From assembly GCA_029881275.1 (NCBI GenBank), contig JAOUMX010000007.1, positions 1 to 37,852 of the forward strand: 37,852 bases of DNA, in the 5' to 3' direction. Within the stretch, counting starts at the first letter, position 1. Every line of letters begins with the position of its first letter. Below, one piece after another: positions 1 to 37,852 of this stretch. The translations under genes and the position numbers were made by a program. The stretch is from Gammaproteobacteria bacterium (GTDB lineage Bacteria > Pseudomonadota > Gammaproteobacteria > SZUA-229). The notes beneath the pieces are model-generated. The model ran no database searches and was not told the DNA's origin. It saw only the letters and a program-made list of their open reading frames with translations.

Positions 1-9
1 ATTAATACT

Positions 10-1326
10 ATGAAAAACAAAAGCTTATCATTAGTAGTACTGTGTACCTCACTCACAGGTTTTGCTCAAAGCTCATTCGCCACCAATGGTTATCAGTTGA
101 TTGGTATCGGTAGTTACCAGAAAGGTCTGGCCGGTGCTGTTACAGCGAACCCTGGCTCTGCGATGACAGCCATCACCAATCCGGCCGGTATGGCACGCAT
201 TGGCAAACGCGCCGATTTCAGTATGGAAATGTTTATGCCTGACCGACATGTGGATTTTTCATCTATGGGCGGCGAGAAAAACGACAGTGAAGCCACCCAG
301 TATGGTGTACCGGCTCTGGGCTGGTCAGCCCCTGTTGATGATGGAAGCGAAGTTTATTTTGGTGGTGGCATATACGGCACTTCAGGACTGGGCACCGATT
401 ACCCTTTAACCCGGTATGCTGGGCCAGGTGTTTTAGGCCCTGATCCAGTTCATTTTGAAGGTTATTCTTCACTACAATTCTGGCAAATGGCACCGACCCT
501 GGCCTGGAATGTGGACAAAAAATTAAGCCTGGGCGTTTCATTAAATATTGATTACCAGTCCATTTCATTAAGACAGGCATATATTAACGGCACCACTAAT
601 ACCAAAATGGTCAATCTGGATCTCAGTCGAACTGCACAATCCTTTGGTTTTGGTTTAACACTGGGTGCCTTATATGACATTAACGATCAGCTCACTGTGG
701 GTGCCAGCTATAAAAGCAAGCAACAGTTTAGCGACATGAAATACCAGCTCTCAGACAATGATATTATGGGTGCAAACAACATGATACCCATTAGCGGATG
801 CCCTCTTACTCCTGTAGGACCCATTGAGATCGCAAACTGTCCCGCAGGCACTTACTCACTGGAACTGGATTTCCCTGAACTGATATCGGTGGGCATCGCC
901 TACAACCCTGTGAAGCAACTGACTTTGTCATTAGATGTGAAACTGATCAAATGGTCAGATACTTTAGATGTCCTGAAAATTTCAGGCCCCAATGGTATGA
1001 CCTTAAATATGGATGCCGGCTGGGATGATCAGACCATTATTGCAGTGGGCGTTAATTATGCGGTGACTGAAAAATTCAATTTACGTGCCGGATTCAATCA
1101 GTCTGATGCCCCGATCAAAAATGCCAATACGGATAACAACTATATTTTACCGGCTATTACCACAACACATTTTGCTTTTGGCGGCGATTACCACTTAAGC
1201 AAATACTGGGAGCTGGGTTTTCATGCCTCTAAAGCACAGGATGAAACACTAACTTCACCGGCTACGGGCGCAAAAATTGGCTTAGGTATCACCACTGTGG
1301 GTATCAACATTGGCTTCCACTTCTAA
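10..1326 (+). CDS. OmpP1/FadL/TodX-family outer membrane transport protein
   Basis: 438 aa with signal peptide; N-terminal ATNGYQLIGIGSYQKGLAGAV...NPAGMA and C-terminal GINIGFHF are typical of the FadL family. Confidence 0.88.
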   Translation: MKNKSLSLVVLCTSLTGFAQSSFATNGYQLIGIGSYQKGLAGAVTANPGSAMTAITNPAGMARIGKRADFSMEMFMPDRHVDFSSMGGEKNDSEATQYGVPALGWSAPVDDGSEVYFGGGIYGTSGLGTDYPLTRYAGPGVLGPDPVHFEGYSSLQFWQMAPTLAWNVDKKLSLGVSLNIDYQSISLRQAYINGTTNTKMVNLDLSRTAQSFGFGLTLGALYDINDQLTVGASYKSKQQFSDMKYQLSDNDIMGANNMIPISGCPLTPVGPIEIANCPAGTYSLELDFPELISVGIAYNPVKQLTLSLDVKLIKWSDTLDVLKISGPNGMTLNMDAGWDDQTIIAVGVNYAVTEKFNLRAGFNQSDAPIKNANTDNNYILPAITTTHFAFGGDYHLSKYWELGFHASKAQDETLTSPATGAKIGLGITTVGINIGFHF

Positions 1327-1328
1327 AT

Positions 1329-1358
1329 AAAAAAAGGCCCGATTAACGGGCCTTTTTT
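1329..1358. terminator. Intrinsic terminator, probably bidirectional between convergent genes
   Basis: A-run, GGCCCG-ATTAA-CGGGCC stem-loop, TTTTTT; lies between convergent ORFs. Confidence 0.85.
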
Positions 1359-1384
1359 ATATTAATTTTTTATTGCATTTTTAT

Positions 1385-1738
1385 TCATGGCCAGGCGATT
1401 GCGCCTTTTGAAAATGCAATTTGCTGAATAACTTTATCATCAGGATAAGTTTCAGCTGCCATTTGCAAATAACTTTGCCATTCAGAAAAAAGTGACGCCA
1501 GTTCAGGGTCAGCACCATGACAACCCAGCACAGTTATCACAGCATCACCAATTTTCCAGGGCCCTTCACCCTTATATTCACCTTCAACTAAATGAATCGC
1601 CGAATCATCTGACTGATGCCAGAACACATCAAAAAACAAAAGCCCCTGAGGATGTTGAAAATATTCCGCCATGATACGTTTTTCACCATCAGAAAAACGT
1701 ATCATTAATGGCGACTTCATGGAAAACAGATCAGGCAT
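1385..1738 (-). CDS. Hypothetical protein (117 aa)
   Basis: Open frame with plausible composition, ends near the shared terminator; no family recognised. Confidence 0.7.
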   Translation of the reverse strand: MPDLFSMKSPLMIRFSDGEKRIMAEYFQHPQGLLFFDVFWHQSDDSAIHLVEGEYKGEGPWKIGDAVITVLGCHGADPELASLFSEWQSYLQMAAETYPDDKVIQQIAFSKGAIAWP

Positions 1739-1814
1739 AATTATTTAAGATCCCTCAACTTTTTTCGAGATGACACAGTGTTTTTCTTCAGCCTTAAGAC
1801 TTAGAACTCAAGAC

Positions 1815-2135
1815 TTACAACCGTATATCTATATCCTGCATTTCATAATCAGAATTAACCATGACTTCCTGAACCGTCGGAAATTTGTTCAAAATATATG
1901 CCGACATTAAATACAGCATACGTTTATTTTCTGCATGCATGGCATTAACAAGATTATTAGCGGCAAGCTGACAACGTTGTTCATCAGAAGGGTTATCAAT
2001 CCAGAAGCGCCCCATCTGAATACCATTATCAAAATCTTTATCCATATCATTCATAATGGGCGCCAGCTCAGTCATCAAACCATCAGGCACATCCAGCTGA
2101 AAATATTCCTGATCAATATTTATATTTAAAATCAT
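1815..2135 (-). CDS. Hypothetical protein (106 aa)
   Basis: Intact ORF, acidic soluble protein; no family recognised. Confidence 0.65.
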   Translation of the reverse strand: MILNINIDQEYFQLDVPDGLMTELAPIMNDMDKDFDNGIQMGRFWIDNPSDEQRCQLAANNLVNAMHAENKRMLYLMSAYILNKFPTVQEVMVNSDYEMQDIDIRL

Positions 2136-2219
2136 TGCAGTACAACACCTTAATCATAGACAATGGGCATTATATCAGATGCTTGCGCAATAAAACCCTG
2201 AACAGCACCGGGAGACACT

Positions 2220-2894
2220 ATGCTGCTATCCATTCCTAATGTACTCAATCAGCAACAATTAAAAACGGTTCATCAGCTGATCGAATCTTCACGTTTTATT
2301 GATGGCCGCTTAAGTGCTGGCGTAACCGCTCGCAAAGTCAAAAACAATGAAGAAATCCCACAGGATGCTCAAAGCATTAATCAACTGAATAATATCGTAA
2401 TGAATGCCTTGTATAATCATCCCGTCTATCAGGCAGCGGTTTTTCCTCACCGTGTCGCAACCCCCTTTTATGCCCGTTATACTCCGGGTAAGGCCTATGG
2501 TGACCATGTTGATGACCCCATCATGGGACCGATAGGTGGACGTTATCGTACCGATGTTTCAACCACTGTTTTCCTATCCGACCCGAATGATTACGAAGGC
2601 GGCGAAACCGTTATTCGCACCCAGTTTGGCGATAGAAAAGTCAAACTCGCAGCCGGTGATGCCATTACCTATCCATCGGGCAGCCTGCATCATGTTGCTG
2701 AAGTAACTTCAGGCACACGCCTGGTCGCGGTTACCTGGGCACAGAGCATGATTCGTGAACCGGAAAAACGTGAATTGCTGTATAACCTGCATAAAACTCG
2801 TGAATCGTTACAGAAAAAATACCCTGACGATGATGAAGTCGTGAAGATTGATCACACCTACATCAATCTGGTGCGCATGTGGACAGAGATTTAA
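2220..2894 (+). CDS. PKHD-type Fe(II)/2-oxoglutarate-dependent hydroxylase (PiuC/YbiX family)
   Basis: 224 aa; LSAGVTARKVKNNEE, GDHVDDPIMG (HxD) and YPSGSLHHVAEVTSGTRLVAVTWAQS. Confidence 0.9.
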   Translation: MLLSIPNVLNQQQLKTVHQLIESSRFIDGRLSAGVTARKVKNNEEIPQDAQSINQLNNIVMNALYNHPVYQAAVFPHRVATPFYARYTPGKAYGDHVDDPIMGPIGGRYRTDVSTTVFLSDPNDYEGGETVIRTQFGDRKVKLAAGDAITYPSGSLHHVAEVTSGTRLVAVTWAQSMIREPEKRELLYNLHKTRESLQKKYPDDDEVVKIDHTYINLVRMWTEI

Positions 2895-2935
2895 AAGCTA
2901 TCTACCGCTAAGACATAAAACAATAAAAGCAAAAG

Positions 2936-3068
2936 TACGTAAAAATTAGGAATTTTGTTCAAGACCAAGGCATAAACGGTTTTTTTAAACCGGAGTTAAC
3001 AAGTCGTTAATGAGGATTTAAAAATAACCGTTTTAACGCAGGGATTGGACAAAATAACAATTTTTAAA
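2936..3068. repeat. Long imperfect inverted repeat (MITE-like or REP-like intergenic element)
   Basis: Left arm ACGTAAAAATTAGGAATTTTGTTCAAGACCAAGGCATAAACGGTTTTTTTAAACC matches, imperfectly, the reverse complement of the right half (TTAAAAATTGTTATTTTGTCCAATCCCTGCGTTAAAACGGTTATTTTTAAATCC). Confidence 0.6.
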
Positions 3069-3070
3069 TA

Positions 3071-3100
3071 AAAAAGGCCGCTCTATTGAGCGGCCTTTTT
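3071..3100. terminator. Intrinsic bidirectional terminator
   Basis: AAAAAGGCCGCTC-TATT-GAGCGGCCTTTTT perfect 13-bp arms between convergent genes. Confidence 0.88.
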
Positions 3101-3124
3101 AGATTATCAGCTTAAGAAAAAATC

Positions 3125-3328
3125 TTAACGCTTAGAACCTTTATCAGCATGTGCAGCATCAACCAGTTGCATTGCCTTTTCATTAAATGTCTGACGGTAA
3201 CCGTCTAATACGTGACCTGCTTCAGGAGTGAAGTAGTTTTTAGCATCGAAGCCGTTTTTGTGCTCTTCTTCGATGAATTTTTTCTGCATATCCAGCAGTT
3301 CTTTAATCAGTGTATTTCTATCGCTCAT
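3125..3328 (-). CDS. Small hypothetical protein (67 aa)
   Basis: ORF with upstream SD-like GAGGTGAAGGC on the - strand; followed by a terminator. Confidence 0.7.
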   Translation of the reverse strand: MSDRNTLIKELLDMQKKFIEEEHKNGFDAKNYFTPEAGHVLDGYRQTFNEKAMQLVDAAHADKGSKR

Positions 3329-3456
3329 GCCTTCACCTCATGAAGTCTGTATTTATTCCGGCTGATCATTCGACCAAAGTGGGCGAATTATAGCCGAAAC
3401 CGAATCCCATTGCCTCTACCCCAATGGGAATAGAGTGCAATATTTAAAAAAGCAGC

Positions 3457-3777
3457 TTAATAGCCGCCTTTACGCGTACTCTTTGGGCAACCACCAATTT
3501 TCAGGCCCTGCTTGGAAGGCATGCCGGGGAACATTTCATACATTTCTTTAGAAGAAACCTTACGACCCCAGATTTTACCCATTTCTTTCATAATGCTACG
3601 CTCATTGGGCTCATTACCACCCAGTGTTTCTTCACGTACATATTTAACAACATCCCAGTGCTCCTGGGTTGGCTCAATACCTTCTTCTTTGAAGATTTCT
3701 GCCGCAATTTCTTCATTCCAGTCACCAGAATTTACCAGGTAACCTTCTTCTGTTCTTTCAACTGACTCAAGTGCCAT
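3457..3777 (-). CDS. DsrC/TusE-family sulfur relay protein paralogue lacking the canonical C-terminal cysteines
   Basis: EGYLVNSGDWNEEIAAEIFKEEGIEPTQEHWDVVKYVREE and YEMFPGMPSKQGLKIGGCPKS align with DsrC at 9761-10093; the CysA and CysB positions are not Cys. Confidence 0.88.
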   Translation of the reverse strand: MALESVERTEEGYLVNSGDWNEEIAAEIFKEEGIEPTQEHWDVVKYVREETLGGNEPNERSIMKEMGKIWGRKVSSKEMYEMFPGMPSKQGLKIGGCPKSTRKGGY

Positions 3778-3883
3778 GATATTGCCTCTAGATTCAATTT
3801 ATTAATCAAAAATTTAGGGCGCCTACTTTCCCACAATTTCCCTGTGATGTCACTTATCCCTTTAGTTATAGATAGCGACTATC

Positions 3884-4600
3884 TCAGGTACCACTAAAAT
3901 GGGATTTTTCAGACATGTCACCCACCGGTTTTATACCTTTATGCGGTATAAACAAACCAAATCCCATTTTACGGCCTGCTCCAAGCCCCTTGTGCTGCAG
4001 GGTAAAGGCATCTTTTGGATCCAGATCGGCAACCATCAGACTAATGGTTTTTACCTTGCCTTCCGGTAATCTAAACTCATGATCAATTCCACAGAGTACT
4101 TTTTTAACGGAAATATCATAAGAACGCATTTCATTAACAACTCTTTCCAGGAATAAATCTTCCGTTTCATCCTGTTCAACCTGAATATAACGCGCAAACA
4201 GCGTTCCCATGGTTGTCAGGGGTTTAATCTGGGATTTGCCGACGGATACTCTGTATCCACCAACATCCAGCACCTGGCCCGTGAGAATCTGAGTATCTGC
4301 AATTCTTTCCCTCGGCACACGAAGTTGCATTCGCGCCCTGTGCGACAAATAAATAAAATCCTCATCACCCGATTCTTCCGGACGCACCCAGCCGTTACCA
4401 CTGGAAGCTCCATGAATCAAATGCACACCGGCATCTTCTTCATCCATTAACCAGGGCAAAGCAGATGACAATGCAACCGATAAATCATAGGCATGATCCA
4501 GGCCGATTTTCTTACAATCTATATTGAATGACAGATCAACGATAGTATCCGGAAGCTGAAATTCATACTTATCATCTTCTTCGTGCCAGAACAAACTCAT
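3884..4600 (-). CDS. Cas6/Cmx6-like RAMP-fold protein (type I-MYXAN Cas6 family), stand-alone
   Basis: 238 aa; VDLSFNIDCKKIGLDHAYDLSVALSSALPWL...GVHLIHG...LRVP and C-terminal Gly-rich loop GLGAGRKMGFGLFIPHKGI typical of Cas6. Confidence 0.72.
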   Translation of the reverse strand: MSLFWHEEDDKYEFQLPDTIVDLSFNIDCKKIGLDHAYDLSVALSSALPWLMDEEDAGVHLIHGASSGNGWVRPEESGDEDFIYLSHRARMQLRVPRERIADTQILTGQVLDVGGYRVSVGKSQIKPLTTMGTLFARYIQVEQDETEDLFLERVVNEMRSYDISVKKVLCGIDHEFRLPEGKVKTISLMVADLDPKDAFTLQHKGLGAGRKMGFGLFIPHKGIKPVGDMSEKSHFSGT

Positions 4601-4634
4601 AAAACTAAATTCTCTTAAAATTCATCAACTTAAA

Positions 4635-4871
4635 TTACCTATAAGGTGATGTAAATGCATTTTCCAGCTCGACTTCCCAGTTAGTCGGCGTATCCGAGAA
4701 AGGCGGCTTTACATCAATCTGAAACAACATGGCTCCTTTACGAGCGCGTTCTTTCAAGGCCTCTTTCACATCTTCAAAACTGTTTAACTCATGCTCCTGC
4801 ATGAGAACCTCACTTAAATAAAGCATGCTTACCATCCATCTAACGTATTCAAACAACACATCAGCAAACAT
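4635..4871 (-). CDS. Hypothetical protein (78 aa), coupled to the TauD-like gene
   Basis: ORF start overlaps the stop of the upstream ORF (TGATG); no family recognised. Confidence 0.6.
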   Translation of the reverse strand: MFADVLFEYVRWMVSMLYLSEVLMQEHELNSFEDVKEALKERARKGAMLFQIDVKPPFSDTPTNWEVELENAFTSPYR

Positions 4872-5746
4872 CAGGTATTTGCTACACGATCATAATATCG
4901 CGCCCTGTATAACAGTCGCTTATGAACTGCATCATCTTCAAAACCTGTGCGATTGTGCAAAATATTGTTACAAATTATACCTTCGCCCGTATTGAGTCTA
5001 TGCGTAAAAACATAAGGGTTATCTGGGGTCAATAAAGAATTTATAAAGGCCACAGCCTCTCGGGTAATGGCATTATTTGCCCATTCGATATTTCGGGTGC
5101 GGGCAGTATAGCGCATATGTAATCGCGCAGGGGTTCCAGCAACTGAGAATACCGGTCCGGATTGCGCCCCCCTTATTTCCTCACCATCCTCAATATTAGG
5201 CGGTATTGTCATTGCCTCTGCGTTCATTAACGCACTGATATAACTGGGGTTTTCATCACGTAACTGGATATAGGCTATTTCATGATCCAGCAACAGATTT
5301 TCTCCTCCTGTGGCCGCAGGGTGAGCACAGTGCATGACAATCGCTCTTATTTGCTCAGTTAACGGATTATAATAACCATCGGTATGCCAGCTAAGACGAC
5401 GGTTAGTATAAGGAATATAACCACTGTGCCGGCCGGTTTCCACCACCTGAAGAGAAGTAATGTTATCGTCATCGGCACATAAATTACCATCCAGCCTGTT
5501 CAGGCCCAGTTGCTGTCCCAGCTGTCGAACAAAATCTTTATCAACCTCATCTGCCCGCAGAACTCGATAAATAGCCAGATTAGTTTTAGCAATAACTGCA
5601 GTTAACTGCTGAACTTCTGCGGCAGAAATTGATAGCCCCTGCAAGGGAATCATCAACGCCTGGCTATCCTGCGGATAATCTGCCAGCTTTTGTTGCCGCC
5701 AGGACTGATACGCTTGCTCATTAGTCAATACAAATGGATTACTCAC
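4871..5746 (-). CDS. TauD/TfdA-family Fe(II)/2-oxoglutarate dioxygenase
   Basis: 291 aa; LSWHTDGYYNP (HxD), HCAHPAATGGENLLLDHEIAY, RARYYDR C-terminus. Confidence 0.82.
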   Translation of the reverse strand: MSNPFVLTNEQAYQSWRQQKLADYPQDSQALMIPLQGLSISAAEVQQLTAVIAKTNLAIYRVLRADEVDKDFVRQLGQQLGLNRLDGNLCADDDNITSLQVVETGRHSGYIPYTNRRLSWHTDGYYNPLTEQIRAIVMHCAHPAATGGENLLLDHEIAYIQLRDENPSYISALMNAEAMTIPPNIEDGEEIRGAQSGPVFSVAGTPARLHMRYTARTRNIEWANNAITREAVAFINSLLTPDNPYVFTHRLNTGEGIICNNILHNRTGFEDDAVHKRLLYRARYYDRVANT

Positions 5747-5958
5747 TAAATATTATCTCAACCTGTTTATGACACTATATATAAGTGTAAATTGAATCCC
5801 ATGGATTTAACCCGGAAACTTAAATGGTTATGGCGCAAAACAATAGCATAAACATTACAACCATTTATGGTCATATTAGTAACCTTTTAAGTCATTTAAT
5901 GATATATTATTGCGCCTCAGTTTCGATGTGGCTTATGGTGCATTTTGCCATGCAGTAC

Positions 5959-5980
5959 GTATATCCCATTAGGGATATGC
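5959..5980. promoter_or_regulatory. Stem-loop in the dsrA leader/divergent intergenic region
   Basis: ATATCCC-ATTA-GGGATAT perfect 7-bp arms (9 bp with one G-U as RNA). Confidence 0.45.
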
Positions 5981-6094
5981 AGATGACTTGCTCCCCCCCC
6001 ATGGGTAGGATGTTCTGCTTGCAAGACTCGCCATAGACTACCCGCACTGAGATGAGGGTGTTTTTTTGAAATCATTCTCAATAAGTTTTTAACC

Positions 6095-6112
6095 GTATGA
6101 CCCCGGTCATAC
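6095..6112. promoter_or_regulatory. Candidate operator palindrome upstream of dsrA
   Basis: GTATGACC-CC-GGTCATAC, perfect 8-2-8 inverted repeat, 77 bp upstream of the dsrA start. Confidence 0.5.
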
Positions 6113-6188
6113 ATAATTAAGTTAGGGTACAGGCGCTTACAGCTCCCCCCTAGAATAAAAACCTGTCGTCCCTACTACGGAGATCGCC

Positions 6189-7439
6189 ATGGCAGCAAAT
6201 AAGATCTATGAAACACCGATGCTGGATGTACTGGAAGAAGGTCCTTGGCCAAGCTTCATTTCTGGTATCAAAAATCTACGTGATAACCACGAGAGCCAAT
6301 TCATCAACGATATTACTAGCTCACTGTTAGGTCAGCTGGAACATTCTTATGAAACACGTAAAGGTTACTGGAAAGGCGGCACCGTTTCAGTATTCGGTTA
6401 CGGTGGCGGTATCATTCCACGTTTCTCTGAAGTAGCTAAAGCTTTCCCAGAGTCTAAAGAATTCCACACATTGCGTGTACAGCCTACTCCAGGCAACTAC
6501 TATACAACTGATATGCTGAACCAACTGGCTGATAGCTGGGAGAAAAACGGTTCAGGTCTGGTTACCTTCCACGGTCAGACTGGTAACATCATGTTCATTG
6601 GTACGACTACTGAAAAGACTCAGACATTCTTTGATGAAATCAATGAATATGGCTGGGACTTAGGTGGTGCAGGTCCATGTGTACGTACAGCAATGTCATG
6701 TGTTGGTGCAGCACGTTGCGAAATGTCTTGCACAAACGAGCATGCAGCACAACGCTGGTTAGTGAACAACTTCACTGATGACGTTCATCGTCCAGCTCTG
6801 CCTTACAAATTCAAATTCAAAATCTCTGGTTGTCCTAACGATTGTCAGAATGCTATTGAGCGTGCTGACTTTGCTGTTATCGGTACATGGCGCGATGATA
6901 TGCGTGTTGACCAGACTGAATTCAAAAACTACGTTGCAGCTAAAGGTCGTCAATACATTATTGATAACGTAATTACTCGTTGCCCGACTCAGGCTCTGGC
7001 TCTGAATGACGACGACACCATTGCTGTTGATAATCGTAACTGTGTTCGTTGTATGCACTGCATCAACGTAATGCCTAAAGCACTGCGCACAGGTACAGAT
7101 AAAGGCGTAACGATTCTTATCGGTGGTAAACGTACACTGAAAATCGGTGACCTGATGGGTACAGTTGTTGTGCCATTCAAGAAACTGGATACACGTGAAG
7201 ATTACGAGTCACTGGTTGAAATGGCTGAAGAAATCATTGATTTCTGGGCTGAAAACGGTCTTGAGCATGAGCGTTGTGGTGAAATGATCGAACGTATCGG
7301 TCTGGTTAACTTCCTGGAAGGCCTCGATATCGATGTTGATCCAAATATGGTTAGCAGCACACGTCAAAGCTCTTACGTTCGTATGGATGGATGGGACGAC
7401 GAAGCTGTTAAATGGTTTGAGCGTAAAGCTGAAGCCTAA
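6189..7439 (+). CDS. dsrA: Reverse-type dissimilatory sulfite reductase alpha subunit
   Basis: 416 aa; CVRTAMSCVGAARCEMSC siroheme/FeS motif, CPNDC, ferredoxin insert CVRCMHCINVMP. Confidence 0.97.
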   Translation: MAANKIYETPMLDVLEEGPWPSFISGIKNLRDNHESQFINDITSSLLGQLEHSYETRKGYWKGGTVSVFGYGGGIIPRFSEVAKAFPESKEFHTLRVQPTPGNYYTTDMLNQLADSWEKNGSGLVTFHGQTGNIMFIGTTTEKTQTFFDEINEYGWDLGGAGPCVRTAMSCVGAARCEMSCTNEHAAQRWLVNNFTDDVHRPALPYKFKFKISGCPNDCQNAIERADFAVIGTWRDDMRVDQTEFKNYVAAKGRQYIIDNVITRCPTQALALNDDDTIAVDNRNCVRCMHCINVMPKALRTGTDKGVTILIGGKRTLKIGDLMGTVVVPFKKLDTREDYESLVEMAEEIIDFWAENGLEHERCGEMIERIGLVNFLEGLDIDVDPNMVSSTRQSSYVRMDGWDDEAVKWFERKAEA

Positions 7440-7463
7440 GCTGTCATTCTGGTAATTAAGACG

Positions 7464-7484
7464 CCGTGGAGAAAATCTCCACGG
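7464..7484 (+). promoter_or_regulatory. Intercistronic hairpin between dsrA and dsrB
   Basis: CCGTGGAGA-AAA-TCTCCACGG perfect 9-bp stem followed by TTATTTT. Confidence 0.6.
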
Positions 7485-7524
7485 TTATTTTAAAGTTAAC
7501 AATATATAACTTGAGGAAATAATC

Positions 7525-8601
7525 ATGGCAATGGCAGATATGCGTCCGCCCATAGAGTCTGGATGTCCAGACGGTTTCCAGTACATGCATCCTACGATGC
7601 GTCGTAACTTCGGTCAGTGGAAATATCATACTGATCCACGTCCTGGTGTTCTGTGCCACGTTGCTGAAAGCGGTGAGAAAATTTTCACTGTTAAAGCCGG
7701 TACACAGCGTATCCTTGACCTGTTCACTCTGCGTAAACTGACTAAAATCGGTGATGAATTCGCAGACGGTTACATCCGTTTCACTATTCGTTCTAACATT
7801 GAGTTCAATGTTGCTGATGAAGCTAAAGTTGAGCCTTTAATCAAAGCGCTTGAAGATGCTGGTTTCATCGTTGGCGGTACCAAGAACTCCGTAACAACTC
7901 TGTCTCATACACAGGGCTGGTTACATTGTGATATTCCAGGCACTGACGCATCAGGCGTTGTTAAATCTATGATGGATGAACTGATTGACGAGTTCAAATC
8001 ATGGAACATGCCTAACCGTGTTCATTTGACAACTTCTTGCTGTCAGATCAACTGTGGTGGTCAGGGCGATATCGCAATCAACGTTCAGCACACCAAGCCA
8101 CCTAAGATTGACCACAGTCTGGTATCTAACGTTTGTGAACGTCCTTCTGTTGTTGCACGTTGCCCTGTTGCTGCGATTCGTCCTGCACTGGTTGACGGCA
8201 AACCATCTCTGGAAGTTGATGAGAAGAAATGTATCTGTTGTGGTGCATGTTTCCCTCCTTGTCCTCCAATGATGATCAACGATGCAGAACACACTAAACT
8301 GGCAGTATGGGTTGGTGGTAATCACTCAAATGCACGTGGTAAACCTACATTCCAGAAACTGGTTGCATCAGGTATTCCAAATAATCCTCCACGCTGGCCA
8401 GAAGCCACTGCCATCGTTAAGCAAATTCTGAAGTGCTACAAAGAAGATGCGCGTGATTGGGAACGTGTTGGTGAATGGGTTGAGCGTATCGGCTGGCCTC
8501 GTTTCTTTGAACTGACTGGTCTGCCATTTACCAAGTACCACATTGATAACTGGCGTGGTGCTCGTGCAAGCCTGAATGCTTCTACTCATATCCGCTTCTA
8601 A
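7525..8601 (+). CDS. dsrB: Reverse-type dissimilatory sulfite reductase beta subunit
   Basis: 358 aa; TTSCCQINCGGQGDIA and ferredoxin motif CICCGACFPPCPPMM. Confidence 0.97.
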   Translation: MAMADMRPPIESGCPDGFQYMHPTMRRNFGQWKYHTDPRPGVLCHVAESGEKIFTVKAGTQRILDLFTLRKLTKIGDEFADGYIRFTIRSNIEFNVADEAKVEPLIKALEDAGFIVGGTKNSVTTLSHTQGWLHCDIPGTDASGVVKSMMDELIDEFKSWNMPNRVHLTTSCCQINCGGQGDIAINVQHTKPPKIDHSLVSNVCERPSVVARCPVAAIRPALVDGKPSLEVDEKKCICCGACFPPCPPMMINDAEHTKLAVWVGGNHSNARGKPTFQKLVASGIPNNPPRWPEATAIVKQILKCYKEDARDWERVGEWVERIGWPRFFELTGLPFTKYHIDNWRGARASLNASTHIRF

Positions 8602-8615
8602 CTGGTGATTATGAT

Positions 8616-9008
8616 ATGAAATATGGCTTATTAATTAATGAAGGCCCCTACCAGCATCAAGCGGTAGATAGCGCATATCAGTTTGCAAAAGCTGCTATCG
8701 CTAAAGGCCACGAGGTTTTCCGCGTATTTTTCTACCACGACGGTGTAAATACTGCGACTGACTTTGCTGTTCCACCGCAGGATGATCGTAATATCACCGC
8801 GAACTGGATCAAACTGGCAGAAGAAAACAATATCGATATGGTTGTTTGTATTGCTGCGGCTCAACGCCGCGGCCTGCTTGATGCAAACGAGGCAGAACGT
8901 CAGGGAAAGCGTGGCGATAATATCGCTCCTACTTTCCGTATTTCAGGACTGGGTCAGTTAGTTGAAGCCGGTATTGAATGTGATCGTCTGTTAACTTTTG
9001 GTGACTAA
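8616..9008 (+). CDS. dsrE: Sulfurtransferase subunit DsrE
   Basis: 130 aa DsrE/TusD family; conserved Cys in DMVVCIAAAQRRG; position after dsrB. Confidence 0.95.
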   Translation: MKYGLLINEGPYQHQAVDSAYQFAKAAIAKGHEVFRVFFYHDGVNTATDFAVPPQDDRNITANWIKLAEENNIDMVVCIAAAQRRGLLDANEAERQGKRGDNIAPTFRISGLGQLVEAGIECDRLLTFGD

Positions 9009-9023
9009 TTAAAGGGTATAAAT

Positions 9024-9416
9024 ATGTCTGAACCTTGGGAAGATGATGTTGAAGGTCCGGTAAAGAAATTTATGTTCATTAACCGGAAATCTCCTTACGG
9101 CACAGTTTACGCTCTTGAGTCACTTGAAGTTGTATTGATTACAGCAGCATTTGACCAGGACGTAAGTCTGGTATTTAGTGATGACGGTGTTTTTCAGATC
9201 AAGAAAGGTCAGAAAACAGATGGCATCGGAATGAAAAACTTTTCGCCAACTTATCGCGCCCTGGAAGGCTACGATGTTGAAAAATTATACGTTGATAAAG
9301 AATCTCTTGATGAACGCGGTTTGACTCAGGAAGATCTTCTGGTTGATGTAGAAATTTTAAGTCGTGCGGAACTGGCAGACCTGATGGACGAACAAGACGT
9401 AGTTCTGAGCTTCTAA
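9024..9416 (+). CDS. dsrF: DsrF subunit of the DsrEFH complex
   Basis: DsrF/TusC-like; no Cys; position between dsrE and dsrH. Confidence 0.94.
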   Translation: MSEPWEDDVEGPVKKFMFINRKSPYGTVYALESLEVVLITAAFDQDVSLVFSDDGVFQIKKGQKTDGIGMKNFSPTYRALEGYDVEKLYVDKESLDERGLTQEDLLVDVEILSRAELADLMDEQDVVLSF

Positions 9417-9426
9417 GGAGATAATT

Positions 9427-9735
9427 ATGGCAATGTTACATACAGTAAATAAATCACCTTTTGAGCGTAATACTTTTGATTCATGTATTTCTATGGCTAA
9501 AAGTGGCAGCTCGGTACTATTAATTGAAGATGGAGTTATCGCTTCACTGAAAGGTACATCAGTATCTGACAAAGTTAGCAAAGCAATGGAAAGCGTGACG
9601 TTCTACGTGCTCGGCCCAGATCTGAATGCCCGTGGAATGACTGATGACCAGATAATTGACGGCATTAAAGTTGTTGATTACGAGGGTTTTGTAGATCTGA
9701 CTGCCGAACATGAAAATGTTCAGGCTTGGTTGTAA
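9427..9735 (+). CDS. dsrH: DsrH subunit of the DsrEFH complex
   Basis: 102 aa DsrH/TusB-like MLHTVNKSPFE...LLIEDGV. Confidence 0.94.
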   Translation: MAMLHTVNKSPFERNTFDSCISMAKSGSSVLLIEDGVIASLKGTSVSDKVSKAMESVTFYVLGPDLNARGMTDDQIIDGIKVVDYEGFVDLTAEHENVQAWL

Positions 9736-9760
9736 TTTTTTTTAAATTGGAGATAGTGAT

Positions 9761-10093
9761 ATGCCTATCGAAGTAAACGGTAAGAGCTTAGAAACAGATG
9801 AAGAAGGTTACCTGGCTAATCTGAATGATTGGGTTCCAGAATGTGCGACTGTTATGGCAGCACTGGAAGATCAGGAATTAACTGAAAGTCACTGGGAAGT
9901 TATTAACTTCTTACGTGAATACTATGATGAATACCAGATCGCTCCTGCGGTACGTGTTCTGACTAAAGCTATTGGTAAAAAACTGGGTAAAGACAAAGGC
10001 AACAGCAAATATCTGTATGAACTGTTCCCATATGGCCCAGGCAAACAGGCTTGTAAATATGCAGGTCTGCCTAAGCCAACTGGCTGCGTTTAA
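9761..10093 (+). CDS. dsrC: DsrC sulfur carrier protein
   Basis: C-terminal KYLYELFPYGPGKQACKYAGLPKPTGCV with both redox cysteines. Confidence 0.97.
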   Translation: MPIEVNGKSLETDEEGYLANLNDWVPECATVMAALEDQELTESHWEVINFLREYYDEYQIAPAVRVLTKAIGKKLGKDKGNSKYLYELFPYGPGKQACKYAGLPKPTGCV

Positions 10094-10103
10094 TTTAGAC
10101 GCT

Positions 10104-10130
10104 CAGAGGGGAGTTATATACTCCCCTCTG
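10104..10130 (+). terminator. Hairpin between dsrC and dsrM (partial terminator or attenuator candidate)
   Basis: CAGAGGGGAGT-TATAT-ACTCCCCTCTG perfect 11-bp arms followed by AATTTATTATT. Confidence 0.6.
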
Positions 10131-10181
10131 AATTTATTATTCAACTTGAAGAAATTATAGATAGTTGCGGAGTTAGACTCG

Positions 10182-10958
10182 ATGTCCACATTAATTGCTG
10201 TACTGTTGTCATTAGCCACCATTGTTATGATCGTTGGCCTTGCTCGCAAAGCTCGTCAGTACCGTGCTACTCCTGCACCCTTAAAAATTCCTGTAACACC
10301 GGCTCCTAAAACAACTGGAGGCGTTGTTCTGCGTTTAGCAAAAGAAGTTATTTTCTTTGCTTCACTGTTCCGCTCAAATAAATGGACCTGGCTGTTTGGC
10401 TGGATGTTCCATGTTGGTTTAGCCCTGGCATTTATTCGTCATCTACGTTACGTGATTGACCCTGATGGTATGCTGGGTTTCATGTGGCCATTAATTAGCC
10501 TGGAAGTTGTACAAAGCTTTGGTAAATATGCTGGCTTTGCCATGGTAATAGGTCTGCTAGGGCTGTTTGCTCGTCGCATACTGGTTGCACGAGTACGTTA
10601 TATATCTGCACCTTCTGATTATTTAATGCTGTTACTGATTATGTTCATTGGTTTCAGTGGCCTGATGATGAGTTTTGTTAGCCATGTTGATATCGTTGGC
10701 GTAAAAACTTTCATGCTTGGCATATTAAATCTAGATTTACAGGAACTACCTGAAAGCGCACCGTTAATGATTCACCTTTCATTAGTTGCCCTGCTGGGAT
10801 TCATTTTACCTGTAAGTAAACTGTTACATATTCCTGGTGTGTTTTATGCACCTACACGTAACCAGGTTGATAACCCACGTGAAAAACGTCATCTGTCACC
10901 ATGGGCTGCCAAATATGATGCAACCCGCGGCAGTGATAAAAACGCAGCGGCACAATAA
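10182..10958 (+). CDS. dsrM: DsrM, membrane cytochrome b subunit (NarI-like)
   Basis: 258 aa, multiple TM segments, NarI-like; position upstream of dsrK. Confidence 0.94.
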   Translation: MSTLIAVLLSLATIVMIVGLARKARQYRATPAPLKIPVTPAPKTTGGVVLRLAKEVIFFASLFRSNKWTWLFGWMFHVGLALAFIRHLRYVIDPDGMLGFMWPLISLEVVQSFGKYAGFAMVIGLLGLFARRILVARVRYISAPSDYLMLLLIMFIGFSGLMMSFVSHVDIVGVKTFMLGILNLDLQELPESAPLMIHLSLVALLGFILPVSKLLHIPGVFYAPTRNQVDNPREKRHLSPWAAKYDATRGSDKNAAAQ

Positions 10959-10997
10959 CCGCTTGAGCGAACAGAAGAATTTATCGAGGACTCCATA

Positions 10998-12563
10998 GTG
11001 GCTGATTTCGAAGTTCCAGAATTAAAAGAATATCCTGTGGTTCCCATGCCCAAAGATGGTGTGATGAGTCATCTCTCACCTTTCGTGGCAAAACCTGAAT
11101 TTCAGGAAGCGTTAGGCTATCCAGGTAATAAAGTTCAGAAAGAAGGTGAAGACCCAAAATACATTTTAATAGATGGCTGGAAAGAAAAAGCCATTGATAA
11201 AATGGGCGACCTTCTGGATCGCTACCGTGGTTTCCGTGTATTCATGGATTCCTGTGTAAAGTGTGGTGCCTGTACTGATAAATGTCATTACTATCTTGGT
11301 ACCAACGATGCCAAGAATATGCCGGTTGCACGCCAGGACTTATTACGCAGTGTTTATCGTCGCTACTTCACTTTTGCTGGTAAATATTTTCCAAAACTGG
11401 TTGGTGCACGTGATTTGACCGAAGACGTCGTTGATGAGTGGTACAGTTACTTCCACCAATGTTCAGAATGTCGTCGTTGTTCTGTATTCTGCCCTTACGG
11501 CATCGATACTGCTGAAGTCACTATGGCAGCACGTGAAATTCTGGCACACATCGGTAAAGGCCAGAAATACGATAACGAAATTATCGGCAAGGTATTTACC
11601 ATCGGTAACAATCTGGGTCTTCCCGAGCGCGCACTGGCCGACTCACTGGAAGGTCTGGAAGAAGATATTTTCGATGACATCGAAGTGCCCGTTAAGCTAC
11701 CGCTCGACAAAAAAGGTGCCGATATTCTGCTGGTAACCCCTTCTGCTGACTTCTTTGCAGAACCGCATGTTGATGGTCTGATGGGTTATGCCAAAGTATT
11801 CCATGCCACCGGTGCCAACTGGACGTTAAGTTCCAAAGCATCAGAAGCTGCGAACTTCGGTTTATTCATCGGTAGTTACGAAAACATGCAGCGTATTTCC
11901 ATGCGTATTCGTGAAGCAGCACTTGAACTGGGTGTTAAACGTATCGTTTACGGTGAATGCGGACATGCCTGGCGCGTTGGTTACAGCTTCCTGAATACCC
12001 TGGCAGGTCCTTTTGACTTCCTTGATCAAAGCTACCCTATTCCACAGCACATTTGTGAATACACCAAAGATGCTCTGGATCAGGGTCTACTGAATATCGA
12101 TAAATCAGCAAACGATGACATGGTTCTGACTTTCCATGATTCCTGTAACGTGGCACGTGCTTCCGGTATGGGTAACTACCCTGGTGGTCAGTTCGATATT
12201 CCACGCGCTGTTATCAAGGCAGTCTGTAATAACTTTGTTGATATGGAACCAGGCACCACTCATGACGCAACATTCTGTTGTGGCGGTGGCGGTGGTCTGC
12301 TAACAGACGACTTAATGGAACTGCGCGTAAAAGGCATATTGCCGCGTGCATCCGCATTAACAAATGCAGTAAAGGAAAACGGTGTTACTCATATGGCCGC
12401 CATTTGTGCGATCTGTAAGAGTCAGTTTACCAAGGTACTTCCCTATTATGGATTTACCATGGATCAGATTGTCAGTGTTCATCAGTTGGTCAGTAATGCC
12501 ATCGTCCTGGAAAGCCAGGGTGAGGAAGATAATGACAGCGATGACGATGACGCTGAAGAATAA
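10998..12563 (+). CDS. dsrK: DsrK, HdrD-like FeS protein with CCG domain
   Basis: CVKCGACTDKCHYYLG, CSECRRCSVFCPYGID, GECGHAWR, CCGGGGG; acidic C-terminal tail; GTG start. Confidence 0.96.
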   Translation: MADFEVPELKEYPVVPMPKDGVMSHLSPFVAKPEFQEALGYPGNKVQKEGEDPKYILIDGWKEKAIDKMGDLLDRYRGFRVFMDSCVKCGACTDKCHYYLGTNDAKNMPVARQDLLRSVYRRYFTFAGKYFPKLVGARDLTEDVVDEWYSYFHQCSECRRCSVFCPYGIDTAEVTMAAREILAHIGKGQKYDNEIIGKVFTIGNNLGLPERALADSLEGLEEDIFDDIEVPVKLPLDKKGADILLVTPSADFFAEPHVDGLMGYAKVFHATGANWTLSSKASEAANFGLFIGSYENMQRISMRIREAALELGVKRIVYGECGHAWRVGYSFLNTLAGPFDFLDQSYPIPQHICEYTKDALDQGLLNIDKSANDDMVLTFHDSCNVARASGMGNYPGGQFDIPRAVIKAVCNNFVDMEPGTTHDATFCCGGGGGLLTDDLMELRVKGILPRASALTNAVKENGVTHMAAICAICKSQFTKVLPYYGFTMDQIVSVHQLVSNAIVLESQGEEDNDSDDDDAEE

Positions 12564-12619
12564 GATCCAAAACACAACGAATTTTTAACTATACGGTTTT
12601 AGCATATAGGAGAACGAGC

Positions 12620-14590
12620 ATGGCCACTTCCAAAGAAGACATGCAGAACAAAAACTTGACTTTTCGTCGCTTCGAAGAAGGCGATTACAAATGGTCAAGT
12701 ATGCACGATAAAATTTTTGTCCAGGATACTTCACACAAGTGCCCTACCTATGTGCATCGCACACCACCCTGTCAGGGCAGCTGTCCTTCAGGTGAAGATA
12801 TTCGTGGCTGGCTGGATATTATTCGTGGTATCGAAGTTCCACCCGAAGGTGTTTCTAAAGAAGAATACGCATTCCGCCGTTCTACAACGGCAAACCCTTT
12901 CCCTGCAATGATGGGTCGTGTTTGTCCTGCACCATGCCAGACTGGCTGTAACCGTAACAATGTTGATGATTTCGTTGGCATAAACTCGGTTGAGCAGTAC
13001 ATCGGTGACAGCGCTTACGCCGGTAAATATGCCTTTGGTGATCTACCTGCTCTGGGCGGCAAGAAAGTTGCCATCATCGGTGGTGGTCCAGCGGGTATGG
13101 CTGCAGCTTACCAGCTACGTAAAATGGGCATAGCCAGCACAATTTATGATGACCACGCTGAACTCGGCGGTATGATGCGCTACGGCATTCCCGGTTATCG
13201 TACTCCACGTGACGTACTGGATCACGAATGTCAGCGTATTGTTGACATGGGTGGTGTTGAACTGAAAATGAATACTCGCGTGGGCAAAGATGTGGCAGTT
13301 GCTGACGTTGAAAAATCACATGATGCCGTACTTTGGGCATTAGGTTGTAAAAAAGGCCGTGGTCTGTTTGTTGAAGGCTGGAACGAAACACCTAACTGTG
13401 TAACAGCGGTTGAATTCCTTGAGCAGTTCAACAAGGGTGACATGAAATACACTGCCAACAAGATCCTGTGTGTGGGTGGTGGTGATACTTCTATCGACGT
13501 TGTCTCTGTATCTCGTCGTATTGGTACTCTGAAAAACTACAATGAAAATCCTGAAGATTCAGCGACTGGCAAAACCATTCATGGCGATATTAATGCTGCA
13601 GACAAAAAACCTTGTGACAGCGTTGTCTTAACAGCTCTGTTCAAACAGGAAGACATGACTGCTGCAGAACACGAAGTACATGACGCACTGCACGAAGGTG
13701 TCGTTATCATGAACGAAGTTATGCCTGTTGAAATCATTAAAGATGCTAACGGTCGTGCAACTGCTCTAAAACTGGTTGATTGTAAATTTGAAAACAATGC
13801 ACCAGTTGCCGTTGAAGGCGGTAAAGAACATATTGTTGAATGTGACATGATCGTTTCTGCAATCGGTCAGTTCGGCGATATGGAAGGCATTGAAGAAATG
13901 GACAACGGTCGTGCATTAATCGATGCTGACAAGTTCTATCAGGTTCCAGGTAAAGCCGGTCACTTCGTTTGTGGTGACATCGTTCGTCCCCACCTGTTAA
14001 CAACTGCGATTGGTCAGGCATCTGTTGCTGCTGAAGCGATTGCGGCCTATGTTAACCAGACTGAAGCTAAAAAACGTCCTAAAGTCGATGTTCATCACTT
14101 CAATCTGATGGATAAATTACATGAAGCTAATCTGGAACCTGAATCATTTGCCGATAAAGGTCTGGAAGAAGACGGCCAACGTGGAACCTGTGACAAGAAC
14201 TATGCGATTCATAACTATCAGGATCGTTCTGAACAGGAAATTATTTCGACTGATCAGATGTTCCTGGGTCACTTCGGTTTTGAAGAACGTAACCTGCGTA
14301 CTGAAGATGTACCTTCTTCTGACGAAGTTCTGGGTCACTTCCATGAGCGTATGAATGGTCTTGCTGAAGAACAGGCTGTTGCTGAAGCTGGCCGCTGCAT
14401 GAGCTGTGGTATGTGCTTTGAGTGTGACAACTGTGTGATTTTCTGTCCACAGGATGCTGTCTTCAAAGTTAAGAAAGACAAACACACAACTGGTCGTTAT
14501 GTAGACACTGACTACAGTCGTTGTATCGGTTGTCATATTTGTGCTGATGTTTGTCCTACCGGTTATATCGACATGGGTATGGGCGAGTAA
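12620..14590 (+). CDS. dsrL: DsrL, NAD(P)H:acceptor oxidoreductase (GltD-like) with C-terminal ferredoxin domain
   Basis: 656 aa; IIGGGPAGMAAAYQL, CVGGGDTSIDV, CMSCGMCFECDNCVIFCP, CIGCHICADVCPTGYI. Confidence 0.96.
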   Translation: MATSKEDMQNKNLTFRRFEEGDYKWSSMHDKIFVQDTSHKCPTYVHRTPPCQGSCPSGEDIRGWLDIIRGIEVPPEGVSKEEYAFRRSTTANPFPAMMGRVCPAPCQTGCNRNNVDDFVGINSVEQYIGDSAYAGKYAFGDLPALGGKKVAIIGGGPAGMAAAYQLRKMGIASTIYDDHAELGGMMRYGIPGYRTPRDVLDHECQRIVDMGGVELKMNTRVGKDVAVADVEKSHDAVLWALGCKKGRGLFVEGWNETPNCVTAVEFLEQFNKGDMKYTANKILCVGGGDTSIDVVSVSRRIGTLKNYNENPEDSATGKTIHGDINAADKKPCDSVVLTALFKQEDMTAAEHEVHDALHEGVVIMNEVMPVEIIKDANGRATALKLVDCKFENNAPVAVEGGKEHIVECDMIVSAIGQFGDMEGIEEMDNGRALIDADKFYQVPGKAGHFVCGDIVRPHLLTTAIGQASVAAEAIAAYVNQTEAKKRPKVDVHHFNLMDKLHEANLEPESFADKGLEEDGQRGTCDKNYAIHNYQDRSEQEIISTDQMFLGHFGFEERNLRTEDVPSSDEVLGHFHERMNGLAEEQAVAEAGRCMSCGMCFECDNCVIFCPQDAVFKVKKDKHTTGRYVDTDYSRCIGCHICADVCPTGYIDMGMGE

Positions 14591-14604
14591 AACAGGAGAT
14601 TGTA

Positions 14605-15069
14605 ATGCTGCAGTTGAAACAACTCATGCATAAATCCTTATTGATGGTGATTGGAAGTGCCTTACTGGCACTTTCAACAGCCGTTTATGCTGATGGCGAT
14701 AAAGCATCTTTCATGCCTGACATTCCTGAACCTAAGGATGAAAGTCTGAAATGTGTTCAACCTGAAGATGAAATGAAAAAAAATCACATGGAGTATATAC
14801 TTCATCAACGTGATAAGACTCTGCGTGAAGGTGTTCGTACCAAACAATATAGTCTGAAAGAATGTATCAATTGCCATGTAGAGAAAAACTCTACAGCACG
14901 CTTTGGTGATGACAAACACTTCTGTAGCAGCTGTCATAATTATGCAGGTGTTACCATTGACTGTTTCCAATGTCATGCTGACCGTCCAAGTAGCAATAAC
15001 AAACATTCACAAAGTACATCTTCGTTTCCTCACTATGCTGACAACTCAGTCGAAGGAGCGTCGAAATGA
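14605..15069 (+). CDS. dsrJ: DsrJ, triheme periplasmic cytochrome c
   Basis: CINCH, CSSCH, CFQCH; signal peptide; start at 14605 preferred (SD ACAGGAG) over the track start 14551, which overlaps dsrL. Confidence 0.93.
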   Translation: MLQLKQLMHKSLLMVIGSALLALSTAVYADGDKASFMPDIPEPKDESLKCVQPEDEMKKNHMEYILHQRDKTLREGVRTKQYSLKECINCHVEKNSTARFGDDKHFCSSCHNYAGVTIDCFQCHADRPSSNNKHSQSTSSFPHYADNSVEGASK

Positions 15070-15809
15070 TCGAAAAAACCATTAATTTTTCACGTCGCAT
15101 TTTTGTTGAAAAAACGGCGACTGCTGTAGCCGGTCTTAGCATTGCACCCGGTGTGTTTCTCAATCAGGTCGCTCAGGCTAAACCAGCTGACCAGGCAGTG
15201 ACTTCAGATGTTCGTTGGGGCATGTTAATCGATACCAACAAGTGCGCTACTGGTTGCACTGCCTGTGTATCTGCCTGTAATGAAGAAAATGGTATTCAGT
15301 CACATAATCGTCCTGCAACAGATCAGGTCTGGATACGTAAAGTTAAATTACGTGACAAACAAACGGGTCATGTAACTTCCCTGCCTATGATGTGCCAGCA
15401 TTGTGAACACCCGCCCTGCGTTGATGTTTGCCCTACAGGTGCCTCAATGAAACGTGAAGACGGCATTGTTCTGGTTGATAAACACATTTGTATCGGTTGT
15501 CGTTACTGTATGATGGCCTGCCCTTACAAGGCACGTTCATTTGCACATGAGACGGTAACAGATCCTAAAGAATATGCACCTCGTGGTAAGGGTACAGTTG
15601 AAGCCTGCACATTATGCGTACATCGCGTTGACGAAGGCGGCACACCAGCCTGTGTCGAAGCCTGTAATGCCGCAGAACACGGTGCAATGATCTTTGGTGA
15701 CCTGAAAGATCCTAATAGCGAAATATCAAAAGAACTTGAGAAACACGGCGGCAAGCAAATCCGTGCCGATCTGAATCTTAACACGGGTGTTCGTTATCAG
15801 GGCATTTAA
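15066..15809 (+). CDS. dsrO: DsrO, periplasmic FeS protein (Tat-exported)
   Basis: SRRIFVEKTATAVAGLS Tat-like signal; multiple 4Fe-4S motifs; 4-bp overlap with dsrJ. Confidence 0.95.
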   Translation: MIEKTINFSRRIFVEKTATAVAGLSIAPGVFLNQVAQAKPADQAVTSDVRWGMLIDTNKCATGCTACVSACNEENGIQSHNRPATDQVWIRKVKLRDKQTGHVTSLPMMCQHCEHPPCVDVCPTGASMKREDGIVLVDKHICIGCRYCMMACPYKARSFAHETVTDPKEYAPRGKGTVEACTLCVHRVDEGGTPACVEACNAAEHGAMIFGDLKDPNSEISKELEKHGGKQIRADLNLNTGVRYQGI

Positions 15810-15841
15810 GCAAAAAGTATTAGAGCTTAGTTGAAATCACT

Positions 15842-17065
15842 ATGAAAAAAATACACTTACAAGAAATTGATGGAAACAGCATGGGCTATCTTGGCCTGCT
15901 GGCATTTTTAGGTGCTTTTGTTCTGGCAGCTTTAGGCTCAACCTATTATATGGAACATAATGGACACTGGGTGACTGGCATGAACAACCAGATCGTCTGG
16001 GGCATGCCGCATGTATTTGCTGTTTTCCTCATCGTAGCCGCATCCGGTGCACTGAATGTGGCTTCTATATCATCCGTATTCAACCAGAAGATATACAAAC
16101 CGCTAGCGCCACTATCAACTCTGTTAGCCCTGTCGCTACTGATTGGTGGCCTGATGATACTGGTACTGGACCTGGGGCGCCCTGATCGTCTTATCGTGGC
16201 CATGACCAAATACAATTTCAAATCTATCTTTGCATGGAACATGATTCTGTATAACGGTTTCTTTGTCATTGTTGGTGTCTATGCATGGTTCATGCTGGAT
16301 CACACCATGAAAAAATACAGTCGTTATGCCGGTTTTGCTGCCTTTATCTGGCGTCTGGCACTGACCACTGGTACTGGTTCCATCTTTGGCTTCCTGGTGG
16401 CGCGTCCTGGCTATGACATGGCCATGATGGCACCTATGTTTATCATTATGTCATTCTCATTTGGTCTGGCGATCTATTTGCTGGTACTGATGGCATCATA
16501 CAACTGGACACAACGCCCACTGGGCGATGTTGTTGTTAACCGCTTACGTAAACTACTGGGTGTTTTTGTTGCTGCCGTACTCTACTTTGTAATTGTTTAT
16601 CATCTGACCAACCTTTATGCGACAGAGCATCACGGTTTCGAAGCCTTCATGCTTCTTGGTGATAATGGCGGTTCCAAGTACTCAAGTATTTTCTGGGTAG
16701 GCCAAATCCTGTTGGGCAGCCTGATCCCACTGGCAATGATTTATGCCCCCGGTGTTGCAAATTGCCGTAAAACACTGGCGACTGCCTGTGTGCTGATTAT
16801 CATTGGTGGACTGGCTCAGATGTATACTATCATTATTGGTGGTCAGGCTTATCCGATGGAAATCTTCCCTGGTATGGAAGTACTGGAAACCACGTTTGCT
16901 GATGGTGCCACAACAATCTATTCTGCATCACTACCTGAAATCCTGCTGGGTCTGGGTGGCATTGCAATGTCCTTGATTGTGGTTGCTCTGGGCATTAAAG
17001 TACTCGGCTTCCTGCCACAAAGTCTTGATGATGCCACTGTAGATCCTCATCACAAAGCTGATTAG
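15842..17065 (+). CDS. dsrP: DsrP, NrfD/PsrC-family integral membrane quinone-interacting subunit
   Basis: 407 aa, NrfD-like polytopic protein directly after dsrO. Confidence 0.95.
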   Translation: MKKIHLQEIDGNSMGYLGLLAFLGAFVLAALGSTYYMEHNGHWVTGMNNQIVWGMPHVFAVFLIVAASGALNVASISSVFNQKIYKPLAPLSTLLALSLLIGGLMILVLDLGRPDRLIVAMTKYNFKSIFAWNMILYNGFFVIVGVYAWFMLDHTMKKYSRYAGFAAFIWRLALTTGTGSIFGFLVARPGYDMAMMAPMFIIMSFSFGLAIYLLVLMASYNWTQRPLGDVVVNRLRKLLGVFVAAVLYFVIVYHLTNLYATEHHGFEAFMLLGDNGGSKYSSIFWVGQILLGSLIPLAMIYAPGVANCRKTLATACVLIIIGGLAQMYTIIIGGQAYPMEIFPGMEVLETTFADGATTIYSASLPEILLGLGGIAMSLIVVALGIKVLGFLPQSLDDATVDPHHKAD

Positions 17066-17120
17066 AATTAAACAGTATTCGAGCACTTTGGTTACAGGGT
17101 GACGAATTATAACTGAACAG

Positions 17121-17155
17121 GACAACGGCTCGAAGACACTCTTCGAGCCGTTGTC
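17121..17155 (+). terminator. Strong hairpin between dsrP and dsrN
   Basis: GACAACGGCTCGAAGA-CAC-TCTTCGAGCCGTTGTC perfect 16-bp arms, short T tail (ATTTT). Confidence 0.7.
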
Positions 17156-17173
17156 ATTTTAAGAATACTAAAT

Positions 17174-18547
17174 ATGTCGCGTCTATTAATATCAGCAGCA
17201 CATAAATCGTCAGGTAAAACAACCATTACGATTGGACTGTGTGCAGCACTGGCTGAAAAAGGACTGGCTGTACAACCTTTCAAAAAAGGACCTGACTACA
17301 TTGATCCCATGTGGTTAAGTCGTGCATCTGGCCGCCCCTGTCATAATCTTGATTTCTATACCATGCAGGCTGACGAAATCATCGATACAGTTGCTCACAA
17401 CACACAAAATTCTGACATCACTATCATAGAAGGCAACAAAGGCCTTTACGATGGGCTGGATCTTGACGGTAGCAATTCAAATGCGGCACTGGCCGAGTTA
17501 CTCAAAACGCCGGTCATTCTGGTTCTCGATGCCCGTGGCATGACCCGAGGGATTGCACCTTTAATACTTGGCTATCAGGCATTCGATCCTGATATTCATA
17601 TTGCCGGCGTTATCCTTAACCAGCTGGGTGGCAGCCGTCATGAAAGTAAATTACGCTCCGTAATCGAACACTATACAGATATTTCAGTAGTCGGAGCTGT
17701 ATATCGTAATCATCATCTTTCAATCGATGAACGACACCTGGGCCTTATACCCAGCAATGAAGATCAGTCCGCTGATAAAAAGATCCGTCAAATTCGTGAT
17801 ATTGTCAAAAGCCAGATTGATCTTAAGCTGATCATGGATATAGCAAAACAGGCTCAACCCATCAGTGCACATAGTCAGGCCAGAACCAGCACATCTAAAA
17901 AAGATTTACGTATTGGTATTGTTAAAAACAGTGCGTTTGGTTTTTATTATCCAGGCGATCTTCAGGCACTTGAAATGGCTGGCGCCGAACTTATCAACAT
18001 TGACACGATTAGCGATCAGCGATTACCCGACATTGATGGTCTGTTCATTGGTGGTGGCTTCCCGGAAACACGCATGGAAGAACTGGCCGCCAATACCAGT
18101 ATGCGAAATGAAATTAAGACTGCCATAGATAATGGTCTGCCAACGTATGCTGAATGTGGTGGCTTAATGTACCTCAGTCGTAGCCTTCAATGGAAAGATA
18201 AAACAGCTGATATGGTTGGTGTTATACAGGCCAATACTGTCATGCATGAATCACCTCAGGGGCGAGGATACATACGCCTGCAGGAAACATCTGAACACCC
18301 CTGGAAATCGCATACAATAGATGGAAAAGAAATTGCAGGACATGAATTCCACTATTCAGCACTGGAAAACATTGATCCCTCACTGCATTTCGCATACCGT
18401 ATACTACGTGGTAGCGGTATTGATGGGCAACATGATGGCATCATTTACAAGAATCTGCTTGCCTGTTACGCACATCTTAGAGACACGCGAGCCAATCACT
18501 GGGCTATCCGCTTTGTTGATTTTGTCAGACAATGCAAAGACAGTTAA
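17174..18547 (+). CDS. dsrN: DsrN, cobyrinate a,c-diamide synthase-like (siroheme amidation)
   Basis: 457 aa; SAAHKSSGKTTITIGL P-loop, KKGPDYIDPMWL, C-terminal GATase domain AECGGLMYL; dsr context. Confidence 0.93.
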   Translation: MSRLLISAAHKSSGKTTITIGLCAALAEKGLAVQPFKKGPDYIDPMWLSRASGRPCHNLDFYTMQADEIIDTVAHNTQNSDITIIEGNKGLYDGLDLDGSNSNAALAELLKTPVILVLDARGMTRGIAPLILGYQAFDPDIHIAGVILNQLGGSRHESKLRSVIEHYTDISVVGAVYRNHHLSIDERHLGLIPSNEDQSADKKIRQIRDIVKSQIDLKLIMDIAKQAQPISAHSQARTSTSKKDLRIGIVKNSAFGFYYPGDLQALEMAGAELINIDTISDQRLPDIDGLFIGGGFPETRMEELAANTSMRNEIKTAIDNGLPTYAECGGLMYLSRSLQWKDKTADMVGVIQANTVMHESPQGRGYIRLQETSEHPWKSHTIDGKEIAGHEFHYSALENIDPSLHFAYRILRGSGIDGQHDGIIYKNLLACYAHLRDTRANHWAIRFVDFVRQCKDS

Positions 18548-18577
18548 TATTATAGTTTTGAACTGGAGTTTATTTTT

Positions 18578-18889
18578 ATGATTACCCTGACACCAGCAGC
18601 AGCCAAACAAATACGCCTATCTGCCAAAGAAGGTAATCTTGATGGCTTGCCTATTCGTGTTGCCGCAACAAAAAATAATGATGGCAGCCTGCATTACGGC
18701 ATGGGCTTCGATGATGTTAAAGAAGATGATACAACCTACACATCTGAAAATATTGATGTTGTAATATCTGAAGCATCAAAATCATTACTCAACGGAACAA
18801 CCATTGATTATGTTGAAATTGAGCCTGGAAACCCTCAATTTATATTCATGAACCCCAATGATCCCAACTTCAAGCCACCTACTGAATAA
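18578..18889 (+). CDS. dsrR: DsrR, A-type (IscA-like) scaffold homologue without cysteines
   Basis: 103 aa; ITLTPAAAKQIRLSAKEGNLDGLPIRVAA IscA fold; no Cys in sequence, as expected for DsrR. Confidence 0.9.
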   Translation: MITLTPAAAKQIRLSAKEGNLDGLPIRVAATKNNDGSLHYGMGFDDVKEDDTTYTSENIDVVISEASKSLLNGTTIDYVEIEPGNPQFIFMNPNDPNFKPPTE

Positions 18890-18896
18890 GTTGTAA

Positions 18897-20312
18897 ATGT
18901 ATTCACTTAGTTTGAAATCAACTGAAAAAGACCGGCAGTCTTCCCGGCTGGTTAGCCGTTGCTTATTTATTCTCTTTATTCTACTGAGTGGTTTAGGAAT
19001 AAGTAGTTACTGGCTATTTCATACCACCAGCAATCAGTCACTGGCAATCACATCACATACCCTGCTGTTGATCAGTACTTTTTTATTTATTATTTTTATT
19101 GCTTTCAAAAACAATAAAAGACTGACATCAAACGATATGCAACGAGATCAAGCTCAGAACATATTATATGATATTACCAGTGTTATTAACTCCTGCCACG
19201 ACCTTAAAGAGCTACTTGATAAATTCTGTACCGAAATAAGCAAGTCACTGAATGCTCGCAATGTATCCATCTGGTTAATTACAGAACACAACTGGCTGGA
19301 ATATATTTCAAGCACAGGAATAGATCCGAAAGTTACCAATCAGCCAAAAAGAATAAAATTAACCGAAGAACTGCTTGCTACACTCAGTGACAATAAAGTT
19401 ATTCATGGCAATGAACATGTAGAAAGACTGGGTGAAATCTTACACTGTAATGTTTCTGAAGAAATTAAATCCTATTACATACCATTACATTCAAAAGAAA
19501 ACATATTAGGTATTGTTCGAATTAAAATCGAAAAAATACCATTCGATAATTTGAATAACTTCAAAGAACTACTGATACGCCTCAACAACCAGCTAAGTAT
19601 CGCCATTGAAAAAGCACGTGTGGATCAGGAAACACGTCGCATGATAATAATGGAAGAAAGAAGCCTGATAGCTAATGAACTTCATGATTCTCTGGCCCAG
19701 ACTTTGGCCAGCCTTAAATTCCAGGTTCGTGTACTCGATGAAACCCTTCAACCCACATCTGAATTTCAGTCGATTCGCGGCATTGAACAGGTTGAAAATA
19801 GCCTTGATGAAGCATATACCGACTTGAGAGAACTTATTGCACACTGTCGTACACCAATAAAAAGCCAGGGTCTGATAGCAGCTGTTGAGAAACTAATATC
19901 ACGTTTCCGTAAAGAGTCAGGCATTCATGTATTATTACAAACTGACTGGCAGAACTCTGATCTGCCCCCTAATATGGAAATGCATATCTTCCGTATTGTA
20001 CAGGAAGCCATGAACAACATTCGTAAGCACAGTGGCGCAAATAATGTTCGCATCATGTTTCGCTGTGATGATAAAGGCAATCATAGTGTACTGGTTGAAA
20101 ATGACGGGCTGGGTTTTGAAACACCCACATCCAGTGATCACCCTGGCAAACATCTTGGCCTGACCATTATGAAAGAACGCGCGATTCATCTGGGTGGTGA
20201 ATTACGGATCGAAAGTGAGCCAGACGAAGGCACACGTATCGAGCTGGTATTTAACTATAATAGCGAATCAGAACACGACCCACTGCAACGACTTTCGGGA
20301 ATTAAAAAATGA
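18897..20312 (+). CDS. NarX-like sensor histidine kinase (2 TM, GAF-like domain, HisKA_3, HATPase)
   Basis: EERSLIANELHDSLAQTLASLKFQVRVL; FRIVQEAMNNIRKHSGANNV; ATP-binding motifs DGLGFE, HLGLTIMKERA. Confidence 0.88.
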   Translation: MYSLSLKSTEKDRQSSRLVSRCLFILFILLSGLGISSYWLFHTTSNQSLAITSHTLLLISTFLFIIFIAFKNNKRLTSNDMQRDQAQNILYDITSVINSCHDLKELLDKFCTEISKSLNARNVSIWLITEHNWLEYISSTGIDPKVTNQPKRIKLTEELLATLSDNKVIHGNEHVERLGEILHCNVSEEIKSYYIPLHSKENILGIVRIKIEKIPFDNLNNFKELLIRLNNQLSIAIEKARVDQETRRMIIMEERSLIANELHDSLAQTLASLKFQVRVLDETLQPTSEFQSIRGIEQVENSLDEAYTDLRELIAHCRTPIKSQGLIAAVEKLISRFRKESGIHVLLQTDWQNSDLPPNMEMHIFRIVQEAMNNIRKHSGANNVRIMFRCDDKGNHSVLVENDGLGFETPTSSDHPGKHLGLTIMKERAIHLGGELRIESEPDEGTRIELVFNYNSESEHDPLQRLSGIKK

Positions 20313-20983
20313 GTATGCGCGTCATAATGATTGATGACCACGCCCTGTTCAGGGTAGGGTTACAGGGACTGCTTGAACAACGTGGCATCGAAGTGATTGC
20401 AGCTGTCGCAGAAGGTTCAGAAGGTATCAGACTGGCTCAGGAATTACAGCCCAATATTATCCTGCTTGACCTGCGTATGCCAGATATGAGCGGACTGGAT
20501 GTGCTTCGCAAAATAAAAGAAAAGAAAATCAAGATCCCTGTTGTCATGTTGACCACAAGCAATGAAGAACACGATCTGGTTGAAGCACTGCGTAATGGCG
20601 CACAGGGTTATTTATTAAAAGACATGGAGCCTGATGAACTGGTCAGTGCATTACGTGATATCGAACGAGGCAAGAATGTTGTTGCTCAGGGTTTAACCGA
20701 TGTTCTTGCCCGCATGGTTCAGGGCGACCCCATGGAAGAAGAACCAAAAGATAATCCTTTTTCAGATTTAACGCCAAGAGAACTGGAAATACTTTGCCTG
20801 CTGGCAGACGGTCAAAGCAATAAGGTTATTGCTCGCAATCTTGGCATTTCTGATGGCACAGTAAAACTGCATGTTAAGGCCATATTAAGAAAGCTTCATG
20901 TTCATTCTCGTGTTGAAGCTGCTGTTATTGCTGTTGAACAGGGATTACGTCAAAACAGTAATACACCAGATCGGTCCAGTTAA
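20309..20983 (+). CDS. NarL/LuxR-family response regulator
   Basis: Receiver domain plus C-terminal HTH LTPRELEILCLLADGQSNKVIARNLGISDGTVKLHVKAILRKL; 4-bp overlap with the kinase. Confidence 0.93.
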   Translation: MSMRVIMIDDHALFRVGLQGLLEQRGIEVIAAVAEGSEGIRLAQELQPNIILLDLRMPDMSGLDVLRKIKEKKIKIPVVMLTTSNEEHDLVEALRNGAQGYLLKDMEPDELVSALRDIERGKNVVAQGLTDVLARMVQGDPMEEEPKDNPFSDLTPRELEILCLLADGQSNKVIARNLGISDGTVKLHVKAILRKLHVHSRVEAAVIAVEQGLRQNSNTPDRSS

Positions 20984-20986
20984 TTT

Positions 20987-21454
20987 ATGAAAACATTTAA
21001 ACAGCTGATTGAAGATGTCATCCCACATATAAATGAATTGTTCCCATGGGACCTTGAGGAACGTATGCAGGAAACAGACGACCTGCTACTCATCGATATA
21101 ACAGAAGCCAAAGAATATAATACTGTACATATAAAAAATGCCCTCAATGTACCGCGTGGAGTTCTGGAAGCATCATGTGAATGGAACTATGAGGACACCG
21201 TCCCTGAACTGGCTGCCGGGCGTGATCGTGAAATCGTCATCATCTGTCGCTCCGGTAATCGCAGTGCTCTTGCCGCTTATACCATGCAACTCATGGGATT
21301 TACTAACGTCAGCTCTTTGAAAACAGGGTTACGTGGCTGGTTTGATTATGAACTGCCACTGTACGATGGCGATGGCAATGAAGTTGATGAAGATGAGATA
21401 GATGCTTATTTCAGTATAGGACCTCTACCTGAACAGATGGAGCCCGTAGAATAA
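20987..21454 (+). CDS. Rhodanese-domain sulfurtransferase
   Basis: 155 aa; active-site loop CRSGNRS; DITEAKEYNTVHIKNALNVPRG. Confidence 0.9.
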   Translation: MKTFKQLIEDVIPHINELFPWDLEERMQETDDLLLIDITEAKEYNTVHIKNALNVPRGVLEASCEWNYEDTVPELAAGRDREIVIICRSGNRSALAAYTMQLMGFTNVSSLKTGLRGWFDYELPLYDGDGNEVDEDEIDAYFSIGPLPEQMEPVE

Positions 21455-21534
21455 ATAATATTGTTTCGACTTAGAAATATAGCTGTTTCTATCAGGCAAT
21501 AATTATAATCTTTCGTCCCGGGATCAGTTTTCAG

Positions 21535-21846
21535 CTAATAAAACTTTCGATCTTTACGACGCTTACCTGCCTGCTGTATAACCACGCCTTTAACTGCTGA
21601 TGGCCCGGCGAATTCTTCCGTTTCATACAGATCATTTAAAGGAACCAGATAATGCCTTTCCTCATGTAAACGGTATTGGCGAAAAGTATATTCATCATTG
21701 TGTACTGCCACCACATAACAGCCGTCGCGTAAAACCCCTTCAGGATCAACAATGATTACCACGCCTTCCATAAACTCGGGCTGCATACTATCACCCAGTA
21801 CCTGAAGTGCGAAAGGCTCGGCTTTACTACATGAAGAAGCTTGCAT
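21535..21846 (-). CDS. S24/LexA-like C-terminal domain protein without HTH
   Basis: PFALQVLGDSMQPEFMEGVVIIVDP; 103 aa, no DNA-binding domain. Confidence 0.8.
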   Translation of the reverse strand: MQASSCSKAEPFALQVLGDSMQPEFMEGVVIIVDPEGVLRDGCYVVAVHNDEYTFRQYRLHEERHYLVPLNDLYETEEFAGPSAVKGVVIQQAGKRRKDRKFY

Positions 21847-21997
21847 AAGACCATCTCTATAATTAACAAAACCGTATTATACATGATCATTTTACTGGTA
21901 TTAAACCTACCAATCATCGTGAAAACGGGCATAACGGATCGATATGTTATATAATATCAGCCTAATTTTTTTTGATTAATAAACAAGTACTTAGATC

Positions 21998-22492
21998 ATG
22001 TCAGAACAACGTATACGCCGCAATAAACTGGTCCAGTTCACATACAGTATCGCAGATGACGAAGGTAATATCGTCGAGCAGGTCGACTTGCCCGTCAATT
22101 ATGTACATGGCGCCAGCTCAATGGGCCTAATTGAACGCGTCGAGCGCGCTCTGGAAGGCCACCGTGAAGGTGATACCATAGAAGTCGAAGTACCGCCTTC
22201 AGAAGGCTTTGGCGAACATGATCCTGACCTGACTTTTGCTGATGATATCGATAATGTACCGCCACAGTTTCGCAAAGTTGGTACACAGGTCGAAATGGCA
22301 AATGATTCCGGTGATACCAAGACATTTATTGTTACAAAAGTCGAAAATGGTAAAGTCACTCTTGATGGCAATCACCCACTGGCCGGTAAAGTCGCCAAAT
22401 TTGCAGTAAAAGTACTTTCTATCCGAGATGCCACCCCTGAAGAAATCAGGAGCGGCGCCGACAATCCAAATGTGAATGTCTCAATTCACTAA
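21998..22492 (+). CDS. FKBP-type peptidyl-prolyl isomerase (SlyD-like)
   Basis: VQFTYSIADDEGNIVEQ, VPPSEGFGEHDP, DGNHPLAGK. Confidence 0.9.
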   Translation: MSEQRIRRNKLVQFTYSIADDEGNIVEQVDLPVNYVHGASSMGLIERVERALEGHREGDTIEVEVPPSEGFGEHDPDLTFADDIDNVPPQFRKVGTQVEMANDSGDTKTFIVTKVENGKVTLDGNHPLAGKVAKFAVKVLSIRDATPEEIRSGADNPNVNVSIH

Positions 22493-22503
22493 TTATTGAA
22501 TCA

Positions 22504-23778
22504 TTAACGTTTCAATCTGGCCACACCAACCAGTTTAAGTACCCATTTTTCAATAAATGGCTCTGAAATACCGGTTTTCATTTTGCGGATAAAATATTTT
22601 TCAAATGAGATTTTAGCCCAGTGCACCCACTTGCCTTTTTTAAACCAGGTAACATTACGTGGCGGAATCTGAGGCAATGCTATAAATGCCGCACCTGTAT
22701 CACCCAGATCCGCCAGGCAGAATGCATTCCATGTTGCCTTTGATGCAACCGGGTAACCAGTCAGCTCAGCTTTAATATTACGTACGATTGCAGTCACCAT
22801 TGATTCAATCATATAACCGGTTTTAGGGGCACCTGTTGGTACGGGCGTGGCTTCAACCGGTGGGATAGCAATACAAACACCCGCAGAATAAATATTTGGG
22901 TATTTTGGACTGCGTTGGTGCTCATCAACAATTACAAAACCTCTTGGGTTACATAAACCTTCAACTTTAGTAACCGGATCCACACCCTTAAATGCGGGTA
23001 ATATCATTGAATGTTTGAACTCAAGTTCATGCTGTTTTGCCACCTCACCCGCGTCATTCATTTCATCAACATACATTTTACCTTCTTCAACTTTGGTAAC
23101 TTTTGCATTGGTAATAAACTTGATATGTCGATTGCGCATTTCATGTTCAAGCAAGCCCCTTGAGTCACCAACTCCACCCAGGCCAAGATGTCCTATATAA
23201 GGTTCACTGGTTACAAATGTCATTGGCACCCTGTCTCGTACCTTATGCTTACGAAGAGCAGTATCAACAATAGCCGCATATTCATAAGCGGGACCAAAAC
23301 AGCTGGCAAAAGGCGCAGCACCAATAACGACATGCCCCGGGTCATCAACCAGTTTCATAAAATCATCATATGCCTTTTCTGCATGATCAACAGTGCATAT
23401 TGAATGGGTAAATCCATTAACAGGACCAGTGCCTTCGACTTCATCAAAAGCAAGTTTTGGTCCGGTTGCAATTAGCAAGAAATCATAATTCACTTCCTGA
23501 CCATCTTTTAATATAAGTTTACTGCCTTCTGCATCAATAGTTTCTACCCAGCCAACAACTAAATTAATCTTCTTTTTCTTGAGATAAGGCTCTAAAGGAA
23601 TTGTAATTTGCTTACGGTTACGCCAGCCAACGGCTAACCATGGATTTGACGGGACAAACTGGAAATAATCATTGGCATTAACAACAGTAACCTCATGTTG
23701 TTTCCCCAATACCTGCCGTAATTCATACGCTGCTGGCATCCCACCAAGCCCTGCGCCTAGCACCACCACATTAGCCAT
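22504..23778 (-). CDS. Sulfide:quinone oxidoreductase-like FAD flavoprotein
   Basis: VVVLGAGLGGMPAAYEL, GAAPFASCFGPAYEYA, PTGAPKTGYMIESM are SQR-like. Confidence 0.83.
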   Translation of the reverse strand: MANVVVLGAGLGGMPAAYELRQVLGKQHEVTVVNANDYFQFVPSNPWLAVGWRNRKQITIPLEPYLKKKKINLVVGWVETIDAEGSKLILKDGQEVNYDFLLIATGPKLAFDEVEGTGPVNGFTHSICTVDHAEKAYDDFMKLVDDPGHVVIGAAPFASCFGPAYEYAAIVDTALRKHKVRDRVPMTFVTSEPYIGHLGLGGVGDSRGLLEHEMRNRHIKFITNAKVTKVEEGKMYVDEMNDAGEVAKQHELEFKHSMILPAFKGVDPVTKVEGLCNPRGFVIVDEHQRSPKYPNIYSAGVCIAIPPVEATPVPTGAPKTGYMIESMVTAIVRNIKAELTGYPVASKATWNAFCLADLGDTGAAFIALPQIPPRNVTWFKKGKWVHWAKISFEKYFIRKMKTGISEPFIEKWVLKLVGVARLKR

Positions 23779-24190
23779 AGCACCACCTCATTAAAATAAA
23801 ATAAAAAAAGAAATTCACAAGAAGAAGATTAATTATTTTAATATTTACATATATCTCTGCTAAAAATATTGATATTTATCAGAGCATTAATTAGATGAGC
23901 ATATACTTATATTATTAATTTCTTATAACAAAATCAGAAATCAGATATGAAAATACCTGGTCACAAGATCATCATCAGGCACATGGTTAATAAGCTGAAA
24001 ATAAAGTCTCATAATAATCACCAAAGATATAAACAGACAATCTAGATCTAAACAATCATTTATGTCGTATGATTAACCTAATGACATAGTGAATGAAAAT
24101 ATTTAATAATGATTAATAACAGTTCGTAACAAAATAGCAATAACAACCCCTCATAAAGAACGGTTTGATATTTAAAAATGAGAATCCGTC

Positions 24191-25285
24191 ATGAAAAAGT
24201 ATAAATCGGAAACAACTTCTACAATAATTTATAGCATTTTAATACTATTGCTGATTTCCACATCAATTAGCCATGCAAATGAAAATATACTGAGAATAGC
24301 TGGCTGGGATGTGTATTCTGACCCACTGAGAAAAGATAAAACAATTGGCTATAAAAGCTTTGAAAAAAAATACAATATAACAATACAATTTAAACCCTTA
24401 AACAACCTTGATGCAATCATTGATTTTGCCGAGACTGACACGAACTTTGATATTTTCATTATATCGAATGAAGGCATACGCCTGTTACATGATATGGATC
24501 TGGTTGAAGAACTTGATCTTGAAAAACTACCCAATTATCAAAGCCTGCATCATAATTTACGACTCTCTGACTGGAGCATGTTTAATGGCAGTGTTTTTGC
24601 AGTACCATGGGCATGGGGACCTACAGGACTGTTATATAACGAGGACATAATAAAAAACCCTGTTAGCTGGTCTGTTCTATGGGACCCAAAATACAAAGGA
24701 AGAGTCGCTCTCTGGAACGACGTCTCTATGATATGGACAACTGCACTTTATCTTGGCTATAAAAATGTATACAGCCTGACCAGAGACCAACTCAGACATG
24801 TAAAGGGCAAACTACTCGAGCTAAATAAAAATGTTTATGGTTATTACAACGGTGAAGAAGAGGAGCTCAAGTTTATATTAGAAAAAGATGTAATTGCAAT
24901 GAACAGCTGGTTTGACCCGTCATCACGTTTTAAAAAAAAGAATCTAAATTTCAGAATGATCATACCTGATGAAGGTGCAGTAGGCATGTTTGATAGCTAC
25001 CTGATCAGAAAAACCAGCATACATAAAGAACTTTCTCATAAGTTTATTGACCATCAAATAAGCCCGTCCATTCAAAAACAAATGACAAATATAACAGGGC
25101 TTGCACCTGCCAATATTGAAACTCTCAGTCTTATGAGCGGCAAGGAAATAAAAGCATTACACCTTGATGAATCAGACTATTTCAATAAAATTATTCTTTG
25201 GGATCATATGCCAAGAAAACATCTTTATGAGAAAGTCATAACAGAAATAAGAAATGACCTGAAGCAAAGAACCGGAAATCAATGA
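24191..25285 (+). CDS. PotD-like extracellular solute-binding protein
   Basis: 364 aa; signal peptide; ENILRIAGWDVYSDP, FAVPWAWGPTGLLYNEDII, WSVLWDPKYKGRVALWND. Confidence 0.82.
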   Translation: MKKYKSETTSTIIYSILILLLISTSISHANENILRIAGWDVYSDPLRKDKTIGYKSFEKKYNITIQFKPLNNLDAIIDFAETDTNFDIFIISNEGIRLLHDMDLVEELDLEKLPNYQSLHHNLRLSDWSMFNGSVFAVPWAWGPTGLLYNEDIIKNPVSWSVLWDPKYKGRVALWNDVSMIWTTALYLGYKNVYSLTRDQLRHVKGKLLELNKNVYGYYNGEEEELKFILEKDVIAMNSWFDPSSRFKKKNLNFRMIIPDEGAVGMFDSYLIRKTSIHKELSHKFIDHQISPSIQKQMTNITGLAPANIETLSLMSGKEIKALHLDESDYFNKIILWDHMPRKHLYEKVITEIRNDLKQRTGNQ

Positions 25286-26997
25286 AATTACAATCTCGTT
25301 TCTTATTAGTCTATGGTCTCGGCGGAATTGCCTTTCTGGCTGCCACTACTTTCGTGGTTTTTTTCAGCATGCAAAATAGCATGACAGAAAAGCTTGAATC
25401 GCAATTTCTGGCTAATGCCGAGATTAAATTCGCAAAAGCATATGAAGTTCTCAATGACATCACATTACACTTCCAGGCCAACACAAGACTGCCTATGTTC
25501 AGGCTATATAGATACCACAATCTAACATTAAATGAACCTGCAAAACGCGATGATATACGACAACTGGAGCTTTTTTTTCATGAGCAGCAAAATATAAATC
25601 CAACCATCATAAGAACACAATTTATAGATACTGATGGTTTCGAACTGTTACATATAGAAAACAAGAATATTATCAAAAAACACAGAGACCTCTCAAAAAA
25701 CACCTATATTAAGCAAGCCTTACTACTCAATGCAGAAAGCAGCAGCATATCTATACTGCCAGACTCAAAACAACCCGAACGCATTGTATGGTGGCTACCT
25801 GTTTATGTAGCCAATAATGTACACATTGGTATTTTAGCGATCCATGTAGACTTTAACTATATAAGAAATATTATTAACAGCCTTAGTGAAAACAAATCTG
25901 AGTGGTCTTGTTTATATGATGAAAACTATATACTACTAAGCTCAAGTCTAGCTGATAAGAAATGCAACAATGAAATAAACAACCTCTGGTCATATACGAA
26001 ATCATTAAGAATTTCTAACATTAACTGGCCACTTACCATACAAACACATCAGGATAATTATTTAGAAGAGGTTATCACCTTACGTTGGGTAATATTTGGT
26101 TTCATTTTACCCTTTATTGCAGCCATTGCATTTCTTACTATTCTCATTACATCCAGACATATCACAACAACCATCAAAAGCATCGTACAGTCTGCACATT
26201 CACTCGGATCCGATAGCACCTATATACCTGGTAATATAACCACTACTGATGAACTTAATGAATTATCAGCCGAGTTAAACAGAACTGCCAAATTAATTCA
26301 AATACGAACTAATGAGCTCATCCAGAGCAATAAAGAACTTGAATCATTCAGCTATACCATTGCTCATGATCTGCGCACACCTTTACGCACTATTGTTGGC
26401 TTTAGTCAGATACTTATGAAACACACACAAGACAAGCTAGATGACAACTCAATTGAATATTTAAACAGAATAACTTCAGCCACACATAAAATGTCTAATC
26501 TAATAGACAAAATACTTGAATTATCGCGAATAACAAGAATTGAGAGCCATTTTGAATTAGTTAATTTAAGCACGCTATCCGAACTAATACTTAATGATCT
26601 GTCAGCCACTGACCCTGATAAAAAAATAAAATGGAACATAGAAAATGAGATGATCGTTAAAGGTGATGCACATCTATTAAAGGCGCTTCTGGAAAATATC
26701 CTGGGTAATTCCTGGAAATACACAAATAACAATGAATATTCAGAAATTCAATTCTATACTCGTACCGAGACTAATAGAACAATATACTGTATACAGGATA
26801 ATGGCGCTGGCTTTGATATGAAGTATATTGATAAACTATTCAAACCCTTTGAAAGATTACATAATAAAAATGACTTTGAAGGCACAGGCGTTGGTCTGGC
26901 ATCAGCTGAACGTATTATAAAAAAACACCACGGCCATATTTGGGCAGAATCACGACTGGATCAGGGCACAACACTTTATTTCACGATTAATGAATAA
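25282..26997 (+). CDS. Membrane sensor histidine kinase with large periplasmic domain
   Basis: Two TMs flanking ~230 aa; ELESFSYTIAHDLRTPLRTIVGFSQIL H-box; NGAGFDMKYIDKLFKPFERLH; 4-bp overlap with the binding-protein gene. Confidence 0.9.
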   Translation: MKLQSRFLLVYGLGGIAFLAATTFVVFFSMQNSMTEKLESQFLANAEIKFAKAYEVLNDITLHFQANTRLPMFRLYRYHNLTLNEPAKRDDIRQLELFFHEQQNINPTIIRTQFIDTDGFELLHIENKNIIKKHRDLSKNTYIKQALLLNAESSSISILPDSKQPERIVWWLPVYVANNVHIGILAIHVDFNYIRNIINSLSENKSEWSCLYDENYILLSSSLADKKCNNEINNLWSYTKSLRISNINWPLTIQTHQDNYLEEVITLRWVIFGFILPFIAAIAFLTILITSRHITTTIKSIVQSAHSLGSDSTYIPGNITTTDELNELSAELNRTAKLIQIRTNELIQSNKELESFSYTIAHDLRTPLRTIVGFSQILMKHTQDKLDDNSIEYLNRITSATHKMSNLIDKILELSRITRIESHFELVNLSTLSELILNDLSATDPDKKIKWNIENEMIVKGDAHLLKALLENILGNSWKYTNNNEYSEIQFYTRTETNRTIYCIQDNGAGFDMKYIDKLFKPFERLHNKNDFEGTGVGLASAERIIKKHHGHIWAESRLDQGTTLYFTINE

Positions 26998-27153
26998 CTT
27001 TAATGCTGTCATTCACTAACCATTTATCTGAAACATTGATTACCACATTTTTTATCCGTTAATAAAACCGTATTTTATATCTATGATCCAGTTATATAAA
27101 TAATCAGATACATTCCTGATACAATCTGGAGCGTATGATCAATAAGGAAATAC

Positions 27154-27570
27154 ATGATCAAACAACTCATACTGCTGGTTGAAGATAATCCCGATGATGA
27201 AGCGCTGGCCATACTGGCTTTACGAGAAAATGGCTTCACATCGGATATTGTAGTTGCCCATGACGGTGAAGAAGCACTAGAAATACTCACCGGCTCAAAG
27301 AATATTAAAATCAGACCTGACCTTATTCTGCTTGATCTCAAATTACCAAAACTCAGCGGTATTGAAGTCTTGAAGCATATACGTGAACAAGCCGAAACTA
27401 AACATACCCCTGTTGTTATGCTAACAACATCATTAGAAGATGCTGATATTGCGAACAGCTACGATAATGGCGCAAACAGTTATATTCGAAAACCGGTTAA
27501 TTATAATGATTTTGTTGAACAACTCGGTTATGTCATTAAATACTGGTTCATCTGCAATAAAGCTATTTAA
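27154..27570 (+). CDS. Single-domain response regulator (CheY/Rcp1-like)
   Basis: VEDNPDDEALAILALREN...LILLDLKLPKLSGIEVL...KHTPVVMLTTS...YIRKPV. Confidence 0.92.
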   Translation: MIKQLILLVEDNPDDEALAILALRENGFTSDIVVAHDGEEALEILTGSKNIKIRPDLILLDLKLPKLSGIEVLKHIREQAETKHTPVVMLTTSLEDADIANSYDNGANSYIRKPVNYNDFVEQLGYVIKYWFICNKAI

Positions 27571-27602
27571 CGACTATTGATTCACCATCATTAAAGCGTT
27601 TA

Positions 27603-28673
27603 TTACAGGTTAATCCCCAGTGGATTTTCAGGATCTATCCCGTCCATGAATTGTAATCGCCTGTCACTGTTAGTAATCTGATAAATCAGTCCCATCCAGT
27701 TACCGATAACCTCGCCAGCCGTATCACGCCATGTGTTATTCAATCGAGACACAATCAAATCTTCAGGTAGCTCGGGTAATGGTTTCTCCTGATTCATGGC
27801 TTCATCCAGCACAACCCTGTACTCATTAAGAATCGCCTGCTCAAAAATGCCAAAATAATTCTCTGGAAAAGGTGGATAATCATGACGCTGACCTTTTGCA
27901 TACAGAACAACTTCACGCTTATATTCTTTCAGTAAGGAGATGGTGTCATATTCGGGGTGGCCCTGAAAAAAAACTGTGCGAAAACCATCTGGGCTAGTCG
28001 CCAGGTGTACGCCACCATTATCCATTTCTGCCAGTATTTTTAATCCCGCCTGTTTAAACTGCGAGCTGGTTACAGCATTCCAACGTGAATGCGGCACATC
28101 AAAACGTGTATTTATATCAACAACCAGTGGATGGGTGTTATCGACTACCTGATGAGAAAATACTCCCCATATTTTTTCAGACTGCGGCTGACGCTTCTGA
28201 TGATAACGAAATTCCAGTACCGCATGAGTTGCCAGACAGGAACACAAAGTAGAGGTTACATTGTTATATGCCCAGTCAACCACTTCAATTAATGGCTGCC
28301 AGAATGGCTGATTGGACAAATCCGAGCCAATAACATTTGCACCGGTAATAATTAAAGCATCAAGGCCCTGTTCCCGGATCTGATCAAAAGTTTCATAATA
28401 TTGATCAATGTGTTGCTGTGCATTATCACCACGGGGAATTTCAGGCAAGGTAAAAGGATGCACATAAAACTGTGCAATGGGGTTACTCTCGCCTATCAGT
28501 CTTAGGAATTGGCGCTCTGTTGCAGAAATGGCCGCATCCGGCATCATATTTAGCAGACCAATATGCAATTCGCGTATATCCTGATGCAATGCAAAATCTG
28601 GCGCCAGCACACGAATACCCTCACCACGAAGGCGATTAAAAGATGGCAAATTATTATGCGCAACTAATGGCAT
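27603..28673 (-). CDS. metA: Homoserine O-acyltransferase (MetA family)
   Basis: HIGLLNMMPDAAISATERQFLRLIGESNPIAQ; GVFSHQV; FFQGHPEYD. Confidence 0.93.
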   Translation of the reverse strand: MPLVAHNNLPSFNRLRGEGIRVLAPDFALHQDIRELHIGLLNMMPDAAISATERQFLRLIGESNPIAQFYVHPFTLPEIPRGDNAQQHIDQYYETFDQIREQGLDALIITGANVIGSDLSNQPFWQPLIEVVDWAYNNVTSTLCSCLATHAVLEFRYHQKRQPQSEKIWGVFSHQVVDNTHPLVVDINTRFDVPHSRWNAVTSSQFKQAGLKILAEMDNGGVHLATSPDGFRTVFFQGHPEYDTISLLKEYKREVVLYAKGQRHDYPPFPENYFGIFEQAILNEYRVVLDEAMNQEKPLPELPEDLIVSRLNNTWRDTAGEVIGNWMGLIYQITNSDRRLQFMDGIDPENPLGINL

Positions 28674-28710
28674 TTACATTCTCTCTATTAATGATCTGAT
28701 CTTCTATAAA

Positions 28711-29574
28711 CTAATTACTTTGTCGACCAATAGCTGTTTCCAGTAACTGGAGAAAATCCTTTTCATCCCTTACCTGTGCAACTTCCTGCGAAGTTACCGT
28801 ATAGCCATGGGGTTTAGCAATTGCATCATATCGAGGGATACGCGAATGAAACAGGCGAGGGAATACCCAACGGGTAAATTCATCGGGATTCATTTCCGCT
28901 GCAAATTGCATATTATTTTCCTGTAAATAAATTGCCAGCTGTTCCCTTAAAAAATCAGGTCGATAATATAACGGCTTGGGATCACTCTGTGCGCGCTTGA
29001 TCAGTTTGTTTTCTTCTTCCTGATTGGTTACCTTGATATATAAAATCAGGGTATGCTTAACCAGCTGGTCAATAACAGCAGGCTCATCAAGTTCACACAA
29101 ACTACCGCCCACATCATTCACAAAATGCTGATAGCCGTAAATTTCTCTAGCCTTGCGTATAAAATCAGGCACATCATACATGGTGGCAATTTCAGCTTCA
29201 CGGTATAACGCCTGTCGTTTGATAAAATCATCCAGTTCGACACCACCAAGTTCCGGATTACCTAATTTCCCTATATAACTAAGCACAGGTCCAAGATCAT
29301 GCACTTTGATATTATTACGAATATAAATCCAGTCACGTCTTAACAGGTCTTTAAGAAAAGGAACCTGCATAGCCTGCTGCTTGATCATATCCATTATAGG
29401 CTCATCTAAATAGCGGGTACCTATTCGATAATCACCAGAAAAATGAAACCAGTTAGATTCTCGTAGTAATGCTGATAAATAGGTTTTACCTACACCGGAC
29501 ATGCCTAATAAGGTAATTTTCTTGTTCTTCCAGGCGCGGAATTCATCGACAGTGAACTTCACTTGGTACTCCAA
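28711..29574 (-). CDS. P-loop ATPase/kinase-like protein of unknown function
   Basis: Walker A LLGMSGVGKTYL near the N-terminus; 287 aa. Confidence 0.75.
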   Translation of the reverse strand: MEYQVKFTVDEFRAWKNKKITLLGMSGVGKTYLSALLRESNWFHFSGDYRIGTRYLDEPIMDMIKQQAMQVPFLKDLLRRDWIYIRNNIKVHDLGPVLSYIGKLGNPELGGVELDDFIKRQALYREAEIATMYDVPDFIRKAREIYGYQHFVNDVGGSLCELDEPAVIDQLVKHTLILYIKVTNQEEENKLIKRAQSDPKPLYYRPDFLREQLAIYLQENNMQFAAEMNPDEFTRWVFPRLFHSRIPRYDAIAKPHGYTVTSQEVAQVRDEKDFLQLLETAIGRQSN

Positions 29575-29647
29575 AAATCCGAAAAACCTGATTATGCAGG
29601 ATTCAGAGCAGGAGGGGAACTCGTAAAGTATAAGTTCTAACAGGTAA

Positions 29648-30100
29648 TTATTTGAAGTTCCTCAGGCAACATTGACCTGAAGGGTTTCTAATTGAGCACT
29701 CACATAGATTATTTTTTGTCTGCTCAATAATGTAATGCCTAATCATCTCCATGGATTGCTCAGAAGCTACATCTGCAGCAGATACATCAAAGCAATAACA
29801 AATTGTCGCATACAAATCAGATGATTCGTAGCTGCTGCCAGCACGGATATCAGGCTTTCTTAGCAAATGCCCTGACTGACTAAAATAAACCACATCGCAA
29901 TTAGCATCAGTACAGAAATAATAATGATCATCAAGATCTTTCTGCCATGGTTTTCTAATCTGATGCAATACGGTTTTAAGCTGGATACGATTATAGGCAT
30001 GCCCATTCACCGGGCAAATCGCTTTTTTTGAAGGCACAACATATTCAGGTTTACAGCAATCCGACATCTGAACGCTCCTACAAACAGATGAATTAACCAA
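29648..30100 (-). CDS. CopZ N-terminal-domain-like Cys-rich FeS-binding (metallochaperone-like) protein
   Basis: CPVNGHAYNRIQLKTVLHQIRKPW, YYFCTDANCDVVYF, ICYCFDVS, CECSIRNPSGQCC. Confidence 0.78.
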   Translation of the reverse strand: MVNSSVCRSVQMSDCCKPEYVVPSKKAICPVNGHAYNRIQLKTVLHQIRKPWQKDLDDHYYFCTDANCDVVYFSQSGHLLRKPDIRAGSSYESSDLYATICYCFDVSAADVASEQSMEMIRHYIIEQTKNNLCECSIRNPSGQCCLRNFK

Positions 30101-30168
30101 TTATAGATTAAATTACCAAAACCTGAACTCGTCAGGCATCCAGCTACCCGGATGCCCTTGAGTAGTAA

Positions 30169-30768
30169 TTACTTGCCGACACCGACCACTGCGCTAGGAT
30201 CGACTTCATACATTGAAGGCAATGAATGAGCGATACCTTTATGACAATCTATGCAGGTTTTTCCATCATCAAAGCCGACACTATGGTTTTTCATGGCACG
30301 ACGCTGCTGCTTGGTATAGTCCATCGATTCAAAATCATGACAGTTTCGACATTCTCTTGAATCCGTCTTTTTCATGGTTTTCCAGACATTTTGAGCCAGC
30401 TTAAGGCGCTTGGCCTCAAATTTTTCTGGCGTATCAACACTGCCTAAGGCTTTATGCAGTAGCTCATTACTGGCCTGAATTTTTCTTACAATTTTATGCA
30501 CCCATTCTTTAGGTACATGGCAATCAGGACAGGTTGCCCTTACACCGGTACGATTAGAATAATGAATGGTGTTTTTATACTCTTCATACACATTCACTCT
30601 CATTTCATGGCAGGAAATACAAAATGATTCCTGATTAGTTGCTTCCATTGCGGTATTAAATCCGCCCCAGAAAATAATACCTGCCACAAAACCACCGATG
30701 AGAAGACTACCCAGAGATGCAGCACTCGGACGCTTTAGCTTTTCCAGGATACTATTAATCTTGCTCAT
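30169..30768 (-). CDS. napC: NapC/NirT-family tetraheme cytochrome c
   Basis: CISCH, CPDCH, CRNCH, CIDCH motifs; N-terminal membrane anchor; nap context. Confidence 0.95.
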   Translation of the reverse strand: MSKINSILEKLKRPSAASLGSLLIGGFVAGIIFWGGFNTAMEATNQESFCISCHEMRVNVYEEYKNTIHYSNRTGVRATCPDCHVPKEWVHKIVRKIQASNELLHKALGSVDTPEKFEAKRLKLAQNVWKTMKKTDSRECRNCHDFESMDYTKQQRRAMKNHSVGFDDGKTCIDCHKGIAHSLPSMYEVDPSAVVGVGK

Positions 30769-30792
30769 TGTTATTCTCTCTTTGCCAATTAG

Positions 30793-31236
30793 TTAGTGAC
30801 GAATAGTTTCAACTGGTGTGAAAGTATTTTCTACCAGCGGTTGCGCATCGGCTTGCGGCACATGACATTGGGTACAGAAATACCTGCGCGCAGCCACATT
30901 GGCATGAACACTCATCTCACGATCGGCAAAGTGCGTCTGACTAATCTTGGTTGCCCCAGCTTCTTTATAATTAGCCCAGCTATGACAGGTCAAACATTTA
31001 TTAAATTTGAGATTTATCGTGTATCCCTCAACCTTATGGGGAATCAATGGCGGCTGCTGCACATAATCGCGAGCAATCGGTTCACGCCCCTCTTGTGTTT
31101 TCTTAATAACTACCTTGTTTGATGGAGCATCCAGATCATTTGCACCACGCAATGACTTCACCTGGTCAGCATATGCCTGTGACATAACCCCCATCGCTAA
31201 GGCCAGAAGGATTCCCATAACAAATGGTTTTTTCAT
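30793..31236 (-). CDS. napB: Periplasmic nitrate reductase diheme cytochrome subunit
   Basis: CLTCH and CTQCH; PPLIPHKVEGYTINLKFNKCLTCHSW. Confidence 0.96.
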   Translation of the reverse strand: MKKPFVMGILLALAMGVMSQAYADQVKSLRGANDLDAPSNKVVIKKTQEGREPIARDYVQQPPLIPHKVEGYTINLKFNKCLTCHSWANYKEAGATKISQTHFADREMSVHANVAARRYFCTQCHVPQADAQPLVENTFTPVETIRH

Positions 31237-32132
31237 GGCAGGACCTCTCTTTGATGTAAGACTTTAATTGATATTTTTTTATTAAAACGATGATCGAATT
31301 TGAAGACATCTTTAGAACAAATATCGATACACCGTCCACAATTAGTACAGTTCACTGACATAATCATTGAACTAATATTCTTCTCTTCACCTCTGAGCGC
31401 AGGTGTTATCACCTGAGGTTCAGGGCAGATTGCAAAACATTCCATGCAATCATCACATTTCTTTCGTGCATAAGCATTAACACGTAACAAACTAAACTTG
31501 GTCAGCAAACTATAAAATGCACCCACTGGACATAAATGACCACACCATCCTCGCTGACTCACAAAAGCATCAAATACAAAAATCGCTATTGCAATTATCC
31601 AGGCGGAAACAGAACCAAAAATAATTGCTCGTGGCAATATGGTCACAGGATTAATAGACTCCCATGCCATAACACCTGTCACTAATGCAATTACAAATGT
31701 CATTGCCAGAATCCAGTATCGCGTATTTCGGGATAATTGTGTCCCACCCTTAATACCCAATTTATAGCGTAACCAGCTTGCCGCATCTGTAATCACATTC
31801 ACCGGGCAAACCCAGGAACAATAAATACGCCCACCAAACAGCAAATAAAATGCAACAACAATTAAGGCACCTGTTATTGCAGTAACTTCCATTAAATGAC
31901 CGGCAAATAATGACTGCATCACAACATAAGGATCAGAAAGCGGCAATACATCCAACGTTAAACTGGATACCAGATTGCCTTTTACAATCCATATACCAAA
32001 CCAGGGACCGAGTAAAAACAATACCAATATAGCCAACTGGGAAATACGACGCAGTATTAACCACTTATACGCTAGTAACCAGCCTTTGGTTTTAATCGCA
32101 TCGAAACCCAGTTTTTTTACCTCAACCGCCAT
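31233..32132 (-). CDS. napH: NapH quinol dehydrogenase membrane component
   Basis: 299 aa; CSWVCPVNVITD, CGHLCPVGAFYSLL, CDDCMECFAICPEPQVI. Confidence 0.95.
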   Translation of the reverse strand: MAVEVKKLGFDAIKTKGWLLAYKWLILRRISQLAILVLFLLGPWFGIWIVKGNLVSSLTLDVLPLSDPYVVMQSLFAGHLMEVTAITGALIVVAFYLLFGGRIYCSWVCPVNVITDAASWLRYKLGIKGGTQLSRNTRYWILAMTFVIALVTGVMAWESINPVTILPRAIIFGSVSAWIIAIAIFVFDAFVSQRGWCGHLCPVGAFYSLLTKFSLLRVNAYARKKCDDCMECFAICPEPQVITPALRGEEKNISSMIMSVNCTNCGRCIDICSKDVFKFDHRFNKKISIKVLHQREVLP

Positions 32133-32183
32133 TAACGCTATTACCTATTTTAAGCTGGCCCAATTTTTTAACTTCACCCAGCA

Positions 32184-33026
32184 TTAACGCGGTATCCCTT
32201 TATTCAATCTATCCAGCGGATTTTCAGAAAATGGTGCATCCTGCTGTTCTTGAATTAAACCTTTGCCCTCATATTCATAGCGCATACCTTCCGGCAAATT
32301 ATATTCATGCTGTTCATCCGGTGTTACCAGGCTACTGCCAGCTTTCTGTTTTTCTTTCCAGCCCAGTCGATAATGCTTTCCTAACTCACCTTTAGCCAGT
32401 TTATCTGGAAACACTTTTATCGCTGCTTCATCCAGTATGCAGGCATGCTCACATTTACCACATCCGGTGCAATCACTGGAATGCACCACCGGAATAAATA
32501 AAGCATGCTTACCTGTACGCACATTATGCTGCTTATCCAACGTAATGGCCTTGCCTCTTACAGGACATACGTTAAAACAAACTTCACACCGCAACCCTCT
32601 AAAAGCAATACAACTTTCCTGATCAACTACCACCGCAAGGCCCATGCGCGACTCATCAATTTTAGTCAGCGCCGGATCCAAAGCACCTGTTGGGCAGGCT
32701 TTGACACAGGGAATGTCTTCACACATTTCGCAGGGTACTTTTCGCGCTTCGAAATATGGTGTACCGACACTCACATCATCCAGCAAGTCAGCAAGCTTTA
32801 ATGTGTCATAAGGGCAATCACGGACACATAAGCCACACCGTACACAGGCGCTCAGAAATGCTTCTTCACTGCCTGCACCTGGTGGTCTGATAGCCTGTGC
32901 CGGTAAGGACAGAGACTGACGTGAAAACACACCCAAGCCCAGTCCCAGCAAGCTCACTCCACCGGCCGTTCTGGCCATACCGACCAGAAACTTACGCCGA
33001 CTTTGCGCTGACTTTTGTTCAGACAT
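32184..33026 (-). CDS. napG: NapG periplasmic ferredoxin-type protein
   Basis: Tat signal [15 protein letters not shown]; multiple 4Fe-4S motifs; C-terminal [12 protein letters not shown]. Confidence 0.95.
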
Positions 33027-33060
33027 CTACCAGTTGCCCATCTACAATCCTAACTACTGC

Positions 33061-35601
33061 TTATACCTTTACTACTTTGACTGCACATTTCTTGAAGTCA
33101 GTTTCTTTAGATAAAGGATCAGTTGCATCCAGCGTTACTTTGTTGATCAAACGACCCGCATCAAACCAGGGTACAAAAATCAAACCTGCTGGAGGACGGT
33201 TACGACCGCGTGTTTCAACCATAGCCTCAATTTCACCACGACGAGAAACCACTTTTGCTGTCATACCTCGGCGCAAACCACGATTTTTGGCATCCTCTGG
33301 ATGCATATAAATAACGGCATCCGGAACTGCTCGATACAATTCAGGCACGCGACGGGTCATAGAACCTGAATGCCAGTGCTCTAAGACACGACCGGTTGAT
33401 AACCACAGATCATATTCCTGATCCGGACTTTCCGCAGGTGGCTCATAAGGTGCAGTTATAATATTCGCTCGACCATCGTCTCTGCCGTAGAACTTAACAT
33501 CTTCACCTTTTTTCACATAAGGATCATAACCTTCGCGATAACGCCACAGGGTTTCCTTTCCATCAACCACTGGCCAACGTAAGCCGCGCACTCTATGATA
33601 AGTATCGAAATCTGCCAGTTCATGTCCTTTTTTAGGACCTTCTAACTGGAAGCGACGATATTCCTCAAACAAGCCTTTCTGTACATAGTAACCAAAATGT
33701 TCCATTTCATGATTGTTGTACTCGTTACCACGATCATCAGTGATTGTCTGCTTTTTAAATTTATCAATCTGTCCATTGGCATAAAGCACGTCATACAGCG
33801 TTTTGCCTTTGTATTCAGGTGATTTTGCCAACAGATCTGCAGGCCATACCTCCTCTACCTTGAAACGTTTGGAAAACTCCATTACCTGCCAGAGATCTGA
33901 CTTTGCGTCACCTGGTGCACTTACCTGTTCACGCCAGAACTGGGTACGACGTTCAGCATTACCATAAGCACCTTCTTTTTCTATCCACATAGCTGTTGGC
34001 AAAACAAGATCCGCCGCCATGGCCGTTACTGTTGGGTAGGGATCAGAAACCACAATGAAATTATCCGGGTTACGATAACCAGGGTAACCTTCTTCATTCA
34101 TATTAGGAGCAGCCTGCATATTGTTGTTACACATTACCCAATAGGCATTCAATTTCCCATCTTTCAACATACGATGCTGCAGTACCGCATGATAGCCAAC
34201 CTTTCCTGGCACAGTGCCTTCAGGTAATTTCCAGATCTTTTCTGCAAAATCGCGATGAGGTTTTTTGGCCACTACATAATCAGCTGGTAAACGATGTGCA
34301 AAAGTACCCACTTCACGAGCAGTACCACAGGCAGAAGGCTGTCCAGTTAATGAGAAAGGACTATTGCCCGGCTCAGAAATCTTACCGGTTAACAAATGAA
34401 CGTTATACATCAGACCATTAACCCAGACACCACGGGTATGCTGATTAAAGCCCATAGTCCAGAGTGAAGTGATTTTTTTATTCGGATCCGCATAGAGTTT
34501 AGCCAGACGCAATAGCTTCTCTTTGGGCACACCACTGAGTTTCGCTGTATATTCCAGCGTATAAGATTCTACGCTTTTCGCATATTCATCAAAACTGATA
34601 GCTTCCAGTTTTCCTTTACCAGCATTCTTGGCTTTCTGTTCCAGTTCATGGGTAGGACGTAAACCATAACCAATATCAGTTGGTGTTTTTGTGAAATTAA
34701 CATGTTTATCCAGGAAATCCTTGTTATAGGCTTTATTCTGAATAATGTAATTAGCGATGTAATTTAAAATAGCCAGATCGGTTTGAGGTGTAAACACCAT
34801 GCCATTGTCGGCCAACTCAAAACTACGATGCTCGAAAGTTGATAAGACATGAACTTCACAACCTGGCTTGGTTAAACGGGTATCCGTAATACGCGTCCAC
34901 AAAATCGGATGCATTTCTGCCATGTTCGAACCCCAGAGCACAAAGGCATCCGCATGTTCGAGATCATCATAACAACCCATCGGTTCATCCGAACCAAAAC
35001 CACGAATAAAGGCGCCCACCGCAGATGCCATACAGTGTCGAGCATTAGGATCAATATTATTTGAACGGAAACCGGCCTTGTATAATTTAGATGCTGCATA
35101 ACCTTCCCATACGGTCCACTGACCTGAACCAAACATGCCGACACGGGAAGTCAGTTCATCAACAGGCTTACCGGCATTTTCTTCATTACTCTGCTTGATG
35201 GCGGCTTTCCATTTTTCAGCCATGATATCGAAAGCTTCATCCCAGGAGACTTCAACAAATTCACCTTCTTTATCATATTTACCATTGGTTTTACGCAATA
35301 AAGGTTTAGTTAAACGATCTTTTCCATACATAATCTTGGAAAGAAAATAACCTTTTATACAATTCAATCCCCGATTTACAGGTGCATCAGGGTCACCCTG
35401 CGTAGCAACAACACGATTGTTACGTGTGCCAATCAGAACACTACAACCTGTGCCGCAGAAACGACAGGCTGCTTTATCCCAACGAATATCATCTTCTGCT
35501 TTAACTATCGCTTCCGTTATACCCGGTATGGTTACACCGGCCGCAGTTGCGGTTGCTGCGATAGCATTATTTTTTATGAAGTCACGCCTTGTTAATTTCA
35601 T
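33061..35601 (-). CDS. napA: Periplasmic nitrate reductase catalytic subunit
   Basis: 846 aa; Tat signal [25 protein letters not shown] FeS/Mo motif. Confidence 0.98.
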
Positions 35602-35882
35602 GCCGACATCTCCCCTTGGGTAACTGAATTTTCGGTAACTTGAATATCATCACTATATTGATAAACCATTGAAGCAGACAGCACGCCATCTACCGTCTGA
35701 AAACTGGAAATTGTATCTGCCACAAATCGTCTAGTGTTGCCTTCTACTGTAACAATCAGTCGTCCGTGATCCGTGGCTGAATGAACTTCTACACCTGACA
35801 TATTTTCTAAATAGTTTTTCACCTGTTGAGCATTTTCCTCTCTGGCATGAACCAGCACTCCACAAATGTTAAATTCACTCAT
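35598..35882 (-). CDS. napD: NapD chaperone
   Basis: [34 protein letters not shown]; start at 35882 favoured over the track start at 35903. Confidence 0.9.
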
Positions 35883-36420
35883 AAACACTCTCCAGTTGAT
35901 CATTATTTGTAATGTGTTTCATTTCTATGGCCTGCACTGGACAGATAGAAACACAATCACCACAGCCATTACATTCGGAAGTATTCATCTCAATTAATGC
36001 AATTCCGCCAATAGCCAATTTAAACTGAATAGCTCTCATTTCACATATATCACCACAGGCACGACAGACAACGCCCTGTTCTGATAAACAGTTATTCTTG
36101 AAATGCGCTTTAAGACTCCAGGGTTGGTGATAATTAAGCTTTGTTAAAAGTAACGCATCGGTTGGACAGTTCTGTACGCAGGCCTGACAGAAATCACAGC
36201 CTGTAGTTGCAAAATCCATTTCCGGGAACCCACCTGCACCACGTTTAATAATTTTCAAATGACAGGATTTGACACATCGATCACACCTGTCACAGGTATC
36301 CACAAAATCACTTTCAGTAATTGCCCAGGGAGGCCTAAAAGCTGTCTCGGTGTTAAATTTACCTCGCAAAAACTGCATTCTATTCATGCGGCCTGCCTTG
36401 ACTCCTGCCAAATTCAACAC
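35875..36420 (-). CDS. napF: NapF ferredoxin-type protein
   Basis: FRPPWAITESDFVDTCDRCDRCVKSC and further 4Fe-4S motifs; first gene of nap. Confidence 0.93.
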   Translation of the reverse strand: MLNLAGVKAGRMNRMQFLRGKFNTETAFRPPWAITESDFVDTCDRCDRCVKSCHLKIIKRGAGGFPEMDFATTGCDFCQACVQNCPTDALLLTKLNYHQPWSLKAHFKNNCLSEQGVVCRACGDICEMRAIQFKLAIGGIALIEMNTSECNGCGDCVSICPVQAIEMKHITNNDQLESVYE

Positions 36421-36462
36421 AACTCAAGTTGTTATTGATTCAATCATACTGGTTACAAATGG

Positions 36463-36480
36463 AATTGACTTCAGTCAATT
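36463..36480. promoter_or_regulatory. Candidate Crp/Fnr-family site upstream of napF
   Basis: AATTGACT-TC-AGTCAATT perfect 8-2-8 palindrome containing TTGAC-N4-GTCAA, 42 bp upstream of the napF start. Confidence 0.65.
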
Positions 36481-36645
36481 CTGTAAGAATATATCGTTAT
36501 ACTAATACTCAGTCTTGCGTTAAATCATTAAATCGACTGAACAGTTAAATTTTAATGAGAGCCTAATATACTAATACAAATAAAAAGACTTAAAAAATCA
36601 GGACACGAGCATAGTTGAAAAGGCGATAAGCAACAATAGTGACTT

Positions 36646-36659
36646 TTGACCCAGGTCAA
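36646..36659. promoter_or_regulatory. Second candidate Crp/Fnr-family site in the napF upstream region
   Basis: TTGACC-CA-GGTCAA, i.e. TTGAC-N4-GTCAA. Confidence 0.5.
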
Positions 36660-36708
36660 TTAATCGAAGATATAAACAGAAAAATTTGTTAAGAATAATA
36701 ACAAAAAA

Positions 36709-37134
36709 TTAGAGTAAATTATTAATTTCCATAGCTGCACGCTCTGCTTCAATAATAACCATACCCAAATTTACATTTTGTATCGTCATAATAGCCAGTA
36801 CAGCCTGATCACCTGCCGGCATGAGAAACAGGCAACCATTTGAGCAACGCATAACCATTTGATTTAGCTCACCACGTTCCAGTTCGCGCGCGGCTTTATT
36901 ACACACTGCCAGCAATTCTGTACACATGGCACCAACCTGATCAGGGTCAATCACGGCACCGAGAGCGGACATGGTCAAACCATCCTGAGTCGATACCATT
37001 GATAATTGAATATCGGGACAAAATTGGTTTAATTCAGCCAGAACCGAATTAACTTCTTCTGTACCACCTGTTGACATGGATTGCCTTGGTTCGAATAAGG
37101 ATTCGTTCTCTGAACTCATATTATTCATACCCAT
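36709..37134 (-). CDS. Roadblock/LC7-domain protein
   Basis: INSVLAELNQFCPDIQLSMVSTQDGLTMSALG-like core, ARELERGELNQMVMRCSNGCLFLMPAG. Confidence 0.8.
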   Translation of the reverse strand: MGMNNMSSENESLFEPRQSMSTGGTEEVNSVLAELNQFCPDIQLSMVSTQDGLTMSALGAVIDPDQVGAMCTELLAVCNKAARELERGELNQMVMRCSNGCLFLMPAGDQAVLAIMTIQNVNLGMVIIEAERAAMEINNLL

Positions 37135-37750
37135 ATCTCCTCACAAGAAAACCCACCAGATTAAAGAACTCTGCCTTCTCCAGATCAGGCAGGCCGCCTA
37201 CAACTAAAATATATTGCCTACGGCCGACATAGATACTCAAACATAAAGCCCTGAGGCTGCCCCAGCTCAACCCCGTTGACCATAACTTTTTATCAGTATG
37301 ATTTTTTATTCTTGCCTTTGCCTGTTCACTAATTTGAACAAGATTTCTTGCAATGGCCGCAATATATTCTGCATCTGATGCTGAATAGCCAGATGATGCC
37401 AGAATCAGGCCATGAGCATCCGCCAGAATAACTTTGCCATTAACTGATAATGTTTCAAGCTGAGATATAAACATCTCTGGAGATACGATTAATTCCTGAT
37501 CAGGCACATCTTCCGAATGTGTTAGAGTCAAATATTTATCTTCAATCAGGGATGTCATCAATGACTCTAACTGTGATCCGGATTTTTCAATATATCTGGA
37601 AAGTTGCTCAGACATTAACCGATCTCTGTTTGCATAAGCAAGGACATGCAACATAAGCAGGCGTGCAGGTTCGTTAATTGAGGACGAAATAGCAGACACC
37701 AGTCCTGAATATGTTAATTTATAATTATTGTTGATTGCCATAACAGTCAA
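37121..37750 (-). CDS. Protein with N-terminal helical/wHTH-like region and C-terminal roadblock-like domain
   Basis: GKVILADAHGLILASSGYSASDAEYIAAIARNLVQ...YILVVGGLPDLEKAEFFNLVGFLVRR; overlaps the next gene. Confidence 0.6.
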   Translation of the reverse strand: MTVMAINNNYKLTYSGLVSAISSSINEPARLLMLHVLAYANRDRLMSEQLSRYIEKSGSQLESLMTSLIEDKYLTLTHSEDVPDQELIVSPEMFISQLETLSVNGKVILADAHGLILASSGYSASDAEYIAAIARNLVQISEQAKARIKNHTDKKLWSTGLSWGSLRALCLSIYVGRRQYILVVGGLPDLEKAEFFNLVGFLVRRYGYE

Positions 37751-37773
37751 TTCAATAATTAATTATAAATAGC

Positions 37774-37852
37774 TTAACCATTATTTCCGGCCACACTATT
37801 ATTTTCAGGAACACTCATACAGGCAGGGCAATAAATCAGCCCCAGGCGAATA
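37774..37852 (-). CDS. Partial CDS (C-terminus), truncated by the window edge
   Basis: Frame reads IRLGLIYCPACMSVPENNSVAGNNG* into the edge; not in the ORF track. Confidence 0.35.
   Translation of the reverse strand, partial: IRLGLIYCPACMSVPENNSVAGNNG

Follow-up and report, generated by a model that had tools for sequence, protein, structure and literature searches.

A gene beside dsrAB in this gammaproteobacterial genome encodes a protein of the Cas6 family which stands outside any CRISPR-Cas system, and this Cas6 is almost certainly a non-CRISPR protein tied to Dsr. Cas6 proteins cleave RNA metal-independently at the base of hairpins. By analogy with them we infer RNA binding and hairpin cleavage for the Dsr-linked protein as well, and we give an about even chance to the reading that it is a domesticated, CRISPR-independent Cas6 of the oxidative Dsr system which would bind, and probably cleave, RNA of the dsr locus.

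The gene cluster beside dsrA and its Cas6-family protein

Five co-oriented minus-strand open reading frames, transcribed away from dsrA, were confirmed in the window (the whole 37.9-kb stretch of DNA that was analysed). The preliminary description had placed five genes here, the first two overlapping by one base and all divergent from dsrA, and each of these was indeed present at its coordinates. The genes are as follows:

6189-7439, plus strand: dsrA, the divergent partner of the cluster (open reading frame and dsrA search)
4871-5746, minus strand: TauD/gamma-butyrobetaine-hydroxylase-like Fe(II)/2-oxoglutarate dioxygenase, with a GTG start and an HTD motif, divergent from dsrA
4635-4871, minus strand: 78-aa protein, sharing base 4871 with the TauD-like reading frame
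3884-4600, minus strand: Cas6-family protein (PF09559 / cas6_cmx6) of 238 aa, with His36 and a Gly-rich loop
3457-3777, minus strand: DsrC-family paralogue with a KGGY end, both canonical C-terminal cysteines absent
3125-3328, minus strand: 67-aa protein, the last gene of the cluster (open reading frame)

The product of the TauD-like gene matched its family with 67.5 bits, and 442 bp separate this gene from the divergent dsrA. In dsr-bearing genomes that lack Cas6 the TauD-like and 78-aa genes likewise adjoin dsrA, and homologues of the 78-aa protein in dsr-bearing genomes of another class belong to DUF6967 (PF22295). In many Gammaproteobacteria an additional gene of ~230 aa is inserted between the 78-aa gene and Cas6.

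The 238-aa protein truly belongs to the Cas6 family. It matched PF09559 (Cas6) with 192.8 bits (E 7.6e-57; cut-off 26.7) and passed the cut-off of the NCBIfam model TIGR02807 cas6_cmx6 (116 bits against 98.85), and the PADLOC Cas6 models matched it too. By sequence, the closest solved structure came from a type I-B CRISPR-associated transposon, namely its Cas6 (profile E 2.2e-25). A structure model of moderate confidence, built from a shallow alignment of 5 sequences (pLDDT 64.7, pTM 0.65; pLDDT <50 in the Gly-rich C-terminal end), was compared with the PDB using Foldseek, and the 13 best matches were all Cas6/Cse3-type chains, led by 8fcu_B (E 3.4e-12, prob 1.00), with TM values of 0.55-0.60 for the best Cas6 chains. 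Thus the curated profiles, the Gly-rich loop and the RAMP fold, which was found in this moderately confident model, support the earlier claim of a Cas6-type RAMP protein.

We aligned 83 Dsr-linked Cas6 proteins with 6 CRISPR Cas6/Cmx6 proteins. The presumed catalytic histidine of the DH motif, His36, was present in 81/83 of the Dsr-linked proteins, with Tyr replacing it in one beta-type member, while G207, G213 and G215 were invariant (83/83). The Gly-rich loop of the 238-aa protein, GLGAGRKMGFGLFIPHK, spans residues 205-221 before the last strand, and the model shows a strand at 20-28 and a helix at 37-47, which places His36 after the first strand. In active Cas6 proteins the catalytic histidine is placed after the first strand and the Gly-rich loop is a hallmark (PMC3150331); the authors of that study caution that in certain families of the Cas6 group the histidine may serve structure.

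With the type I-MYXAN Cas6/Cmx6 (TIGR02807, PF09559; for example on cyanobacterial plasmids) the protein shares family, length and DH-motif histidine, and the C-terminal Gly-rich loop and the RAMP fold are common to both. On the other hand, type I-MYXAN Cas6 adjoins Cas3, Cas7/DevR, Cas5, Cas8 and Cas1, whereas the Dsr-linked clade adjoins dsr genes; it is about 23-27% identical to CRISPR Cas6/Cmx6 and has conserved positions of its own (W5, H60, H63, R88, G171, H220 and K221) together with a GNGWxRP insertion. The Cas6 in the Cascade of the type I-B CRISPR-associated transposon (PDB 8fcj, 8fcu), which is closest by both sequence and fold, carries Asn at the position of the Dsr-linked histidine and is part of a crRNA-guided transposon complex.

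In a tree, a branch with support 98 set the Dsr-linked proteins apart from the six CRISPR Cas6/Cmx6 of cyanobacterial plasmids, 5/6 of which lie in complete cas operons; these comparators come from one phylum and are too few to settle descent of the Dsr clade from CRISPR. Cas6 and DsrA distances were correlated (Mantel r 0.71, higher than in any of 5000 permutations), and the inheritance of Cas6 is vertical-like. Wherever synonymous change was unsaturated dN/dS ranged from 0.03 to 0.12, and Cas6 is under strong purifying selection.

Linkage to dsrA and relation to CRISPR

In 276 Gammaproteobacteria genomes we looked for PF09559, dsrA and Cas1. Cas6 and dsrA were found together in 88 genomes, Cas6 only in 4, dsrA only in 3 and neither in 181, a co-occurrence with a Fisher p of 6e-63, which ignores kinship and overstates independence, since the genomes are related. 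When both genes lay on one contig (67 genomes), they were <=6 kb apart in 66/67, and in all 66 of these pairs Cas6 was divergent from dsrA, with a median gap of 1703 bp. Similar results were obtained with 99 Cas6 loci from 51 families, flanks included, where a divergent dsrA was present within 7 kb in 76 loci (41 families) and a DsrC-like gene directly downstream of Cas6 in 86 (40 families). In a phylum-wide sample Cas6 was present in 5/5 dsrA-positive Gammaproteobacteria, in 0/32 dsrA-positive genomes outside the class and in no dsrA-negative genome. Losses were few (3/91 dsr-positive Gammaproteobacteria), and Cas6 was kept even where it lay on another contig from dsrA or, in one genome (G153, one contig), 40 kb distant. 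The pairing with the DsrC-like gene and the divergence from dsrA are thus conserved across families, and the link to Dsr metabolism drawn in the preliminary description is supported by co-occurrence as well as by synteny.

No association was noticed between Cas6 and Cas1 in the 276 genomes (odds ratio 1.28, p 0.36). Several single-contig genomes, among them G072, G087, G097 and G131, and genomes of 1.0-1.1 Mb (G092, G184, G283, G311) have Cas6 and lack Cas1. In the genome holding the window a profile search found neither Cas1 nor Cas7/DevR, the latter being absent also from the relatives (0/116), and Cas3 gave only below-cut-off matches to helicase-like proteins. Within the window there were no direct repeats with CRISPR spacing and no cas3, cas7/devR, cas5, cas8 or cas1 near Cas6, so that the earlier remark that no CRISPR array or other cas genes are in view was borne out there, and its proposal that the protein is no CRISPR component agrees with the findings from the genome and the larger sample. 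Of the three outcomes which the preliminary description named as speaking against it none was seen, the scan for arrays covering the window. Since Cas6 stands beside dsrAB in nearly all the sampled Gammaproteobacteria which have these genes, with or without CRISPR, it is probably non-immune.

Two explanations would make the linkage incidental. The protein might be a CRISPR Cas6 whose array is at another place in the genome, its position next to dsr being accidental; it does pass the NCBI equivalog cut-off for type I-MYXAN Cas6, and action in trans for other loci is known in type III systems (PMC12669027). This is nevertheless the least probable of all the readings, and only a sliver of our confidence goes to it, as Cas6 shows no association with Cas1, the genome offers no Cas1, DevR or above-cut-off Cas3, DevR is missing from all 116 relatives, each linked gene is divergent from dsrA, and the comparators from cas operons fall on the other side of the well supported branch. 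Alternatively, Cas6 could be a passenger, linked through co-transfer of a dsr gene block. It is known that dsr genes can move between genomes in blocks, and Cas6 adjoins dsrA in most genomes, both of which would suit a passenger; the purifying selection on Cas6, its retention in genomes of 1.0-1.1 Mb and in those where it is unlinked or far from dsrA, and the rarity of its loss speak against this, and we consider it very improbable too, if by a hair less so.

The DsrC-like KGGY protein

The gene directly downstream of Cas6 encodes a protein which matched PF04358 with 87.3 bits (E 1.1e-24) and TIGR03342 with 74.3 bits (cut-off 53.5). It shares the conserved core and the C-terminal arm with DsrC/TusE (PF04358), whereas the two C-terminal redox cysteines of the latter (GCV end, CysB) are replaced. 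Every listed DsrC-like paralogue had the invariant KGGY end and changes at both redox-cysteine positions, while a separate operon DsrC at 9761-10093 keeps both cysteines. Because both C-terminal cysteines are replaced, the KGGY paralogue is unable to carry the DsrC trisulfide. In the literature Cys-less DsrC paralogues go by the name of Rsp proteins.

The preliminary description had treated Cas6 and the DsrC-like protein as one functional module, a view that found no support. The KGGY protein was found in at least 2/3 dsr-positive Gammaproteobacteria without Cas6, it lay away from dsrA in 4/5 dsr-bearing genomes examined outside Gammaproteobacteria, and some Cas6 genes had no DsrC-like gene nearby. 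The KGGY protein is therefore tied to Dsr yet separable from Cas6, as it is present in dsr genomes which lack Cas6. PMC5944118 cites the binding of A. vinosum DsrC to DNA upstream of dsr, and in another dsr genome, too, a DsrC-like gene is placed just beyond the dsr cluster; by analogy with this binding and this similar gene placement, a regulatory role of the Cys-less paralogue is plausible. Of the possible roles for the KGGY-type DsrC, that of a sulfur carrier is less likely than that of a sensor or regulator which responds to sulfur state and has no catalytic function.

Candidate RNA targets and the role of the Dsr-linked Cas6

We computed folding energy z-scores against dinucleotide shuffles. 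The dsrC/dsrM junction gave a mean z of -3.06, with 63% of values below -2 (75 genomes), and the dsrA/dsrB junction a mean z of -1.44 (82 genomes), as compared to -0.44 and -0.08 for the within-gene controls in dsrA and dsrK, respectively. Downstream of the 67-aa gene, where the terminator of the cluster lies, the mean z was -3.62 (64 genomes). The elements of the window are as follows:

10103-10131, plus strand: intercistronic hairpin dsrC/dsrM, candidate Cas6 substrate (folding)
7463-7485, plus strand: intercistronic hairpin dsrA/dsrB, candidate Cas6 substrate (folding)
5962-5977, plus strand: operator-like palindrome TATCCCATTAGGGATA upstream of dsrA, the sole copy in the genome within 2 mismatches
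3414-3435, minus strand: promoter/operator element CTCTATTCCCATTGGGGTAGAG, an imperfect palindrome at a constant distance of 30 nt before the -10-like TATAAT that belongs to the 67-aa gene
3070-3101, no strand assigned: terminator of the cluster, an inverted repeat flanked by an A-run and a T-run, after the 67-aa gene (sequence)

Among 65 dsrC/dsrM hairpins GGGG occurred in the 5' arm of 38 and in the 3' arm of 1, and only 21/65 were followed by a T-rich stretch; because of these G-rich 5' arms and few T-rich stretches, most of the intercistronic hairpins are unlike simple terminators. The two dsr hairpins vary in stem sequence both from genome to genome and inside one genome, which sets them apart from a classical Cas6 recognition site. 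The dsrA/dsrB hairpin was present in 55/79 dsr loci with Cas6 and in 5/8 without, and the dsrC/dsrM hairpin in 61/72 and 4/8, respectively, the latter difference (p 0.037) being small and confounded by phylogeny. The dsr loci outside the class, taken as a hairpin control, were mostly dsrABL loci, which have no dsrC/dsrM junction. A sequence common to the two dsr hairpins was also considered; their weak likeness within genomes (p 4e-4) is inseparable from composition and ancestry.

Other candidate targets were set aside. The CTCTATTCCCATTGGGGTAGAG hairpin, in the gap between the DsrC-like and 67-aa genes, was rejected as a Cas6 target: in 15 of the genomes compared, 30 nt (29 in a single case) separate its GGG(G/T)TA from a -10-like hexamer, and related motifs precede both the DsrC-like gene and dsrA, the one at dsrA being the palindrome with a sole copy in the genome, so that this fixed spacing and these kindred motifs mark it as a promoter element. 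The dsr leader RNA, put forward as a target in the preliminary description, found no support, as across genomes the 120 nt before dsrA were not unusually structured (mean z -0.47); a structured leader formed by AGGG..CAGG/CCTG..CCCT pairing near the dsrA start was confined to the closest relatives. The gaps of the Cas6 cluster held no structure besides terminators and the promoter element, and in an Rfam search of 2500-17200 every match was below the gathering score and located on the terminator. Nothing in the results pointed to a tRNA substrate or to a sulfur-relay role in RNA modification.

On the reading that we favour, Cas6 would bind structured RNA transcribed from the dsr locus and would most likely cut it at the hairpin base, metal-independently, like other Cas6 proteins, and this cleavage would determine how segments of the dsr mRNA are processed or how stable they are. 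Foremost among the candidate substrates would be the conserved dsrA/dsrB and dsrC/dsrM hairpins, and that they serve as such is our conjecture; after a cut 3' of it, the hairpin would stay on the dsrA and dsrABEFHC segments as a 3' end that protects them. We further conjecture that DsrC-KGGY may couple the action of Cas6 to sulfur state. The fuller proposal, that a CRISPR-less Cas6 is a core, near-universal part of gammaproteobacterial reverse-Dsr which cuts dsr mRNA at hairpins and so sets Dsr stoichiometry, is a tentative one, and we would sooner doubt than back it.

Two further explanations accept the tie to Dsr and differ from the favoured reading in what the protein does, and we regard both as unlikely and neither as negligible. 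It might bind a structured dsr transcript and not cut it, acting as a regulator of translation or stability, with the histidine serving binding or structure. The caution about a structural histidine in some Cas6-group proteins (PMC3150331) leans this way, and so do W5, H60, H63, R88, H220 and K221, which are unlike the compared CRISPR Cas6 and suggest a changed site; but across 51 families the conservation of His36 equals that of the Gly-rich loop. Equally, the RAMP fold may have been repurposed for a role apart from RNA, in the assembly or regulation of a Dsr protein such as DsrC-KGGY, TauD or DsrAB. The strict linkage to a metabolic operon, the DsrC paralogue adjoining Cas6 in most of the 99 loci and the residues conserved only in this clade would all fit, whereas the Gly-rich loop and the presumed catalytic histidine, needless for a protein-protein function, have been kept.

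In the open-access library searched we found no description of a dsr-linked Cas6; the papers found for Cas6 together with dsr all treat Cas6 as part of CRISPR systems, and reviews on CRISPR exaptation and classification, searched by keyword, do not mention it. A search for viral Cas6 copies with one peptide pattern found none. Few sulfur-oxidation loci have been studied as much as the dsr operon, and still a conserved neighbour of dsrA has seemingly been missed, because annotation pipelines label Cas6 as a CRISPR protein. When matches to PF09559/TIGR02807 are taken as evidence of CRISPR in Gammaproteobacteria, false positives result. The Cas6 beside dsrAB is probably a component of sulfur oxidation that handles RNA and has been overlooked. 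If Cas6 does serve a metabolic operon, it would be a clear case of an RNase from a CRISPR family at work outside CRISPR, or else descend from a RAMP nuclease older than CRISPR, and it would suggest post-transcriptional control of dissimilatory sulfur oxidation in free-living as well as symbiotic bacteria.

Upstream motifs of the dsr region

Three motifs, related to one another, were noticed upstream of dsrA, of the gene for the 67-aa protein and of the DsrC-like gene:

5962-5977, + strand, motif TATCCCATTAGGGATA, upstream of dsrA
3414-3435, - strand, motif TATTCCCATTGGGGTAGAG, upstream of the 67-aa gene
about 3830-3875, - strand, motif TAACTAAAGGGATAAGTGAC, upstream of the DsrC-like gene

Ahead of the 67-aa gene, a constant distance separates the motif from a -10-like box. 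The three related upstream sequences suggest that the dsr region is served by a dedicated transcription factor.

Neighbours of the cluster

The cluster is flanked by two genes, whose position beside it is kept in most relatives:

2220-2894, + strand, PKHD-type Fe(II) dioxygenase
1815-2135, - strand, 106-aa protein

We take the TauD and DUF6967 genes to be an older component of the dsr neighbourhood, because they adjoin dsrA in the absence of Cas6 in dsr-bearing genomes outside the Gammaproteobacteria (loci L170, L172, L173 and L174). Many Gammaproteobacteria carry, between the 78-aa gene and Cas6, a gene of ~220-250 aa (for example, in oriented coordinates, 9341-10177 in locus L143 and 7650-8345 in L056), which is absent from the window; its protein, with the motifs DSDGAAVAAAVA...VQDDWWFDRDAI..LP, belongs to no Pfam family.

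Solitary Cas6 and its names

On Gloeobacter morelensis plasmid pGMOR1 (locus L125, 7974-8765) a Cas6/Cmx6-annotated gene lies without cas neighbours, among genes for PAPS-reductase-family proteins, a cupin protein and DNA methyltransferases, and is perhaps another case of non-CRISPR Cas6. By its curated name, TIGR02807 (NCBIfam) would label the dsr-linked proteins 'type I-MYXAN CRISPR-associated protein Cas6/Cmx6', and PF09559 (Pfam) would label them 'Cas6 Crispr', likewise a curated name; these CRISPR names are likely a systematic misannotation.
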